From positions 372,001 through 436,000 of the forward strand of contig NZ_CP020946.1 in the NCBI RefSeq assembly GCF_002208115.1: a stretch of 64,000 nt of DNA. The letters are read 5' to 3'. Below, piece after piece: positions 1 to 64,000 of this stretch. A model generated the notes under the pieces. The model did no database searches, was not told where the DNA came from, and worked only from the letters and a program-made list of their open reading frames with translations. Each line of letters opens with the position of its first letter. Position 1 is the first letter of the stretch. The position numbers and the translations under genes are program-made. Source of the DNA: Bdellovibrio bacteriovorus. Lineage in GTDB: Bacteria > Bdellovibrionota > Bdellovibrionia > Bdellovibrionales > Bdellovibrionaceae.

Positions 1-184
1 TGAAAAAACGAGCAGTTTTAGCAACTTATAATTGTTTTTAGATGACATTATTTTATGGTAGCACCAATTTTTTAACGCTTTCAAGGGCATTCTCAGAAGA
101 AGTCACTGGAAATGCCATTCTGGTGCGCTTTTCAGGCCTATTCCTCGTGACTCTCGAGGGGACTTGGACTAAAGACTAATAAGC

Positions 185-793
185 ATGAAGACCAAAGAAC
201 GCATTCTCGTCACCTCCATCGAACTCTTCAATCGCAGCGGCGTTGTGGCTATCACGACAAATCATATCGCGAAAGCCATGGATATCAGCCCCGGCAACCT
301 GTATTTCCACTATGACAACAAGGAAGAGATCCTGATTGAGCTGTTTAAGAGAATGGCGAAAGAGACCTACGACGTCTGGCGCCCCAGCCGTGCCAAGAAG
401 TCGACTCCGCTGGTCTTCATCAGCGACAACTTCGAGTTGTACTGGCGCTATCGTTTCTTCCACCGCGAAATGTACGCCCTTCGCCGCCGTGACCAGCAAC
501 TGGCGAAGATGTGGCGCAACCACATCCAGAAAATGATGAAACTGATGGTCATCCTTTACCGCCAGTGGGTGAAGGACGGCAAAATGGTGAAGATCGCCGA
601 AGTTTCTGAAATGCAGTACATCGCCGAATCCCTGCTGGCGATGGCGACGACCTTCCTGCAGTTCTTTGAATCCGCAGAAAAGCAGCCCGGCAAGCGCAGC
701 ATCGAGCGTGGTAAACGCCACGTGGCCCGTCTGTTGTTGCCATATACTTCTGGCGAAACAAAGAACGAGTTTGAAAAATTTCTAAAGTCCTAG
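185..793 (+). CDS. TetR/AcrR family transcriptional regulator
   Basis: A 202-residue protein that probably binds DNA as a dimer and represses genes in response to an unknown ligand. The first ~50 residues form a typical TetR helix-turn-helix, with IAKAMDISPGNLYFHYDNKE matching the recognition-helix consensus. The rest is a helical, family-variable ligand domain rich in Arg, Trp and Tyr. The length is normal for the family. It stands alone between short intergenic stretches, so its target cannot be read from context; autoregulation is common in the family. The family call is firm and the role unknown. Confidence 0.9.
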   Translation: MKTKERILVTSIELFNRSGVVAITTNHIAKAMDISPGNLYFHYDNKEEILIELFKRMAKETYDVWRPSRAKKSTPLVFISDNFELYWRYRFFHREMYALRRRDQQLAKMWRNHIQKMMKLMVILYRQWVKDGKMVKIAEVSEMQYIAESLLAMATTFLQFFESAEKQPGKRSIERGKRHVARLLLPYTSGETKNEFEKFLKS

Positions 794-882
794 CCTAAAA
801 TGTCACCTGAGGGCGAATATAAGCCGTTCTCAGCTGGCAGACTCATTGCTTTAGGTCAGAGTCATCAACGAAAGGCTCTGAC

Positions 883-1227
883 ATGAAAACCATCGCCACA
901 TTCTTCGCCGTGATTCTGTTTGCTTCCAATTCCATGGCGGCTTCCCAGTGTGCAGAGCTTAAAAAAGAACTTCAGGCCATGCAGAAGGCTCAGGCCCAGA
1001 TCATGGCAAGCCTGGTGAACAATCACGAAACTTTCGCGTCTTCTTTGGAGGAATACTCCACGACAATGAAAACAGCCAAGGGGTCGGCTGTGAAAGCCGT
1101 CTCGAAAGAGATGGATCAATCCGCTCAAGCCTTCCGCACTCGCGGAGTTCAGGGGAAAAAGATGGCCACACAACTTAACGCCGCAACCGGGGATTTGCTG
1201 GCGCGTGTGGCTTCTTGTCTTAATTAG
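883..1227 (+). CDS. small exported helical protein
   Basis: A 114-residue protein of unknown function. The N-terminus has a signal peptide (residues 1-20: MKTI, a hydrophobic core, then SMAA), so it is probably periplasmic or secreted. The mature part is mostly helical, rich in Lys, Gln and Ala, with one Cys near each end (SQCAELK and VASCLN) that could form a disulfide. It is followed by a hairpin and a terminator, so it is probably transcribed alone. Confidence 0.75.
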   Translation: MKTIATFFAVILFASNSMAASQCAELKKELQAMQKAQAQIMASLVNNHETFASSLEEYSTTMKTAKGSAVKAVSKEMDQSAQAFRTRGVQGKKMATQLNAATGDLLARVASCLN

Positions 1228-1248
1228 TCTTTATATATGCCTGTGGGA

Positions 1249-1316
1249 CGCTTCTCGGGGGAGAAGCGATCCTGAATCGTGCAAGGCGACCTCATAGCAG
1301 GTCGCCTTCTTTATTT
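1249..1316 (+). terminator. hairpin plus intrinsic terminator
   Basis: Two stem-loops follow the small exported protein. The first is a perfect 8-bp stem, CGCTTCTC/GAGAAGCG, with a GGGG loop (1249-1268). The second is AAGGCGAC/GTCGCCTT (1283-1308), followed by a T-rich tail. The second is the likely rho-independent terminator. Confidence 0.75.
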
Positions 1317-1691
1317 CTGGGCCTTGTTCTAAGGGCTTTCAACGACTGTCAGTCGGCAAACTCGCTTCAATCTGAGATTCTTCGAGGGAAAAAGCCCCTT
1401 TCTATTTTCATTTCGCAAACTGAGGGCTAGAATTCTAACGCGTTGCGAGTTTGAGCGGGCGATCTAATCAAAATTGGGATTATAATTGTAAGAAGATGAC
1501 TTGGAGATGGGTTTTTGAGGTCAGCCGCTATGGCGCTCCCATGGCCGCAGTTAAGGATTCGTCAGGATTTACAACGCTTTATTTAATTTTAAGTTAATGT
1601 AAGATTTTTTGCTTGCAAAAATTACAGGTCTAGAACTTAATAGGTCAGTTCCAAATTGGCACTTAAGCTGGAAGGAACTCGAGGGGGCAAT
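1317..1691. other. intergenic stretch without a recognised gene
   Basis: About 370 bases lie between the terminator and the dksA-like start. I see no convincing reading frame, tRNA or known RNA family. An AAGGGCTT motif near 1330 can pair with AAGCCCCTT near 1394, so a structured leader or small RNA is possible but unsupported. The AT-rich last 120 bases probably hold the promoter of the next gene. Confidence 0.5.
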
Positions 1692-2063
1692 ATGGCTATC
1701 TCTGAAAAGCTGGTGACTGAATGTCGTACAAAGCTTTTGCAAACGAAGCAGGATATCCTCAATAGAGTGAAAGAAGCTCGTTTGAACTTGGACCAGAATG
1801 AGGAAAAGGGCGGCGATGAAGGCGACCAAACGGTTCGCGTTTTGGCTGAACAAGAATTCCTCAGCATGCATGAAAGACTGCGTGGTCAACTGATGGAAAT
1901 CGAAAGCGCCTTGGCTCGCATTGAGGGCGGCACATTCGGTTACTGCGAAGAGACTGAAGAGGCGATTGAGCCTGAAAGACTTCGCGCTATTCCTTGGACT
2001 CGCCTGAGCATCGAAGGTGCTGAGATCCGCGAATCCATGAATAAACGCTACGCTCGCGGCTAA
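1692..2063 (+). CDS. DksA/TraR-family protein with degenerate zinc finger
   Basis: A 123-residue protein. It has an N-terminal helical hairpin with acidic residues (DQNEEKGGDEGDQ) and the C-terminal signature GGTFGYCEETEEAIEPERL followed by RAIPWTRL, which matches the DksA/TraR family that binds RNA polymerase. In the usual zinc finger the motif is CxxC-n-CxxC; here only the first Cys remains, so zinc binding is unlikely. The ATG at 1692 is chosen because GAGGGGG lies just upstream; an upstream in-frame TTG at 1656 lacks such a site. It is monocistronic, with a terminator downstream. Confidence 0.85.
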   Translation: MAISEKLVTECRTKLLQTKQDILNRVKEARLNLDQNEEKGGDEGDQTVRVLAEQEFLSMHERLRGQLMEIESALARIEGGTFGYCEETEEAIEPERLRAIPWTRLSIEGAEIRESMNKRYARG

Positions 2064-2111
2064 ACCGTCAGCTCAAACGTATTTGATTTAGTATTATCTC
2101 GAGGGGATTAG

Positions 2112-2151
2112 AAGGGATGGCGCATGCTTGCGACCATCCCTTTGTTTTTTT
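2112..2151 (+). terminator. intrinsic terminator
   Basis: The stem AAGGGATGG/CCATCCCTT encloses a short GC-rich loop and is followed by a run of T with one G interruption. It ends the dksA-like transcript. Confidence 0.85.
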
Positions 2152-2250
2152 AAGATTACCTGTAAATTTACCACTACTTAACTCGTTGCGTTGGTTTTGG
2201 GGTGGGGCTGTGCTAGAACGCCCTCATCAAAACAACCAAGGAGTTAAAAG

Positions 2251-2694
2251 ATGAAAGTTCTTTCCGCTGTCGCTGCATTGTTGGTGGCCTCTTCCGCTCA
2301 AGCCTGGAGCAGCAAATATGTAGACGTTGTAAACGGCCGTACCGTGGCTGTTAAAGCCGTAGATGCTTCCAATCAGGATGGCATCGTTTCTTTGCGCGTG
2401 GTTGTTAAAAACCAGGCTTTGAATCTGATTGATCCAAAAGGTGTTGTGACTTCCGAACAAGATGGTTTCACTTGCGACGTTGAGCGCGTGATTCTTTTGA
2501 ACAGCTCTTATGATTCCGCTTCCAAAACTTATACTCAGGATTATGAATTGAAAGTTTCCTGGACACCGGGCGCGGACTGGAGCTCTTGCACAGTTCAGGT
2601 TCAACATCCTTCTTTGAAAAACAACAGCGTTGTTCTTTATGTTGAAGGCAACACGACTTCTCCGATCGAAGAAGACTATCGCGACCTTTACTAG
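2251..2694 (+). CDS. exported protein of unknown function
   Basis: A 147-residue protein with a clear signal peptide (residues 1-18, ending SSAQA). The mature chain is probably beta-rich and has two Cys (FTCDV and SSCTV) that may form a disulfide in the periplasm. A strong ribosome site (AAGGAG) precedes the ATG. I recognise no family. It is flanked by terminators on both sides, so it is a single-gene unit. Confidence 0.75.
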   Translation: MKVLSAVAALLVASSAQAWSSKYVDVVNGRTVAVKAVDASNQDGIVSLRVVVKNQALNLIDPKGVVTSEQDGFTCDVERVILLNSSYDSASKTYTQDYELKVSWTPGADWSSCTVQVQHPSLKNNSVVLYVEGNTTSPIEEDYRDLY

Positions 2695-2716
2695 TCGTTA
2701 GATAAATCAAAATTTG

Positions 2717-2752
2717 AAAGCCGGTTTGTGAAATGCAAGCCGGCTTTTTTCG
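2717..2752 (+). terminator. intrinsic terminator
   Basis: The stem AAAGCCGG/CCGGCTTT, with a 15-base loop, is followed by T6. It closes the exported-protein gene at 2251. Confidence 0.85.
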
Positions 2753-3033
2753 TTTTAAGAACCCACTGCTCCGTTTCTGAAGAACAGAGAACACACGAGC
2801 GATCCCCCTGTTAAGGGGGTGCGCACGGACAGTTGTGTTTTGCTGGCGATAAAAATACGACACGATTTCGTGCCCGTGAAACCCGCGCTGGCAGAGTGTT
2901 TCGTGCTTTTGGTTTTTAAAATCACGCGTACAAAAGATTTGCGCGCGAGTCATGCAAATCAAAACTAAATTCAAAATTATTTGACCTCATTGTCGCACGT
3001 CAGGCACACGCATCTAAAGCACGCGTTCAAGCT

Positions 3034-3972
3034 TTGCAAAAAGCAGAGTTCCTGAAAGATTCTCAAACTGTTTTCGAGAATCCGGCGCACGTAAACTCTT
3101 TGGGTAAATACCTGACACTTGAAATGGGTGGATCCACAAACACGGCGGCTCCAAAAGCTGAAGGTGGTTTGTTCGGTGAAGAGCTGGGCGCAAACATGGG
3201 TGTATACGTAGGTCACTTGAGCCCGATCCAGCAAAGCCTGCGCGCAGGTGCGGTAGCTTCTGAAAATCAGAACAACCCGGTTGAAGTGTTCTATGCCAAA
3301 GACGGCTGGGGTGCTTCTGTGGCGTTGTCCAACTCTGAAGACAAAACCACTGACGTGAAAGAACAGTACCTGGCAGTTCGTTACGGTGTGGACCGCGACG
3401 GCATGGAGTTCTCTGGTACGGTTGAAGCTATCGCCGTGACTGAGACTGGCACCGACAAAACTGTGGGCGCTCCTTACATCACTTTGAACTTTGAAAAAGA
3501 GATGGGCGCAACTGGTTACTTCTTCAGTAAATTCAACTGGGGTTCCGGCAAATACGAAGCGGCTGCGGGTGACACTGACGTGAAAGACCTGGGCGCTGAA
3601 GTGGGTGTTTTGAGCCGTCAGATCAAGAATGTTTACTATGGTGTTTCTTTGGCTTACGCAAAACGTGAACTGGGTTCTGAGATCACGGCTTTGAACCTGC
3701 CAATCTTCGCGGGTGTTGAAGCAGAAGTGACTTCCTGGGCGGTGGTTCGTGCGTCTGTTTCCCAAAGCTTCCTGCTAAGCAGTGTTCAGGATAAAAATCA
3801 GGCGGCTCCGGCTGATGGCGTGATCACAAATAAAAATGACACGACTGTCGCTGCGGGTGTTGGTTTGAAATACAACAACTTCGCATTGGACGGTGTTGTT
3901 GCTGGTTCCACAACCGGTCAAATCAACGGTAACGACGTTCTGACTCAAGCTTCTATCACTTACAACTTCTAA
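3034..3972 (+). CDS. outer membrane beta-barrel (porin-like) protein, 5' end defective or misread
   Basis: The 312 residues shown look like an outer membrane barrel: alternating polar and nonpolar strands, Gly- and Asp-rich turns, and a final ITYNF ending in Phe, the usual barrel insertion signal. The frame is open back to 2920 and reads QAHASKARVQALQ just upstream, where AHA|S looks like a signal-peptidase site. However, no ATG or GTG with a signal peptide exists in this frame; the first standard start is the TTG at 3034, inside the mature sequence. An ATG at 2952 starts MQIKTKFKII in another frame and stops at 2982, so a small frameshift could join the two. It may be a pseudogene or a sequencing error. 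Confidence 0.65.
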   Translation: MQKAEFLKDSQTVFENPAHVNSLGKYLTLEMGGSTNTAAPKAEGGLFGEELGANMGVYVGHLSPIQQSLRAGAVASENQNNPVEVFYAKDGWGASVALSNSEDKTTDVKEQYLAVRYGVDRDGMEFSGTVEAIAVTETGTDKTVGAPYITLNFEKEMGATGYFFSKFNWGSGKYEAAAGDTDVKDLGAEVGVLSRQIKNVYYGVSLAYAKRELGSEITALNLPIFAGVEAEVTSWAVVRASVSQSFLLSSVQDKNQAAPADGVITNKNDTTVAAGVGLKYNNFALDGVVAGSTTGQINGNDVLTQASITYNF

Positions 3973-4003
3973 TCCTGAGATCGAACTCAGAAAGGAGTAT
4001 GTT

Positions 4004-4927
4004 ATGAAGAAAAGTATTCTTGCGGTGGCGGGCTTGGGCCTGCTGCTGAACGGATGCGGCGGGGGCGGTGGGGCTCTGACAGCGGCTGGTGGCAATGTCA
4101 CCTTGGCGCAGGCTTCAAAGATCTTCACGGCTCAAGGGGTTTCCACGGCGCTGGCAAGTCTGGTGCCGTCTGAAAACGCGGTAAGCCCGGTGCAAATGCC
4201 GGTGGGGTTCCTGGGTGCATTTGATTCCTGCACCAAAAAGAATCCGGAAACTCCGGTGGACGAGGATGGCGACGACATTCCTCTGACGCTGGAAGTGAAA
4301 TACAACTGCGATCGCATTTCCGGTGACGGTGACTCTGGTTACGCGAAAAGAGTCGGCGCTTACAAGATCGTGGACTTCAAAGATGCGGCAGGCGCTGAAA
4401 ACAAGGGCTGGGGCGGTGGATATCGTTATGATTTCGACTTCTCTAATTCTTACATCGCTTCCCATGAAGAGTTCACGGATATTTACAACGGCTTCTTTGA
4501 GGTGAAAAAGACCTCCAGCACGTTGGGTTACAACTCTGCTTACACCGGCACGGTTGATGGTCACGCGAAAACGCCTGTGGCTTTCAACTGGAACTGGAAA
4601 TGGCAAAGTCAGTGGGAAAACACCTACACTCCGGACGACATGGCTCAGCCTTACGCCAAAGGCAGCGCCAAGTTTGACGGCTTCTTCGGGGTTTCCGGGG
4701 TTATGGAACCGGACAACAATGGCAAGCAGGTCGAAGTGAAAGTGGTGTTCGCACTGAAATCAAAGGGTCTGAAGTATGATCGCGCCTGCGCCCGTCACTG
4801 GAGCGAAGGCAGCATCAGCTATATCGACGGATCCAATAATGAAATCCGTTACGAATATTCCTGCACGGATATGAAGGTTTATTTTAACGGCAAAGAAGAA
4901 ACGATGACTCTGACACGCATGAATTAG
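4004..4927 (+). CDS. lipoprotein of unknown function
   Basis: A 307-residue protein. The N-terminus MKKSILAVAGLGLLLNGC is a lipoprotein signal with the lipobox LNGC, followed by a poly-Gly linker, so it is probably anchored to the outer membrane. The body has many aromatic residues (GWGGGYRYDFDF, WNWKWQSQW) and several Cys, and looks beta-rich. It starts 31 bases after the porin-like gene with an AAAGGAG site, so the two may share a transcript. No family was recognised. Confidence 0.75.
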   Translation: MKKSILAVAGLGLLLNGCGGGGGALTAAGGNVTLAQASKIFTAQGVSTALASLVPSENAVSPVQMPVGFLGAFDSCTKKNPETPVDEDGDDIPLTLEVKYNCDRISGDGDSGYAKRVGAYKIVDFKDAAGAENKGWGGGYRYDFDFSNSYIASHEEFTDIYNGFFEVKKTSSTLGYNSAYTGTVDGHAKTPVAFNWNWKWQSQWENTYTPDDMAQPYAKGSAKFDGFFGVSGVMEPDNNGKQVEVKVVFALKSKGLKYDRACARHWSEGSISYIDGSNNEIRYEYSCTDMKVYFNGKEETMTLTRMN

Positions 4928-4961
4928 CATCCTCATGCGTCGTGTGAGACTAAATCCATTG

Positions 4962-4998
4962 AAAGCCCCACAGTCCGTTTCGGGCTGTGGGGTTCTTC
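4962..4998 (+). terminator. intrinsic terminator
   Basis: The stem GCCCCACAG/CTGTGGGGT is followed by a short T-rich tail. It lies between the convergent lipoprotein gene (plus) and msrC-like gene (minus) and may serve both. Confidence 0.7.
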
Positions 4999-5000
4999 AT

Positions 5001-5498
5001 TTAAGCGAACTTTTCCGGCCACTGGGTTTTTCTTAAAAGAATCTCTGCAAATTTCTCCAGACCCTTTTGGTCTTCTTGATCAAAGCGGTTTAAGACCGGC
5101 GCATCGACATCCAAAACTCCCAGCAGTTTTCCGTTATGAATCAACGGCACCACGATTTCAGATTTAGAGGCGGCATCAGACACGATGTGCCCTGGGAACT
5201 GATCCACGTCTGCCACCAGTTGAGTTTGCAGTGTTTTTGCCGCGGTTCCGCACACACCTTTTCCGATCGCGATGCGCGTGCAGGCAGGCAGTCCCTGGAA
5301 AGAGCTGAGCAGCAGTTCGTTGTTATGAAGCAAATAAAATCCCACCCAGTTGATCTCGGGCAGGTGCTGTTTCAGCAGGGCTGCAAAGTTCGCAAGATTC
5401 ACGAACCATTCTTTTTCGGCCAGGCCTTCGGCTTCGGAGTGCAGCTCTTTATAGAACTTGGTTTTATCTGAATAGTTGATGGACGTGTGCTGTTGCAT
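5001..5498 (-). CDS. GAF-domain protein, free-methionine-(R)-sulfoxide reductase family, lacking the catalytic Cys
   Basis: A 165-residue single GAF domain closely following the fRMsr (MsrC/YebR) family, which reduces free methionine-(R)-sulfoxide in the cytoplasm. Seen: PACTRIAIGKGVCGTA, FPGHIVSDAASKSEIVVPL and LGVLDVDAP. E. coli MsrC uses Cys84, Cys94 and Cys118; here the first two are Cys73 and Cys83 with identical spacing, but the third is Ser107 (codon TCT instead of TGT). It may be inactive, altered, or a ligand sensor. The ATG at 5498 has a GGGAG site. It directly follows the LysR gene (2-base gap), so they are probably co-transcribed. Confidence 0.85.
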   Translation of the reverse strand: MQQHTSINYSDKTKFYKELHSEAEGLAEKEWFVNLANFAALLKQHLPEINWVGFYLLHNNELLLSSFQGLPACTRIAIGKGVCGTAAKTLQTQLVADVDQFPGHIVSDAASKSEIVVPLIHNGKLLGVLDVDAPVLNRFDQEDQKGLEKFAEILLRKTQWPEKFA

Positions 5499-5500
5499 AT

Positions 5501-6358
5501 CTATCTCCCTTGAGTGGACCGTTTCTGAAAGGCATTCCAAACTGAACGGGCCGTGACGCCGATAGGGCGGTTTTTGGGACGGACCAAACATAGCTCAAGA
5601 TGGGTCTCAGAAGCGATGGATTTATCAATCAGCACCAGATTTTTTTCTTTGGTGCATTCGCTTTTGGCGATGCGGCCCCAGCCGACACCACCTTCGATCA
5701 TTTTCACTTTGGTGTGGTGATCGGGGACGTAGATCTTGTGGCCGGGTTCTTTGCTGGGTTTGATCTGGCTGTTATAGACCAGAATCTGGGGGTGCTTCAT
5801 CAGGAAGTCCTTGGTGGGGCTGCGTTTTTCCTGCAGCAGACGGCGCGACACGGCCGCCACCAGGGTGACGTCTTCCAGGAAGATACTTTCCAGATCTTCG
5901 CTGTTTTTGGGGGAAGGCGCGATCGCAAGATCAATTTCACCCTCCAGCAGGCGTTCGTATCCGCCTTGCAGGATGGATTTACTAAAAATCAGATTTACCG
6001 GCAACGTGGGGCGGGCGCACTCCAGAGCGATTATCTCCAGCACTTCGGTGGAAATCAGGGGGTCGGCGGAAATATGCAGTTCTGTATCAGCTTTTTGGCG
6101 TCCCAGTTCGATACCGACACGGGTGGTGTATTGGGCGGATTCCAGAGTGTTCTTTGCCACAGCATAAAAGGCCTGGCCTTCGGGGGTCAGCTTCACCTTG
6201 TATTCAGAGCGGTCAAAGATCTGAAGGCCCAGTTCGTCCTCCAGATTCTTGATAGCAACGCTTAAGGCGGGCTGAGAGCGGCCCACCCTGTCGGCAGCCG
6301 CACGGAAGCTTCCACATTCGATAACGGCTTTAATGAACTCCAGCTGGTCTAAATTCAC
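5501..6358 (-). CDS. LysR-family transcriptional regulator
   Basis: A 285-residue LysR regulator with an N-terminal winged helix-turn-helix (FRAAADRVGRSQPALSVAIK) and a C-terminal two-lobe effector domain. The GTG at 6358 is preferred because GAGGA lies 7 bases upstream; a longer frame to 6406 has no such site. It is divergent from the pirin gene, the classic arrangement of a LysR regulator and its target, and it is followed by the fRMsr-like gene. It may therefore respond to an oxidative or redox signal (inference). Confidence 0.9.
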   Translation of the reverse strand: MNLDQLEFIKAVIECGSFRAAADRVGRSQPALSVAIKNLEDELGLQIFDRSEYKVKLTPEGQAFYAVAKNTLESAQYTTRVGIELGRQKADTELHISADPLISTEVLEIIALECARPTLPVNLIFSKSILQGGYERLLEGEIDLAIAPSPKNSEDLESIFLEDVTLVAAVSRRLLQEKRSPTKDFLMKHPQILVYNSQIKPSKEPGHKIYVPDHHTKVKMIEGGVGWGRIAKSECTKEKNLVLIDKSIASETHLELCLVRPKNRPIGVTARSVWNAFQKRSTQGR

Positions 6359-6480
6359 GGTTTCCTCATGATAATTAAAAGCTATCAAGATGATAAAATC
6401 TTTCAAATTTTATTTATCGTCTGAAAGCCGTAAAGTCTATTACGAAAGACAAACACGACTTTTAAAAAAGGGAGCAACAT

Positions 6481-7179
6481 ATGATTCAGGTAAGAAAATC
6501 CAACGAACGCGGTCTGGCTCAACACGGATGGCTGAACTCCAAACACACTTTCTCTTTTGCCGAATACTATGACGAAAACTTCATGGGTTATGGCCCGCTA
6601 CGTGTGATAAACGAAGACCGCATTGAAGGCGGCACGGGTTTCGACACTCATCCTCACCGTGACATGGAAATCATTTCCTATGTGATCGACGGCGAGCTAG
6701 CGCATAAAGATTCAATGGGTAACGTGGCCGTGATCAAACCAGGCGAAGTGCAACGCATGAGCGCGGGCACGGGGATTCGTCACTCTGAATACAACAACAT
6801 CCCGGGCAAGGAAACTCACTTCCTGCAAATCTGGATCAAGCCAGACAAAGTCGGGGTAGAGCCAGGCTATGCGCAGAAGAACTTTGCTGACAGCTTCGGT
6901 TGCAGTGATTTGATTCTGGTGGCTTCGCACAAGGGCCGTGGTGGTTCCATCACCATGAATCAGGATGTGGACATGTATGTGGCAAAAGCCCAGGATGCTG
7001 GTGAAAAAAATCACAAGACCTATCCGCACAGACATCTGTGGGTGCAGGTGATTAAAGGTGATGTGCAGGTGGATTCAAAATCCCTGACGGCAGGTGACGG
7101 TGCGGCGATCACGGATGTGGAAACACTGAAGCTTTCCTGGGGTAAAGGCGCAGAGTTCATTCTGTTCGACATGCCTTAG
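6481..7179 (+). CDS. pirin family protein (YhhW-like)
   Basis: A 232-residue bicupin of the pirin family; the E. coli YhhW relative shows quercetin 2,3-dioxygenase activity in vitro. The N-terminal cupin holds the metal ligands in FDTHPHRDMEI and in GIRHSEYN, where His and Glu complete the site. The C-terminal cupin has lost most ligands, as is usual. An AGGGAGC site precedes the ATG. It diverges from the LysR gene across a ~120-base region that probably contains the LysR operator. A terminator follows. Confidence 0.9.
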   Translation: MIQVRKSNERGLAQHGWLNSKHTFSFAEYYDENFMGYGPLRVINEDRIEGGTGFDTHPHRDMEIISYVIDGELAHKDSMGNVAVIKPGEVQRMSAGTGIRHSEYNNIPGKETHFLQIWIKPDKVGVEPGYAQKNFADSFGCSDLILVASHKGRGGSITMNQDVDMYVAKAQDAGEKNHKTYPHRHLWVQVIKGDVQVDSKSLTAGDGAAITDVETLKLSWGKGAEFILFDMP

Positions 7180-7204
7180 TCGTAAAGCAATACGATTTGG
7201 AAAT

Positions 7205-7247
7205 AAAAAAAGCGCCCATGTTGAAGAAACGGGGCGCTTTTTGTTTT
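7205..7247. terminator. bidirectional intrinsic terminator
   Basis: The stem AGCGCCC/GGGCGCT is flanked by an A-run on the left and a T-run on the right. It can end both the pirin transcript (plus) and the convergent lipoprotein transcript (minus). Confidence 0.85.
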
Positions 7248-7253
7248 TGAAAA

Positions 7254-7640
7254 TTAAAGGCCGTGTTTAGCCATGCCTTCTTTCAGCATCTGGCAGCCTT
7301 CTTTATATATACCACTGCCGATTTCCTGAACCTGGTTTTGAAGTTCCGTCTTACAGGTCACGTCCGCATATTTCGGGAACAATCTTTTGCAGGAGGCATT
7401 TGTTTCTTTCATCTGATTCAGGATCAGTTGTTCATTTGGAATACCACCAAGCATGGATTGCAGGTGGGCGAACTCAAGAGCTACGTCATTATACAAAGTC
7501 AGGTATTCCTGAGTGCAGTATCCGTTGGCATCAACGCTTTGAGCTTTCGCAGAATCCTTGGAATCACTGCCGCCACCACCGGCGCAGGCTGTCAGCATGG
7601 ACATAACAAGAACGGTGCTTAGAAGTTGGATGGTTTTCAT
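7254..7640 (-). CDS. small lipoprotein
   Basis: A 128-residue protein with a lipoprotein signal, lipobox LTAC followed by AGGGGSDS, so it is probably membrane anchored. The mature part has four more Cys (NGYCTQEY, ASCKRLF, VTCKTELQ, EGCQMLK), suggesting two disulfides in a helical fold. Function unknown. It converges with the pirin gene at a shared terminator. Confidence 0.75.
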   Translation of the reverse strand: MKTIQLLSTVLVMSMLTACAGGGGSDSKDSAKAQSVDANGYCTQEYLTLYNDVALEFAHLQSMLGGIPNEQLILNQMKETNASCKRLFPKYADVTCKTELQNQVQEIGSGIYKEGCQMLKEGMAKHGL

Positions 7641-7782
7641 TTTAAATCCCCTTTGTTTTCTGTCCCAGTTTTCAGAAGCTGGAACTAAATTTTAGAAAAA
7701 CAGCGGGAATTCTTCGTCCCCGCTGCGGTATCCGATATGGACGACTCGCGGAGACGTAAAAGCAATGGCAGTGCCAGGGGGA

Positions 7783-8343
7783 CTATTTTAAATCTTCAAA
7801 TTCTTTAATCTCATCCTTTTCTGGTGGTAACGAGAGGTATCTTTTACTGTCTACTTCATTGCGGAGACGAACAATTCTCAGGTCGTCTAGCCCTTTAACT
7901 CCTTTAGAGATGCCACGGCTATCTCTTTCAATGAAATATTCTGAAGATACGAGAAGGTAAGGAAGGGTTGATGTAAGATCGTTGGATGTACCTTCGCTGG
8001 ATGTAGTGACTTTCCACAATGGAGTGATCTTCTTACTTTCCGTAAATTTCTCAAGGTCGATTGCAGTCATGGAAATGTAACGTTTGAAGGTGGTAATTTG
8101 TTCGGTGTGAGTGCGCTGTCCGGCGTAGTTTAATGAGGAGGGAGTTGTTGTTGTGAGTTCCCCGACCTTACTTCCCCAGCTATTTGTAACTGTTGTTGTG
8201 TGACTTTTTGATGGAACAAAGTCATAGACGGGAGTCGAGAATATCTTGGTCTCAATTTTTGGGTCACTTACTCCATACTTTATTAGAATTGCGATGTTTG
8301 CGTCTTCCGGACGCTCAGAAATTGAGTAGCCTCTACCTTTTAG
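7783..8343 (-). pseudogene. C-terminal fragment of a DUF4136-like protein
   Basis: The frame is open on the minus strand from the junction at ~8343 down to the stop at 7783, about 186 codons, although the first standard start codon is only at 8070. Reading from 8343 it gives GRGYSISERPEDANIAILIK, then STPVYDFVPS, a Thr/Ser-rich stretch, and RYISMTAIDLEKF with PLWKVTTSSEGTSNDL. This pattern matches DUF4136-type lipoproteins. The N-terminus with its signal peptide is missing because the frame runs into the adapter-like sequence. The gene is probably intact in the real genome and cut here by misassembly; true truncation is the alternative. Confidence 0.65.
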
Positions 8344-8376
8344 CCCCCCTTTTTTTTTTAGATGTGTAAGAGACAG
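8344..8376. other. probable Illumina/Nextera adapter remnant at an assembly junction
   Basis: On the plus strand this reads C6, T10, then AGATGTGTAAGAGACAG (8360-8376). The last part equals the 19-base Tn5 mosaic end used in Nextera libraries (AGATGTGTATAAGAGACAG) with two bases missing. On the minus strand it reads mosaic end, A10, G6, the typical look of an Illumina read running past its adapter into dark cycles. Both flanking genes are truncated exactly here. The flanks may not be neighbours in the real genome. Confidence 0.8.
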
Positions 8377-8844
8377 GTATTGAATATAGCTAATAAGCTT
8401 GTATCCATTTCAATAGCTGAAGACGCTATTCCGTTCATGTTCTTTGTTGCCCGCCTGTCGCCAGACCGCGGTCATGCGAAGGACTTCGATGCCATCATGC
8501 GCCATTATGGACGACGCTGTATCTTTCTGACCGTGCCTAATATTCAGATATCCTCATACAAGAATGAGGATATGCCAGGGCACGCCAGCTTAACATTTAG
8601 CGAGGCAGGCTATGTTCTTGTGCAGGACTACAATTCTTCAAATGGCACATATGTTGGGCTGGGGGCGGAGGACATTGAGCGGTATTTGAAGAAGTTTGAT
8701 GGATCGAAGGATGCGGAAACTATAACTGTGGATTTTGGCAGTTCCAGTTTGGTCCCTCGTCCACCTCACGGTCAGGTTAAGATAGGAAACTATTTGGGTT
8801 TGGAATTGGCGCGATCTTTCAGCATCTTGGTTCTCATGAAGTAA
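8377..8844 (+). pseudogene. C-terminal fragment of an FHA-domain protein
   Basis: An open frame of 155 codons with no proper start: the only upstream ATG lies inside the adapter-like sequence. The visible part contains an FHA phosphothreonine-binding core: MPGHASLTF, then VLVQDYNSSNGTYVGLG, the conserved SSNGTxV signature. The usual Gly-Arg at the start of the domain is not evident. A short tail follows. FHA proteins read Ser/Thr-kinase signals or scaffold complexes; the partner here is unknown because the N-terminus is missing. Confidence 0.65.
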
Positions 8845-8977
8845 TACTGCCGATGGTTTTGAGTGTTTTTTGAGCCTTTATTAGTAAAACCTTTTAGAAG
8901 GGTTTTCCAATGCTTCCTTATATGAGCGGATTGTCATCAAGGCATTTGTACTAAAATTTATATTTAGAAAGGCACGC

Positions 8978-9412
8978 ATGAACTACATAGTTGAATTGTA
9001 TATTTATGGAGTCGGGTTGGCGGTCATCAGCTCCTTGGTCGTGTTGTGGTTTGAAAATGAGAGGCACTCTAGGGCTGGCGTGTTGCAAGAAAGACTTAAG
9101 GCAGTTGGAAAGTGGTATTGTCCATTTACTGGGGAGTTGTTGCCATACTCTTCAGAACTTGCTCATGAATACAGGATGAAACAACAAAGCTCTCAGAAAA
9201 AAAATTTGAGTAGCATCCTATTTTTGGTGCTCTTTTCTTGGTTAGGAGTCTCTTATCAGGCCATTTTGATCTATCCGGTAATCTGGAGGCATTTTTTAGC
9301 CCTAAGAAATGGAAAGATTGGCCGTCTTTGTGATAGCAGCCGACTGATAACGGACTCAGATCTGATCCTATATATCGATCAAATTAATTGGTCTAATTTG
9401 GAAGATAAATGA
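8978..9412 (+). CDS. small membrane protein of unknown function
   Basis: A 144-residue protein with two likely membrane segments: residues ~5-25 (LYIYGVGLAVISSLVVLWF) and ~80-100 (ILFLVLFSWLGVSYQAILIY). Between them is a basic, polar stretch with KWYCPFTGE. The sequence is AT-richer than most of the window and uses rarer codons, so it may be acquired. An AGAAAGG site precedes the ATG. It converges with lexA, with only 17 bases between stops. No family was recognised. Confidence 0.6.
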   Translation: MNYIVELYIYGVGLAVISSLVVLWFENERHSRAGVLQERLKAVGKWYCPFTGELLPYSSELAHEYRMKQQSSQKKNLSSILFLVLFSWLGVSYQAILIYPVIWRHFLALRNGKIGRLCDSSRLITDSDLILYIDQINWSNLEDK

Positions 9413-9429
9413 AACTGTTTACAGTTTAA

Positions 9430-10152
9430 TTAGAATTTACGGATCAGGCCGACAACGATCCCACGGATTTCAACCTCATCAGGGGTATACCACATGGATT
9501 TCATCGTTGAATTGGATGGGCGCAATTCCACCATCTTATCTGCGTCCCCAGTTTCCGGGCGGGGGCGCAGATAGAAGCGTTTCACGGTGGCTTCATTATC
9601 TACCGTTGCCACAATGATGTCGCCGTTGTTGGCGGAATTCTGTTTCTGAATCAAAATGATGTCTTCATCAAAGATCCCGTCTTCAATCATGGAATCGCCC
9701 TGCACCTTCAGCGCAAAGGATTTGGAAGGATTTCTGACCATGGAAGGGGGGACGTCCACGAACTCGTCGTGTTTGATGGCTTCAATAGGTTGGCCTGCCG
9801 CCACTTTCCCAAGAAGGGGAAGTGACAGGATCTCGTCACGAGCCTGGAGGAGCTGAGTGCGAGGAGATCCTGTCTTCGTCGAGACCGTTTTCGATTGCAG
9901 CTGATCCTGAACCGCCGAAGCGGAGTGGAGCACCTGAATGGCTCGCTTCAAGTTCTGGGGATTTGAGATATATCCCTTGTTCGTCAACTGCTTCAGATAA
10001 TTCTGAACCGAGTTGAACGAAGCCAGACCGAAGTGATCCTTAATTTCTTGATATGACGGCGAAACTCCTGAACTTAAGATGTGCGCCTCGATAAACTCGA
10101 GGACGGATTTTTCTTTCGGTGTCAGTGGTGGGAGGGGCGTTTTCATCGTCAT
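9430..10152 (-). CDS. lexA: LexA repressor of the SOS response
   Basis: A 240-residue LexA. The N-terminal winged helix (EIKDHFGLASFNSVQNYLKQ) binds the SOS operator. The C-terminal S24 peptidase domain cleaves itself when RecA is activated by DNA damage. The cleavage site is Ala119-Gly120 (KVAAGQP), the nucleophile Ser154 (QGDSM) and the general base Lys191 (ATVKRF). It is longer than E. coli LexA (202) because of a Gln/Ser/Thr-rich linker around residues 77-105. A second ATG six bases in (10146) is an alternative start. An operator just upstream implies autoregulation. Confidence 0.97.
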   Translation of the reverse strand: MTMKTPLPPLTPKEKSVLEFIEAHILSSGVSPSYQEIKDHFGLASFNSVQNYLKQLTNKGYISNPQNLKRAIQVLHSASAVQDQLQSKTVSTKTGSPRTQLLQARDEILSLPLLGKVAAGQPIEAIKHDEFVDVPPSMVRNPSKSFALKVQGDSMIEDGIFDEDIILIQKQNSANNGDIIVATVDNEATVKRFYLRPRPETGDADKMVELRPSNSTMKSMWYTPDEVEIRGIVVGLIRKF

Positions 10153-10153
10153 A

Positions 10154-10191
10154 ACTTACATATGAAATTACAGTGTAAATTATATGTAAGT
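10154..10191. promoter_or_regulatory. LexA operator (SOS box) with flanking inverted repeat
   Basis: TTACAGTGTAA at 10168-10178 fits the TTACN3GTAA box reported for B. bacteriovorus LexA. It is framed by a second inverted repeat, ACTTACATAT (10154-10163) and ATATGTAAGT (10182-10191), sharing nearly the same centre. It lies directly upstream of the lexA start and should mediate autorepression. Confidence 0.85.
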
Positions 10192-10208
10192 CAATAGCCT
10201 ATTTTTAT

Positions 10209-10242
10209 AAAAAGAAAGGACCAGCCCTTGGGCCAGTCCTTC
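10209..10242 (-). terminator. intrinsic terminator
   Basis: Read on the minus strand, AAGGACTGGCCC pairs with GGGCTGGTCCTT and is followed by a T-rich tail. It ends the transcript of the secretin-N-domain gene and insulates lexA. Confidence 0.85.
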
Positions 10243-10268
10243 GTCGTTTTTCGCGCTGGAAGCGGGTT

Positions 10269-10937
10269 TTATTGCTTCTCAGGGGCTTTTCCAGCCTCGT
10301 CATGCTTCGGTGCCGGGCCTTTGTGCGCTGGGCCGTTTGAAGGGCCATGATGGCGGCGGGAAGCATCCACCAGCTTTTTGGTGGCTGGGTCCACCGGTTT
10401 ATCAACAGCCTTCAGGATTTCAGCGATGCGGTTCAGGTTCGTTGCCCAGTCGGTGAAGATGATCTGGTTGGCCGCCGCATTCACATTCATCTCGCCATCA
10501 CGCGAAGGCAGGATGCGCAGATCGCGATTCAGATCCAAAACAGAAACATGCTTCAGCGTCGCCACCCAGGTGTACATGCGCTGCGGGAATACGGACGGAA
10601 CTTCCGAACTGACCTCGATCAAATCACGCTGCACATTACGCGCGGATTTCACCACCATCACGTCGTTTTGTTTGCTGATCGCAAAGCCGTTGGTGGCAAG
10701 GGCGATGGAAAGCTGATTGAACGCTTCAGCCGGCTCCAGAGCCTCTTGATTATAGATTGAGATTTTTCCGCGCACGCCCGGATCAATAATGAACTTCTGA
10801 CCCGTGGCCTTCGAGTAAATCTCGATCACCTTGGTCAGTTCCTCGTTATTGAAATACATTTTGATTTTGTCGGCAGCAGACGCCTGGGACAGAGTAAGAA
10901 TGGAAACAAACAAACTTGAGATAACGTACTTAAGCAT
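10269..10937 (-). CDS. exported secretin N-domain protein without a secretin barrel
   Basis: A 222-residue protein with a signal peptide (ending QASAA). Residues ~24-95 resemble the N0/STN domain of secretins (MYFNNEELTKVIEIYSKATG, then GQKFIIDPGVRGKISIYN), and ~105-190 resemble an N1 domain (LIEVSSEVPSVF, NAAANQIIFTDWATNLNRI). No barrel follows; the tail is a His/Pro/Lys-rich low-complexity stretch. It probably works in the periplasm, perhaps with a type II or type IV pilus secretin encoded elsewhere. The ribosome site lies in a hairpin. It is transcribed alone or with the gene at 10995. Confidence 0.8.
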   Translation of the reverse strand: MLKYVISSLFVSILTLSQASAADKIKMYFNNEELTKVIEIYSKATGQKFIIDPGVRGKISIYNQEALEPAEAFNQLSIALATNGFAISKQNDVMVVKSARNVQRDLIEVSSEVPSVFPQRMYTWVATLKHVSVLDLNRDLRILPSRDGEMNVNAAANQIIFTDWATNLNRIAEILKAVDKPVDPATKKLVDASRRHHGPSNGPAHKGPAPKHDEAGKAPEKQ

Positions 10938-10942
10938 GGATC

Positions 10943-10967
10943 CTCCTAGCGCTGTTTAGGCTAGGAG
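10943..10967 (-). promoter_or_regulatory. hairpin covering the ribosome binding site
   Basis: CTCCTAGC and GCTAGGAG form an 8-bp stem with a 9-base loop just upstream of the secretin-N gene. On the mRNA the second arm is part of the AGGAGG ribosome site, 5 bases from the ATG, so folding would hide it and reduce translation. Confidence 0.55.
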
Positions 10968-10994
10968 ACCTTCCAAAGACGGGCAAGTCCAGCT

Positions 10995-11336
10995 TTACAG
11001 CAGACCCGCCACGCAAGATGCCAGCGCTTGTTCAGCGTAAGGGGATAAAACCATGCGGACGTGGTTGTCGCGAGTGGTGGATTCAGTATAAAGATCGCTG
11101 ACGTCGTTCATATGCTCAATCAGGCAGCCGGCCTTCTGGGATTTGATTTCCATTTTAACCAGGCACTTTTTATTGCGCACAGAGCAGCGGATGTCGTTGT
11201 AATGAACTCCAGGGGTCAGGTTTTCCTGATTCAGGGTCGCCAGCAGCGTGGTCTCGTCCTGAGACGACAAAAAGGCCTGGGCAGGAGATGCTGCCAAAGC
11301 CATGATTGCGGCAAGTGCGATAGTGATTTGTTTCAT
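10995..11336 (-). CDS. small exported cysteine-containing protein
   Basis: A 113-residue protein with a signal peptide (residues 1-21, ending SPAQA). The mature part has four Cys (DIRCSV, KKCLVK, AGCLIE, ASCVAG), which suggests two disulfides in the periplasm. A very strong ribosome site (AAGGAGG) precedes the ATG. It lies 57 bases upstream of the secretin-N gene on the same strand and could share its transcript. Function unknown. Confidence 0.75.
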   Translation of the reverse strand: MKQITIALAAIMALAASPAQAFLSSQDETTLLATLNQENLTPGVHYNDIRCSVRNKKCLVKMEIKSQKAGCLIEHMNDVSDLYTESTTRDNHVRMVLSPYAEQALASCVAGLL

Positions 11337-11439
11337 AGAAGCCTCCTTGTTTCTAACTATGCTTCAAGAGCTAGTTGTAACAAGCAGACCATCATAGGTA
11401 AAAGGTATATAAAGAATTCAGATATGCACGTAACGAATG

Positions 11440-11661
11440 TTATTCGTTGCGTGGGCATTCTTTCTTTTCGTCCTTACAGACCGGTTTGATATCGGCAATC
11501 ACGGGCTGTGACTCGGAAGCCACTTGGCGGGTGATCACAGGGATCGGTGTGGAGTTTTTTGCGTGGCTTACTGGCGCCATCGAGCAGTTTTGATAAAACA
11601 GTATCACGACGGGATTGATTACCAGCATCGCTACGAAACTAAAACTACCTCTATTCAACAT
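11440..11661 (-). CDS. short membrane-anchored or lipoprotein-like peptide
   Basis: A 73-residue protein. An N-terminal hydrophobic segment (FVAMLVINPVVILFY) ends in QNCS, which could be a weak lipobox. The mature part is Pro/Val-rich with two further Cys (KPVCKDEKKEC). The ATG at 11661 is chosen because GGAGG lies 6 bases upstream; a start 12 bases earlier lacks this spacing. Function unknown. Confidence 0.6.
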   Translation of the reverse strand: MLNRGSFSFVAMLVINPVVILFYQNCSMAPVSHAKNSTPIPVITRQVASESQPVIADIKPVCKDEKKECPRNE

Positions 11662-11833
11662 ACTTGCCTCCACACTGAGTCCTAATGGTCACACCCTTTC
11701 TTTTACGGACGAAAGCCTGCAAGACTTTAGTCAATTTGTAAGGATTCTCAGCTTGATTCAAAAAAAGCCACTTTCTCATCTTGAGAGAATTCGCAGACAC
11801 AGCGATAATGATTGCTGAGTGGTTAAGAGGACT

Positions 11834-12724
11834 ATGAAAGCATTAATTTTTAGCGCGATCCTTATGACAGTTGTTGGGGCGAAGGCGAACTTCCCTGATC
11901 TTCAGCAAGACTGTATCAATGAGCTCAAAAAATTTCCGGGCGCTTGGGACGACAAGCTTTTGCATCAGGCTTGTGCCAAGGTGCAAATCGACACTCAGTG
12001 CGTGAGTGCGGAAGGCCGGCCTATCTATCATTATGAAAAGATCTCTTCCACCCCTGGAGCCAAAAAGGTTCTGGTGTTCAGTATGATTCACGGAGATGAA
12101 ACGCCGGCAGGCACCGTGGGCCGTTACTGGATGGAGCGTCTGGAAGGCATCGATCCGCGCAATTCCTGGCGTGTGATTCCGGTGTTGAACCCGGATGGCG
12201 TGAAATACAAAACCCGCTACAACGCGAACAAGATTGATATCAACCGCAACTTCCCAACCAAAGATTGGGATGCGGGGGCTTTGACTGCGTGGAGGCGTTC
12301 TACGGGCTCCAACCCACGCCGTTTCCCGGGTAAAGAAGGTGGCAGTGAGCCAGAAACCAAGTGCGCGATGAAGCACCTTGGTGACTTCCAGCCGGATTTT
12401 ATCGTATCTGTTCACACACCGCTCAAAGTTTTGGATTACGACGGACCGAAAGTGAAATCTCCGCCCAAGTTTGATTACCTTCCTTGGAAGTCCCTGGGGA
12501 ACTACCCTGGGTCCTTGGGTCGTTACATGTGGGTCGAGCGTTCAACACCGGTGCTGACGATGGAACTGAAAGACAATCTGCCGCCGAATCTGGCGCCGTT
12601 TGATCAGCTTCAGGATATTATCGGGACGCTGGTGAAATACGAAACCTCTGCAGAGCAAAAAAAAGAGGAGACTTCCACAGCCTCCTCTCCAACGAGCTTT
12701 TTACCTGTCGCCTTGGAACACTAG
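11834..12724 (+). CDS. exported M14 zinc carboxypeptidase (MpaA-like)
   Basis: A 296-residue protein with a signal peptide (ending VGAKA). It is a metallocarboxypeptidase of family M14. Seen: zinc ligands HGDE in SMIHGDETPAG, the substrate-binding NRNFP in KIDINRNFP, the third ligand His in VSVHTP, and the catalytic Glu in LTMELKDN. The closest known role is the murein-peptide amidase MpaA, which trims cell-wall peptides; a general carboxypeptidase is the alternative. Export suggests digestion of prey wall peptides (inference). The ATG at 11834 has an AAGAGG site; an in-frame GTG at 11819 is less likely. Confidence 0.85.
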   Translation: MKALIFSAILMTVVGAKANFPDLQQDCINELKKFPGAWDDKLLHQACAKVQIDTQCVSAEGRPIYHYEKISSTPGAKKVLVFSMIHGDETPAGTVGRYWMERLEGIDPRNSWRVIPVLNPDGVKYKTRYNANKIDINRNFPTKDWDAGALTAWRRSTGSNPRRFPGKEGGSEPETKCAMKHLGDFQPDFIVSVHTPLKVLDYDGPKVKSPPKFDYLPWKSLGNYPGSLGRYMWVERSTPVLTMELKDNLPPNLAPFDQLQDIIGTLVKYETSAEQKKEETSTASSPTSFLPVALEH

Positions 12725-12736
12725 TTCCAGGGCTTT

Positions 12737-13606
12737 CTAGAAATCACCGATAGAATCTTCAAGACCCGGGAAATCGATGAACGGGTTTCTGTTCCCTTGC
12801 ATCTTGTGGATCTCGTCGTTGCGGCTGATTTCTTCATCATCAATTGGATCTTCTTTGGACCACTTGCGCAAAGTCGCTTCCTGACGGGAATCAATTGGCA
12901 GGTCATATCTTACAGAGAAATAGAACAAAGCGCGAGCCACGTTGCCGCGGTGATTTGCCGGTGGCATGAACACGTCAGCGCCACCCTGAGCTGCGCGACC
13001 GAAACGGGATACTCTGCATTTCAGGGGTTTTCTGTCCTGAACAACTTCACCAAATGGGTTGTTGCCGCGGATAGAGTTCATTTCATTGTCAGTAGGATAC
13101 AAGTGGTGCATGTCAGCTTTCTGCATGCTCTTGTTGTGGCGGCCAGAGAACTTGGATTGCGGCCAGGTGTGCTCAGTGTTCACAATGTTGCCATCGGGAA
13201 TTCTGCCCGGAGCCGGAGCATTGCCGCCGCGGAAATCAGCAGAGCCACGGATAGAGTCGCAGTAAACGTCCTTCACGGCATAGTCCCCGTGACCTTCATC
13301 AACCAAATAGAAAGAACCCAGAAGGAAGGTGCGAGCGCCGTCGTAACCCAGAGAAACATGCTGATAGCAGTTGTCGCCGCTGCAGCCGTTCACGATCTGA
13401 TCGTAGCTGCCGTTCACACGAAGGTGGAAACTGCGAAGAACAAACTGAATGTTCTTTTTCAGATCGTCGTTGGAAATTCCGGAAGCCAGATCGTGGTGGA
13501 ATTTTTCGCCATAATAAGGAACATCGCCGGAAGAAGGAGCTGCAAAAACGAATTGCCCACAAAGCGTGGATACCAGCACCAGAAGAGAAACTGCGGTCAA
13601 CTTCAC
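12737..13606 (-). CDS. exported endonuclease I family nuclease
   Basis: A 289-residue protein with a signal peptide (ending FVFA). The nuclease core has NTEHTWPQSKF, which carries the active-site His, and ADMHHLYPTDNEMNSIRGN, the metal-binding region typical of EndA/Vvn-type periplasmic or secreted DNases. Such enzymes cut double-stranded DNA without sequence preference. Four or more Cys suggest disulfides that keep it inactive until export. In a predator it would degrade prey DNA (inference). It converges with the M14 gene, 12 bases apart. Confidence 0.92.
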   Translation of the reverse strand: MKLTAVSLLVLVSTLCGQFVFAAPSSGDVPYYGEKFHHDLASGISNDDLKKNIQFVLRSFHLRVNGSYDQIVNGCSGDNCYQHVSLGYDGARTFLLGSFYLVDEGHGDYAVKDVYCDSIRGSADFRGGNAPAPGRIPDGNIVNTEHTWPQSKFSGRHNKSMQKADMHHLYPTDNEMNSIRGNNPFGEVVQDRKPLKCRVSRFGRAAQGGADVFMPPANHRGNVARALFYFSVRYDLPIDSRQEATLRKWSKEDPIDDEEISRNDEIHKMQGNRNPFIDFPGLEDSIGDF

Positions 13607-13830
13607 AAAGAACCTCCATAGTCAGGCATTTGAGGTGCCTGGTAGAAACGCTGCGCCCTATTCGCAGCATATACGGGGAAACACTATGAAGTTATTTCCA
13701 AAAGATTCCGTGGTTGCAACAACTTAATGAAAACCAACCGTATACAAACAAATTTGCGCGGTGCGGAGGTGTCATATTCGACAAATTATCGGAAACAGGG
13801 CGGTTTTTAGCCCTGCTTTTTAAGATTTTT

Positions 13831-14361
13831 TCAGAAAACTCTCTGGCATTTCAGGCGCAGGTCCCAGATTTTTTTCCACTCATTTTGGAATATCAAAGCC
13901 GCTTCGCGGGACTGAACAGTCAGGCGGGCCTGCAGGGATCTTTTGTCCAACTGAAGCTGATTGAGGACATCCGGGGTGTAGGTCAAGGTGGAGCCCTCTT
14001 CCAGGGCTTTCATGGTCAGGAACTCTGGGGATTCCTGCATCTCTTCTCCCGCCCAGGCGTGAATGTAGGTGGAGTTCAGGAACTTGGTGTGAAGACCCTC
14101 GGAGCGGTTATAGATGTTTTCATATTGGGAAAGCGGGATGTACTTCAGTTCGGCTTTGGCGTAGCGCTGGCCATCACGGTAAGGCACCGAACCAATACAG
14201 ACTTCCACCTTGTGCATTTGAAGTTTGGCCAGATCCGGCTTCGTGACTTCGCAGGCGTAACCTTCGTCAGCGGGCCAGTCGGATGTCAGAAACTCTTGGC
14301 AGTTGTGGGCCCAGGACAGGGCCGGGAACAAAAGCATGGCAAGTACAAGCAGGCGGTTCAT
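13831..14361 (-). CDS. exported protein of unknown function
   Basis: A 176-residue protein with a signal peptide (ending LSWA). Four Cys (HNCQEF, YACEVT, EVCIGS, LKCQRV) probably form two disulfides. The remainder is mixed helix and strand with no recognised motif. AGGAG precedes the ATG. About 225 bases on its downstream side, towards endonuclease I, hold no gene that I can see. Confidence 0.75.
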   Translation of the reverse strand: MNRLLVLAMLLFPALSWAHNCQEFLTSDWPADEGYACEVTKPDLAKLQMHKVEVCIGSVPYRDGQRYAKAELKYIPLSQYENIYNRSEGLHTKFLNSTYIHAWAGEEMQESPEFLTMKALEEGSTLTYTPDVLNQLQLDKRSLQARLTVQSREAALIFQNEWKKIWDLRLKCQRVF

Positions 14362-14540
14362 GGGTACTCCTGAAAGCGCTGGTTATACCTTAAAGGCCGT
14401 GGGCCTTCCAGATGGTGGCCGAGGCGCCTGAAAAAGATTCCGGACTGCTCAAGGTTCAGACAGGTGACAGCGGCTTTCGCGGTGAATCTTGTCGCTGCCA
14501 AAGCGTTATGGAATACTGCCGATGTTTCTGGAGGGGTTCC

Positions 14541-14942
14541 TTGGTTAAGTATTTGATGATGGAGATTGAAAAGTCTCAGCTTATGAAGGCTGTGCATGAC
14601 AACAACAGCCTGGTGCTGGATCTGGAGTGCATTCTGAGTGTGGTGGATGAAACCACCGACGTTCTGGAAAGAGCCAACAGCAGTGTCACCACTAAAATCA
14701 CCATCAAAAATCCCCGCCTGAACCGCGTGCCACCTGTGGGCTACGTGTCTGAAGGTCAACTGGAAATCGACGACAAACCAAAAGGTTTCCTGCCACTGAA
14801 TCTGGAATACAAAGGCGACTTCCGCCTAAGTCTGACCCTCGGCCCGGATGAGTTCGAGACCGAAGGTGATGAGATCATTATCAAGACCGAGAACTCGGAG
14901 ATTCCGTCGGGGTATCGTAAAATTCCCGCGATGGGGTGGTAG
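14541..14942 (+). CDS. cytoplasmic protein of unknown function
   Basis: A 133-residue protein. The TTG at 14541 is preferred because GGAGGGG lies 4 bases upstream; a longer frame to 14412 has an atypical, Cys- and Arg-rich N-terminus. There is no signal peptide. The sequence is mostly beta with acidic patches (TLGPDEFETEGDEIIIK). It has no obvious partner, being flanked by genes on the opposite strand. No family was recognised. Confidence 0.65.
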   Translation: MVKYLMMEIEKSQLMKAVHDNNSLVLDLECILSVVDETTDVLERANSSVTTKITIKNPRLNRVPPVGYVSEGQLEIDDKPKGFLPLNLEYKGDFRLSLTLGPDEFETEGDEIIIKTENSEIPSGYRKIPAMGW

Positions 14943-14953
14943 ACTCGCTAATC

Positions 14954-15319
14954 TTATTTCACGATTAACTCAAGGCTGACCTTGGTTCGGGAGTCTTCGG
15001 CGGAAGGTGGAAACTTCATCGCCTTGATTTTGGAGATAATGCAGTCTTCAAATGCAGGATCTTTGAAGTTCATTTCGCGAATGCGCGGATTCTTTACAAA
15101 GCCATCTTCATTTTGAATCCAAACAAGCGTTGCTCTTCCATCCAGGCCCGGCGATCTCTTTACTGCATCTTGGATGCAGGACTTGAAAGCACCTTGATTT
15201 TGATCGAGCGTGCGGTTGGTCGCTTTTTCCGTCGCGTCCAATCGTTCTTCGCGCGTAGGTACATTTGAACAAGAAGCTAGAGCTAGCATCATCAGGGTGA
15301 GGATAACTTTTTCTTTCAA
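14954..15319 (-). CDS. lipoprotein with TonB-like/AgmX C-terminal domain
   Basis: A 121-residue lipoprotein (lipobox LASC). The C-terminal two thirds match the AgmX/PglI-type energy-transducer-like domain: FKSCIQDAVKRSPGLDGRAT, then IREMNFKDPAFEDCIISKI and MKFPPS. Such domains are common in gliding and predatory deltaproteobacteria-like lineages and link envelope machines. The function here is unknown. It follows the small membrane protein at 15580 with a 12-base gap, so they are probably co-transcribed. Confidence 0.75.
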   Translation of the reverse strand: MKEKVILTLMMLALASCSNVPTREERLDATEKATNRTLDQNQGAFKSCIQDAVKRSPGLDGRATLVWIQNEDGFVKNPRIREMNFKDPAFEDCIISKIKAMKFPPSAEDSRTKVSLELIVK

Positions 15320-15331
15320 TTAAAACTCCCG

Positions 15332-15580
15332 TTATTGGTCGGTCTCGTTGTTGTTCTTTCCACTTCGTTTATGGGCGATCCACGATAATGCAGCAAATGC
15401 TGGAAAAATAATAAATGAATATAGGACATGCGTCTTAGCTTCGGGGCCGCATGTAGTTTCCCAAGTACCTAACCCGCTCGCGATACATTGATCCAACGAG
15501 TAATCGAATAAAATAACGATCGGGACCAGTAGAATAATAAGGTAGAAAAATATGGCTGATTTTTCTTTATAGGTGGGCAT
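15332..15580 (-). CDS. small two-TM membrane protein
   Basis: An 82-residue protein with two hydrophobic segments (IFFYLIILLVPIVILFDY and LYSFIIFPAFAALSWIA) and a short loop with two Cys between them (DQCIAS, TTCGPE). The tail is basic and polar (HKRSGKNNNETDQ). It is the first gene of a two-gene unit with the AgmX-like lipoprotein. Function unknown. Confidence 0.65.
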   Translation of the reverse strand: MPTYKEKSAIFFYLIILLVPIVILFDYSLDQCIASGLGTWETTCGPEAKTHVLYSFIIFPAFAALSWIAHKRSGKNNNETDQ

Positions 15581-15632
15581 GGTTCTATCTTCTGTGATTT
15601 ATTTTGGCGGGTACAGTCAAATAGTAGTGAAA

Positions 15633-15672
15633 GAAAAAGGCTGCGGGGGATTTCCCGGCAGCCTTTTGTTTG
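15633..15672 (-). terminator. intrinsic terminator
   Basis: Minus-strand stem AAAGGCTGC/GCAGCCTTT with a GC-rich loop and T-run, placed just after the aldo/keto reductase stop. Confidence 0.85.
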
Positions 15673-15677
15673 TCTCA

Positions 15678-16634
15678 TTAGTAAGCGAAAATCTTTTTAA
15701 TGTCTTTGTCGATCTCTGGTGTGATTTCAACCTTCAAGGCGCCCAGATTTTCCTGCAGTTGTTCGATGCTGGTTGCGCCCAGGATCACGCTGCTGACTCC
15801 CGGTTGGGCGGCGGTCCATGCCAGTGCCAATTGCGTGCGGCTGCATTCCAGTTTGTCGGCGATGCCTTTAAGTTCCCACACGCGCTGACTGTTCTTTTCG
15901 GTATAGAAGGTGTCCTTCAACCAGTCGATGCGCGACAGGCGGCCTTCGCTGACGCCCTTGTCGTATTTTCCGGTCAGCATGCCAGACGCAAGCGGCGACC
16001 AGGTGACTAGGCCCATGCCGTGTTGTTGGGCTTTGGGTTGCACATTGGTTTCAAACTTGTCGCGCACAAGCAGGTTGTACTGCGGCTGTTCGACTTGCGG
16101 TTTGTAGTAACCACCCTTGTCGCAGATGTCCATGGCTTCCTGAATCTGTTCAGCGGTCCATTCGCTGGTTCCCCAGTACAGAATCTTTCCGTGATGAATT
16201 AAATCATCCATGATGCGCACTGTTTCTTCCACCGGGGTTTCCGGGTCATAACGATGGCAGAAATAGATATCCAGATAATCCGTACCGATTCGTTGCAATG
16301 ACTTGTTCACGGATTCCAGAATGTGTTTGCGGGAAAGACCCTTGTCGTTGATGTCTTCACTCATCGGCCAGAAGACTTTTGATGAAATCACCAGCTCGTG
16401 GCGCGGGAAATCTTTTAAAGCTCCGCCCATGATGCGTTCGGATTCGCCTTTGGCGTAGATGTCGGCGATGTCGAAGAAATTGATTCCGGCTTCATAAGCC
16501 AGGCGCAGAATGCTGCGGACGGAAGTGAAGTCTTTGACGGTGCCACCAAAGGTGGTCCATCCACCCAGAGAATAGGTGCCGATTTTAAGACCGCAACGGC
16601 CAACGCTGCGGTAAGGCATATTGGGATTGAACAT
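15678..16634 (-). CDS. aldo/keto reductase
   Basis: A 318-residue NADPH-dependent aldo/keto reductase of the subgroup that contains potassium-channel beta subunits and E. coli YghZ. The catalytic tetrad is visible: Asp and Tyr in FFDIADIY, Lys in ISSKVFW, His in FCHRYD. The C-terminal cofactor-binding part (VILGATSIEQLQENLGAL) is also typical. The natural substrate is unknown; the family reduces aldehydes and methylglyoxal. AAGGAGG precedes the ATG. A terminator follows, so it is probably a single-gene unit. Confidence 0.93.
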   Translation of the reverse strand: MFNPNMPYRSVGRCGLKIGTYSLGGWTTFGGTVKDFTSVRSILRLAYEAGINFFDIADIYAKGESERIMGGALKDFPRHELVISSKVFWPMSEDINDKGLSRKHILESVNKSLQRIGTDYLDIYFCHRYDPETPVEETVRIMDDLIHHGKILYWGTSEWTAEQIQEAMDICDKGGYYKPQVEQPQYNLLVRDKFETNVQPKAQQHGMGLVTWSPLASGMLTGKYDKGVSEGRLSRIDWLKDTFYTEKNSQRVWELKGIADKLECSRTQLALAWTAAQPGVSSVILGATSIEQLQENLGALKVEITPEIDKDIKKIFAY

Positions 16635-16663
16635 CAGGGCCTCCTTGCAGAAGCCCCATTATC

Positions 16664-17065
16664 TTAATGAAGAACCGGATGTTGCAAGTAATGATTGATT
16701 TCGATGATTCGGTCTTGCTGACTGACCACGGAATCCTGAATCGCCACCAGCTTTTGCATCAGATTGTCTTTAGCAAGCCTAATGGCTTCGAAGATATCCT
16801 CGTGGACGCCTTCAGCCTCGGCCTTCGCGCCGCCCTCGTTTAAGACGATGGCAATACGATACAGTTTCTTCAGACCCTCGCGGGTGAATTCGCGCCCGTC
16901 TGTTTCATACTGGAGCGCAAGTTTTCGGGGATCCCGGGCTACTACCGCAACCACAGTCTGTGGAGTCACAAAGTGTTCAAACTCTGCGATCTGCTGGTAG
17001 ATAAAGGACTTAACCTCAGGATTTTGCTCAATAAGCTCAATGGTGGGGTTGAGAAGGGTCGTCAT
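16664..17065 (-). CDS. ribosome hibernation factor (HPF/RaiA)-like protein
   Basis: A 133-residue protein with no signal peptide. The arrangement fits a diverged HPF/RaiA fold: an early helix (NPEVKSFIYQQIAEFEHFV), then a strand (TVVAVVARD), a Tyr-Arg strand (LYRIAIVLNEGG), and the ending KAEAEGVHEDIFEAIRLAKD with a long helix, equivalent to the DxYxAID helix that contacts the ribosome in HPF. The match is by pattern, not identity, so the call is moderate. It lies upstream of the aldo/keto reductase on the same strand, 29 bases away. Confidence 0.5.
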   Translation of the reverse strand: MTTLLNPTIELIEQNPEVKSFIYQQIAEFEHFVTPQTVVAVVARDPRKLALQYETDGREFTREGLKKLYRIAIVLNEGGAKAEAEGVHEDIFEAIRLAKDNLMQKLVAIQDSVVSQQDRIIEINHYLQHPVLH

Positions 17066-17213
17066 AGGCGGCCTCCTTTTCCTCGTAGTTATAGTGTAAC
17101 AATGGGGTCGAATTTTGTCTGGTCAAGAAGACTGGCACCGAAAAAATAATTTGAAATCGAATAGGTTTGCATTAGAATCCCGAACCTGGACCATAGACCT
17201 GTGTCAGATTGAG

Positions 17214-17903
17214 ATGGAAAATATTAAGTCAGAAATCAAATTAGACTCATCTTGGAAGCAGCATCTTCACCTCGAATTTGAAACCGAGCGCATGAAGAAG
17301 CTGAAAAACTTTTTATCTGCTGAATACAAGGCGGGTAAAACGATTTATCCCCGTGGCGATGACTATTTTGCGGCGATGAATCTGACTCCTTTTGACAAAG
17401 TGAAAGTGGTGATCGTCGGGCAGGATCCTTATCATGGCCCCGGTCAGGCGCACGGACTTTGTTTTTCTGTGCAAGACGGCGTTCGTTTTCCTCCGTCTCT
17501 TAGAAACATCTTTAAAGAACTTCACGACGACGTGGGCGCGACCATTCCACAAAGTGGCTCCTTGACCAAATGGGCTCAAGAAGGTGTGTTGTTGCTAAAT
17601 GCCGTGCTGACAGTCGAGGACGGAAAGGCCGCTGCCCATCAAGGCAAGGGCTGGGAAGAGTTCACCGACAAGATCATCCACGTGCTGAACGAAGAAAAAG
17701 AAAATCTGGTGTTCATTCTGTGGGGTTCTTACGCGCAGAAAAAAGCGTCCTTCGTGGATCGTAAAAAACACCTGGTGCTAGAGGCTGTGCATCCATCGCC
17801 ATTGTCCGCTCACCGCGGATTCTTTGGGACTAAGCCCTTCTCCAAAACCAATGCCTATCTGAAATCCAAGGGTATTGGCGAAATCAACTGGAACCTGGTT
17901 TAA
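17214..17903 (+). CDS. ung: uracil-DNA glycosylase
   Basis: A 229-residue family-1 uracil-DNA glycosylase that removes uracil from DNA as the first step of base-excision repair. Seen: the water-activating loop GQDPYHGPGQAHGLCFSV, the Pro-rich loop FPPSLRNIF, the uracil-recognition strand LLLNAVLTV, and the minor-groove loop HPSPLSAHRGFFG. The ATG at 17214 gives the family's normal length; the frame extends to 17115 but the extra residues are unlike Ung. It stands alone on the plus strand, with no LexA box seen nearby. Confidence 0.97.
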   Translation: MENIKSEIKLDSSWKQHLHLEFETERMKKLKNFLSAEYKAGKTIYPRGDDYFAAMNLTPFDKVKVVIVGQDPYHGPGQAHGLCFSVQDGVRFPPSLRNIFKELHDDVGATIPQSGSLTKWAQEGVLLLNAVLTVEDGKAAAHQGKGWEEFTDKIIHVLNEEKENLVFILWGSYAQKKASFVDRKKHLVLEAVHPSPLSAHRGFFGTKPFSKTNAYLKSKGIGEINWNLV

Positions 17904-18035
17904 CTCCTTCGGGGGGCGTCCAAAATAGATCCATCCCGGTGTTTTATATCAAGCCTGCAAGGGTAAAAGCTCTAGTCTTCACTGGGGACCTTGGCTAAGA
18001 TATAAGAAGGTCTCAATTATTCACCAGGAGGATTT

Positions 18036-18347
18036 ATGAGATGGCTTGTTATGGTGGCTTTCGTGGCACCCGTCTTTACAGGCTTGAATCCGGCACAGGC
18101 GGGTCCGTCGATCCGTTTGGTCGCAAGTGAACACTCCACCATCACCGCAGACACCGTTAAAAGCATCCGTGCCGATGGCAACGGGCTGCTGGTGGTCTTT
18201 ACGAAAACAGCCGGAACCTATTATCTGGATCGTGATGTCATCAACTTTGAGACCTACCGCAGAAAGCTGGAAGAAAGTCTGAAAAATCAGAAGCCTGTCA
18301 GCGTCAAGGCCGAGCAGCATCAGCTCAATATTGTTGAAGTAAAATAA
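18036..18347 (+). CDS. small exported protein
   Basis: A 103-residue protein with a signal peptide (ending PAQAG). The mature part looks like a small alpha/beta domain with a basic helix near the end (FETYRRKLEESLKNQK). CAGGAGG precedes the ATG. It lies 41 bases upstream of the coiled-coil protein and may be the first gene of the transcript that leads into the aro operon. Confidence 0.7.
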   Translation: MRWLVMVAFVAPVFTGLNPAQAGPSIRLVASEHSTITADTVKSIRADGNGLLVVFTKTAGTYYLDRDVINFETYRRKLEESLKNQKPVSVKAEQHQLNIVEVK

Positions 18348-18388
18348 GGCCCCGTTGTAAACTGGTCTCCGTCGTAAGGAGACCTTTT

Positions 18389-18805
18389 ATGCGTCATATT
18401 GCTGCTGCTTTTGTAGTGTTGTCCCTAGCTTCCCAATCCTTTGCCACTTCCGCTGAAGAAGTGAAAACCAAAACCGCTGAAGCAGCCACTGCTGCGGCTG
18501 ATTACACCAAAGAACAAAAAGAGCAGTTCCAAAAAGACATGGAAGAAAATCTGGCGAAAATGAAAAAAGAAATCGCCGAGATGAAAGAAGCTGCCTCCAA
18601 GAAAACCGGCGAAGCAAAAACTGAGTACAACGATCAGATCAAAGCTTTGGAAAAAAAGCAGGAAGAAATGAAGAAAGATCTGGCGAAGATGAAGAAAAGC
18701 TCTGGCAAAGCCTGGGGCGAAATGAAAAACGGAATGAGCAAAGCGTGGGATGCGATCTCTGATTCCTACGGTAAAGCCAAAGCCCACCTGTCAGAAGAAA
18801 AATAA
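18389..18805 (+). CDS. exported coiled-coil protein
   Basis: A 138-residue protein with a signal peptide (ending SFA). Nearly all of the mature chain is a charged helix rich in Lys, Glu and Ala with heptad spacing (EKKQEEMKKDLAKMKK), so a periplasmic coiled coil. Function unknown. The stop overlaps the aroB start (TAATG), so it is translationally coupled to the shikimate operon, although a metabolic link is not evident. Confidence 0.75.
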   Translation: MRHIAAAFVVLSLASQSFATSAEEVKTKTAEAATAAADYTKEQKEQFQKDMEENLAKMKKEIAEMKEAASKKTGEAKTEYNDQIKALEKKQEEMKKDLAKMKKSSGKAWGEMKNGMSKAWDAISDSYGKAKAHLSEEK

Positions 18806-19857
18806 TGAAAAAAAGCGCACTGCTCTTCACCACAGAATTACCTCGTCCCGCAGACCTGGGGGAAGAGCTGTTGTTGGTCCACGACGAGATCTTGCCTCGT
18901 AAATCCAAAGCCTTTAAAAAATGGATGGCACAGTTTCCACTGCGTTATCCGGTGAAGGCCGGGGAATCTCTTAAATCCGTTCAGAACTTTTCCGAACACA
19001 TCACCAAGATCGTCAAGCTGTGTGAAGGCGCTTCCAGCCGGCGTTTGACGGTGGTGGTGGCCGGAGGCGGCAGTGTCGGGGACTTTGGCGGCTTTGTTGC
19101 CAGCATCCTGAAGCGTGGCGTGCGTCTGGTGCACATGCCCAGCACCTGGCTTTCGGCGATTGATTCTGCTCATGGTGGCAAGACCGCTTTGAATGTGGGA
19201 TCAGCGAAAAACCAGATCGGCACTTTCTATCCCGCTGACAAGATTGTTTTGTCTCGTTCGTTGCTGATGGCTCAGCCAGATGCCCGAGCCTTTGAAGGTT
19301 TTGGCGAACTGCTTAAGATCGCTTTGATTGCCGGGGGACCGCTGTGGCGGGATCTGGCGAAAGAATACGAAGTGAATGCGGCGGTGCTGTGGAAATACCT
19401 TTCCAGTGCCATTGATGCCAAATACAAAGTTGTCGCCAAGGACCCGGAGGAAAAATCCGGTCATCGTCATATCCTGAACCTGGGGCATACTTTGGGTCAT
19501 GTGCTGGAAACCCAGTACGAAATGCCACACGGGGTGGCGATCAATTACGGGCTGGAGTTTGCTTTGCGCTTCAGCTTGCACAAAAAAATCATCACACCTG
19601 CTGAGTACGAAAAGCTGATGCTGTCGCCTGTAATGGGTTATCTGCTGTCACCCGTGCGTGATGAGTTGCTGCAGACCAAAGAATCGGTTCTGCGCGAATT
19701 CAGAAAGCAGCTTCTTAGTGACAAGAAAAAGACTTCGTCAGAAGTTTTGCGTTTCGTTTTCTTAAAAAAGCCCGGCCAGTGTGTCGTGCGTGAAGTCAGT
19801 GTGGATGACATCCTGGTGGAAGTCTGCCGTCAGAAAGAAGATGAACTCAATGGCTGA
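18805..19857 (+). CDS. aroB: 3-dehydroquinate synthase
   Basis: A 350-residue enzyme that turns DAHP into 3-dehydroquinate using NAD and zinc, the second step of the shikimate pathway. Seen: the nucleotide-binding GGGSVGDFGGF, PSTWLSAIDSAHGGKTALN with the conserved GGKTA, and zinc ligands in EGFGELLK, NLGHTLGH and MPHGVA. It starts at the stop of the coiled-coil gene (TAATG) and overlaps aroA by 8 bases, so it is the first enzyme of a tightly coupled operon. Confidence 0.95.
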   Translation: MKKSALLFTTELPRPADLGEELLLVHDEILPRKSKAFKKWMAQFPLRYPVKAGESLKSVQNFSEHITKIVKLCEGASSRRLTVVVAGGGSVGDFGGFVASILKRGVRLVHMPSTWLSAIDSAHGGKTALNVGSAKNQIGTFYPADKIVLSRSLLMAQPDARAFEGFGELLKIALIAGGPLWRDLAKEYEVNAAVLWKYLSSAIDAKYKVVAKDPEEKSGHRHILNLGHTLGHVLETQYEMPHGVAINYGLEFALRFSLHKKIITPAEYEKLMLSPVMGYLLSPVRDELLQTKESVLREFRKQLLSDKKKTSSEVLRFVFLKKPGQCVVREVSVDDILVEVCRQKEDELNG

Positions 19858-21025
19858 TTTCCGATTTCAGGGCGAGATTCCTGGTTCCAAATCCATTTTC
19901 AATCGCGCTTTGATCGTAAAAAGCTATTTCCCGGTGCTGGATCTGCAGGGGCATTCCGAATGTGACGACGTCGTTCACATGCGTGAGGGTCTTAAAGAAA
20001 TCCGCGAACGCAGTCGTATTGATTGCGGCGAAGGCGGCACCACGTTCCGCTTTATGGCGCTTCGGGCATCCCGCATGCGCGGGGTTCATACGCTTGAGGC
20101 CACACCTCGTCTGTTGCAAAGACCGCAAAAAGGTTTGCTGGATTTGTTGTCTCAGCTGGGTGTGCAAACCCAAATCAAGAATCGCGAAATGTTCGTGGTG
20201 TCTGAAGGGTGGAAGCGTCCGCGCGCCCCATTGAAAGTAAACACCTCTGAATCCAGTCAGTATGCTTCGGCTTTGATTCTGAACTGCTGGCTTTTGGATT
20301 TCGATCTGGAATTTGAACTGGTCGGCGACAAGGTTTCTGAATCGTACTTCCAGTTGACCGTGCAGATGCTGAAAGAATTGGGCATGCGCATGCAGGTTCA
20401 GGGCAACAAGTACCTGATCCCGGCCGGCCAGCGTATCAGCAAGCTTGAATACCGTGTGGAATCGGATCTGAGTTCGGCATTCACCATGGCGTCTGCTGGC
20501 GCCTTGGTGGGGGGAGCCAAACTTTTGAACTATCCGGTGAAAAGCTCCCAGCCGGACGGCGTCTTTGTCGAGATCTTCAAGCAAATGAATATCGAAACAG
20601 AAATGGTCGAAGGCGCTTTGTGTGTGAAGCCTTCCACAGGCTTGCGTGCGGTGAATTGGGATCTTTATCAGTCCCCGGATCTGTTCCCGGTGCTGGCGGT
20701 GCTTTGCAGTTGGGCCAATGGCAGCTCCAAGCTTTTCAATGCGCCTCATTTGGCGGCGAAAGAAAGTAATCGCATTGCCAAGATTGCTGATTTGTTTGAA
20801 CGCCTGGGCATTTCCCATGAAGTCTTGCCGGATGGCATGATCATTCACGGCAACCCCCAGCAAAGCCTTAAAAAAGGCATCACTTTTGATTCTGATCAGG
20901 ATCATCGCATGGTGATGGCGGCCACATTGATGAAGCTAAAAGGCCATGACATCACCATCGAAAACCCCGAGGCCATCAATAAGAGTTTTCCTGAGTTCTG
21001 GGACATGATAGGTATCAAGGCATGA
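19850..21025 (+). CDS. aroA: 3-phosphoshikimate 1-carboxyvinyltransferase (EPSP synthase)
   Basis: A 391-residue EPSP synthase that joins shikimate-3-phosphate and PEP. Conserved substrate residues are seen in PGSKSIFNR, SESSQYASAL, SPDLFPV, AAKESNR, DHRMVM and NKSFPEFW. The PEP loop, GNAGTAMRP in E. coli, reads GEGGTTFRF here, so the Pro101 position is Phe; the effect on glyphosate binding is unknown. The protein is slightly short for the family (E. coli 427). The ATG at 19850 lies inside the end of aroB; an alternative ATG is at 19841. It overlaps the next gene by 4 bases. Confidence 0.94.
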   Translation: MADFRFQGEIPGSKSIFNRALIVKSYFPVLDLQGHSECDDVVHMREGLKEIRERSRIDCGEGGTTFRFMALRASRMRGVHTLEATPRLLQRPQKGLLDLLSQLGVQTQIKNREMFVVSEGWKRPRAPLKVNTSESSQYASALILNCWLLDFDLEFELVGDKVSESYFQLTVQMLKELGMRMQVQGNKYLIPAGQRISKLEYRVESDLSSAFTMASAGALVGGAKLLNYPVKSSQPDGVFVEIFKQMNIETEMVEGALCVKPSTGLRAVNWDLYQSPDLFPVLAVLCSWANGSSKLFNAPHLAAKESNRIAKIADLFERLGISHEVLPDGMIIHGNPQQSLKKGITFDSDQDHRMVMAATLMKLKGHDITIENPEAINKSFPEFWDMIGIKA

Positions 21026-22848
21026 TTACAGTCGTCGTTGGCCACCGCGGAACCGGAAAAACTGAAATGATGAAGCGTCTGCAGATATACCTGCGAGACG
21101 AGTCCGCGGAGATCATTGACCTGGATGAATCCATCGAAGAAAAAATCGGAAAAACCATCCCCGAACTTTTCTTAGAGCACGGCGAGGCCTATTTCCGCGA
21201 GTTGGAGCGCCAGCTTTTCCTTGAGACTTTGCAAAAGCCCCACACGCAGATGTTCCTGGTGCTGGGGGCGGGCTTTGATCTGTCCGTGATCCCAGAAAAC
21301 GTGCGCGTGCTGTGGGTTCGTCGTACCACCGATCTTGATGGTAGAATCTTCTTGAACCGCCCACGCCTGAACCCGGAATTATCTCCGCTGGAAGAATTCC
21401 ACAAGCGCGCCGTTGTGCGCGAAGCCCGTTATCGTGAACGAGCCGATGAGGTCTATCTGATGCCGGAAGGTCTTTTTGAAAATCGCCATCACGCCATGGC
21501 CGTTGAAAAAGCTCTTTTGACTCACAGTTTGTATGACATCGGTGGCGCGGTGACGATCCCGTCCGAAGTCTTTGCGACGGAAAAGCGCTGGGAACTTTTT
21601 AAAGCCCGCTTCGTGAACCGAGGTGTGGGTTTGTTTGAGCTGCGCGATGATTTGCTGACCTTTGAACAGATCCAGCGCGTGGTGCAGGAAATGGCCAGCG
21701 AGCGCCTGCTGTACTCTTTCCGTAAGGCCCCGGAAAACGCCGAAGCTCTGATGCAGGAGCCTTTGATTGCGGTTTTGAATCGTGTCGCCTGGATTGACTG
21801 GCCGGTGGAGCTGGGATCACCCGAAGATCTTTTGCGGGTGATTTCATCCGATAAATTGATTTTGTCTTTGCACGATGACTCCCGCAAAGAAATGTGGCAG
21901 CAGTTTTCTCATCAAGCGGCACAGTTGAAATATGCACCGATGGTCGACACCTTCAGTGAGCTGAAGACGGGCCACGAATGGCAGCAGGGCGAACCTTCCC
22001 GCCGCAGTTTCTTGCCGCGGTCCCCGGATGGTCGCTGGGAATGGTATCGCCGTTTGCAAAAAGGTCATCAACTGATCAATTTCTGGCGCGAAGGGGATGG
22101 CACTGCGGGGGATCAACCTTCGCTCTGGGCATGGATGATGACTCCGACGGGGGTGAATGGTTTTGCTGCGGTTCTGGGTGATCCCGTTCGTCACAGCTAT
22201 ACTCCGCTGGAACATTCTGATTTCTTCCACAAAATGAATTTGCCGGTCTTCGCAGTCGCTATTTCCCGTGAAGAGTGGGATCAGGCCTTCCCGGTGGTGC
22301 AAGGCATGGGGCTTCGTTATGCGGCGGTCACGTCCCCTCACAAAGAAAACGCCGCCAAAGTCTGCAAACATGAAACCCTGAAGGCCGTGAACACTCTTTT
22401 CTGGAATGAAAAGACCAGATCATGGCAGGGGACCTCCACCGACGATCAGGGCTTTATGGAACTGATCGAGGGTGTTGGTATGATTGCGCCTTTGCAAAAA
22501 GAAATTTCCGTCTGGGGCGGGGGTGGCGTGCTGGAAATGATTGAAAAAGCCCTGCCGCACGCAAGCTTCATTTCTTCGCGCACGGGGAAGCCCCGCGCAG
22601 GGTCTGAAGATGCCGAAACCCTTTTGCCCAAGATTGTGATCTGGGCTGCACCTCGCGGACCGGAAACCCAGATGCCACCTGCACACTGGAATCCGGCGAT
22701 GGTGTTTGATTTAAATTACAAAGAAGATTCCATGGGCCGTGAATATGCCCAGCGCTGTGGCGCCAATTATCAGTCCGGGCTTGTGATGTTCACAGCCCAG
22801 GCGCAAGGACAGCGAATGTTCTGGCGCAAGTCCGAGGAGAACGCATGA
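21022..22848 (+). CDS. trifunctional shikimate kinase / type I dehydroquinate dehydratase / shikimate dehydrogenase
   Basis: A 608-residue fusion of three shikimate enzymes. Residues ~1-170 are shikimate kinase: P-loop GHRGTGKT, IIDLDESIE, YFRELERQ, lid RPRLNP. Residues ~175-385 look like type I 3-dehydroquinate dehydratase: Glu in LFELRDD, His in LSLHDDS, and the Schiff-base Lys in QLKYAPMVD. Residues ~390-608 are shikimate dehydrogenase: VLGDPVRHSYTPLEHS, catalytic Lys in SPHKENA, Asn in AVNTLF, Asp in GTSTDDQGF, and a Gly-rich VWGGGG for NADP. All catalytic residues that I can align are present. It overlaps aroA and aroC by 4 bases each. Confidence 0.93.
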   Translation: MITVVVGHRGTGKTEMMKRLQIYLRDESAEIIDLDESIEEKIGKTIPELFLEHGEAYFRELERQLFLETLQKPHTQMFLVLGAGFDLSVIPENVRVLWVRRTTDLDGRIFLNRPRLNPELSPLEEFHKRAVVREARYRERADEVYLMPEGLFENRHHAMAVEKALLTHSLYDIGGAVTIPSEVFATEKRWELFKARFVNRGVGLFELRDDLLTFEQIQRVVQEMASERLLYSFRKAPENAEALMQEPLIAVLNRVAWIDWPVELGSPEDLLRVISSDKLILSLHDDSRKEMWQQFSHQAAQLKYAPMVDTFSELKTGHEWQQGEPSRRSFLPRSPDGRWEWYRRLQKGHQLINFWREGDGTAGDQPSLWAWMMTPTGVNGFAAVLGDPVRHSYTPLEHSDFFHKMNLPVFAVAISREEWDQAFPVVQGMGLRYAAVTSPHKENAAKVCKHETLKAVNTLFWNEKTRSWQGTSTDDQGFMELIEGVGMIAPLQKEISVWGGGGVLEMIEKALPHASFISSRTGKPRAGSEDAETLLPKIVIWAAPRGPETQMPPAHWNPAMVFDLNYKEDSMGREYAQRCGANYQSGLVMFTAQAQGQRMFWRKSEENA

Positions 22849-23870
22849 GTGCAAGTCAGTTCGGTTCCCGTTTTGTGATCACGACTTTCGGTGAAAGCCA
22901 TGGGACTGCTTTGGGCGTGGTGATTGACGGCTGTCCGGCCGGAGTGAATTTTGACGAAGCACTTCTAAAAAAAGAACTGGAACGCCGTCGTCCCGGTCAT
23001 CATGGTTCGGGTCAGATTGTGTCCGGTCGTCAGGAAGCAGATGCTCCGGAAGTTCTGAGCGGCGTTTTCGACGGTAAAACCCTGGGCACGCCGATGGCGA
23101 TCATTGTGCGCAATCAGGATGCAAGATCTCAGGATTATTCTGCCATCAAGAATTCCCCGCGTGCGGGCCATGCCGATGACATGTGGAAGAATAAATTCGG
23201 TCACAGCGATCATCGTGGGGGCGGCCGGTCTTCCGGTCGTGAGACGGTGTCCCGCGTGATGGCGGGGTCTGTGGCGCAGATGATGATGAAACACGTCAGT
23301 GCGCCAACCAAAGTGATTGGTTATGCCTCACAAATTGGTCCGATGACCTTGACCGATGCCGAACGCAAAGAAGTCAGCAAGAAAGACATCGATTCCTTCC
23401 AGGCAAGATTCCCCTCCAGCCGCGATCAGGAAGTGGCCGCGCTTTTAAAGAAAGCCCAGGACAACGGCGAAAGCCACGGCGGCGTGGCCGAGATTCTGAT
23501 TCAGAATCCACCAGCCCATTTGGGTCAACCGGTGTTTCATAAACTGAAATCCGATCTGGCGATGGCTTTCTTGAGTGTCGGGGCCACCAATGGCTTTGAG
23601 CTGGGGCTGGGCTTTGAGTCCGCCGAAGTCAAAGGCACGGAATTCCATCAGGGCCCTCAGGACGCCTATGGCGGCATCCGCGGCGGGATTTCCACCGGGG
23701 AAAGCATTCTGCTGCGGGTTTCCTTTAAGCCCACAAGTTCGATTCTGGATGTGGCAAAAAAAGGCCGCCACGATCCCTGCATCGTGACCCGTGCGATCCC
23801 GGTGCTGGAGGCCATGACATGGCTGGTGTTGGCAGACCACTATTTGTGGTCTAAAACTGATCGCATCTAG
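22845..23870 (+). CDS. aroC: chorismate synthase
   Basis: A 341-residue enzyme that makes chorismate from EPSP using reduced FMN. Seen: TTFGESHGTALG, RRRPG, the family signature in GHSDHRGGGRSSGRETVSRV, and GGIRGGISTGE. The length is normal or slightly short. It starts in the stop of the aroKDE fusion (ATGA) and ends the shikimate operon; menB follows after 47 bases, so chorismate and menaquinone genes may share a transcript. Confidence 0.96.
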   Translation: MSASQFGSRFVITTFGESHGTALGVVIDGCPAGVNFDEALLKKELERRRPGHHGSGQIVSGRQEADAPEVLSGVFDGKTLGTPMAIIVRNQDARSQDYSAIKNSPRAGHADDMWKNKFGHSDHRGGGRSSGRETVSRVMAGSVAQMMMKHVSAPTKVIGYASQIGPMTLTDAERKEVSKKDIDSFQARFPSSRDQEVAALLKKAQDNGESHGGVAEILIQNPPAHLGQPVFHKLKSDLAMAFLSVGATNGFELGLGFESAEVKGTEFHQGPQDAYGGIRGGISTGESILLRVSFKPTSSILDVAKKGRHDPCIVTRAIPVLEAMTWLVLADHYLWSKTDRI

Positions 23871-23917
23871 AATTTATTTACAGACATCAGCTGCGGCGTC
23901 AAACAAGAGGTACTAAA

Positions 23918-24817
23918 ATGGTTTCTGATATTTTCAATCCAGAGTGGTGGACGGAAGTTCCTGGTTTTAACTTCAAGGACATTACTTATCACCGCGCCAA
24001 AGATCAGGGCACAGTTCGTATTGCCTTCAATCGCCCTGAAGTGCGTAATGCCTTCCGTCCGCAAACTGTAGACGAACTATATACCGCTTTAGAGCATGCA
24101 CGCATCACGGCTGACGTGGGTGTGGTTCTGATCACAGGTAACGGTCCTTCGCCGAAAGATGGTGGCTGGGCGTTCTGTTCTGGTGGTGATCAGCGCATTC
24201 GCGGTAAAGACGGCTACAAGTACGAGGAAAAAGAAGCTCAAGGCAAGATGGATCTGGCTCGTCTGGGTCGTTTGCACATACTGGAAGTTCAGCGTCTGAT
24301 TCGTTTCATGCCGAAAGTGGTTGTGGCAGTTGTTCCCGGCTGGTCCGTGGGTGGCGGGCATTCTTTGCATGTGGTGTGTGACATGACGATCGCCAGCCAA
24401 GAGCATGCGATCTTCAAACAAACGGATCCGGACGTGGCAAGCTTCGATTCCGGTTACGGCTCTGCGTACCTGGCTCGTATGGTGGGTCAGAAGCGGGCTC
24501 GTGAAATCTTCTTCCTGGGGCGCAATTACACAGCTCAAGAGGCCTTTGACATGGGCATGGTGAACGCCGTGGTTCCGCACAAGGATCTTGAAAAGGTGGC
24601 TTTGGAATGGGCCAAAGAAATGAACTCAAAAAGCCCGACGGCGATGCGCATGCTGAAGTATGGCTTTAACATGATCGACGACGGCCTTGTTGGTCAGCAA
24701 CTGTTTGCGGGAGAGGCGACTCGTCTGGCTTACGGGACAGAGGAAGCCGTGGAAGGGCGTAACTCGTTCGTTGAAAAACGTCCGAAGGATTTCTCCAAAT
24801 TCCCTTGGCATTACTAG
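23918..24817 (+). CDS. menB: 1,4-dihydroxy-2-naphthoyl-CoA synthase
   Basis: A 299-residue crotonase-fold enzyme that closes the naphthalene ring in menaquinone synthesis. Seen: NRPEVRNAFRPQTVDEL, WAFCSGGDQRIRG, VAVVPGWSVGGGHSL, and DVASFDSGYGSAYLARMVG, all typical of MenB. AGAGG precedes the ATG. It follows aroC on the same strand and is closed by a terminator. menC, menE and menA are not in this window. Confidence 0.96.
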   Translation: MVSDIFNPEWWTEVPGFNFKDITYHRAKDQGTVRIAFNRPEVRNAFRPQTVDELYTALEHARITADVGVVLITGNGPSPKDGGWAFCSGGDQRIRGKDGYKYEEKEAQGKMDLARLGRLHILEVQRLIRFMPKVVVAVVPGWSVGGGHSLHVVCDMTIASQEHAIFKQTDPDVASFDSGYGSAYLARMVGQKRAREIFFLGRNYTAQEAFDMGMVNAVVPHKDLEKVALEWAKEMNSKSPTAMRMLKYGFNMIDDGLVGQQLFAGEATRLAYGTEEAVEGRNSFVEKRPKDFSKFPWHY

Positions 24818-24847
24818 GGGCAAGATACAGAAAAGAATAAACTCCGA

Positions 24848-24876
24848 AAACACGGTCCGAAAGACCGTGTTTTTTC
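24848..24876 (+). terminator. intrinsic terminator
   Basis: The stem AAACACGGTC/GACCGTGTTT with a 5-base loop and T-run ends the aro-menB transcript. Confidence 0.9.
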
Positions 24877-24970
24877 ATTTAAAACCAGCCCAACGATTTG
24901 AAAATCCCTATCAAGTGCCAGTGCTTGAATACAGCTGTATTTGTTTGTGCGAGGGGAGGACAATAGGGTC

Positions 24971-25183
24971 ATGAAACTTGCTATATTCTTCGCACTGCTA
25001 GCGTTCGTAGGACTGGCATTCTGGGGATGCCCGACGAAGAAGTATATTCCAGATCCAACCCCACCCCAGCCTGAAGTGCAGATTCAATCCATGCGGTATG
25101 ATGAAGTGTTAAGACAACATGGGCAGGCCCCACCGGTGGGACCTCGCCAAGACCAGCGTCGAATGCTGGCTATGAATTACTAG
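24971..25183 (+). CDS. small lipoprotein
   Basis: A 70-residue protein. The hydrophobic N-terminus ends in a lipobox-like LAFWGC, followed by a Pro-rich linker (PDPTPPQPEVQIQ), so it is probably an envelope lipoprotein. The ATG at 24971 is chosen over an upstream start at 24941 because the signal begins there. Its stop overlaps the convergent protease stop by 4 bases. Function unknown. Confidence 0.65.
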   Translation: MKLAIFFALLAFVGLAFWGCPTKKYIPDPTPPQPEVQIQSMRYDEVLRQHGQAPPVGPRQDQRRMLAMNY

Positions 25184-26235
25184 AAAATACTGATTCCCAC
25201 AGACAGGAAGGTTTCGGAAGAATCCTGCGGACTCATGCCGGCCTCAATGTTAAAGCCCATGCCTGACAAATAGATCATCGCATAGTTGCGTTCGTTGTAT
25301 TCTTCAAACGTCAGGCGTTTGTAGCCAACGCCCGCATAGAATGGCAAAAAGTTGGCCGTTTCAAAGTACCAGCGATAAGCCAAAGCCAAGCCGCGGTACT
25401 CAATATCTTCTTTGGATGAAGACACGGAACGCTCAACACCCACCAGAAAGCGGTCTCGCAACCAGATGCTCAAGTCCAACGCCAAAGCATTGTCCTTAAT
25501 TTCTTTGCCGTTGTGATGAAGGCTGACGAAGGTTTCTTTTACGTTCAAATCAAAGCTGGCTTTGGCATCCCGAGAGCTGAACGTGCGCGACGGCTGGTCT
25601 TTCAGTGTCGCCAGTTTCGCCGGATGAATCATGCGCCCAATGCTGCCCGCCGCTTTGCGCACGTACTTGGCGGACACCACGCCGATGATTTCACCCTGAT
25701 CATTCAAAACCGCACCGCCGGAATTCCCCGGGGACACGGACATGTCGGTCAGGAAATTTTTGTCAGAGTTGATTTTGGTGACCATGCCTTTGGTGAAGTT
25801 GAAAAGCATGTCGTTGTTCAGATTTGTATCGAAATCCAGTCTTGTCCCGAACGGGTGCCCGATGGTGGCGCATTCCTGGCCCACTTTGATGGAAGCAAGG
25901 TTTGCAAACTTCAGGGGCGTGGCTTTCGCCGGAGCATCCAGGGTCAGAATCGCGATGTCATTGTCTTTGTCCCAGCGGCTGATGATGGCGCTTTGCTGGG
26001 TCACGACCTTGTCGTTTTCAAGCCATTGAACGGTGATCGGACGAAGATCAAAAACACAGTGGCGGGCTGTTAGAATTTCTGTCGGGGAAATCAAAGCGCC
26101 GGAACAAACCCCGCCTTTAGAGCGGATCACCGGAATTGCGGGACGCGCTTTTTCAAAGACCGCAGACCATACGGTGTCTGCGGCAGTTGCCGGAAGAGCC
26201 ACTGCCATCAGAAGAACGCCAAATAGGAATTTCAT
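25180..26235 (-). CDS. trypsin-like serine protease fused to a predicted outer membrane beta-barrel
   Basis: A 351-residue exported protein (signal ending PATAA). Residues ~25-215 are a trypsin-fold protease with the triad His59 (LTARHC), Asp93 (DNDIAIL) and Ser172 (SPGNSGG). From ~218 to the end, the sequence changes to alternating strands with aromatic girdles (LALDLSIWL, YRGLALAYRWYF, LPFYAGVGYKRLTF, MIYLSGMGF) and ends SVGISIF with terminal Phe, like an 8-stranded OmpX-type barrel. I infer a surface- or periplasm-facing protease anchored in the outer membrane. It follows menG after 3 bases. Confidence 0.85.
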   Translation of the reverse strand: MKFLFGVLLMAVALPATAADTVWSAVFEKARPAIPVIRSKGGVCSGALISPTEILTARHCVFDLRPITVQWLENDKVVTQQSAIISRWDKDNDIAILTLDAPAKATPLKFANLASIKVGQECATIGHPFGTRLDFDTNLNNDMLFNFTKGMVTKINSDKNFLTDMSVSPGNSGGAVLNDQGEIIGVVSAKYVRKAAGSIGRMIHPAKLATLKDQPSRTFSSRDAKASFDLNVKETFVSLHHNGKEIKDNALALDLSIWLRDRFLVGVERSVSSSKEDIEYRGLALAYRWYFETANFLPFYAGVGYKRLTFEEYNERNYAMIYLSGMGFNIEAGMSPQDSSETFLSVGISIF

Positions 26236-26238
26236 AAA

Positions 26239-26946
26239 TTATTTTACGGTGCCTTTATAGATGTAAGCGATACCACCGGTCAGGGTGATGTATTCCATTT
26301 TGGAATAAGAACCGCTTTCTTTCATCAGATCCAGGAAGCCTTCACGGCAAGGGAATGCCGCAGAGGATTTTTGCAGGTATTCGTAAGCTTCTTTCTGGCC
26401 CGTGACGATGCCGCCGATTTTAGGCAGGATGTTCTGGGAATAGAAATTGTAAAGCGCACCGAACACCGGAATGTTCACCTGGCCAAATTCCAGAACCATC
26501 ACTTTGCCGCCTGGGCGAGTGACACGCGCCATTTCTTTTAGCGCCTTCACCGGATCACCGACGTTGCGGATACCGAAAGAGATGCTGCAAACATCAAAGC
26601 TGTTGTCAGCGTATTGAAGCTGGGTCACATCGGCTTGTTCAAAAGTGATGTCCAAACCGCGCTCTTTGGCTTTGCCCGGAGCCGGGATCAGCATTTCTGC
26701 GCAGAAATCAGTTCCAGTCACAGCACCCGTGCCGACAGTTTTTTTGAACTCAATCGCCAGGTCACCTGTGCCAGTGGCACAATCCAAAACCTGATCACCG
26801 GCTTTGGCGCCGCTGTACTTCACCAGTTTTTTTCTCCACAGGTGATGGATGCCCATGGAAAGGACGTTGTTGCCCTTGTCATAGTTCGCCGCCACTTTAG
26901 AGAACATGTTTCTGATGATTTCAGGATTTGGAGAATGATTAGACAT
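26239..26946 (-). CDS. menG: demethylmenaquinone methyltransferase (UbiE/MenG)
   Basis: A 235-residue SAM-dependent methyltransferase that does the last step of menaquinone synthesis. Seen: VLDCATGTGDLAIEF (SAM loop), DNSFDVCSISFGIRNV, the family signature, and RPGGKVMVLEFGQ. With menaquinone genes all around and no ubiquinone genes, MenG is the likely role. Its start lies within the end of the DAHP synthase gene (8-base overlap). Confidence 0.95.
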   Translation of the reverse strand: MSNHSPNPEIIRNMFSKVAANYDKGNNVLSMGIHHLWRKKLVKYSGAKAGDQVLDCATGTGDLAIEFKKTVGTGAVTGTDFCAEMLIPAPGKAKERGLDITFEQADVTQLQYADNSFDVCSISFGIRNVGDPVKALKEMARVTRPGGKVMVLEFGQVNIPVFGALYNFYSQNILPKIGGIVTGQKEAYEYLQKSSAAFPCREGFLDLMKESGSYSKMEYITLTGGIAYIYKGTVK

Positions 26947-27778
26947 AAACTTCCGCCTTGTGCGCTTTGTGCAGTGGACGGTCGATAGCCGTCAGGATTC
27001 TATCAAGCTTCTTCATCATCACCGAGAAGTCATTCAGGGTCAGCGCCTGCATGCCATCAGACAGAGCTTCTGCCGGACGAGGGTGAACCTCGACGATGAT
27101 ACCATCGGCGCCCACCGCTGCGGCTGCGTAAGCCAGATCCGGAACCAAAGCGCGGATGCCCACCGCGTGAGAAGGATCCACGATCACCGGAAGGTGCGTG
27201 TTCTTTTTCGCGTAAGCCACAGCGTTCAGATCCAGAGTGTTGCGAGTTGCAGTTTCGAAGGTGCGAATACCACGTTCACACAGAATCACATTTTGGTTGC
27301 CCATTTTGGTGATGTATTCAGAGGCTTTGATCCATTCGTCGATGTAAGCAGCCAAGCCGCGTTTCAAAAGCACCGGCTTTTTCTGACGGCCCAGTTCTTT
27401 CAGCAGCTCATAATTTTGCATGCTGCGGGAACCAACCTGGAAGCATTCCACGATGTCGTAAACTTCCTCGATTTGACGGATGTCAGTCACTTCGGACACA
27501 AGGCTCATGTTTAGTTCTTTGCAAACAGTGCGAACCATGTCGAAAGAGTTTGCGCCCAGACCCTGGAAAGCAGTCGGGGAGGTACGCATTTTCCAAATGC
27601 CACCACGAAGCAGGTGTGCGCCTGCGGCTTTAACGCCGGAAGCGGTTTCCATGAACTGAGCCTGGCTTTCAATTGAACAAGGGCCGGCGATCACGGTGAA
27701 ATTAGGTCCCCCGATATCAAAACCGCCAACATTGACAATTTGGGTTGAGGGACTTGTTTGCATAGTTTGCGTTTCCAT
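26939..27778 (-). CDS. aroF: 3-deoxy-7-phosphoheptulonate (DAHP) synthase, AroA-beta type
   Basis: A 279-residue enzyme that joins PEP and erythrose-4-phosphate, the entry step of the shikimate pathway. Seen: VIAGPCSIES, LLRGGIWKMRTSP, KRGLAAYIDEW, CERGIRTFE and PVIVDPSHAVG, all typical of the small AroA-beta/KDO8PS-like class. It has no ACT or chorismate mutase domain, so feedback control by a fused domain is absent. The ATG at 27778 is preferred; upstream in-frame starts run into the menF promoter region. It is divergent from menF (70 bases apart) and overlaps menG. Confidence 0.95.
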   Translation of the reverse strand: METQTMQTSPSTQIVNVGGFDIGGPNFTVIAGPCSIESQAQFMETASGVKAAGAHLLRGGIWKMRTSPTAFQGLGANSFDMVRTVCKELNMSLVSEVTDIRQIEEVYDIVECFQVGSRSMQNYELLKELGRQKKPVLLKRGLAAYIDEWIKASEYITKMGNQNVILCERGIRTFETATRNTLDLNAVAYAKKNTHLPVIVDPSHAVGIRALVPDLAYAAAAVGADGIIVEVHPRPAEALSDGMQALTLNDFSVMMKKLDRILTAIDRPLHKAHKAEVYV

Positions 27779-27848
27779 AATACGAACTTCTTCTCGCCCT
27801 TGTTTTAACATTTTCACAACTACTAAGTTGAAAAAAGAGGGTCCTTTT

Positions 27849-28937
27849 GTGGATCGGCAGAATAGCATAACGCTCGAAGGCATTACAAACTTTTTGGAGG
27901 CAGGGGCCCTCTTGCGACATGGAAACCAATGGATTCTCATTGAGGGGCCGTTCGCTGCAGAACCAACCCCAAATAGTGTCGAAATTTCAGTATTTTGCCC
28001 GGATTTCTATGATCTGACGACCCCGGCCCGCTGGTACGGGAAAGCCCGGCACGCCCTCTCTACAGAGGAATTGCGTCGCATTTGTGAGGCCTACTTGGCT
28101 CAAGGGCCCCGTACTGTGGAGCCCTTAATGACCGCACACTGGGAAGAGCCGCGTCTGGAGGACTTTGCCGAGGCCCTTTCCGTGATCCAGTCCCGCATTG
28201 AAAAAAACGAAATTCAGAAAGCCGTTCCGGCTGTGTTTGCCCGGACCGCTCAGACCGTCACGGCCCGTGATCGTGCGCGCATGTTGGTGAAGCTGTCCGA
28301 AGCTCCATCGACGTTGTTTGTTTATGGATTCTGGAAAGACGGTGAAGGAGTGCTGGGGGCAACACCGGAAACACTCTTTGATTTTTCCAAAGGTGTTTTA
28401 AAGACCATGGCGTTGGCGGGCACCTGCCCGAAAAATGAAAGCACCGAGCGTGAATCGCTTTTGCGTGATAAAAAAGAAATGCTGGAACACCAGTTGGTCG
28501 CCGAAGACATCAAAGAGCGTCTGTCTGTCTGGGGCGCCGTGCAGTCCTCCGCGCCGTATATTCTGGAGCTTCCGACCCTGTATCACCTGAAAACCGACAT
28601 CAGCGTGGTTTGTCAGACACAGCCGGATTTTGTGGAGCTGGTGAAAGCCCTGCACCCTACGCCGGCCTTGGGCGTGGCGCCACGGTCCGCCGGGTATGTG
28701 TGGATGCAGGCGCTGCCGGGGCAGCAGGGGCGCCGCAGGTTCGGAGGTCCTTTTGCCTTTATCGGGGCTGAGGAGGCCCTGTGTCTTGTCGGCATTCGCA
28801 ATTTGCAGTGGAGTCAAGACTCTGCGATGATTGGTTCCGGCTGTGGTGTAGTCGCGGCCAGTGAACTGGAAAGAGAATGGCGGGAGCTTTTCCAAAAGCG
28901 CCTGTCCGTGAAAAAGATATTGGGGCTTGAAGTATGA
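27849..28937 (+). CDS. menF: isochorismate synthase
   Basis: A 362-residue chorismate-using enzyme that makes isochorismate, the branch point to menaquinone. The C-terminal chorismate-binding domain shows the Lys of EIQKAVPAVF, VLGATPETLF, MALAGTCPK, LYHLKTDI and the glycine-rich GGPFAFIGAE and IGSGCGVVAAS. The GTG at 27849 is preferred because GAGGG lies 8 bases upstream. Its ATGA overlap with menD makes the family call (MenF rather than anthranilate or salicylate synthase) firm. Confidence 0.93.
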   Translation: MDRQNSITLEGITNFLEAGALLRHGNQWILIEGPFAAEPTPNSVEISVFCPDFYDLTTPARWYGKARHALSTEELRRICEAYLAQGPRTVEPLMTAHWEEPRLEDFAEALSVIQSRIEKNEIQKAVPAVFARTAQTVTARDRARMLVKLSEAPSTLFVYGFWKDGEGVLGATPETLFDFSKGVLKTMALAGTCPKNESTERESLLRDKKEMLEHQLVAEDIKERLSVWGAVQSSAPYILELPTLYHLKTDISVVCQTQPDFVELVKALHPTPALGVAPRSAGYVWMQALPGQQGRRRFGGPFAFIGAEEALCLVGIRNLQWSQDSAMIGSGCGVVAASELEREWRELFQKRLSVKKILGLEV

Positions 28938-30514
28938 CAAACATGGAACTTGCAGCAAAAGTCATTCAGGAACTGGTGCACACCGGAGTCAGAGAATTTA
29001 TTCTTTGTGCCGGCGCCCGCAACAGTCCGATGGTTCACATTCTGGATGAATGCAAGAATCTGAAGGTTTATTCATTCTTTGAAGAACGTGCCGCAGGCTT
29101 CTTTGCTCTGGGCCGTATTGCCAGCACCCGTCGTCCAGTGGCGGTGATCACAACATCAGGAACTGCTGTGGCGGAACTTTTGCCCGCGGCTGTGGAAGGC
29201 ACCTATTCTTCTTTGCCTCTGATCATGGTGACGGCGGATCGTCCGAAGCACTATCGTGGTTCCGGAGCTCCGCAGACGATCGAACAAGTGGGTATTTTCT
29301 CTTACTACAACGAAGTGGCTTTGGATCTGGACAGCGAAAACTCGCATCTGTCATTCAAATCCCTGTCCTGGAAAAAACCAATTCACGTCAACGTCAGCTT
29401 TGAAGAACCGCTGATCGACGGTCCGGTACCACAAATTCATATTCCCAGTGTTTCTGAACGCACCAAGCTGCCCGTGCAAATTCCACTGGGCACGCTGAAA
29501 GAAATGGAAACTTTCGTCAACACCCACAAGCCACTGGTGATGGTCGGGATCCTGCCGGAAAAAGCTTACGGCACTGTTTTGGATTTCCTGAAGCAGTACA
29601 AAGCGCCGGTTTATTGCGAAGGCATTTCCAGTCTGCGTGGTCATCCGGACTTGAAGGATGTTGAAATCAGATCCGGTGAAAAAATGATTCATCGTATTCT
29701 GGAGATGGGCGTTTGCGATTCCATCCTGCGCATCGGGGGTATTCCGACAGCGCGTGTGTGGCGTGATCTGGAAGACAAGTACAAAGAGCTTCCGGTGTTC
29801 TCGGTCAGCTTCAATCACTTCACAGGCCTGAGCCGTCCGGTTCAGCACTGCAATTCTTTGGATTTGCTAAGTCAGGTGGAATTCTCGTATCCGCATCACG
29901 AAAACGTGAAGGTGAATATCGAGGACGCGGCTCGCGCGACGCAGATTCGTCAGCTTTTGGACAAGTATCCTGATTCCGAGCAGGGCATGATCTATGCGAT
30001 TTCAAAACGCATGAAGGGCTCATCGGTTTATCTTGGAAATTCTTTGCCGATCCGTGAGTGGGACTCCAGCTCTTCGCATGATTTCCCTCCGGCGCGGGTG
30101 GCGGCCAACCGTGGCGCCAACGGTATCGACGGACAGATCTCAACCTTCCTGGGCTGGGCTCATCCAGAGCTTGAAAACTGGTGCCTTGTTGGAGATTTAA
30201 CAGCGCTGTATGATTTATCGTCACTTTGGGTAACTTCCCAGCTGGATGCGAAAAAATTCCGCGTTGTTGTGATTAATAATGGCGGGGGGCAGATTTTCCA
30301 CCGCATGTTTAAGAAAGAGATTTTCATAAACAAACACCAGATTTCTTTCGAATCGTGGGCAAAGATGTGGAACTGGTCCTACGACAAATGGCATACTATT
30401 CCAGAAGACAACAAAGAGTTGAACCTGGCGGACCATCAGATCATTGAGCTGAGTCCTAACTGGGAACACACTCAAGAATTCTGGAAGGAGTACGACTCAT
30501 TGTGGAAAGAGTGA
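28934..30514 (+). CDS. menD: SEPHCHC synthase (2-succinyl-5-enolpyruvyl-6-hydroxy-3-cyclohexene-1-carboxylate synthase)
   Basis: A 526-residue thiamine-diphosphate enzyme that adds the succinyl semialdehyde unit to isochorismate. Seen: LCAGARNSPMVH, SFFEERAAGFFALG with the catalytic Glu, TTSGTAVAELLPA, RGANGIDGQISTFLG, and the ThDP motif VGDLTALYDLSSL followed by VINNGGGQIFH. It overlaps menF by 4 bases and menH by 13, so the three are one translational unit. Confidence 0.96.
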   Translation: MTNMELAAKVIQELVHTGVREFILCAGARNSPMVHILDECKNLKVYSFFEERAAGFFALGRIASTRRPVAVITTSGTAVAELLPAAVEGTYSSLPLIMVTADRPKHYRGSGAPQTIEQVGIFSYYNEVALDLDSENSHLSFKSLSWKKPIHVNVSFEEPLIDGPVPQIHIPSVSERTKLPVQIPLGTLKEMETFVNTHKPLVMVGILPEKAYGTVLDFLKQYKAPVYCEGISSLRGHPDLKDVEIRSGEKMIHRILEMGVCDSILRIGGIPTARVWRDLEDKYKELPVFSVSFNHFTGLSRPVQHCNSLDLLSQVEFSYPHHENVKVNIEDAARATQIRQLLDKYPDSEQGMIYAISKRMKGSSVYLGNSLPIREWDSSSSHDFPPARVAANRGANGIDGQISTFLGWAHPELENWCLVGDLTALYDLSSLWVTSQLDAKKFRVVVINNGGGQIFHRMFKKEIFINKHQISFESWAKMWNWSYDKWHTIPEDNKELNLADHQIIELSPNWEHTQEFWKEYDSLWKE

Positions 30515-31272
30515 ATCTCTTTTTCCTTCACGGCTTCCTTGGAAGACCCACGGACTGGGCGCTTGTAAAAGCGCACTTGCCGCAAACTGAAGGACTGCGC
30601 ATTTTTACACCGGATTATTTCAAAGAACTTTCCCTGGGGCCGACACATTCGTTCGAGACCTGGGCGGAAAACTTTGTCAGATGGGTTGAAATTCATGGTG
30701 GTGGCAGTGCCGCCCGCAATGTTCTGGTCGGATATTCTTTGGGTGGTCGTCTGGCGCTGCATGCTCTGGAAAAAAAGCCTGCCCTGTTTTACAAAGTCAT
30801 GCTGGTGTCCACCAACCCCGGCTTCAATGATATGCACGAATCCTTTGATCCTATTTCTGAAGAGCGCCGTCAGCGCTGGATGAATGATTCCTATTGGGCT
30901 GAGGAATTTTTAAAGGCCCCGTGGGACATGGTTCTGCGCAACTGGAATGCCCAGCCGGTGTTTGGCGGGGCTGAAGCTGAGCCATCCCGGTCAGAAAAGG
31001 AATACTCGCGCGAGGCGCTCAGCCTGGCGTTGACCCAGTGGTCACTGGCACAGCAAAAGAACATGCGTGGTCTGCTGGAAAAGCAGATTCAGAAGCTGAT
31101 CTGGATGGTCGGGGAGCGTGATGAAAAGTTCCTGGAGATGTCCCGTCGACTGACGGAAGAGGTCCCGGGGTTCCACTTTGAAACAGTGCCCTCTTCCAGT
31201 CACCGGGTTTTGTTCGACAGCCCCAAAGAACTGGGCGAAAGAATTCGTCAGCTTTTACAGAAGCTTCTTTGA
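30502..31272 (+). CDS. menH: SHCHC synthase-like alpha/beta hydrolase
   Basis: A 256-residue alpha/beta hydrolase. The nucleophile elbow is VGYSLGGR, the oxyanion HG is FFLHGFLG, the acid is in GERDEKF, and the base His is in SSSHRVL. Within a menF-menD unit it should be MenH, which removes pyruvate from SEPHCHC; alone it could be any small hydrolase. The GTG start at 30502 lies inside menD with GGAAGGAG upstream. Its 3' end overlaps the convergent protease gene by 18 bases. Confidence 0.88.
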   Translation: MERVNLFFLHGFLGRPTDWALVKAHLPQTEGLRIFTPDYFKELSLGPTHSFETWAENFVRWVEIHGGGSAARNVLVGYSLGGRLALHALEKKPALFYKVMLVSTNPGFNDMHESFDPISEERRQRWMNDSYWAEEFLKAPWDMVLRNWNAQPVFGGAEAEPSRSEKEYSREALSLALTQWSLAQQKNMRGLLEKQIQKLIWMVGERDEKFLEMSRRLTEEVPGFHFETVPSSSHRVLFDSPKELGERIRQLLQKLL

Positions 31273-32094
31273 ATTATCATCAATCCACTGGCGATATTTT
31301 ATCACATTCATGTAGATGGATTTGTCTTTGCAAAGGTCTTTATTGTCGATGTACTGGCTTTTCTGGCTGGCTTTGACTTCGCCAGGCACGGTCCAGGAGA
31401 TCGCTGAAGCCACACCCACGACATAGTCCTTGCCTGAATAGCGCATCAGCGCCGGTCCACCCGAGTCGCCGTTGCAGATGCCTTTGCCGTCTTCCTGATT
31501 GATATAAAATTGAGTCTCGTCGCTGCTGAAATGACTGATGGTCAGATCCACGTGGCGCAGCTTGCCTGAACCTTGAGTGTCATCGGCAGAAGTTTTTTTG
31601 CCCGAAATGCGCCCGTAGCCAGCGGCCGTGAAGATCAGGTCTTTGCTTAGAGGGAATTTGGAATCCGGCAGGGTCAACGGACGATAGGACGCCGGGGCAT
31701 CCTCTTTCATCGAGATCAAAGCAATGTCATTGCGCTCGGTGGAATTTAATTTTTTGTATTTGTCGTGAGTGGCCACCTTGTGGGCCTTTTTCATCACGTA
31801 CTGACCTGCCAGCGGATTCAGGCCGAATGCCAGAGTCAAACCCTCAGCACCTTTACCCACGCAGTGAGCGGCGGTCAGAATCAGGCGTTTGGAAATCAGC
31901 GCACCTGTGCAGTAGGTTTTTGTCGGGTTGTCATAGATCAACACCACATACTGGGAAACGATATTGTCTTTGGCGGTCATGGTGCCGCCGACAATGGCCG
32001 TGTCATTCGGAGCCGGGGAATAGGCTGCTTCATAGCCTCCGCAAGCCGAAAGAATCAAAACGATGAAAGAGCTAACGTACAACTTCGTTTTCAT
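31255..32094 (-). CDS. trypsin-like serine protease lipoprotein
   Basis: A 279-residue S1-family protease with a lipoprotein signal (lipobox LSAC, Cys18). The mature enzyme would begin at IVGG (zymogen-type activation), with the triad His77 (TAAHC), Asp123 (RNDIAL) and Ser211 (CNGDSGGP). The Asp-like S1-pocket context suggests trypsin-like specificity. Membrane anchoring means it is displayed on the envelope. It is followed upstream by a second protease of the same kind; the two probably arose by duplication. Confidence 0.92.
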   Translation of the reverse strand: MKTKLYVSSFIVLILSACGGYEAAYSPAPNDTAIVGGTMTAKDNIVSQYVVLIYDNPTKTYCTGALISKRLILTAAHCVGKGAEGLTLAFGLNPLAGQYVMKKAHKVATHDKYKKLNSTERNDIALISMKEDAPASYRPLTLPDSKFPLSKDLIFTAAGYGRISGKKTSADDTQGSGKLRHVDLTISHFSSDETQFYINQEDGKGICNGDSGGPALMRYSGKDYVVGVASAISWTVPGEVKASQKSQYIDNKDLCKDKSIYMNVIKYRQWIDDNSKKLL

Positions 32095-32105
32095 ACTTCC
32101 CCGGA

Positions 32106-32930
32106 CTATTTAGGCAACAACTGGTTGGGGTCAACCAGAGAACTGGAAAGTCTGGTGACCATGCGATTGATCCAGGACTTATAGTACAGCGTGCTGGTGA
32201 AAGCTGCGTACTGAGAGCAGTCGTTGTTTTCGTCCTTCACGCCACGGCTGGTGATACCCATCAGGAACAGTTTACCGTTTTGTTCAAGGTACGCAGGCCC
32301 TCCGGAATCCCCGTGGCAAGCTCCTGTGCCTTGGGTCTGATCGACAAGGAATTCAGAAGTGCTGTAATTTGGACTGTCGATTTTAACTTTTGTCGTGCGC
32401 AATGTGCCGATGCCGGCGCCGGTTTTGCCATCTGCGATGCCATAACCTGCAAGAACGATCTCTGCACCTTTTTTGATGTTGCGTTTGTTGCCCAGAAGCG
32501 TGGCTGGCTTATAGCCCGCCGGAAGTTCGCCCGAGAATTTAACAAGAGCGATATCACCAGTGTCATAGTCTTCGCCCTGGCGATTTTCCCAGTATTGGGA
32601 AACTTCCACTTTTTCAACCTTGCGGTGTTCGCTGGTGGCCGTGATTGTTGTGCCGAAGAACACGTACATGTCTTCTTGGAAAAGACCTATGCAGTGAGCG
32701 GCTGTCAGAACGATATTGTTGGTAAGAAGTGAACCTGTGCAGATTTGACCCTCGAAGGCATCATACACAGCGACGATGCTTTGGCTCATGGAGTCTTCGG
32801 ACTTAACTTCCGTTCCCCCGATGATTCCGTCTCCAGATGTCAGAATGCTGGAGTCGTTTTTTTGTGGCGCGCAGGCTGAAAGTGCCAGACTTGCCATGAT
32901 CCCCGAAATTAGCAACTTATTCAGTTTCAC
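32106..32930 (-). CDS. trypsin-like serine protease lipoprotein (paralogue)
   Basis: A 274-residue S1-family protease. The GTG at 32930 follows GGGGGGA by 5 bases and gives a lipoprotein signal with lipobox LSAC (Cys20); a longer frame lacks this. IIGG marks the mature start; the triad is His79 (TAAHC), Asp126 (TGDIAL) and Ser209 (CHGDSGGP). It has the same layout as the next gene downstream (11-base gap), so the pair is probably one transcript and a tandem duplication. Confidence 0.92.
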   Translation of the reverse strand: MKLNKLLISGIMASLALSACAPQKNDSSILTSGDGIIGGTEVKSEDSMSQSIVAVYDAFEGQICTGSLLTNNIVLTAAHCIGLFQEDMYVFFGTTITATSEHRKVEKVEVSQYWENRQGEDYDTGDIALVKFSGELPAGYKPATLLGNKRNIKKGAEIVLAGYGIADGKTGAGIGTLRTTKVKIDSPNYSTSEFLVDQTQGTGACHGDSGGPAYLEQNGKLFLMGITSRGVKDENNDCSQYAAFTSTLYYKSWINRMVTRLSSSLVDPNQLLPK

Positions 32931-33027
32931 TAAAATCCCCCCGGATTTCGCTCCACAAAGCTTGTGGTTCGTGGCACTGAATAAACCCTTTTTGGCACTG
33001 CGTGACAAGATGATAATGCTTATATCA

Positions 33028-33054
33028 GCCATAAGGGGAAAAACCCCCTATGGC
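33028..33054. other. perfect-ended inverted repeat between protease and iminopeptidase genes
   Basis: GCCATAAGGGG and CCCCCTATGGC form a near-perfect hairpin with a 5-base A loop, just after the stop of the iminopeptidase gene on the minus strand. There is no T-run, so it may be a weak terminator or an mRNA-stabilising end rather than a classic terminator. Confidence 0.4.
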
Positions 33055-33064
33055 TTTGAAAGTC

Positions 33065-34012
33065 TTACAGATCTCTGAAACTGTCTGTGGCTTCAATAAG
33101 AGCTGAGCGGGTTCCAGGTTCGGCCGCTGCGTGGCCTGAATCCGGGATGATTGTAAATTTTGCCTCCGGCCAGGCCTTGTGCAGTTCCCAGGCGGACTTC
33201 GCCGGGCAAACCACATCATAGCGGCCCTGAACAATGGCGCCCGGGATGTGGCGGATTTTATCCACGTTTTCCAGCAGCCAGTTGTTGGTTTTAAAGAAGG
33301 CGTTGTTGGTAAAGTAATGGCATTCGATGCGCGCAAAGCTTAACGCGTATTCCGGGTCATCGAACTCATCCACCGCTTTCGGGTCCACGATCAGACGGGA
33401 GGTTGCGGCTTCCCACTTGCTCCACGCTTTGGCAGCTTCCAAACGGACATCTGCGTTTTCGTGAGTCAGGCGTTTGTAGTACGCAGCCACCAGATCATGG
33501 CGTTCGTTTTCAGGGATTGGTTTCAGATATTCGTCCCAAACATCCGGGAAGATGTGGGAAGCGCCCTCTTGATAGAACCACTGAATTTCAGACGGACGGC
33601 ACAGGAAGATTCCGCGCAGAACCAAAGCCTTTACGCGCTCTGGATGAGTGATTGCGTAAGCCAGCGCCAGGGTCGAACCCCAACTGCCGCCGAAGACAAC
33701 CCATTTATCGATCTTCAGCATTTCGCGGATGGTTTCGGTGTCCTTCACTAGATCCCATGTGGAGTTTTCACGCAGTTCTGCGCAGGGCAAAGACTGCCCG
33801 CTGCCGCGCTGGTCGAAAAGAATAATGCGATAAGCTTTTGGATCAAAGAAACGACGATGATCCGGGTGAACACCTCCACCCGGGCCGCCGTGCAGGAACA
33901 CCACAGGTTTGCCTTGTGGATTTCCGCACTCTTCCCAGTACAGAGTATGGATATCAGAAACTTTCAGCATGCCTTTATTGAAAGGCTCTAGAGCTGGATA
34001 AAATTCGCGCAT
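33065..34012 (-). CDS. pip: proline iminopeptidase
   Basis: A 315-residue alpha/beta hydrolase of family S33 that removes N-terminal proline from peptides. Seen: HGGPGGGVHP (oxyanion), DQRGSGQS, nucleophile GGSWGSTLALAYA, acid Asp in QGRYDVVCP and base His in DSGHAAAEPG. There is no signal peptide, so it acts in the cytoplasm on imported peptides, fitting a peptide-rich prey diet (inference). The ATG at 34012 has GAGG upstream. Confidence 0.94.
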   Translation of the reverse strand: MREFYPALEPFNKGMLKVSDIHTLYWEECGNPQGKPVVFLHGGPGGGVHPDHRRFFDPKAYRIILFDQRGSGQSLPCAELRENSTWDLVKDTETIREMLKIDKWVVFGGSWGSTLALAYAITHPERVKALVLRGIFLCRPSEIQWFYQEGASHIFPDVWDEYLKPIPENERHDLVAAYYKRLTHENADVRLEAAKAWSKWEAATSRLIVDPKAVDEFDDPEYALSFARIECHYFTNNAFFKTNNWLLENVDKIRHIPGAIVQGRYDVVCPAKSAWELHKAWPEAKFTIIPDSGHAAAEPGTRSALIEATDSFRDL

Positions 34013-34069
34013 AAGCACCTCGCTTGGAAAGCAAAAGACTCGCGCAGTTCTGTCACGAAGTCAAAATGC

Positions 34070-34199
34070 GCCGCCCGACTGATGAAAAGCGCGCATCCGG
34101 CTGCGTTGTCGGGCGGCCTTCTCACTTCGACGTGCTTGGAGCACGCCTGCGCTGCGAGGGCAGCCCTCCGCCTTGCGGCTGCACACTTTTGATCAGTCG
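34070..34199. repeat. nested inverted repeats (structured intergenic element)
   Basis: Three inverted repeats overlap here: GCCGCCCGAC/GTCGGGCGGC (34070-34079 and 34108-34117, perfect), CGACTGATGAAAAG/CTTTTGATCAGTCG (34077-34090 and 34186-34199, one mismatch), and the palindrome GAGGGCAGCCCTC (34156-34168). The region is GC-richer than its surroundings and has no convincing gene. It could be a folded RNA, a repeat element or an insertion-sequence remnant. Confidence 0.5.
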
Positions 34200-34209
34200 A
34201 CTTTCTAGC

Positions 34210-34386
34210 TTATTTGGTGACTTTACTTTTAAAGACGAGAGGACAGATGCCGGCTTTGCAGCAAAGCTTAGCGAGTTCTTTGTTGTCGTAGGTTTTTGTA
34301 AGCATCGCATGTAACAGATTCGTTACATCCCCTGATATCAGAATACTTTGGCATTCGGTTCCGGATACGAAATGGACGATACGCAC
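34210..34386 (-). CDS. 58-residue small protein
   Basis: A short gene: GTG at 34386, with GGGAGG 6 bases upstream, reading MRIVHFVSGTECQS, then a helical middle (TNLLHAMLTKTYDNKELAKL) and the Cys cluster CCKAGIC, ending LVFKSKVTK. Four Cys, three of them close together, suggest metal binding or disulfides. There is no signal peptide. Function unknown; I base the call on the ribosome site, the uninterrupted frame and protein-like composition. Confidence 0.5.
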   Translation of the reverse strand: MRIVHFVSGTECQSILISGDVTNLLHAMLTKTYDNKELAKLCCKAGICPLVFKSKVTK

Positions 34387-34526
34387 TGAGCACCTCCCGC
34401 CTTCTTAGGATAATAGGGAGATTTCTTCAGAATCCATTTATTGAGAACAATTATCAAAAGATGAAAGGTCGTTGAGAATCAAGCTGGATCAGCCCTCCGG
34501 GGAGGGAGGAGGGCTTTGGCTTGGGG

Positions 34527-36260
34527 TTACTTGGCGATGCTAGTGCCGATGTCGCGTGGGTCTGCCACGCCATGCAGTTTGTCGCCTTCTTTTGAGACGG
34601 CCATCACGTTGCAAGGGATCGGGTCGATCTTCACGTCATAGCCCATGTCCTTCAATTGCTTTAAAACTTCCGGCTTCGGCCCTGGCGGGTCGATGAACAA
34701 CACATCCGGCTGCCACTGCTGGTGGTAGCGAACCATGGTGACGGATTGATATAACGGCAATTTGAATTCGACATAGTTCAAAATTGTCTGCGCCACGCAA
34801 CTGATGATGCGTGTGCCGCCCGGAGCCCCCACGGCCATCACCGGCTTGTTATTTTGAAGCAGAATTGTCGGAGACATGCTGCTAAGTGGAGTCTTTTTCG
34901 GAGCGATGGCATTGGGTTTTCCACCGATCGCACCAAACAAATTCGAAGCGCCCACTTGTGCCGAGAAGTCATCCATTTCGTTGTTCAAAACCATGCCTGT
35001 GCCCGGCGCCACGATCGCAGCCCCCATCCAGCCGTTGATGGTCTGAGTGGTGGCGACCGCGTTGCCTTTGGCATCGATCATCGAGATGTGTGTCGTTTCG
35101 GTGGATTCATATCCTGTGACTTTGCCTGCGGAAACCTCGGATGCTTTGCGGGCGCGATTCTCGGGAATCTGCTGACGACGGTCCTTCAGATATTCCGGGG
35201 ACAGCAAAGTTTTCACGGGCACGTCGGTGAACTCGGGATCACCCAGATAAGTCGCACGGTCCGCAAACGCGGATTGTAAGGCGGAAGCAGCCAAGTGAAT
35301 GGACTTTGTGGACAGCGGACCTGCCTTTGCCAGATTGTCAGCTTCCAGCGTGTCCAGGAACTGAATCACGTGAACACCGCCGGAACTTGGCGGTGGCATC
35401 GAAATCACTTCATAACCGTGGAACTTTCCTTCGACGGGTTTGCGCCATTTCACCTGATAGTCGTTGAAATCTTTTTGTGTCAAAAGACCTTTGCGCTCTT
35501 TGGAAAGTTTCAGCATGGACTGCGCAACGGATCCCTTGTAGAAACCGTCTTTGCCTTTTGCGGCGATCAGCTTCAGGGTTTTTGCCAGGTCTTTTTGGAC
35601 CAGTAATGTTCCCAGGGCAGGGGCTTTGCCTTCTTTCGTCAGGAAGATGGCTTTGGCCGCCGGGTCTTGGGCCAGAACATCGGCGCGGTATTCAAGAGCT
35701 CTGTGGAATTCCGGGTAAATTTCAAATCCGTTTTCAGCCAATTCAATTGCCGGCTGCATGACTTGCTTTAAAGGCAGTGACCCGAAGCGCTGATGAATTT
35801 CCAAAAGACCTGCGACCAATCCGGGGACGGCCACAGCCAGAATTCCGTCTTTGGAAAGATCGGAAACGGCCTTTCCATCTTTTCCAATGTACATGTTTTC
35901 AGAGGCCTTCAGCGGCGCACGTTCGCGGAAATCAATCGCGTAGGTGTCACCGGTTTTGGCTTCGTGGAAAAGCATGAAGCCTCCCCCTGCAATCCCGGTG
36001 GACTGGGGACGCTCGACAGAAACTGTGAAGGAAGCGGCCACGACCGCATCGATGATATTTCCGCCGTCAGCAAACATTTTTTCTGCGGCTTTGCTGGAAT
36101 AGCGGCCTTGGGTGGAAATCGCATACTGTGTTCCGTAGGCCTCAGCGGTGGCGTGATCCGGGCGTTCTTTGGCGGTCAGGATGACAGGTGAAGTTGAAGT
36201 CGTCTGACAACCCAGTGCCAGCAGAGAAATTGAAAGTACGAGAAGTTTTGTTTTAGTCAT
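34527..36260 (-). CDS. ggt: gamma-glutamyltransferase (glutathione hydrolase), lipoprotein
   Basis: A 577-residue Ntn-hydrolase that splits glutathione and other gamma-glutamyl compounds. The N-terminus is a lipoprotein signal (lipobox ALGC). The precursor cleaves itself before Thr in ESTETTHISMID; VGAPGGTRII and the substrate-binding SSMSPTILL follow. The ATG at 36260 has GGAG upstream and overlaps the DUF6624 gene by 8 bases. Envelope location lets it use external glutathione, perhaps from prey. Confidence 0.95.
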   Translation of the reverse strand: MTKTKLLVLSISLLALGCQTTSTSPVILTAKERPDHATAEAYGTQYAISTQGRYSSKAAEKMFADGGNIIDAVVAASFTVSVERPQSTGIAGGGFMLFHEAKTGDTYAIDFRERAPLKASENMYIGKDGKAVSDLSKDGILAVAVPGLVAGLLEIHQRFGSLPLKQVMQPAIELAENGFEIYPEFHRALEYRADVLAQDPAAKAIFLTKEGKAPALGTLLVQKDLAKTLKLIAAKGKDGFYKGSVAQSMLKLSKERKGLLTQKDFNDYQVKWRKPVEGKFHGYEVISMPPPSSGGVHVIQFLDTLEADNLAKAGPLSTKSIHLAASALQSAFADRATYLGDPEFTDVPVKTLLSPEYLKDRRQQIPENRARKASEVSAGKVTGYESTETTHISMIDAKGNAVATTQTINGWMGAAIVAPGTGMVLNNEMDDFSAQVGASNLFGAIGGKPNAIAPKKTPLSSMSPTILLQNNKPVMAVGAPGGTRIISCVAQTILNYVEFKLPLYQSVTMVRYHQQWQPDVLFIDPPGPKPEVLKQLKDMGYDVKIDPIPCNVMAVSKEGDKLHGVADPRDIGTSIAK

Positions 36261-36834
36261 TGTTTCTCCATCCGGTTTTAAAGGTCCATTCAATGAATTC
36301 TTTGTGTCGCTTTTCGGGTTCTGGCGGGTGATATTCGCCGTCCATCGGGGTGATCACGAGACTTTCTATGGGATCAAGTCCCATTTCGGCTCTTCGGTTG
36401 TTGAGATTTTTTTCATCCTCAACATCGGTGATGCGCAGGATGCCGTTTTCATCCCAGTCGGCATTGGTGCCGTAAACCTGCTTTCGTCCCTCATAGAAAC
36501 GAATACGGTCAATCAGAATGGCAACGTAACTTTTAGGGACTTTTCCATTCTTGGCCAGATCAATCAGCACGGGTTCCTGCATGCGCATGAACTCTGGCCA
36601 ACTGATTGCGTGCAAAATGATTCTTAAAGCGGCGGTGCAGGCCTCTTCGCCGACAAGGTCGATTGTGGGGAAGCCTTTTTCAACAATCAGGTCATTCAGT
36701 TTTCTGGCATTGCGCAGGTGAACTTTTTCCATCTGGGCGTTGTAACCCTGAAACAACTCGCCCGTGGCAGCCAGTGCTTCACGCACGGCCTCGTCTTCAC
36801 GCATCAGGTGCAGGATTTCTTCTGCATAGCTCAT
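36253..36834 (-). CDS. DUF6624-like protein
   Basis: A 193-residue protein with no signal peptide, resembling DUF6624: a helical N-terminal half, the motif QVYGTNADWDENG, then DEKNLNNRRAEMGLDPIESL. The biochemical role of this family is unknown to me. It overlaps add by 4 bases and ggt by 8, so it is made in a fixed ratio with them. Confidence 0.7.
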   Translation of the reverse strand: MSYAEEILHLMREDEAVREALAATGELFQGYNAQMEKVHLRNARKLNDLIVEKGFPTIDLVGEEACTAALRIILHAISWPEFMRMQEPVLIDLAKNGKVPKSYVAILIDRIRFYEGRKQVYGTNADWDENGILRITDVEDEKNLNNRRAEMGLDPIESLVITPMDGEYHPPEPEKRHKEFIEWTFKTGWRNND

Positions 36835-37856
36835 CCGAAGAATTCCCCCATGATGCGGTTTTTTTCGATGTCCGGAATGAAGCTCGCATCAAAGGCGATC
36901 TGATTGCATTTGTGGAAGTCCTCTTTGGTAAAGCCATGCACGCGGTGAAGGACTTCATAGTCATCACTCAAAGTCGTTGCAAATACGCCGGGATCGTCGG
37001 AATTGATCGTGACCAGAACGCCTGCCTGCATCAGCCTGCGGATCGGGTGTTCTTCGTAAGTCGGGAAGGACTGGGTCAGATAGTTGCTGATCGGGCAAAT
37101 CTCTAGGGGAATGCGGCGGTCTTTCACCAGTTCCAATACGGACGGGTCGTTGATGATCTGAATGCCATGCCCAATTCGTTCTGCACCCAGGATCTCGATG
37201 CTGTCGCGAACCCAATGAGCAGAAACCGGGCTTGGCGTTTCACCAGAATGCACGGTGATGCGCAGGCCCGCCTTTTTGGCTTTTTGGAACAGGGGAGCAA
37301 AGACTTTCGGATCAAAGCCCTCTTCGTTGTCTGCCAGGTCCAGAGCCAAAAAGCTGTCTTTGTGGTCAATGGCGAAATCCACAACTTTTTCCGCAACGTC
37401 AAAGGACTTGATCCTTTGAACGATGCAGATCAGGCCGATCAGCATCGGGAACTGTTTGCGGGCTTGTTCGATGCCTTTTAGCAAAGAGCGGTGGATCTTT
37501 TCGAAAGTCAGGGATTTGTGTCCATCGGCGATAAAGGTCGGCGCATAACGCAACTCAAGAAGACGAACTCCGTCATTAAAGGCGTCCTCACAAGCTTCAT
37601 AGGCGACGCGGGTCAGGATTTCTTCACTGGCCAGAACTTTCTGTGCATTCATGAACTTATTCAGCACCGAACCCAGGTCCTTCATGGGACCCGTAATCAA
37701 AAACTGATCCTTTTGCCCCTGGGAGGTGGGGGCCAGCGGAATGCCCACTTGCGGAGCCAGTTCCAGAATGGTGCTCCAACGCACTGAGCAGTCCAAATGA
37801 CGGTGCAGATCCACTTTCAGGATGTCGCGAATATTGTGAGAATAGAGCCTTTCCAT
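36831..37856 (-). CDS. add: adenosine deaminase
   Basis: A 341-residue zinc enzyme that turns adenosine into inosine. Seen: zinc ligands KVDLHRHLD, RITVHSGE with the catalytic Glu, ERIGHG and NSDDPGVF. The length is normal. There is no signal peptide, so it acts in the cytoplasm. It is the first gene of the add-DUF6624-ggt unit; salvage of prey nucleosides is the likely purpose (inference). It is divergent from the transketolase gene. Confidence 0.95.
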   Translation of the reverse strand: MERLYSHNIRDILKVDLHRHLDCSVRWSTILELAPQVGIPLAPTSQGQKDQFLITGPMKDLGSVLNKFMNAQKVLASEEILTRVAYEACEDAFNDGVRLLELRYAPTFIADGHKSLTFEKIHRSLLKGIEQARKQFPMLIGLICIVQRIKSFDVAEKVVDFAIDHKDSFLALDLADNEEGFDPKVFAPLFQKAKKAGLRITVHSGETPSPVSAHWVRDSIEILGAERIGHGIQIINDPSVLELVKDRRIPLEICPISNYLTQSFPTYEEHPIRRLMQAGVLVTINSDDPGVFATTLSDDYEVLHRVHGFTKEDFHKCNQIAFDASFIPDIEKNRIMGEFFG

Positions 37857-37893
37857 TTGATGTTCCTCGCTCTGGGCAGTAAAACTATATCCT

Positions 37894-39927
37894 ATGACAG
37901 AACCGATTCAGATCAAAACAAAACTCGCAGGCAACCCTACTCAAGAACCTCAATTCAAAAGCTTTGTTAAAAGCAAAGACGGACGTCAGATTCCAGTGGC
38001 CGATCCTAACGCGACTCGCGCCCTTGTTTCTTTGATGGATATGAACGCCGTCCTTGGTGGCGCGGCTTCTCACTATGGCGGTCCTGCTGCTTTGGCGGAA
38101 CTTATGTCCGCACTGCACGGTCATGTGTTTGATGTGGCGGCTCGTGAAAACAAGCAATGGTATGACCTGTTCCATATCGTGAACGACGCAGGTCACTGCG
38201 AAAACGGTCTGTATGCTTTGAAAGCCAATTACAAAATGGCGGGTCTGACTTTGGACAGCCTTAAAAAATTCCGTTCGATCGAAAGCGGTCTGACGGGTCA
38301 CGGTGAAGTGCACTGCTTCCCGGAAGGGGTGTTTATCTCCAACGGTCCTTTGGGTTCTGCGTTCCCGCAGACTCAAGGTGTGGCGATGGGCGAGGCGATC
38401 TCTGGCAAAAACCGTGTGACGGTGACCACGATCTCTGACGGTGCCTGCATGGAAGGTGAAGCGAAAGAAGCTTTCGCGGCAATTCCGGGTCTGGCAAAAA
38501 CCGGCAAGATGGGTCCTTATGTTTTGATCATCAGCGATAACAACACGAAACTTTCCGGTCGTATCGATGCGGAATCTTTCTCGATGACTCCGACCTTCGC
38601 GTCTTTGAAGGACCTGGGTTGGAATGTGATCAACCTTGCTGAAGGCAATGATCTGCAAAAATGTTACGACACGATTGTTAACGCTATCGAGCAGGCCAAA
38701 GCCAATCCGATGGCGCCGGTTGTAATCCACGCAAAAACCGTGAAAGGCATCGGCACCAAGAAAACCGCAGAATCCGCAACGGGCGGTCACGGTTTCCCTC
38801 TGAAAAGCCCTTCTGAATTGCCTGCATTCGTTGGCGAAATTCTGGGTGGCGCGGCTTTGCCGGATGTTTTCAATACCTGGATTGCTGAACTGAACAAATG
38901 GGAAGCGGACATCAAAGCCAGCGGTGTGAAAGATTCCGGTGAAAAAATTCAAGTCGGCATTTCTTCCGCGATGGTGCGTGCACGCAAAGCCGGTTTCCCG
39001 GTTTTGAGTGTGACTTCGGATCTGCCAGGTTCCACAGGGGTTGCGGGCTTCCGTAAAGAATTCCCTCAAGATTCCTTCGACGTGGGTATCGCAGAATCCA
39101 ACATGGTTTCAACAGCGGCGGGTTTGTCCAAGCTGGGTTACATCCCGGTTGTTGATACCTTTGCTCAGTTTGGTGTGACCAAAGGCGCTTTGCCTCTGAC
39201 GATGGGTGCATTGTCTGAAGCGCCGGTGATTGCGGTGTTTTCTCACACCGGTTTCCAGGATGCGGCGGACGGGGCTTCCCACCAAGCGCTCAGCTATGTG
39301 GCGATGGTTTCCTCCATCCCGCATGTGGATGTGTATTCCCTGTCTTGCAGTGAAGAAGCCGACGCTTTGATGTACACGGTGATTGAAAACTTCGCCAAAG
39401 CCCGCAAGGAAGGTAAAGTTCCGAATTCAGCGGTGTTCTTCTTGGGTCGTGAAAACTTCCCTAAGACCTATGTGGCTGGTACTTCCTATGACTTGCGTAA
39501 AGCGCAGGTTCTGGCGGACACGACAGCGGGTAAAACCAAGTCTGTGGCGATTGCAACGACAGGTTCTTTGGTCCCACAAGCTTTGCAGGCGGCTAAAGAT
39601 CTTGAATCCAAAGGTGTGGGTGCGGTTGTTGTGAACTGTGCCTGTGTGAACCATGTGGACGTGGCGACCTTCAAAACTGTTTTGGAAAAAACTCAAGGGC
39701 ACTTGATCACGGTGGAAGATCACCAGTTGCTGGGTGGTTTTGGTCAGATTCTGACTCATGCTCTGATGAATGCCGATGTGACCTTCAAGGTGAAAAGCCT
39801 GGGTGTTCACGGCGAATTCGGTCAAAGTGCTTACACGGCGGCTGACCTTTATCGCAAACACAAGGTGGATGCGTCCGCGATCGTCGAAACCACGGGCACC
39901 TTCTTCCAAAAAAGCGGCGCCTGGTAA
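37894..39927 (+). CDS. tkt: transketolase
   Basis: A 677-residue thiamine-diphosphate enzyme of the pentose-phosphate pathway that exchanges two-carbon units between sugar phosphates. Seen: LTGHGEVHCFPEGV, the ThDP motif SDGACMEGE with SDNNTKLSG, and the catalytic Glu in IAESNMVSTAAGL. That context (AESNM) is closer to animal-type and split transketolases than to E. coli TktA (REHAM). It supplies erythrose-4-phosphate for the DAHP synthase in this window. A terminator follows. Confidence 0.9.
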   Translation: MTEPIQIKTKLAGNPTQEPQFKSFVKSKDGRQIPVADPNATRALVSLMDMNAVLGGAASHYGGPAALAELMSALHGHVFDVAARENKQWYDLFHIVNDAGHCENGLYALKANYKMAGLTLDSLKKFRSIESGLTGHGEVHCFPEGVFISNGPLGSAFPQTQGVAMGEAISGKNRVTVTTISDGACMEGEAKEAFAAIPGLAKTGKMGPYVLIISDNNTKLSGRIDAESFSMTPTFASLKDLGWNVINLAEGNDLQKCYDTIVNAIEQAKANPMAPVVIHAKTVKGIGTKKTAESATGGHGFPLKSPSELPAFVGEILGGAALPDVFNTWIAELNKWEADIKASGVKDSGEKIQVGISSAMVRARKAGFPVLSVTSDLPGSTGVAGFRKEFPQDSFDVGIAESNMVSTAAGLSKLGYIPVVDTFAQFGVTKGALPLTMGALSEAPVIAVFSHTGFQDAADGASHQALSYVAMVSSIPHVDVYSLSCSEEADALMYTVIENFAKARKEGKVPNSAVFFLGRENFPKTYVAGTSYDLRKAQVLADTTAGKTKSVAIATTGSLVPQALQAAKDLESKGVGAVVVNCACVNHVDVATFKTVLEKTQGHLITVEDHQLLGGFGQILTHALMNADVTFKVKSLGVHGEFGQSAYTAADLYRKHKVDASAIVETTGTFFQKSGAW

Positions 39928-39984
39928 CAGGAGGGCCCCCCGCAGTTTTTGGGCCGACACTGCGTTAGGCTATGTGAAATAAAA

Positions 39985-40021
39985 TGAAACCCCACTGTCG
40001 AATGGCTGTGGGGTTTTTTAT
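39985..40021 (+). terminator. intrinsic terminator
   Basis: The stem AAACCCCAC/GTGGGGTTT with a 12-base loop and T6 closes the transketolase gene. Confidence 0.9.
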
Positions 40022-40114
40022 TTGCAGGTCCAAGGTCCGTAAACAGATATTGCCACTAGTAGGTGTCAATCCCTTCGGTGAAAATGGATATATATCAAAA
40101 CTTCTGAGGGGTTC

Positions 40115-41212
40115 ATGAAACTTCTGACCAGCGTGATTGTGTTTGTGATTTTTGGACAGTCAGCAGTGGCGGCAACAATGCCGGCCTTCACGCGTTTTGG
40201 CGAAGGCTTCTCGGTTCAACCCAAGACCGAGAAAAAAGTCACGATGCCCAAAGTGATGTCCCAGGACACTTTGGGGCTTTGTTATTCTTTTGCTGCCGCC
40301 GCGATCATGACTGCGGAAAAATGCCGAATCGAAAAAAAAGACTGTAACAATCTGCCGGATTCAGAGGTGTTTTCCCCTTTGGACGTGGCCCGATTTGGAA
40401 ATGATCCCGACGGAGAGAATACCTTCGAGTCGTCTTACCGTGGTATCCGCGAGGGCGGTCCGGGGGCTTTCACTCTGGAAGTGGCGGCAACGTTTGTCGG
40501 CAACGCGGCTTCTCAGCAGTGCATGTCTCTGGATAAAGTTCTGACGAAAATCGGCGGAGCACAGATGGGGACGGAGGCTCAGGTGGCGGCCTTCAAACGT
40601 TTGCGCAAAAAATACGATGAATACCGCAAGATTGATCCAAACTGCCAAACCTGTCTTTCTGATTTTTTTGCCACGGCCAAGACCGAAGTGGACAAGGATT
40701 TTGCTGTCGACACAGATCCGGCCCGATTGTTAAAGGCTTTCAGCGAAGAGACCTATGAAAAGTTCTTTGACCGGCTTGTGACCCCGAAAGAATGTGCTCG
40801 GGCGAAAAATCGTGCCTACTTTGAGGGGATGGGCTCCACTGAGATAAGTCTGTTTCCCAAGAAGGGGCAGAAGGCAGACTATGCGAACTCTATTGCAGAG
40901 ATTAAAAAGCAATTGTCTGCCGGGCATCCAATACTGCTTTCGAATATTTGTCTGAATGAAAAATACTCCGACGACTGTCCCGCCCCAGGTGTTGAGGGCG
41001 GAAACAAACATGCGACGGTGATTTCCGGTTATCGCCGCATGTGTGACAAAGCCAACAAGTGCTATGATGCAGTTCAGATTCATAATAGCTGGGGGCAGGA
41101 GTGGCAGGACACTTATAACGGTGGCTGGGTCGATGCTGAAACGCTGTTGAACTATACCGGATATCCCGAACAAATGCTGGCCTGGCTGTCAGACAAACCA
41201 AAGGACAAATAA
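40115..41212 (+). CDS. exported papain-like cysteine protease
   Basis: A 365-residue exported protein (signal ending AVAA). The C1A-type active site is visible: Gln50 and Cys56 in SQDTLGLCYSFAA, His299 in NKHATVISGYR, and Asn324 in IHNSWGQEW. A ~200-residue Cys-rich, helical insertion separates Cys from His, longer than in papain, and no separate propeptide is evident. It is probably active in the periplasm, prey or outside. The stop overlaps the next gene (TAATG), which may encode a partner or inhibitor. Confidence 0.85.
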   Translation: MKLLTSVIVFVIFGQSAVAATMPAFTRFGEGFSVQPKTEKKVTMPKVMSQDTLGLCYSFAAAAIMTAEKCRIEKKDCNNLPDSEVFSPLDVARFGNDPDGENTFESSYRGIREGGPGAFTLEVAATFVGNAASQQCMSLDKVLTKIGGAQMGTEAQVAAFKRLRKKYDEYRKIDPNCQTCLSDFFATAKTEVDKDFAVDTDPARLLKAFSEETYEKFFDRLVTPKECARAKNRAYFEGMGSTEISLFPKKGQKADYANSIAEIKKQLSAGHPILLSNICLNEKYSDDCPAPGVEGGNKHATVISGYRRMCDKANKCYDAVQIHNSWGQEWQDTYNGGWVDAETLLNYTGYPEQMLAWLSDKPKDK

Positions 41213-41595
41213 TGAAAATGCTTGCGATGATTTCAGTTTGGATTTTGGTGGCGTCGGCAGCCTGGGCAGACCTGAAGATTTATGATGGCAAAGTATATAA
41301 GCCGTTGAAGGTGCAGGAATACCAGAAATTGAAATTGTCAGTGGATTGTTTTAAGGGAAAAACCCCAAGTTGTGATGCGTGGAAGGCCGCTCAGAAACAG
41401 GCCCCTCGCGCAAATCTGCCTCAAGCCCTCGCGGGAAATCCCGCTGCCAGATATTGTCTGGATGCCGGGGGCGAAAACCGCATCGCCAAATCAGACAAGG
41501 GTGCCGAGTTTGACTATTGCATGTTTAAAGACGGCTCGATGATCGAAGCCTGGGGACTTTATCTGAAGTTTAATCCCGTCAGCGAAAGAAAATAA
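41212..41595 (+). CDS. exported DUF333-like protein
   Basis: A 127-residue exported protein (signal ending AAWA). The C-terminal half matches DUF333: NPAARYCLDAGGENRIAKSD, then EFDYCMFKDGSMIEAW. These short Cys-pair domains occur in secreted proteins and in some predicted protease-inhibitor-like proteins. It starts in the stop of the cysteine protease gene, so the two are translationally coupled; an inhibitor or chaperone role for the protease is a guess. Confidence 0.75.
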   Translation: MKMLAMISVWILVASAAWADLKIYDGKVYKPLKVQEYQKLKLSVDCFKGKTPSCDAWKAAQKQAPRANLPQALAGNPAARYCLDAGGENRIAKSDKGAEFDYCMFKDGSMIEAWGLYLKFNPVSERK

Positions 41596-41664
41596 AAAAG
41601 CCCCGGGGAATCCCAAGGGCCTTTAATGAACGCCGATTTACGCGGCGTTTATGCAGAAGTAAGC

Positions 41665-41703
41665 AGGTACCTTTTTAGAGGGTGCCGCAGAGGTACCTTT
41701 TTA
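41665..41703. repeat. short direct repeat AGGTACCTTTTTA
   Basis: The 13-base word AGGTACCTTTTTA occurs at 41665-41677 and 41691-41703, each with the palindrome AGGTACCT. The second copy overlaps the stop of the minus-strand gene. Its meaning is unknown; it may be a tiny duplication or part of a terminator. Confidence 0.5.
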
Positions 41704-42105
41704 CTTAATGGAAACTTCGCATTGGAAGGTGCCGACTTCGGTTTGTTCGCCCAGGCCCCACCAGTATACTTTGGCAGTGTGGTCGACAACGCTGATGACC
41801 AGTTCGAATTCGTAGGATGCTTCAACCCAGAAATCATAACGAACTTCAGTGTCAGAAGCGGCGCTGGATTCTCTTGCCAATGCCGGACCGTTTTTGTCCA
41901 GAGTGGAAACAGAGTAATCACCAACACTCAAAGACCAGTTCTTCGCGTCTTCGATCAGAAGTACAGTGGGATTTTTTTGGATGTTGAAATCTTCAGATAC
42001 ATCCGGGCTTTGGGAAAGTTTGGTAGCTTGGCAGTCAAAAACTCTCTGGCCGGCGAAAGACAGGCTGGAGAAAAGCATCGCAGTCACAAAAAAGATAGAT
42101 TTCAT
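41701..42105 (-). CDS. small exported protein
   Basis: A 134-residue protein with a signal peptide (ending SLSFA). The mature part is beta-rich with two Cys (VFDCQAT near the start and TFQCEVS near the end) that could form a disulfide. A middle segment YDFWVEASYEFELVISVV looks like paired strands. Function unknown; it converges with the DUF333 gene. Confidence 0.75.
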   Translation of the reverse strand: MKSIFFVTAMLFSSLSFAGQRVFDCQATKLSQSPDVSEDFNIQKNPTVLLIEDAKNWSLSVGDYSVSTLDKNGPALARESSAASDTEVRYDFWVEASYEFELVISVVDHTAKVYWWGLGEQTEVGTFQCEVSIK

Positions 42106-42222
42106 GATTTTGTCCTTTGTTTAATGGCGTCTTGCTATCTCGTTTAGGGCGAAAAGTCTTTGATAGAAAACCCGCAGGCTTTCAGGCCCGCGGGTTTGTA
42201 TTGGAATCTCTTAAAAAAGCTC

Positions 42223-42720
42223 TTAAGCGGCTTTGGCTTCTTCGTGGTGAGAGAACTGCGCCATCTGACCCATTTGATCCTGATTGAACGCAGACACGAT
42301 ATCCACAAGGATAACGACTTTATTGTCGACTTTACCCATACCACGCACGAAGGACATCGCGTGTTCGTTGCCCAGAACCGGAGATGGTTCGATTTGGTTT
42401 TCCTGAAGGTCCACAACCTCTTTTACAGAGTCCACGATCATGCCCACCTGACCGATTTCAGTATCGATCACGATGATGCAGGTGTCGCGGGTTGTGTCCT
42501 GAGACTGCATGCCGAATTTAATGCGCAAGTTCACTACTGGAATGATCTTGCCGCGAAGGTTCATCACACCTTTTACATAATCAGGAGTGCGAGGCACTGG
42601 AGTGATTTCGCCGAACTGATTGATCTCGCGCACTGTTTCGATGGCCACACCATACTGCTCTGCCATCAATTGGAAAGTTAGATACTGACCGGGTTTTGCT
42701 TTCATGGATACATCGCTCAT
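42223..42720 (-). CDS. cheW: chemotaxis coupling protein CheW
   Basis: A 165-residue CheW domain linking chemoreceptors to CheA. Seen: YLTFQLMAEQYGVAIETVRE, VKGVMNLRGKIIPVVNLRIKF, and IVDSVKEVVDL. The ATG at 42720 has AAAGG upstream; a longer frame to 42849 adds an unlikely basic N-terminus. It diverges from cheA across a ~270-base region that should hold both promoters. The tail HHEEAKAA is variable. Confidence 0.93.
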   Translation of the reverse strand: MSDVSMKAKPGQYLTFQLMAEQYGVAIETVREINQFGEITPVPRTPDYVKGVMNLRGKIIPVVNLRIKFGMQSQDTTRDTCIIVIDTEIGQVGMIVDSVKEVVDLQENQIEPSPVLGNEHAMSFVRGMGKVDNKVVILVDIVSAFNQDQMGQMAQFSHHEEAKAA

Positions 42721-42990
42721 CGTATTACGCCTTTCAAAGTCGTGATTAAAAATCTTAACAATAGACTCTTCGCGAAAAAACCAAGGTGACTTAAGAGGAT
42801 TTCTCGGTGGGATGGAAAAAATAATATTCTCGGATATTTGGCGGCTCATAGTGGGACAATGGTCCTGTGTTTCATTAATTCTTTACACCAAAGGGTGGAT
42901 TGATTCTCATTCTGGACCAAGGGTCTAAATAGCTCAGATGTTCGATCACCGATACATCAATGTGATTTTCTAATCTCCATGGAGCGCACA

Positions 42991-45039
42991 ATGAGCGGTG
43001 ACAATTCTTTCTTTGAAGAACTACAAATGGATTTCCTGAACGAATCCGCATTTATGCTGGAGCAGTACGAGGAATACATGATGAGGCTGGAAAACAGCGA
43101 AGATCCAGCGAAAGATCTGACAGATATATTCCGGGTGGCCCATTCCGTAAAAGGTGGTGCTGCTGCCGTCGGTCTGGCAGACTTGTGCAAATTTGCCCAC
43201 GTGATGGAAGACCTTTTGGATCTTTTGCGTTCGCGCCCTGAGCTGGTGAACTCAACTGTGATCTCTTTGTTGTTGCAGTCCGGAGACGAACTGAAGAACC
43301 GCGTTGCGGCTCTTCAGCAGCAGCAGGGTGGTCCTTGGGATCCTTCTGCATTGACGGCGGAATTGATCGCCATCACCGAGCAGCTTTCTGGAAAAGCTTC
43401 CAAGCATGCACATGCTCCCGCTCCTTCAGTGGATGAGCCCAAAGTGGAAGCTCCCGATGATTTCTTTGCTCAGACGCCTGCGGCTGAAGCGGCTACACCA
43501 GAAGATGATCTGATCAATCATGATCTTTTAGCAGAACTTCTGGCACAGATGTCCCCTGAAGATCAGGCTGAATTCCATGCCAAAGAAGCGGCTGAAGCCG
43601 CTCTGAAAACGGCTATTGCCGAAGCGGCCCCTGTGGCGGCGGCAGAGCCTGCGAAGCCGGCTCCGGTTCTGAAAGTGGTGGAAACACCGGTTGAAGCTCC
43701 GGCACCAGCTGCAAAAGCAGTTCCGGCTGCGGCAGCCAAACCAGCAGCGGCGGCAGCCGCATCTGGAAGTGGTGGTGGTAATAACAAGAATGCCAAAAAT
43801 GCGACCAGCGCCATCAAAGTTGACACCGGTCGTGTGGATTCGGTTCTGGATGCCGTGGGTGAGCTGGTTGTATTGAAAAATCAGCTCGTGCATGACGAAA
43901 CAGTTCGCAGCGGTGTGAACCTGCGTCTGGAGGCCATTGTTGATCAGCTCGACAAGGCCGTTCGTGAATTGTATGAAAAAACTTTGAGCATCCGTATGAC
44001 TCCGCTGAAATCCATGTTCATCAAGATTCAGCGTATCGTGCGTGACGTGTCTTTGACTTTGGATAAGCCAGTGGATCTGCAACTGATCGGTGAGGAAACC
44101 GAGGTTGAAAGAACCGTGTTCGAGCTTCTGGGGGATCCTTTGGTTCACCTGGTTCGTAACTCGATGGACCACGGGGTGGAAAAGAAAGAACTTCGCCAAG
44201 AGCGCGGCAAGCCGGCGACGGCAAAAGTCACCGTATCTGCAAAACAATCCGGCGGTAACGTTATCATCGACATCTCTGATGACGGTGGTGGTATCAACCG
44301 TGACAAGGTTCTGAGCAAGGCCATTGAAAAGGGCTTTGTGCCCGCGGGTGTGGATCCGGCGTCCATCCCTGATGAGCAGGTTTTCCAGTACATCTTCTAT
44401 CCGGGTTTCTCTACCGCTGACAAGATTTCGGATCTGTCCGGTCGTGGTGTGGGTCTGGATGTGGTGAAATCCAATCTGGATAAAATCAACGGTAAGATCA
44501 ATATTTACTCCAAGGCAGGCCAAGGGACCACGTTCCGTCTGACGATTCCTTTAAGCACGGCGATCACCGACGGTATCATCGTGGCTTTGGATGGCGCTCG
44601 TTATATTCTGCCGATCCATTCCATCCGCGAGATCGTGCGTGTCCTTCCAAAGGACTACACGAACATCTCTGGTGCCGGAAAAGTGGCCAGCATCCGTGGC
44701 CTTCTGTTGCCGGTGATAGACGTTTCCAAAACCCTGGGGTCTATCAATTGGACTTTGAACAAAAAAGACCAGCAACTGGCTCAGCGCCGCGAAAATTCTT
44801 TAAGTGCACGTCGCGAAGAAACCATGCTGGTGATCATTGAATCCATGACAGGTCAGATGGCCTTCCCGGTGGACGATGTCCTGGGGCAGGCGCAGGTGGT
44901 TGTAAAACCAATCACCACCGGTCAGGACATTCCGGAAGTGGCCGGTGCCGCGATCCTGGGTGATGGCCGTACAGTTTTGATTTTGGAGCCGGGTGCTTTG
45001 GTAAATAACGTTGCTAATGGAAGAGGAATGGCCGCATGA
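42991..45039 (+). CDS. cheA: chemotaxis histidine kinase CheA
   Basis: A 682-residue sensor kinase. The N-terminal HPt domain has the phosphorylated His51 in RVAHSVKGGAAAVG. A long Ala/Pro-rich linker (roughly 130-260) replaces a clear P2 (CheY-binding) domain. Then come the dimerisation domain, the ATPase (LVRNSMDHGVE, ISDDGGGIN, LSGRGVGLDVV) and a CheW-like regulatory end. The ATG at 42991 is preferred because GGAG lies 7 bases upstream. It overlaps cheR by 4 bases. Confidence 0.96.
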   Translation: MSGDNSFFEELQMDFLNESAFMLEQYEEYMMRLENSEDPAKDLTDIFRVAHSVKGGAAAVGLADLCKFAHVMEDLLDLLRSRPELVNSTVISLLLQSGDELKNRVAALQQQQGGPWDPSALTAELIAITEQLSGKASKHAHAPAPSVDEPKVEAPDDFFAQTPAAEAATPEDDLINHDLLAELLAQMSPEDQAEFHAKEAAEAALKTAIAEAAPVAAAEPAKPAPVLKVVETPVEAPAPAAKAVPAAAAKPAAAAAASGSGGGNNKNAKNATSAIKVDTGRVDSVLDAVGELVVLKNQLVHDETVRSGVNLRLEAIVDQLDKAVRELYEKTLSIRMTPLKSMFIKIQRIVRDVSLTLDKPVDLQLIGEETEVERTVFELLGDPLVHLVRNSMDHGVEKKELRQERGKPATAKVTVSAKQSGGNVIIDISDDGGGINRDKVLSKAIEKGFVPAGVDPASIPDEQVFQYIFYPGFSTADKISDLSGRGVGLDVVKSNLDKINGKINIYSKAGQGTTFRLTIPLSTAITDGIIVALDGARYILPIHSIREIVRVLPKDYTNISGAGKVASIRGLLLPVIDVSKTLGSINWTLNKKDQQLAQRRENSLSARREETMLVIIESMTGQMAFPVDDVLGQAQVVVKPITTGQDIPEVAGAAILGDGRTVLILEPGALVNNVANGRGMAA

Positions 45040-45905
45040 CCGCTGTAAAAAAGACTGAGGCCACAGGCGCTCTGTACGATTTTGAAGACATCAAACTTAC
45101 GGACAAAATGTTCATGAAGTTTGCTGAGCGCATGTATGATCTGGCCGGGGTGGATCTGCCACTGACGCCAAAGAATCATGCTTTGATTCGCAATAGAATT
45201 GTAAAACTGTTGCGTCGCCATTCCCTGAAGACCTATGAAGAATACTGGTCCAAGCTTGAAGCTGGTGGCAATGAAATGGTGTCTGAATTTATTTCGGCCC
45301 TGACCACGAACATGACGTCTTTTTATCGCGAGTCGAATCACTTCGACTTTCTGAAGTCCGTTTTGCCGGAACTGCACCGCAAGTTTGGCGCGGATCTGCG
45401 CATGTGGTGTGCGGCAGCAAGCACGGGCCAGGAGCCTTACACGATCGCGATGACAGCGTGTGAAGCTCAACCTGAAATGCCTTCCGCGAAGCCGCGTTTG
45501 CTTGCGACCGATATTGACCTGCAGGTTTTGAAAAAAGCCTCTACGGGCACATATGAAGAGCGCGAGATGCAGGGACTGCCACCAGTGCAGCGTTCGAAGT
45601 ACTTTGAGAAAATCAAAGCTGACGGCGATGAATACTGGAGAGCCAAGGATCAGATTCATAACATGATCCGCTTCGCGCCGTTTAATTTGATGAATCCCAA
45701 GTACGAGTTCCAGCACAAGTTCCATGTGATCTTCTGCCGTAACGTACTGATTTATTTTGATGAGCCGACAACAAAACGTGTGATCGACAATCTGGTGTCC
45801 TGTTTGGCGTCGGGTGGCTATCTGGTTCTGGGGCACTCCGAATCAGGCAACGTGAAACATCCGGGTTTGAAGCCGATGTCTCGCGCAGTATATCAAAAAC
45901 TTTAA
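45036..45905 (+). CDS. cheR: chemoreceptor methyltransferase CheR
   Basis: A 289-residue enzyme that methylates glutamates of chemoreceptors using SAM. Seen: the N-terminal helical domain, SAM motif WCAAASTGQEPYTIAM, and FCRNVLIYFDEP. A ~20-residue N-terminal extension precedes the family domain. It overlaps cheA (ATGA) and lies 15 bases before cheB, so the three genes adapt the chemotaxis signal as a unit. Confidence 0.95.
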   Translation: MTAVKKTEATGALYDFEDIKLTDKMFMKFAERMYDLAGVDLPLTPKNHALIRNRIVKLLRRHSLKTYEEYWSKLEAGGNEMVSEFISALTTNMTSFYRESNHFDFLKSVLPELHRKFGADLRMWCAAASTGQEPYTIAMTACEAQPEMPSAKPRLLATDIDLQVLKKASTGTYEEREMQGLPPVQRSKYFEKIKADGDEYWRAKDQIHNMIRFAPFNLMNPKYEFQHKFHVIFCRNVLIYFDEPTTKRVIDNLVSCLASGGYLVLGHSESGNVKHPGLKPMSRAVYQKL

Positions 45906-45920
45906 TTAAAGAAGGCCCCA

Positions 45921-46985
45921 ATGGCACAAAAGATTCGTGTCCTGATTGTTGATGACTCTGCGGTGATTCGTAAGCTGCTGGAAAAGATCTTTTCCTCCTG
46001 CGCGGATATCGAGGTGGTGGGAACGGCATCGGACCCTTACATCGCCCGCGACAAGCTGGTGGCGCTAAAACCCGACGTGATGACTCTGGATGTGGAGATG
46101 CCTCGTATGGACGGCATCAGCTTCCTGGAAAAAGTCATGCAGCATTTCCCGACCCGCACGATCATTTTCTCAAGCTTGGCGAAAACCGGCTCTGAAACGT
46201 ATCTGCGTGCTCTGGAAGCTGGCGCGATTGAAATCATGGAAAAGCCGTCCATCGACGTGTCCCAGTCTTTGGAGACATTGTCGGCGGCCATCATTGAAAA
46301 AGTAAAAGCGGTGGCGAAAGCCCGCATCAATCCGATCAAAGCGGTGATTCCGAATCCGGGGGCGCCAGTGCAGAAGGTGGCCAGCACCTCTTTGGCAAGA
46401 ACCACGCACCAGTTGCTGGCGGTGGCTTCTTCCACGGGTGGTACCGAGGCTTTGAAGGTCTTCCTGAGCGGCATGCCGGCGGATATTCCGGGAACTTTGG
46501 TTGTGCAGCACATGCCACCGGGCTTCACGAAGTCGTTTGCTGAAAATTTGGATAAGATGTTCCCGTTTGAGGTGAAAGAAGCGCAGGAAGGTGACCAGGT
46601 GGTGCCAGGGCGCGTTCTGATTGCTCCGGGCAACTATCATATGGAAATCACGCGCAGTGGTGCCTTCTATTACGTGAAGCTGCATCAGGGCCCGGCCCTG
46701 CACAGTGTTCGCCCTGCGGCGGATTATCTGATGAAGTCGGTGGCTAAATACGTGGGTAAGAATGCCATGGGTGTTGTTCTGACCGGTATGGGTAAGGACG
46801 GCGCTGAAGGTCTTTTGGAAATGAAAAATGCCGGAGCTTACACTGTGGCTCAGAATGAAGAAACCTGTGTGGTTTACGGTATGCCAGCCGCGGCGGTGGC
46901 GCTGGGGGCCGCAGACAAAGTTTTGCCGCTGGATCGCATCGCAGGGGATCTGCTGAAACAACTGCAGACTCGTAACGCCGCTTAG
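45921..46985 (+). CDS. cheB: chemotaxis response regulator/methylesterase CheB
   Basis: A 354-residue protein. The N-terminal receiver has the phosphorylated Asp57 (MTLDVEMPRMDG). The C-terminal methylesterase removes receptor methyl groups with Ser171 (VASSTGGTEA), His197 (VQHMPPGFT) and Asp in TGMGKDGAEG. It is activated by CheA phosphorylation. GAAGG precedes the ATG. It is the last gene of the cheA-R-B operon, with a terminator after it. Confidence 0.96.
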   Translation: MAQKIRVLIVDDSAVIRKLLEKIFSSCADIEVVGTASDPYIARDKLVALKPDVMTLDVEMPRMDGISFLEKVMQHFPTRTIIFSSLAKTGSETYLRALEAGAIEIMEKPSIDVSQSLETLSAAIIEKVKAVAKARINPIKAVIPNPGAPVQKVASTSLARTTHQLLAVASSTGGTEALKVFLSGMPADIPGTLVVQHMPPGFTKSFAENLDKMFPFEVKEAQEGDQVVPGRVLIAPGNYHMEITRSGAFYYVKLHQGPALHSVRPAADYLMKSVAKYVGKNAMGVVLTGMGKDGAEGLLEMKNAGAYTVAQNEETCVVYGMPAAAVALGAADKVLPLDRIAGDLLKQLQTRNAA

Positions 46986-47012
46986 TCCAGCAAAGTTTAA
47001 AAAATGTTTTAC

Positions 47013-47044
47013 CCAAGCCCGAAGGAAACTTCGGGCTTTTTTAT
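47013..47044 (+). terminator. intrinsic terminator
   Basis: The stem AAGCCCGAAG/CTTCGGGCTT with a 4-base loop and T-run ends the cheA-R-B transcript. Confidence 0.92.
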
Positions 47045-47109
47045 TGTCTTTCTTGCTTCATTCCGCCGTCCGGTTAGAATAAGTTCCTGAAATCCGTCAG
47101 GAGACATCA

Positions 47110-49215
47110 ATGAATTTCCGCAAAAGTTTGATCCTGGGTCCTCTGTTGCTGGTGGCCTGTACGACGACGAATCAATTCAAGAAGGAGTCTCTCATGCACG
47201 ATCCCTATTTGTGGCTGGAAGAAGTGGAAGGCGAAAAGGCCCTGGAATTTGCCAAGGCCGAAAACAAACGCACGCTGGGGCACTTTCAACAGAATCCACG
47301 CTTTAAAACCATCGAGCATGACTTAAGAAAGATCATGCTGGCGGAAGACCGCGTGCCTGCTGTGCACCTGAAGAACGGGGAGCTTTATAATTTCTGGCAG
47401 GACGGAAAACACGTGCGCGGCTTGTGGAGAAAAACCACCCTGCAAAACTATAGGACCTCACACCCGCACTGGGACGTGATCCTGGATATTGATGCTTTGG
47501 CCAAAAAAGAAAATGAAAACTGGGTGTGGAAGGGGGCGATGACCTTGCCACCGGCTCACGAAAAAGCTTTGGTCTATTTGTCCCGTGGGGGAAAGGACGC
47601 CACGGTGGTGCGTGAATTCAATATGAAGACCCGCCAGTTTGTGACGGACGGCTTTGTATTGCCTGAGGCAAAAAGCAATGTTCAATGGAAGGACGACAAC
47701 ACCGTTTATGTGGGAACGGATTTCGGGCCGGGCAGTATGACGGACTCAGGTTACCCGCGTATCACCAAAATCTGGAAGCGGGGCACGCCGGTCAGCGAGG
47801 CCAAGCTGGTGATGGAAGGCAAACCTACTGACATGTCTGTGTACAGCTATGTGCAGTTGGACGGCGACAACAAACATGTCTTCCATTCTATCCGTACGGG
47901 CTTTTATTCCAGCGAAAACTGGTACGAAGACGACAAGGGCGTTAAAACCCGTCTGCCGATGCCGACGGATTCCGAGTTCTGGGGTGTTTTCAAAAACAAA
48001 CTGTTCTTTGAGCTGAAGTCTGATCTGGGAAATCTTAAAACGGGCAGCATCGTGTTCATGCCATTCGATAAAATCTTCGAAGGCGAAAAAGCTCAAGCGT
48101 CCCTGAAGGCGATCTTTGTCCCGACCGACAAAAGATTCATTCAAGGCCTGCATCCAACCAAAAATCATATCATGCTGCATGTGACAGACAATGTGCTTTC
48201 CAAAATCGAGAAAGTGACCTTCACCAATCAGGACACCTTCAAGACCGAGTCCGTGCCACTGGGTGAGAACGGCATGGCCTATGTCACTTCCACCGAGGAA
48301 GAAAGTGATCTGTATCTGGCTCAGTACATGGATTTCTTCACTCCGGTATCGACATATCTGGGGGATGCAAGTGACGGCAAAAACATGCTGGAGCTTTTGA
48401 AGAAATCTCCGGATCGTTTCAACAACAAGGGCATGAAGACCCAGCGTTTTGAAGCGACCAGCAAAGACGGCACGAAGATTCCTTACTTTGTGACTTCCAA
48501 GGCAGACATCAAGATGGATGGAAAAAATCCGACGCTGCTTTACGGTTATGGCGGATTCCAGTCGCCGATGCAGCCAAGTTATCTGGGCACGGTCGGCAAA
48601 GTGTGGCTGGAACAGGGTGGGGTCTATGTGATTTCCAACCTGCGCGGCGGGGGCGAGTTCGGTCCGGCATGGCATCAGTCCGTGCTGAAAGAAAATCGCT
48701 ATAAGGTTTACGAAGACAACATCGCGATTTCAGAAGACCTGATCAAGCGCGGTTTCACCTCGCCACAGCACTTGGGTATTTCCGGTCGATCCAATGGCGG
48801 TCTGTTGACGGGGGCGACCTTCACGCAGCGTCCGGATCTGTATAATGCGGTGATTGTGGGTGTGCCTTTGCTGGACATGCTTCGCTATCACAAGCTGCTG
48901 GCGGGCGCCAGTTGGATGGCCGAATACGGTGATCCGGACGATCCAAAAATGCGTGAGGCGATTCTGAAGTATTCTCCGTATCAGCGTCTGAGCAAAGACG
49001 CGAAGTATCCTGAGGTGTTTATCATGACCAGCACCAAGGACGACCGCGTTCACCCGGGCCATGCGCGCAAGATGGTGGCCAGAATGAAAGAACAGGGTCA
49101 TCCGGTTTACTATTATGAAAACATGGAGGGCGGCCACGCAGGCAGCGCGAACATCGAACAGGCCATCTTGTGGAATGCTCTTGAGTACACCTATCTTTGG
49201 GAAAAGCTGAAGTAG
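47110..49215 (+). CDS. prolyl oligopeptidase family serine peptidase, lipoprotein
   Basis: A 701-residue S9A-type peptidase that cuts peptides after proline. The N-terminus has a lipobox (LVAC, Cys17), so it sits on the envelope. A beta-propeller follows. The catalytic domain shows Ser in ISGRSNGGLL, Asp in TKDDRVHPGHA and His in MEGGHAGS. AGGAG lies ~8 bases before the ATG. Membrane anchoring makes a role in digestion of prey peptides plausible (inference). Confidence 0.93.
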   Translation: MNFRKSLILGPLLLVACTTTNQFKKESLMHDPYLWLEEVEGEKALEFAKAENKRTLGHFQQNPRFKTIEHDLRKIMLAEDRVPAVHLKNGELYNFWQDGKHVRGLWRKTTLQNYRTSHPHWDVILDIDALAKKENENWVWKGAMTLPPAHEKALVYLSRGGKDATVVREFNMKTRQFVTDGFVLPEAKSNVQWKDDNTVYVGTDFGPGSMTDSGYPRITKIWKRGTPVSEAKLVMEGKPTDMSVYSYVQLDGDNKHVFHSIRTGFYSSENWYEDDKGVKTRLPMPTDSEFWGVFKNKLFFELKSDLGNLKTGSIVFMPFDKIFEGEKAQASLKAIFVPTDKRFIQGLHPTKNHIMLHVTDNVLSKIEKVTFTNQDTFKTESVPLGENGMAYVTSTEEESDLYLAQYMDFFTPVSTYLGDASDGKNMLELLKKSPDRFNNKGMKTQRFEATSKDGTKIPYFVTSKADIKMDGKNPTLLYGYGGFQSPMQPSYLGTVGKVWLEQGGVYVISNLRGGGEFGPAWHQSVLKENRYKVYEDNIAISEDLIKRGFTSPQHLGISGRSNGGLLTGATFTQRPDLYNAVIVGVPLLDMLRYHKLLAGASWMAEYGDPDDPKMREAILKYSPYQRLSKDAKYPEVFIMTSTKDDRVHPGHARKMVARMKEQGHPVYYYENMEGGHAGSANIEQAILWNALEYTYLWEKLK

Positions 49216-49218
49216 GTT

Positions 49219-49980
49219 CTAGCCGGTCAGGGCCTTGTTGGCTTTCTTCAGCCGCTGTGACAGGGTCTTGACCAAAGCCTTCGCCCACGAGGGGCGCGCA
49301 AAGATAACATTGTCCAAAGAGCCATTCGGGATCGCGATCAATTCGACTTCCGTGATGGCCTCCACGGTGGCCGAACGGGGTTCGTGATTGAAGTGCCCCA
49401 TTTCGCCAACGAATTCACCGGGCAGAATTTCTCCGAACATGATTTTGTCACCGTCCGGGCCCTCCGAGTACGCACGCAGGCTGCCTTTTTTCACGATATA
49501 AGCCACTTCGGTCATATCGCCTTCTTTGAACAGCACATCACCCGGCTGCAATTGTTTTAGCTCGTACTGGGCCTGGTTGTTATCAACCTTCGGGGAAATG
49601 ATTTTGGAAACGCAGTCCACCAGAGCTTTTTCGCGGTCCGGTTCGGTCAGAAACTGAATACGGCCCGAGGCGACTTCGTGTTTGAAGATATCGTGGTCGG
49701 CGACATAGGACATGATGATGATCGCGATGTCGTCGTTGTTTTTTTCTTTGAGAATCTTCGCGACGATGTCAAAGCCGGAACCCTTGGGTAAATATTCATC
49801 CACCAAAACGGCTTTGGGGTGAACGTTGTCCAGTTTGTACTTGGCTTCAAACCACTCCGAGCCGTGAAAGACCGAGCAGTTTTCAAAATTTCGATTAAGG
49901 GCTTCAGTGCACTTATGGATGCGGGTTTTGTCGCCGCTGATAATCAGGAAAGTGTTCTTCTTTTGGTCGTTCCGTCCCAT
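49219..49980 (-). CDS. receiver-like plus cyclic-nucleotide-binding domain protein
   Basis: A 253-residue signalling protein with two domains. Residues ~10-125 resemble a response-regulator receiver, with the acceptor Asp61 (AVLVDEYLPKGSGFD), but the acidic pair is reduced and the conserved Lys is replaced (FLTEPD), so phosphorylation may be weak or absent. Residues ~140-245 are a cNMP-binding domain with VGEMGHFNHEPRSATVEA. There is no DNA-binding domain, so it probably controls a protein partner. The ATG at 49980 has GGAAGG upstream. Confidence 0.85.
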   Translation of the reverse strand: MGRNDQKKNTFLIISGDKTRIHKCTEALNRNFENCSVFHGSEWFEAKYKLDNVHPKAVLVDEYLPKGSGFDIVAKILKEKNNDDIAIIIMSYVADHDIFKHEVASGRIQFLTEPDREKALVDCVSKIISPKVDNNQAQYELKQLQPGDVLFKEGDMTEVAYIVKKGSLRAYSEGPDGDKIMFGEILPGEFVGEMGHFNHEPRSATVEAITEVELIAIPNGSLDNVIFARPSWAKALVKTLSQRLKKANKALTG

Positions 49981-50126
49981 ATCTAAAACCTTCCATCGTT
50001 TTACGTGGGTGTTTAAGACAACCCACGCTGGGTGACATTGTCTTATTATCAGTCTTTTAGGGGACGGCTTCAATAGACCGGTCTCAATTCAATTGTGGAT
50101 GTCTTGAACTGAGACCCTTAGCGGAC

Positions 50127-51356
50127 TTAGTGGTGGGTTTCCTCGGGTTTCGGACGCGGAGCCGGTCCACGCGAGAACTTTTCATACTGCTGTTCCCAGT
50201 AGTGCATCTGGGACGGGGACAGGGAATAATCCATCTTCGCCAGCTTCATCGCCAGCAGGAAAGATTCATTCATCACAAAAGCCGCCTGACGGCGTTCGCC
50301 CTTGCGGCTGTAGTTTTCAATCTTGTGCAGACCCTGCATCAGATACAAAGCTTTGAAGAAGATCGCGATCTCCTGTTTGAAGATGCCCATTTCTTCACGC
50401 ATGAAGTAGGCAAGCTTCGGATCATTGGAAAGCTCGTCATGATTCCAAGGCTCTTCGCCGTACTGGGCTTTCATGAAGGCCATCATAAATCCGGCAAACA
50501 ATTCAATCGGATCATTCTTGTCGATGCCTGAAAGATTGATGCGCGCCAGATGAATTTCAAAGATTTCCATCTTGTGGGCGTCAACAAACACAGAATGCAG
50601 GCCCGGCAGGATTTGTTCCAGAATGTGCAGGTCAAACAGTTCCATGAAAGCCAGGTGGGGTTCTTTCAGGCGCAGGAATTTCAGCCATTCTTCACGACGG
50701 CGCGGAAGGACGGATTTTTTCAGCTCACCACTGCATTCGGCGATCGCCGCACGCATCGTGGCTTCAATCGAGAAATGCAATTTGTGGGAAAGACGGATCG
50801 CACGCAGGATCCGAATCGGATCCTCGATGAAACGGGCTTTCGGATCACCAATCATGCGAAGCACGCGGTTTTCGATGTCCTGGATGCCACCGCAATAGTC
50901 GATCAGTTTGTGCTGACCCGGATCGTAGAAGACGGCATTGCAGGTGAAGTCGCGGCGAACGGCGTCTTCTTCAACAGTGCCGAAGTAGTTGTCACCTTCC
51001 ACAGAGTCATCGCCCTGATCGGCCAGTTCTTCCTGAGTCACGTTACGACGGAAGGTGGCCACCTCAAACTGCTGATCACCACGTTTAACAAGCACCAGCT
51101 TGAAACGACGGCCGATCACGTAAGCGTTGGGAACTTTTTTGCGCACCTGATTGGGGTGAGCGCTGGTGGCGATATCAAAATCTTTCGGATGAATCCCAAC
51201 AAGCAAATCACGAACGCAACCACCAACAAGATAGGTTTCAAAACCGGCGTCTTGAAGGTTACGGACAATTCTTAATGCGTAGGAGTCGATCCAGTCCTCG
51301 TGGAGCTGGGGTTTTTGCTGGGCAGTCATTGAGGCTGAATCTACATCCCTTCGCAT
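50127..51356 (-). CDS. pcnB: poly(A) polymerase (PcnB-type nucleotidyltransferase)
   Basis: A 409-residue class II nucleotidyltransferase. Seen: VGGCVRDLLVGIHPKDFDIA with the metal Asp pair, EGDNYFGTVEEDAVRRDFTC and DPIRILRAIRL. The DNxFGTxEEDAxRRD signature favours poly(A) polymerase, which tails RNA for decay, over CCA-adding enzyme. The C-terminus is basic and Pro-rich. The start is uncertain: neither the ATG at 51356 nor that at 51329 has a good ribosome site. Confidence 0.85.
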   Translation of the reverse strand: MRRDVDSASMTAQQKPQLHEDWIDSYALRIVRNLQDAGFETYLVGGCVRDLLVGIHPKDFDIATSAHPNQVRKKVPNAYVIGRRFKLVLVKRGDQQFEVATFRRNVTQEELADQGDDSVEGDNYFGTVEEDAVRRDFTCNAVFYDPGQHKLIDYCGGIQDIENRVLRMIGDPKARFIEDPIRILRAIRLSHKLHFSIEATMRAAIAECSGELKKSVLPRRREEWLKFLRLKEPHLAFMELFDLHILEQILPGLHSVFVDAHKMEIFEIHLARINLSGIDKNDPIELFAGFMMAFMKAQYGEEPWNHDELSNDPKLAYFMREEMGIFKQEIAIFFKALYLMQGLHKIENYSRKGERRQAAFVMNESFLLAMKLAKMDYSLSPSQMHYWEQQYEKFSRGPAPRPKPEETHH

Positions 51357-51481
51357 CAAAATTCAAACCTGAATAACAAAAGACCGGAAGGACAAGTCTT
51401 TGATCTTAAGTCCTTGAAATAATTGAGGGTCTTTTGAATAAATCAACATGACGTCACCCTCGCCCGGGGGTATAAAAGGGT

Positions 51482-52297
51482 ATGTCTTACCTCAATAATT
51501 TCTATCATCTCTTTTATGGTCCTGAAGACGGGCGCAAATGGGTCTTTGTTCATGGTCTGATGGGCTATGGACAGAACTGGCGCCGGATCATTCAGGGGAT
51601 TGAGGCGACCGAACGGTGTTTGGCCTTTGACCAGCGCGGGCACGGAAGATCCTTCCAGCCGCCCGAGGGTTACAGTCCCGAAGACTATGCGGACGACCTC
51701 AAAAAGATTGTGGATGAGTTGGGGTGGGGGAAGTTTGTTCTGGTCGGGCACTCGATGGGTGGCCGTAACGTCCTGAACTTTGCTTCCAGATTCCCCGAGT
51801 ATGTGTCCCACCTGGTGATCGAAGACATTGGGCCCGAGGCCAATCCCACGGCTCATGAGTATTACGAGTATTTGTTGAATCTGGTTCCCAGCCCTTTTGC
51901 CTCCCGAGACGAGGCCAAGCGCTATTTCTTTGAGGACTTTGTCAAAACAGCGAAGACCCGGGAAAACATCCAAGTGATGGCGAACTATTTCTATTCGAAT
52001 ATGGTGGAACAAGCCAACGGAACTGTGGATTGGCGGTTTTCGAAACAAGGCATTCTGGACTCTGTCCGCCTGGGGCGCACAGATGACCGCTGGGACGAAG
52101 TGAAGTCCCTGAAAGTGCCGACCCTGTTGGTTCGCGGAGGAAACTCCAAAGAACTCAGTCAGGAAAACTACGACAAAATGCTGGCTAGCAACCCTATGAT
52201 TAAGGGCGTCGTAATACCTGGAGCTGGACATTGGGTCCACTCAGATCAACCTCAGGCCTTTACGGAGGCCGTGAAACTGTTTGTGGGCGGCTTTTAA
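51482..52297 (+). CDS. alpha/beta hydrolase
   Basis: A 271-residue cytoplasmic hydrolase. Seen: HG oxyanion FVHGLMGYG, FDQRGHGRS, nucleophile VGHSMGGRN, acid Asp likely near LKVPTLLVRGG, and His in PGAGHWVHSDQP. The substrate is unknown; YbfF-type esterases are the nearest pattern. It follows a short AT-rich gap and precedes the DEAD-box gene on the same strand. Confidence 0.88.
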   Translation: MSYLNNFYHLFYGPEDGRKWVFVHGLMGYGQNWRRIIQGIEATERCLAFDQRGHGRSFQPPEGYSPEDYADDLKKIVDELGWGKFVLVGHSMGGRNVLNFASRFPEYVSHLVIEDIGPEANPTAHEYYEYLLNLVPSPFASRDEAKRYFFEDFVKTAKTRENIQVMANYFYSNMVEQANGTVDWRFSKQGILDSVRLGRTDDRWDEVKSLKVPTLLVRGGNSKELSQENYDKMLASNPMIKGVVIPGAGHWVHSDQPQAFTEAVKLFVGGF

Positions 52298-52362
52298 GCG
52301 CCTGCTTTGACATTTGGCTCCCTGCTAAGTAGTTTGGGAGCTTCAGACCGGAGTATAGAAAC

Positions 52363-54006
52363 TTGAAATTCTCAGAATTGAATTTAGATTCCCAATTGTT
52401 ATCTGCAATCCAGAAATTGAACTATGATGATTGCACGCCGATCCAGGAACAGGCCATCCCGCCGGTTCTGGATGGCAAAGATGTTGCCGGCCTTGCTCAG
52501 ACCGGAACAGGTAAAACCGCCGCTTTCGTAATCCCAGTGATGGAACGTATCCTAAGAGCCCGCCCGGTTCAGGGTGAAGTGACTGAAGAGCAAAAAGCCC
52601 TGATCGAAAAAAGAGCCTACAAAGACTGGAAGCCTCAGAACTTCGTATTGATCCTGGTTCCAACGCGTGAGTTGGCCGAGCAGGTTCAGGACAACATCAA
52701 CAAACTGAGCGTTGATTCCGGCCTTCGTGGTTTTGCGATCTATGGTGGTACTGGTTATGACAAACAAAAAGAGGCGCTGAAAAACGGTGTTGAATTCATC
52801 GTGGCGACTCCGGGCCGTTTGATCGACCTGTACAAGGAACATCTGGTGGACCTGAAACAGGTTCGTGCGATCTGCTTCGATGAAGCGGACAGAATGTTTG
52901 ATATGGGCTTCAAAGACGACATGAAGTTCATCCTTCAGCGCGTTCCTCGTGAACGTCAGTTGCTGGTCTTCAGTGCGACTTTGAACTTCGACGTTCTGAA
53001 CACGGTTTACCAGTTTGGTTCCGAGCCGGTTGAAATCAACATCAGCCGTGACCAGGCCAAAGCTGAAAACGTGAAAGACCAGATCTTCCACGTGGGCAAC
53101 GAAGAAAAGCCCCAGCATCTTTTGTCTTTGGTAAAAGTGCACAATCCAAAACAGGCCATCATCTTCACCAACTTCAAAATGAGCGTCGAGCGCATCGCGA
53201 AGTTCCTGGTGGAAAACGGTGTCCCTGCCATGGCCATCTCAAGCCTTCTGACCCAGGCTCAGCGCAACCGCGTGATTGAGCAGTTCAAGGCTGAAAACGA
53301 CATGAACGTTCTTGTGGCAACCGACGTTGCAGCCCGCGGTCTGGACATCAAAGGTGTCGACATGGTTGTGAACTATGAACTGCCAATGGACTCTGAATCC
53401 TACGTTCACCGTATCGGTCGTACCGGCCGTGCGGGCACGACGGGGCAGGCGTTTTCTTTGGTGGGCGACAAGGATATCGAGTCTTTGGGTCGTATTGAAG
53501 ATTATCTGAAACACAAAATCGAAGTCGGCTATCTGGAAAACGACCAGTTGTTGAAAGACTTCAAACCGATGAGCTCCAGCTTCGATGGTCACTATCCAAA
53601 ATCTTTGGACCGTGCACGTGCACCTCGTGAAGGTGGCCGAGGTGGTGACAGAGGCCCGCGCCGTGAAGGTGATCGTGGTCCACGTCGCGAACGCGGTGAT
53701 CGCGGACCTCGTCAGGACCGTGGTCCTCGTCCAGAGGGGCAGCAAAAATCCGCACAAGGTGGTGGACAGCAGGCTCAGGGCGGTCAACGTCAGGACAACC
53801 GTCCAAGAAGACAAGAGGGTGGTCCAAAACGCCAGCACGAAGGAAAACGTGGCGAACAAAGACCAAGAACCGATCAGCAGGCCCGCAAACCGCACGGTCA
53901 ACAGCAGCAGCGCCAAGGGGCTTCTGCGAAAAAGCGTGTGCCAGTGGCAGCGCAAAAGTCCATCGGCCAGAAGGTCGCAGGATTCTTCAAACGTCTGTTC
54001 TCTTAA
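52363..54006 (+). CDS. DEAD-box RNA helicase with RG-rich tail
   Basis: A 547-residue ATP-dependent RNA helicase (RhlE/CsdA-like). Motifs: Q-motif, AQTGTGKTAAF, PTRELAEQV, TPGRLIDL, DEADRMFD, SAT, ATDVAARGLDIKG and HRIGRTGRAG. A short insertion (RAYKDWKPQNF) lies between motifs I and Ia. From ~residue 425 the tail is Arg/Gly/Gln/Pro-rich (GGRGGDRGPRREGDRGPRRE), typical of RNA-binding tails that also promote condensates. The start is TTG at 52363 with GGAG upstream. It probably acts in ribosome assembly or mRNA decay. Confidence 0.95.
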   Translation: MKFSELNLDSQLLSAIQKLNYDDCTPIQEQAIPPVLDGKDVAGLAQTGTGKTAAFVIPVMERILRARPVQGEVTEEQKALIEKRAYKDWKPQNFVLILVPTRELAEQVQDNINKLSVDSGLRGFAIYGGTGYDKQKEALKNGVEFIVATPGRLIDLYKEHLVDLKQVRAICFDEADRMFDMGFKDDMKFILQRVPRERQLLVFSATLNFDVLNTVYQFGSEPVEINISRDQAKAENVKDQIFHVGNEEKPQHLLSLVKVHNPKQAIIFTNFKMSVERIAKFLVENGVPAMAISSLLTQAQRNRVIEQFKAENDMNVLVATDVAARGLDIKGVDMVVNYELPMDSESYVHRIGRTGRAGTTGQAFSLVGDKDIESLGRIEDYLKHKIEVGYLENDQLLKDFKPMSSSFDGHYPKSLDRARAPREGGRGGDRGPRREGDRGPRRERGDRGPRQDRGPRPEGQQKSAQGGGQQAQGGQRQDNRPRRQEGGPKRQHEGKRGEQRPRTDQQARKPHGQQQQRQGASAKKRVPVAAQKSIGQKVAGFFKRLFS

Positions 54007-54032
54007 TCAGGCATTTCAAAACCCTGAAAAAC

Positions 54033-54068
54033 AAAAAGCCTGCTCCGTTAAGGAAGCAGGCTTTTTTT
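54033..54068 (+). terminator. intrinsic terminator
   Basis: The stem AAAAAGCCTGCT/AGCAGGCTTTTT closes the helicase gene and also faces the convergent ankyrin gene. Confidence 0.9.
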
Positions 54069-54092
54069 ATGCCCCGAGGGATTTTGGGCGTC

Positions 54093-54752
54093 TTATTTCT
54101 TTTTGGAAAGAGCTTTTGCCGTGTCCTGGTTGGAAGCTTCTTTTGCCACATCCAGAGCCGTCTGACCTTTTTTGTTTTTCACTTTCAGGTCAGCACCTTT
54201 TTTAACCAGGAAGTCGATGTCTGCCGGAGTTCCGTAGCGAGCCACCGCAAACAAGGCCGTCTCACCCAGAGAGTTGGCTTTGTTGATCAGGGATTTGTTT
54301 TTCGCCAGAATGGATTCTGCCGTTTTTTTATTGTTCTGGGCTGCACGCATGAACAGGGTGTCGCCTTCGTCGCCCGCCACGGTGATGTCCACGTTGGCGC
54401 CGGCTTTGATCAGCTCTTCAGCCACGTCGTAGGCATCGTTGGTCACCGCAAAAGCCAAAGCGGTTTCGCCGCCATTGTTTTTTAGTTCCAGATTCACTTT
54501 TTTGGAAAGCAGGAACTTCACGATATCCAGATTTCCACCCATCGCCGCATTCATCAGCGGGGTCATACCGGTTTCATCCTGGGCATTCAGATCGATCTTG
54601 TTTTTCTGAACCAGAGTTTTAACTTTCGCCAGGTCACCTTGTTCCGCAGCCTCGTTCAGGGCTTTATTGGATTTTCCCGCCGCGAAAGCCGTTCCGTGAA
54701 GAAGGCCCGCAAGGAAGAAAATCAATGCCGCCAGCAAATAAGACTTTTTCAT
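54093..54752 (-). CDS. exported ankyrin-repeat protein (Bd3460-like)
   Basis: A 219-residue protein with a signal peptide (ending TAFA) and about six ankyrin repeats (ETGMTPLMNAAMGGNLDIVK, GETALAFAVTNDAYDVAEEL and others). It is 7 bases downstream of the DacB gene, the same pairing as Bd3460 next to Bd3459 in B. bacteriovorus, where the ankyrin protein binds the DacB-type enzymes and protects the predator's own wall during invasion. By context this is probably the same self-protection protein; identity needs a sequence comparison. Confidence 0.9.
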   Translation of the reverse strand: MKKSYLLAALIFFLAGLLHGTAFAAGKSNKALNEAAEQGDLAKVKTLVQKNKIDLNAQDETGMTPLMNAAMGGNLDIVKFLLSKKVNLELKNNGGETALAFAVTNDAYDVAEELIKAGANVDITVAGDEGDTLFMRAAQNNKKTAESILAKNKSLINKANSLGETALFAVARYGTPADIDFLVKKGADLKVKNKKGQTALDVAKEASNQDTAKALSKKK

Positions 54753-54759
54753 ACGTCAC

Positions 54760-56064
54760 CTATTTCTTCGCTGTAGTGATAGTGTTCACTTTGGTCAGGT
54801 AAGAATATTTATCAAATGGCAAAGGCAGTTGCTCAGTGTATTTGATCGCTGTCGGGCCGCCATTTTGATTGATCAACTGGCTGACCTTGTTTTTGATCTG
54901 TTGAGAAGCCACACCCCAGTCAGAGCGGGACTTGTCATAATCTGTGTGCATCAGAACTGCGAAGTAGATTTCGCCATTCTTGGTGGAAACAGAGCCCATC
55001 AGAGTTTTGGCTTTGTTCACGCTGCCGGTTTTTGCCGTTGTGGAACCTGCCATCACGCCGCCATAGTTGCCGACGGTGGAGGATTTGTCCTTAGCGGCAA
55101 CCGCCATGACGTCAGAAAGGTCATACCCTTTTGCAGACAGGGATTTGTCCAGGGAATAAAGAACCTTGATCATCATTTCGCAAGTCGCTTCGTTATAAAC
55201 CGGTTTTGCCACCGAGCCTTCATTGTTGCCGGAACCGTTGTGGAAAACGATATCGGTTTGATCAGCCTGCATTTTGTTGGCGATATAAGTGTTGAAAGCC
55301 TCAGTGCCACCCAGATTCCAGAACAGATTGTCAGCGATGTAGTTATTGGACTGGTTGTTCATGCGCTTCAGGATGTTTTTCAAGGGTGAAGACAACAAAG
55401 CCATGGTGGTGGTCTTTTCAGATTTCTGGAAATCAGCTTTTTTTACGAAGCTGACAGTGCGCACGTCCACCTTCGGGCGAAGGGCCATTTGCACCCCAAT
55501 GCGGGACGCTTTGGATTTCAGAATTGCGTAATAGCCCGGATTGATAGCTGTTGCAAAAGAGGACACCAAAGTCGCACGCACGACAGAGGCCTGCTGTTCA
55601 ACGGTTTCATATTTAGGTGTCGTTCCACCAATCATCGGCTTTTCTTCCGCCAACCACGCCAGCAGGAAGTTTTCATCGAAAGTCAGCTTTTCGACCTTGG
55701 TGATCTTCATGCGGTTCAGTTCAGAAAGCAGGAAATAGGACATGTTGCGACCAAACAGCGGATCGCGGCTGCCTTCGATATGAATATCGTAAGAACCGTT
55801 TGCTGTCGGTGTGACATGCAGTTTGGTTTGGAAGCGATAGTCAGGACCCAGGCGGTCAATGGCCCATAATGTGGTTACGACTTTGGAGATGGACGCCAGC
55901 GGGAATTTGTCGTCCTTGTTGTCATCACCCTGGATCTGCTGGGTTTTTGAATTGGCGGCCATATGGCACATGGAATTCAAGTAAACCTTCGCAGAAGCGG
56001 CGGAACTGATTAGAAGCGTACCAACAGTAACGTGCAGTATTTTTTTGGCCAAAGCTGGAATCAT
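54760..56064 (-). CDS. dacB: PBP4-type D-alanyl-D-alanine carboxypeptidase/endopeptidase (Bd3459-like)
   Basis: A 434-residue exported S13-family penicillin-binding protein. The signal ends SSAASA. Active-site motifs: Ser58-Lys61 (SISK), Ser239-Asn240-Asn241 and Lys345-Thr346-Gly347. It cuts peptidoglycan peptide bonds in the periplasm. It is shorter than E. coli PBP4, in line with the reported loss of a regulatory domain in Bdellovibrio predatory DacB. With the adjacent ankyrin gene, it is likely the enzyme that rounds prey cells. The adjacent gene is likely its antidote. Confidence 0.93.
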   Translation of the reverse strand: MIPALAKKILHVTVGTLLISSAASAKVYLNSMCHMAANSKTQQIQGDDNKDDKFPLASISKVVTTLWAIDRLGPDYRFQTKLHVTPTANGSYDIHIEGSRDPLFGRNMSYFLLSELNRMKITKVEKLTFDENFLLAWLAEEKPMIGGTTPKYETVEQQASVVRATLVSSFATAINPGYYAILKSKASRIGVQMALRPKVDVRTVSFVKKADFQKSEKTTTMALLSSPLKNILKRMNNQSNNYIADNLFWNLGGTEAFNTYIANKMQADQTDIVFHNGSGNNEGSVAKPVYNEATCEMMIKVLYSLDKSLSAKGYDLSDVMAVAAKDKSSTVGNYGGVMAGSTTAKTGSVNKAKTLMGSVSTKNGEIYFAVLMHTDYDKSRSDWGVASQQIKNKVSQLINQNGGPTAIKYTEQLPLPFDKYSYLTKVNTITTAKK

Positions 56065-56197
56065 TACTACCTCTCCTTCAAGACACAGCCTTTATTTCAT
56101 GATCTGTACCACCTTGAGATGCTTTCAGTTTTAGCTGGGGAACCAAAACATGTCAGGATTCTGTATTGGAGCCCAAAATTGGCAGCCTGGGGAGGGA

Positions 56198-56230
56198 ATA
56201 AAAAAAGCCCCGGGGTCTGCGGGGCTTAAT
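56198..56230 (-). terminator. intrinsic terminator
   Basis: Minus-strand stem AAGCCCC/GGGGCTT followed by T7 ends the gene at 56263-56985. Confidence 0.85.
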
Positions 56231-56262
56231 TTCACTGAGATTTGCTGGTTTTCTTGAGCCTG

Positions 56263-56985
56263 TTACGGCTGACATTGGGTCAGTTGGAAAGCCTTCTGTA
56301 CGGCCAGTTGCTCATACAAAGAAGCCGTCAAAGTCATATTATTATATAGACGCAAGGTCCATGCTTTGTCCAAAGAACCCAAAGTCAGTCCATCCAGAAT
56401 CTGGTTGGGCGAGGCCTCTAGAGTGCGTTGGAATTTTTCACGCAGATCACTGATTTGCTGAAGCAATTGGGCTTCATTCATACGAACCAGGTCGCCGTTC
56501 TGAGGCAGCTCTGCAACTACGTCCGGATTTTTCATCTCAATTAATGTGCTGGCAACGACAGTGTTGATATAAGGCATGGTGACCACGGGACTTCCCACCA
56601 CAGCCACGGCTCCCAAAAAGGTTTCACCGACTTTGGCGGCGATCACATTTGCGGCTCCCTCGATGAACTGACCATGGGCATAGGCGGCCCGGGAAATGAA
56701 TCCTCCTGAAGTGACGGCGGCCCCGCCGGCTCCGATCATAACTTCTGCCGCAAACAGCAAGGTCATGCTGGAAAGCGCGATACCCAAGGACAGATGCTGA
56801 TCTCGGGTGGCTTCATCGTAGTTTTCTTTGAACAGGGCAGAGATGGCCTTCATGTCATCTGCCTGCATGCGGTACAGGCGTGCCTGGCGAGCCAAAGCCT
56901 CGCTGTTACATTTGCTATCAGAGGCCTGGGAAGTTTGGCCTAAGAGCAGGCTTGCGGCAATAAAAACGGACAGTAGACGGGACAT
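56263..56985 (-). CDS. exported protein of unknown function
   Basis: A 240-residue protein with a signal peptide (ending SQASD). The first half has a long hydrophobic, Gly/Ala-rich region (ALSSMTLLFAAEVMIGAGG) that might be membrane-associated. The second half is helical (MNEAQLLQQISDLREKFQ). Two Cys near the termini (DSKCNSE and LTQCQP) may pair. Function unknown; a terminator follows. Confidence 0.7.
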   Translation of the reverse strand: MSRLLSVFIAASLLLGQTSQASDSKCNSEALARQARLYRMQADDMKAISALFKENYDEATRDQHLSLGIALSSMTLLFAAEVMIGAGGAAVTSGGFISRAAYAHGQFIEGAANVIAAKVGETFLGAVAVVGSPVVTMPYINTVVASTLIEMKNPDVVAELPQNGDLVRMNEAQLLQQISDLREKFQRTLEASPNQILDGLTLGSLDKAWTLRLYNNMTLTASLYEQLAVQKAFQLTQCQP

Positions 56986-57127
56986 GGAAAGCTCCTTGAA
57001 TCATTGCCAAGGGGATTCCAAGTTTCAGGCCAGCGCCGGAATCAATTAAAACACGATACAGGAATCCGGGCTGTCTCATAATTAGACGAGCGACATTTGT
57101 GGTCGGTTCTGTTAGGTTCGAGGAATC

Positions 57128-57481
57128 ATGATTCAGGCTTTTTTGATTCTGCTGATTTTTCAGTTGTTGGGAGAGGTTGTGGTTCACCTTTTCCGATTAT
57201 TTATCCCCGGCCCGGTGCTGGGTATGGTCTTCTTCTTTATAGCCCTGTTGGTGCGCCCTTCTTTAAAAGACAAGGTGGAAATCTTGAGCCGTTCCATCAC
57301 GGCTCATCTGGCCTTGTTCTTTGTTCCGGCTGGGGTCGGAGTTGTTGAGTATTTCGATCTGTTTGGAAAATTCGGCGTGGGTATGGTGGTGACGGTTTTG
57401 ATCAGTACCGTCATTACTTTGGGGATGACGGCCTTCGTGTTTCATCAACTGATGAAAGTCGGCACCAAGGAGTCCCCATGA
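57128..57481 (+). CDS. CidA/LrgA family membrane protein
   Basis: A 117-residue integral membrane protein with four predicted helices; the family is holin-like and was linked to control of autolysis and to pyruvate uptake in Gram-positive bacteria. Seen: LFIPGPVLGMVFFFIALL, a family hallmark, and LALFFVPAGVGV. GAGGA precedes the ATG. It overlaps the LrgB/CidB gene by 4 bases, as usual. Which exact role it has here is unknown. Confidence 0.92.
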   Translation: MIQAFLILLIFQLLGEVVVHLFRLFIPGPVLGMVFFFIALLVRPSLKDKVEILSRSITAHLALFFVPAGVGVVEYFDLFGKFGVGMVVTVLISTVITLGMTAFVFHQLMKVGTKESP

Positions 57482-58158
57482 TTGAGTTAGGCGCCTTGAT
57501 CATGACCCTGGGGTTTTATCTGGCATCCCGTCGTATCAGTGCGTGGGGGAGGGACAATCCTCTGTTAAGTCCTCCGGTGATTTCGATGTTTGCGATCATC
57601 GCGGTTTTACTGATCGCGAAGATCCCTTATCGCGATTACTTCCAGGCCGTGCGCCCGATTCACTTTATGCTGGGACCGGCGACGGTGGCGTTGGCTTTGC
57701 CGTTGTATAACCAACTGGATCGTCTGCGCCGGGTGCTGGTTCCGTTGATGGTGGCTTTGGTGATGGGCTCGGCGGTGGGAATTCTCAGTGCTGTGTTCAT
57801 CGGGGCCTTCATGGGACTGCCGCACGAGGTGCTTTTGGCGCTGGCTCCGAAATCTGTGACCACACCAATTGCCATGGGCATTGCCGAAAAAATCGGTGGG
57901 GCTCCTTCGCTGGCGACCGTCTTTGTGATGATCACGGGGATTGTTGGTGCGCTGGTGGCCACCACCGTGATGAAGCTTGTGCGGGTGAAAGATCCGGTGG
58001 TGAAGGGTTTTGCGATGGGACTTGCCGCCCATGGACTGGGAACCGTGCGGGCCTTTCAGATCGGCGAGATGGCCGGGGCCTTTGCGGGGCTTGCGATGGC
58101 GCTCAACGGTTTGATGACCGCCATCATTGTGCCTTTGATACTTTCGTTGATTCCTTAA
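57478..58158 (+). CDS. CidB/LrgB family membrane protein
   Basis: A 226-residue multi-helix membrane protein and partner of the upstream gene. Family hallmarks are visible: LGPATVALALPLYNQ, APKSVTTPIAMGIAEKIGG, and AHGLGTVRAFQIGE. Its stop overlaps the convergent hemH stop by 4 bases. Confidence 0.93.
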   Translation: MIELGALIMTLGFYLASRRISAWGRDNPLLSPPVISMFAIIAVLLIAKIPYRDYFQAVRPIHFMLGPATVALALPLYNQLDRLRRVLVPLMVALVMGSAVGILSAVFIGAFMGLPHEVLLALAPKSVTTPIAMGIAEKIGGAPSLATVFVMITGIVGALVATTVMKLVRVKDPVVKGFAMGLAAHGLGTVRAFQIGEMAGAFAGLAMALNGLMTAIIVPLILSLIP

Positions 58159-59162
58159 AGGCTCTTCACCAGATCGGCAAAGCCCTGAACCCATTTCGGG
58201 TTGTCGTTCACGCAGGGGACCAGATAGTACTGGTCGCCGCCGTGTTCGTGGAAGGTCTCTTGTCCGCCGATTCCGATTTCTTCCAAAGTCTCGATACAGT
58301 CAGCCACAAAGGACGGGCAAATCACGGCGATATTTTTTTTGCCGGTTTTGGCCAGTACTTCCAGACTGTGATCGGTGGCAGGTTTCAGCCATTCTCCACG
58401 TCCCAGACGGGACTGGAAGGCCACACTCCAGTGACTTGGAGCCAGATTCAGAGATTCTGCAATCGCCGTCGCAGTGGCAAAGCACTGGGCGCGATAGCAG
58501 TTCTTGGCGCAGGCGTTTTTTTCAAAACAGCAGTCTTCGGTGGTCAGGCAGCCGGGAATTCTTCGCACATGGCTTTCAGGCAGACCGTGGAATGAAAACA
58601 GATAGTGATCGACCTTTTTGTCCTGCAGGGTTTCTTCGGTCAGTTTCACCGAGGTTCCAATGAAAGAAGCATCATCGAAAAAAGCCGGCAGACGGCGCAG
58701 AGGAGTCGTCAGGTGAAGTTTCTTGGCTGTTTTCTCTGCCAGTTTGAATGAGCTTCCATTGGTGGCTTCAGCATACTGAGGGAACATAGGGGCAATCAGG
58801 ATTTCATCAACACCGGCTTGCTGCAGTTCCTTCAGGGCTGATTCCACGGACGGTTCACTGTACTGCAGACCCACTTTCACGACGAAACCGTCTTTGAGTT
58901 CCTGCTGCAAAAGTTCGGCAAATCGACGTGTGTACACGGCAATCGGAGAACCTTCCTTCATCCACACTTTTTTGTAGTTTTCAGCCGAGAAGGGCGCGCG
59001 ACGGGGAACGATTAAAAGATTCACCAGAGGCCAGCGCAGAACGAAGGGCAGATTGATGACCTCTTCATCCATCAAAAACTCGGTCAGATACTTTTTTACG
59101 TCCGGCACTTCGTAAGAGCGGGGGCTGCCAATATTGATTAACAGAAGTCCTTTTTTAGCCAT
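58155..59162 (-). CDS. hemH: ferrochelatase with internal Cys cluster
   Basis: A 335-residue enzyme that inserts iron into protoporphyrin, the last step of heme synthesis. The catalytic His192 lies in SFHGLPESH and the Glu in GRGEWLKPATD. Residues ~205-227 hold six Cys (C205, C211, C212, C218, C222, C227), an insertion absent from ordinary ferrochelatases and consistent with the [2Fe-2S] cluster known in some microbial ones. The ATG at 59162 overlaps hemG by 8 bases. It is the last gene of the heme operon. Confidence 0.95.
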   Translation of the reverse strand: MAKKGLLLINIGSPRSYEVPDVKKYLTEFLMDEEVINLPFVLRWPLVNLLIVPRRAPFSAENYKKVWMKEGSPIAVYTRRFAELLQQELKDGFVVKVGLQYSEPSVESALKELQQAGVDEILIAPMFPQYAEATNGSSFKLAEKTAKKLHLTTPLRRLPAFFDDASFIGTSVKLTEETLQDKKVDHYLFSFHGLPESHVRRIPGCLTTEDCCFEKNACAKNCYRAQCFATATAIAESLNLAPSHWSVAFQSRLGRGEWLKPATDHSLEVLAKTGKKNIAVICPSFVADCIETLEEIGIGGQETFHEHGGDQYYLVPCVNDNPKWVQGFADLVKSL

Positions 59163-60372
59163 GTGCGCTCGCAATCTTTTCAGCGATCAAATCGCTGCGT
59201 TCCAGAATTTTGCTTAAACCAATGCCGCTCAGGTAATTGCCATGCAAGTACAAACCTTGTGGTTCCGGCACTTCAGCCAGATCCGCCAGAGCATTTTCCA
59301 GGTTCAGATCATAAAACGGCAAAGCCTTTTTCCAGCGGTTGATACGATATTCCAGCAGGGTGTCTTTCTGACCCAGAATACGGAAGCGTTCTTCCGCCAG
59401 AAGCTTCAAAAGATCACCGTCAGAAAGATCCAGCAAAGCTTCTTCCTGCTGCCCACCCAGAATCCAGGTTTCATTGTAAGTTTTGTCGCGGTCCTTAAAG
59501 ATATAGGAATTCATCAGAACCCCCAAAGTCTTCAGGTCAAATCCACGAGGGATCAGGCAGCCGAAGCCTTTGTATTTCTCTTGGGGCTTGGCGAAGAACA
59601 ACGTCACACTCATCAGTGAAGACATCTGAATGTTGCCAAGAACCTTGGAAAAATCAGGGTGTTTTTTGGCCAGCAACTGGGTTGCAGCCCTGGCGGAAGT
59701 GGCGACCACCACCGGACCTTGCAGGGACTCAAGGCTTACCTGAGAATTCAGGTGAATCTTCACGCCCAGTTCCTGCAAACGGGTATGCAGGTGATCGACC
59801 AGATCCTGCATGCCGCCCGGGCCGGTCAGAAGACCTTTGTACTTGCTGCGTTTGTTCCCGGAAAACAGCGGGCCCAGAATCAGACTGGCACTTAGATGTG
59901 TGATCTCGTTGCCATAGATTCCCTGCATCGCAGGTCCCAGCAAAAATCTGGTTGGCGCCTTTCCGATTTTGCGCTCGCCCCAGTTCAGCAGGGTTTCGCC
60001 GGCCTGAGGGCGCAGGGCTTTTTTACCCCCGGTCAAAACGCGCGGAAGCACCCGGCCCATCAGGGCCAGGGTCTCAAGGAAGGACAGCGGCCACGCTTTC
60101 GGAGTGTTGCGGAAGAGGAAGCGTTTTTTTGATGTTTCCAGCGGATAGCTGGGAGTAATGCCGAGTTCCGCAAAAAGGCCTTCGGCTTTTTCAGTGCGGA
60201 TCAGGGCATTGGCGGCACGTTCGGCAATTCCGTAAGGTGTCTGGTCAGTACCCAGTAATCCTCCGACACGGTCCGAGGATTCATAAAGTTCTACCTGAAA
60301 GCCTTTTTGGGCGAGCCTCAGGGACACTGTCAGTCCCGCAAAGCCCGCGCCGATCACATTCACTGTTTTCAT
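59155..60372 (-). CDS. hemG: protoporphyrinogen oxidase (HemY type)
   Basis: A 405-residue FAD enzyme that oxidises protoporphyrinogen IX. Seen: the FAD loop VIGAGFAGLTVSL, YESSDRVGGLLGTDQ, GPAMQGIYGNEITHLSASL and the C-terminal LYLHGNYLSGIGLSKILERS. It is the oxygen-dependent HemY type, although next to it lies the oxygen-independent HemN, a common mix. It overlaps hemN by 4 bases and hemH by 8. Confidence 0.94.
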   Translation of the reverse strand: MKTVNVIGAGFAGLTVSLRLAQKGFQVELYESSDRVGGLLGTDQTPYGIAERAANALIRTEKAEGLFAELGITPSYPLETSKKRFLFRNTPKAWPLSFLETLALMGRVLPRVLTGGKKALRPQAGETLLNWGERKIGKAPTRFLLGPAMQGIYGNEITHLSASLILGPLFSGNKRSKYKGLLTGPGGMQDLVDHLHTRLQELGVKIHLNSQVSLESLQGPVVVATSARAATQLLAKKHPDFSKVLGNIQMSSLMSVTLFFAKPQEKYKGFGCLIPRGFDLKTLGVLMNSYIFKDRDKTYNETWILGGQQEEALLDLSDGDLLKLLAEERFRILGQKDTLLEYRINRWKKALPFYDLNLENALADLAEVPEPQGLYLHGNYLSGIGLSKILERSDLIAEKIASAHG

Positions 60373-61718
60373 ATGGATTGAGAGAAGATTTTGGTCTGTG
60401 GTTGTTTGGTTTTCAAGCGCTCATCAAAAAATGCACAGGCATTTCTCAGGAACGGGCGACCGGCTTCGTTCACCATCAGCTTGTGATCCTTGATTTCAAC
60501 CAGTTCGTCTTTGATCATTTCAGCCAGGAATTCCTTGGATTGATTTTCCTGAGCTTCATTGACGAATGACACCTCAAAGTTCGTCATCAGATTCAAGATC
60601 TGTTCACGACGGATTTTGTCTTCTTCGGTTAGGATGTGGCCGCGCAAAGTTGGCAGGCGGCCTTCATTCAAAGCGGCCTCGTAAAGCGGCAGCACCTTTT
60701 CGTTCTGATGGAAGCTAAACGGAGTTTCAGAGATCGAAGAAACACCCATGCCCAGCAACACATCCGTGCGCTGATCGGTGTAACCCATAAAGTTCCTGTG
60801 CAGGCGCTTTTCTTTCATCGCAATGCAAAGATTGTCCGTCGGAAGGGCAAAGTGATCCATGCCCACTTCCACATAACCGCCTTCGATCAGGATGCCACGG
60901 GCGATTTCATACAATCTGCGCTTTTCAGAAGCTTTTGGCAGATCCTCGTCTTTAAACAGGCGCTGAGCCGGTTTGATCCAAGGAACCAGAGCAAAGCTGT
61001 ACAAAGCAATACGGTCCGGGCGCAAAGCCACGGTCGCTTTCGCCGTTTCGGTGATGGATTCCGGAGTCTGGCGAGCCAAACCATAGATCAAGTCAAAGTT
61101 CACGGAAGTGTAACCCATGTCGCGCGCGTCCTGAGTCAGCTTCTGGGTGATTTCCAAAGGCTGAATACGATTCACCAGGCGCTGCACTTCCGGATGGAAA
61201 TCCTGAACACCCATACTGACACGGTTGAAGCCCAGCTCGCGCAAAGCTTTCAACTGAGCGGCATTGGTGCGGCGAGGATCCACTTCGATGGAGCCTTCAA
61301 AATCGTTTGTGTCGATTTTCACGCGGGAAAGAATCGGTTTCAAAAGCTGAGTCAAAGCATCTGCGGAAAGGAAGGTCGGCGTGCCGCCACCCAAGTGGAT
61401 GTGCTTCAGGGGTTTTTCCAAAAGCTCAGGAACCTGATCCAGATACAACTGCCATTCTTTCAAAACCATATCCACATACGGTGTTTCACGCTTGTGGTCT
61501 TTGGTGATGATGTTGTTGCAGCCGCAGAAAGTACAAAGACTTTCACAGAAAGGAATATGCAAGTACAGGGACCAGCCCCCAGTGCCTTCTTTCAAAGTGG
61601 CGCGCAGATGCTGCACCCATTGATCCGTCGTGGGATTGGTTTCCCAGTACGGCACAGTCGGATAAGAAGTGTAGCGGGGAACTGGTACGTCGTATTTCGC
61701 CAATAGATCTTTCATCAT
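60369..61718 (-). CDS. hemN: oxygen-independent coproporphyrinogen III oxidase
   Basis: A 449-residue radical-SAM enzyme that decarboxylates coproporphyrinogen III. The iron-sulfur motif is CESLCTFCGC; YLHIPFC, HLGGGTPTFLS, VSMGVQDFHPEVQ and the C-terminal HemN domain confirm it. It is an ATGA overlap with hemE (61715-61718). It allows heme synthesis at low oxygen, such as inside prey. Confidence 0.96.
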   Translation of the reverse strand: MMKDLLAKYDVPVPRYTSYPTVPYWETNPTTDQWVQHLRATLKEGTGGWSLYLHIPFCESLCTFCGCNNIITKDHKRETPYVDMVLKEWQLYLDQVPELLEKPLKHIHLGGGTPTFLSADALTQLLKPILSRVKIDTNDFEGSIEVDPRRTNAAQLKALRELGFNRVSMGVQDFHPEVQRLVNRIQPLEITQKLTQDARDMGYTSVNFDLIYGLARQTPESITETAKATVALRPDRIALYSFALVPWIKPAQRLFKDEDLPKASEKRRLYEIARGILIEGGYVEVGMDHFALPTDNLCIAMKEKRLHRNFMGYTDQRTDVLLGMGVSSISETPFSFHQNEKVLPLYEAALNEGRLPTLRGHILTEEDKIRREQILNLMTNFEVSFVNEAQENQSKEFLAEMIKDELVEIKDHKLMVNEAGRPFLRNACAFFDERLKTKQPQTKIFSQSI

Positions 61719-62734
61719 GACAGCACCTCGCGAACAGTATCTACGAACAGTTTCACGTTCTTTTCAGGAGTTTTCGGCAAAACACCGTGACCCAGACCGC
61801 TCACCCAGCCGGCGCGCTGTTCTTTGCTCATGTTCTTCATGGGCGCAAGGTAGGTGTGCATCGCTTTTTTAAAATCAGCATCATCCATGAACAGCAAGCT
61901 TTGGTCGAAGTTGCCCTGAACGAAGCCTTTGTTCTGGATGTTGAAGCAATCCGGAAGATAATTTCTATGGTCGAAGCCCTGACCTGCCCATGGCAGTGCT
62001 CTGAAGGCGTCATTGAAGAACACCGCCTGGGTTCCCTTGGAATAGTAGCCGATCTTGCCCGGATAGTCCTGGGACAGACGGGTCAGTACCGGCTGGATCC
62101 ATTCCTGGAAGAACAGAGGTGAAACTTCACCGGCAGCGGTGTCGAAGATCATCACGATCTCTACGCCACCTTCCAGTTGCAGGCGGATGTTTTCTTTTAG
62201 CAGCGGATACATTTTTTCCAGGAACTGCGGGAACATCGGAGCCAGTTTCTTGGACTGGATCAAGGAACCCGCGTGAGAACCTTCCACCGCGTAAACGAAC
62301 AAAGTCCAAGGACCGCCCACAAAGCCAATCAGACTTTTATTGGAAGGCAGAACTGCGCGAGTCGCCTGGACCGCTTCTTTTTGGAAGTGCATGAATTTGA
62401 CAGCTTCTTCCACGCCACCCAAGGTGCCGATGGTTTCCGGAGTCAGTTTGAAACCCAGTTGCGGGCCGTGATCCGTGTACTCAAGGCCCATGCCCAGAGC
62501 TTCCAGTGGATACAGGATGTCGCTAAAAAGGATGGATACGTCGAAATCAAATTCCGCCACGGGACCACGAGCCACTTCTGCCGCCAGATCCGCGCGTTTG
62601 CAAAGCTGGTCAAAGGAGTGATTGGCGCGCATGCCCTGATAGTGTTTGTGATAGCGGCCTGCCTGGCGCATGAACCAGATCGGTGGGACAGCCTGAGGAG
62701 TTCTTTTAAGTGCGTTGTGGAATAAAGTGTTCAT
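61715..62734 (-). CDS. hemE: uroporphyrinogen decarboxylase
   Basis: A 339-residue enzyme that makes coproporphyrinogen III. Seen: the N-terminal signature PPIWFMRQAGRYHKHYQG with the substrate Arg residues, ILFSDILYPLEALG with the catalytic Asp, and FVGGPWTLFVYAV. It overlaps the response regulator gene by 4 bases at its start and hemN by 4 at its end. Confidence 0.97.
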   Translation of the reverse strand: MNTLFHNALKRTPQAVPPIWFMRQAGRYHKHYQGMRANHSFDQLCKRADLAAEVARGPVAEFDFDVSILFSDILYPLEALGMGLEYTDHGPQLGFKLTPETIGTLGGVEEAVKFMHFQKEAVQATRAVLPSNKSLIGFVGGPWTLFVYAVEGSHAGSLIQSKKLAPMFPQFLEKMYPLLKENIRLQLEGGVEIVMIFDTAAGEVSPLFFQEWIQPVLTRLSQDYPGKIGYYSKGTQAVFFNDAFRALPWAGQGFDHRNYLPDCFNIQNKGFVQGNFDQSLLFMDDADFKKAMHTYLAPMKNMSKEQRAGWVSGLGHGVLPKTPEKNVKLFVDTVREVLS

Positions 62735-63405
62735 GTTGCCTCCTCAGTGGACCATTGATAGCCGACGCCGCGAACAGAACGGATGTGTTTTTCTCCGTCA
62801 TCGCCCAAAAGCTGGCGCAGGCGTACGATAATATTGTCGATAGTGCGATGGCTGGGGTTTTTATCAACGCCCCAGATTTCGTTCATAATTTCATCACGGC
62901 TTAGTACCCGTGGTGATTTCTCAATCAAAAGCTGCAGGATCTTCAGATCCGTCACCGGCGGATATTCAATCTGTCCGGTTTTCTTGGTCACGGACATCTG
63001 CGTGAAGTTCACCACGCAGGAATCCAGTTGCAGTTCGCGGGTCGGGGCATGGGCATCCAGCACATGCTTTACGCGAATCAAAAGCTCTTTCAAATGGAAA
63101 GGCTTGGGGATGTATTCTTCCGCGCCCAGCTCAAACCCCTGCAGGCGGGATTCCGCATCGGCTTGCGCCGTCAGGAACAGGAACAAAATGGGAGCGGTGG
63201 CTTTTAGTTTCGCCGCAAGTTCAAAACCGCTGCCGTCCGGCAGGCCCACATCCAGAATTGCCAGGTCATAGTCCTTGGTTTTTGAAAACAGGGACCAGGC
63301 CTCGCTCAGGGATTTCGCCCAGGAAACTTCATAGTCCCTTTTCAGGCGTTCATTCAGGGTTTCGCCCAAAGAGATATCATCTTCCACCAGAAGGATTTTT
63401 CTCAT
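62731..63405 (-). CDS. OmpR-family response regulator
   Basis: A 224-residue regulator. The receiver has the acidic pair (VEDD), the phosphorylated Asp52 (AILDVGLPDGSG) and Lys in YIPKPFH. The C-terminal winged helix (LSRDEIMNEIWGVDKNPSHR, RLRQLLGDD, IRSVRGVGYQW) binds DNA. It overlaps the kinase gene by 4 bases and hemE by 4, so its output is tied to heme synthesis. It may control its own operon (inference). Confidence 0.95.
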   Translation of the reverse strand: MRKILLVEDDISLGETLNERLKRDYEVSWAKSLSEAWSLFSKTKDYDLAILDVGLPDGSGFELAAKLKATAPILFLFLTAQADAESRLQGFELGAEEYIPKPFHLKELLIRVKHVLDAHAPTRELQLDSCVVNFTQMSVTKKTGQIEYPPVTDLKILQLLIEKSPRVLSRDEIMNEIWGVDKNPSHRTIDNIIVRLRQLLGDDGEKHIRSVRGVGYQWSTEEAT

Positions 63406-64000
63406 GGCAAAGTCCCTTCAATTTCAATGTGGGATTTGAAGCCTTCGTTTTCCTTCGATTCAAACCAGATGTCGCCGTTCATTTTTTCCAAAAGACGTTT
63501 TGTCAGCAGCAGGCCAATGCCGTTGCTGCGAACATCCTGGGACATCAGAATCTCAGAGCCTAGCTTTTTTAGAATACCCTTAAAGCCCAATCCGTCATCC
63601 TGGATGACCAGTTCGATGCGGCCTTCGCCATGCGGGCGCACACGGATCTTCACCGTGGTGGCTTTGCCGTGCAGGACTGAATTCTGCAGAAGATTGCGCA
63701 GAACACTCAGTAGGGCGCGGCGATCACCCAGGATTTTGGCTTCACGTTCAAGCTCCACAGTAAGTTCAGAGAACTCACTGCGCAGACTGGACAGAAGATC
63801 ACTTAAAGACACTTGTTCTTTCAAGAGCTGACCGGCCTCAAGATTTGCCAGCAGCAGGGAGTTTTCAAGTTGCAGATCCAGACGCTGAATGTCCTGAATC
63901 AGGCGTTTCATCACCGGGTGGGATGTTGTGTTCAAATCCTCTTCCAGCACCTCGGCCTGCAGGCGCAGACGGGCAATAGAGGTTTTAATGTCATGGCTGA
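63402..64000 (-). CDS. sensor histidine kinase (partial, N-terminus beyond the window)
   Basis: Only the catalytic half is in the window. At the edge the H-box SHDIKTSIARLRL (His phosphorylation site) is visible, followed by the dimerisation helices and the ATPase with N-box (SVLRNLLQNSVLHG), G1 (IQDDGLGFKG) and G2 (SNGIGLLLTKRLLEKMNG). The sensor part lies outside, so the signal is unknown. It is translationally coupled to the response regulator. Confidence 0.93.
   Translation of the reverse strand, partial: SHDIKTSIARLRLQAEVLEEDLNTTSHPVMKRLIQDIQRLDLQLENSLLLANLEAGQLLKEQVSLSDLLSSLRSEFSELTVELEREAKILGDRRALLSVLRNLLQNSVLHGKATTVKIRVRPHGEGRIELVIQDDGLGFKGILKKLGSEILMSQDVRSNGIGLLLTKRLLEKMNGDIWFESKENEGFKSHIEIEGTLP

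Follow-up and report, generated by a model that had tools for sequence, protein, structure and literature searches.

The closest described counterpart of the locus examined here is the two-component system HemKR of Leptospira. There, phosphorylated HemR binds the sequence TGACA-N6-TGACA (hem-box) and activates hemA, and ALA triggers the phosphatase activity of the kinase HemK; the candidate signal is ALA or a metabolite derived from it, and HemR phosphorylation is unaffected by iron excess or lack (PMC11426443). HemR targets also include heme oxygenase and transport genes, ExbBD/TonB (PMC11426443), and mutants require heme (hemin) or ALA (PMC2266917, PMC11426443). Louvel and co-workers found in 2008 that the periplasmic loop of the kinase is not essential and that added hemin raised the hem genes in wild-type Leptospira, a poor fit to a simple heme-off switch (PMC2266917). 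Because of this rise, and because hemA was not significantly changed in a hemKR knockout, other regulators may act as well. The same paper mentions, as data not shown, that the pair is linked to heme genes in Bdellovibrio (PMC2266917), and the system described below therefore belongs to a known kind, HemKR. The HssRS system of Staphylococcus is similar in exerting heme-linked two-component control and in that sensing is proposed to occur within the membrane or at its interface, but other residues are involved, HssS possesses a true extracellular domain, the system controls heme efflux (HrtBA) rather than synthesis, and no orthology is shown (PMC11237747).

We analyzed a window of 64,000 nucleotides from Bdellovibrio bacteriovorus and read its surroundings over 19 kb of genome, assigning gene identities with Pfam and NCBIfam (Table 1). 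The operon runs in the order hemA, hemC-D, hemL, kinase, regulator, hemE, hemN, hemG, and hemH, with overlaps of 10, 13, 0, 4, 4, 4, 4, and 8 bases; the last value assumes that hemH starts at the ATG at 59162, and a TTG at 59174 would make it 20. The kinase-regulator pair is thus placed centrally in a heme operon of nine genes, with hemL abutting the kinase gene, and hemB is divergent from hemA. A preliminary description of the window had given the genes from the kinase to hemH, their strand, and their overlaps as we find them. It had also described the pair as coupled to four heme genes; the coupling stands, but its extent was underestimated, since hemL, hemC-D, and hemA lie outside the window, upstream of the kinase.

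Table 1. Features of the hem operon of B. bacteriovorus and its promoter, in window coordinates; positions beyond 64000 are extrapolated.
Feature	Position	Strand	Remarks
Hem-box	67992-68007	-	upstream of hemA; exact TGACA-N6-TGACA
Predicted -10	67966-67971	-	upstream of hemA
hemA	67048-67956	-	first operon gene; beyond window edge
hemC-D	65546-67057	-	upstream of hemL; beyond window edge
hemL	64278-65558	-	upstream of kinase; beyond window edge
Histidine kinase, HemK orthologue	63402-64277	-	291 aa; HisKA + HATPase_c; orthologues in Spirochaetota; runs past window edge at 64000
OmpR/PhoB-type response regulator, HemR orthologue	62731-63405	-	224 aa; Response_reg + Trans_reg_C; best PDB match 4q7e, E 5.8e-37
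hemE, uroporphyrinogen decarboxylase	61715-62734	-	PF01208; single copy in genome
hemN, oxygen-independent coproporphyrinogen III oxidase	60369-61718	-	TIGR00538 over cut-off
hemG (name in the preliminary description), FAD-type protoporphyrinogen oxidase	59155-60372	-	TIGR00562 over cut-off
hemH, ferrochelatase	58155-59162	-	final operon gene; TIGR00109 + PF00762 over cut-off

The regulator stop and the hemE start overlap as ATGA, which leaves no room for a promoter or terminator that might separate the two parts of the operon, and this 4-base overlap recurs in 30 of the 59 loci measured. General promoter and terminator scans of the region gave matches at chance level only, and an Rfam scan gave none. 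As had been suggested from the window, the level of the regulator is structurally tied to heme production because its gene is part of the heme operon. The hemC product is extended at its C-terminus by about 210 residues (L002:12546-13184, outside the window) in which Pfam recognizes no HEM4 domain, and across the genome no protein exceeds the cut-off of the HEM4 profile. All ten best Foldseek matches to the AlphaFold model of this extension are HemD crystal structures, with a probability of 1.00 for the first and no E-value <0.001. To judge from this model, the extension most likely supplies the missing uroporphyrinogen III synthase, in cryptic form and fused to HemC.

Sequence comparison makes the regulator an orthologue of Leptospira HemR. 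By far its best match in the PDB is 4q7e (59.5% identity over the receiver domain), which we take to be the HemR of Leptospira biflexa, the name in the database being generic; the identity is level with that of Spirochaetota regulators. The matches obtained by searching named genomes with a regulator profile were mostly paralogues. Against the PhoR/PhoB equivalog models, the kinase and regulator scored 58/334 bits and 132/296 bits, far below cut-off. The kinase shares with that of Leptospira the HisKA domain, two membrane segments, a short periplasmic loop, and an H-x3-T motif (H95/T99 here, H98/T102 in Leptospira); the regulators are alike in being of OmpR/PhoB type, and the pair has hemL on one side and hemE on the other, as it does in L. 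interrogans. The Bdellovibrio pair differs in that it belongs to one operon of nine overlapping genes, in which hemC and hemD are fused and from which hemB diverges. Judged from sequence, every testable defining feature of Leptospira HemKR is found in the Bdellovibrio pair.

Domain searches (Pfam, NCBIfam) and the predicted structure of the kinase revealed only the HisKA and ATPase domains. The sensor domain that the preliminary description had sought beyond the window edge is not there, so that the kinase has none for an unrelated signal either. The predicted structure comprises helices at residues 8-36 and 44-114 separated by a 7-residue turn, the second helix running into the kinase core; HemK would thus have two membrane helices and hardly anything in the periplasm. 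An alignment of 28 orthologues shows W28, M53, E57, H95 (phosphorylatable), and T99 (the phosphatase residue) to be invariant, and the W-W and M-x3-E pattern is also present in the Spirochaetota relatives. The minimal loop, the invariant membrane residues, and the dispensable loop of the Leptospira kinase together point to sensing within the membrane.

An exact hem-box, the regulator binding site that the preliminary description had wished to see located, is positioned 36-51 bases upstream of the hemA start and is one of six exact copies in the genome, so that the candidate HemR site precedes hemA as in Leptospira. Upstream of hemA in 77 loci across the phylum, the best hem-box matched at 10 of 10 positions in 67 loci and at 9 of 10 in 8 more; a reversed control pattern never reached 10/10 in these loci and reached 9/10 in 3. 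An alignment of 60 dereplicated hemA promoters contained one more conserved element, TAnnnT, starting 20 bases after the second half-site and giving the consensus TGACA-N6-TGACA-N20-TAnnnT. With the -10 at this distance, the hem-box occupies the -35 position. The -10 of B. bacteriovorus itself, TAAACC, matches TAnnnT imperfectly. In the pho box, too, direct repeats recur every 11 bases across the -35 position. PhoBR is alike in regulator family and in the period and placement of its repeats, but differs in site sequence, target genes, and signal.

The first possible hemA start codon lies at most 15 bases after the -10 in 73/77 loci (commonest distance 6, median 7), and here it lies 9 bases after the predicted -10 (L002:14956-14971, beyond the window edge). 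In addition, only 3/38 hemA starts are preceded by a Shine-Dalgarno-like 4-mer, versus 178/294 starts of the other operon genes. The short distance and the scarcity of Shine-Dalgarno sequences together predict that the hemA mRNA is probably leaderless.

The link between the pair and the heme genes is far from chance, since related loci from the order and the phylum have the same gene order as far as contigs reach. Among 141 genomes of the order, 89 carry both the kinase and hemE, 7 carry hemE only (several of these are fragmented or incomplete assemblies), and 45 carry neither; all 89 kinase genomes thus have hemE (Fisher p 8e-30, genome kinship being ignored). Repeated loss of heme synthesis in the order is suggested by the genomes lacking both. 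In all 88 cases in which the two genes share a contig, hemE is downstream of the kinase on the same strand, with a gap of 666-1000 bases that fits a regulator. Orthologues, which separate cleanly from paralogues by E-value and coverage of the membrane part, occur in 250/369 genomes of the phylum Bdellovibrionota. The order hemA-C-L-HK-RR-E is kept, as far as contigs reach, in the loci taken from the order and in another 20 sampled across the rest of the phylum, many families being represented; hemN, the oxidase, and hemH come next in most of them, and hemB lies between hemC and hemL in some, which is the gene order of L. interrogans (PMC2266917). The arrangement had been considered unusual, a view that does not hold for a phylum-wide feature also known from Leptospira as Hklep/Rrlep, that is, HemKR. 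Co-occurrence, adjacency, orthology to Leptospira HemKR, and the conserved box at the operon promoter give strong support to the proposal of a pair dedicated to heme.

Very probably, then, the pair is the HemK/HemR of Bdellovibrio, in which phosphorylated HemR would switch on the whole operon, including its own gene, and pathway products would shut it off through the HemK phosphatase. When heme-pathway products are scarce, HemK would phosphorylate HemR, which would bind the hem-box, covering the -35 position upstream of hemA, and recruit RNA polymerase to the -10, 20 bases on. The genes hemA-hemCD-hemL-hemK-hemR-hemE-hemN-hemG-hemH would be transcribed as one translationally coupled unit, with a probably leaderless hemA message. 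As ALA, porphyrin, or heme builds up, HemK would turn phosphatase and the operon would be shut down, closing a loop in which the pair activates the operon that encodes it, while a pathway product turns the pair off. Gene order, orthology, box, promoter architecture, and co-occurrence were established here from sequence; phosphotransfer, DNA binding, hemA activation, and ALA-triggered phosphatase activity are carried over from experiments in Leptospira; the leaderless start and sensing within the membrane are what we infer. Our literature search found no experiment on this pair in any Bdellovibrio and, beyond the Leptospira papers, nothing relevant on a leaderless hemA or on heme regulation in Bdellovibrio. 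A bolder combination is offered tentatively, as possible though on balance doubtful: that HemK represents a phylum-wide kinase family sensing porphyrin or heme inside the membrane through the invariant W and M-x3-E at the outer helix ends, and that the hemA message driven by the regulator is leaderless, which would leave heme synthesis to be set at a single promoter with no translational leader.

The signal might instead be iron, oxygen, or redox state, as the preliminary description had proposed, rather than a metabolite of the heme pathway. Coupling of heme synthesis to iron and oxygen is common, and the kinase core shows weak, sub-cut-off similarity to the RegB/PrrB and ArcB models; however, these matches cover the generic kinase core only, PAS, heme, and Fe-S domains are all absent from the kinase and its orthologues, as is any conserved cysteine, and the Leptospira system responds to ALA or its product and is indifferent to iron supply (PMC11426443). 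We therefore regard such a signal as improbable. Equally, being part of an operon is not in itself proof of regulating it, and a pair co-transcribed with the heme genes could mainly control other genes, its position only tying its dose to the heme supply. Five further exact hem-boxes in the genome would leave room for this, but three of them fall within reading frames and none is repeated across the genus. Moreover, the refined promoter model, allowing one mismatch, found no other site recurring genus-wide, with counts close to those of the reversed control; the known Leptospira HemR site is conserved precisely at the hem operon promoter, and the kinase and hemE are present or absent together, so that a mainly external role seems very unlikely. 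Compared with the Leptospira regulon, which adds heme oxygenase and ExbBD, the predicted HemR regulon of Bdellovibrio looks narrower, dedicated to the single hem operon.

Outside the phylum, 9/393 sampled Spirochaetota genomes contain a kinase match with E 4e-55 or better, which we infer to be from relatives of Leptospira. The kinase, regulator, hemE, and hemN are neighbors in 5 of these 9 genomes, and hemL precedes the kinase in one. The Spirochaetota kinase lies next to RR-hemE-hemN or within hem clusters; in one locus (L214), a perfect box precedes hemA. Another locus (L218, genome G382), from one more lineage, has these parts in a rearranged order, hemH-hemA-HK-RR-hemE-hemN-oxidase-hemC-hemB-hemL, with a perfect box near the hemA start. 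The gene order shared by Bdellovibrionota and the Leptospira relatives could reflect transfer of the cluster rather than common descent, which would be compatible with the HemKR explanation. In a kinase-regulator tree with midpoint rooting, six Leptospira-like pairs form a clade beside Bdellovibrionia and are nearer to it than the main parts of Bdellovibrionota are to each other, but this is a quick tree with an uncertain root and some long branches, and we consider transfer a serious possibility that falls not far short of even. A plasmid search with the kinase gave no match.

Four things appear to be new here: the phylum-wide conservation of the pair along with its operon and site, the way the promoter is built, the invariant motif in the membrane part of the kinase, and the probable lack of a leader on the hemA mRNA. 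For this last control feature, we found no report in the literature searched. Heme synthesis in most of Bdellovibrionota, predatory Bdellovibrio included, would be tied to one dedicated two-component system with a DNA site as in Leptospira, and the membrane motif and promoter architecture make the signal of HemK testable outside spirochetes. At the other end of the operon, two plus-strand membrane genes resembling LrgA/LrgB (57128-58158) converge on hemH, their coding ends overlapping by 4 bases, and an LrgA/LrgB-like pair occupies the same place beside hemH in many close relatives.
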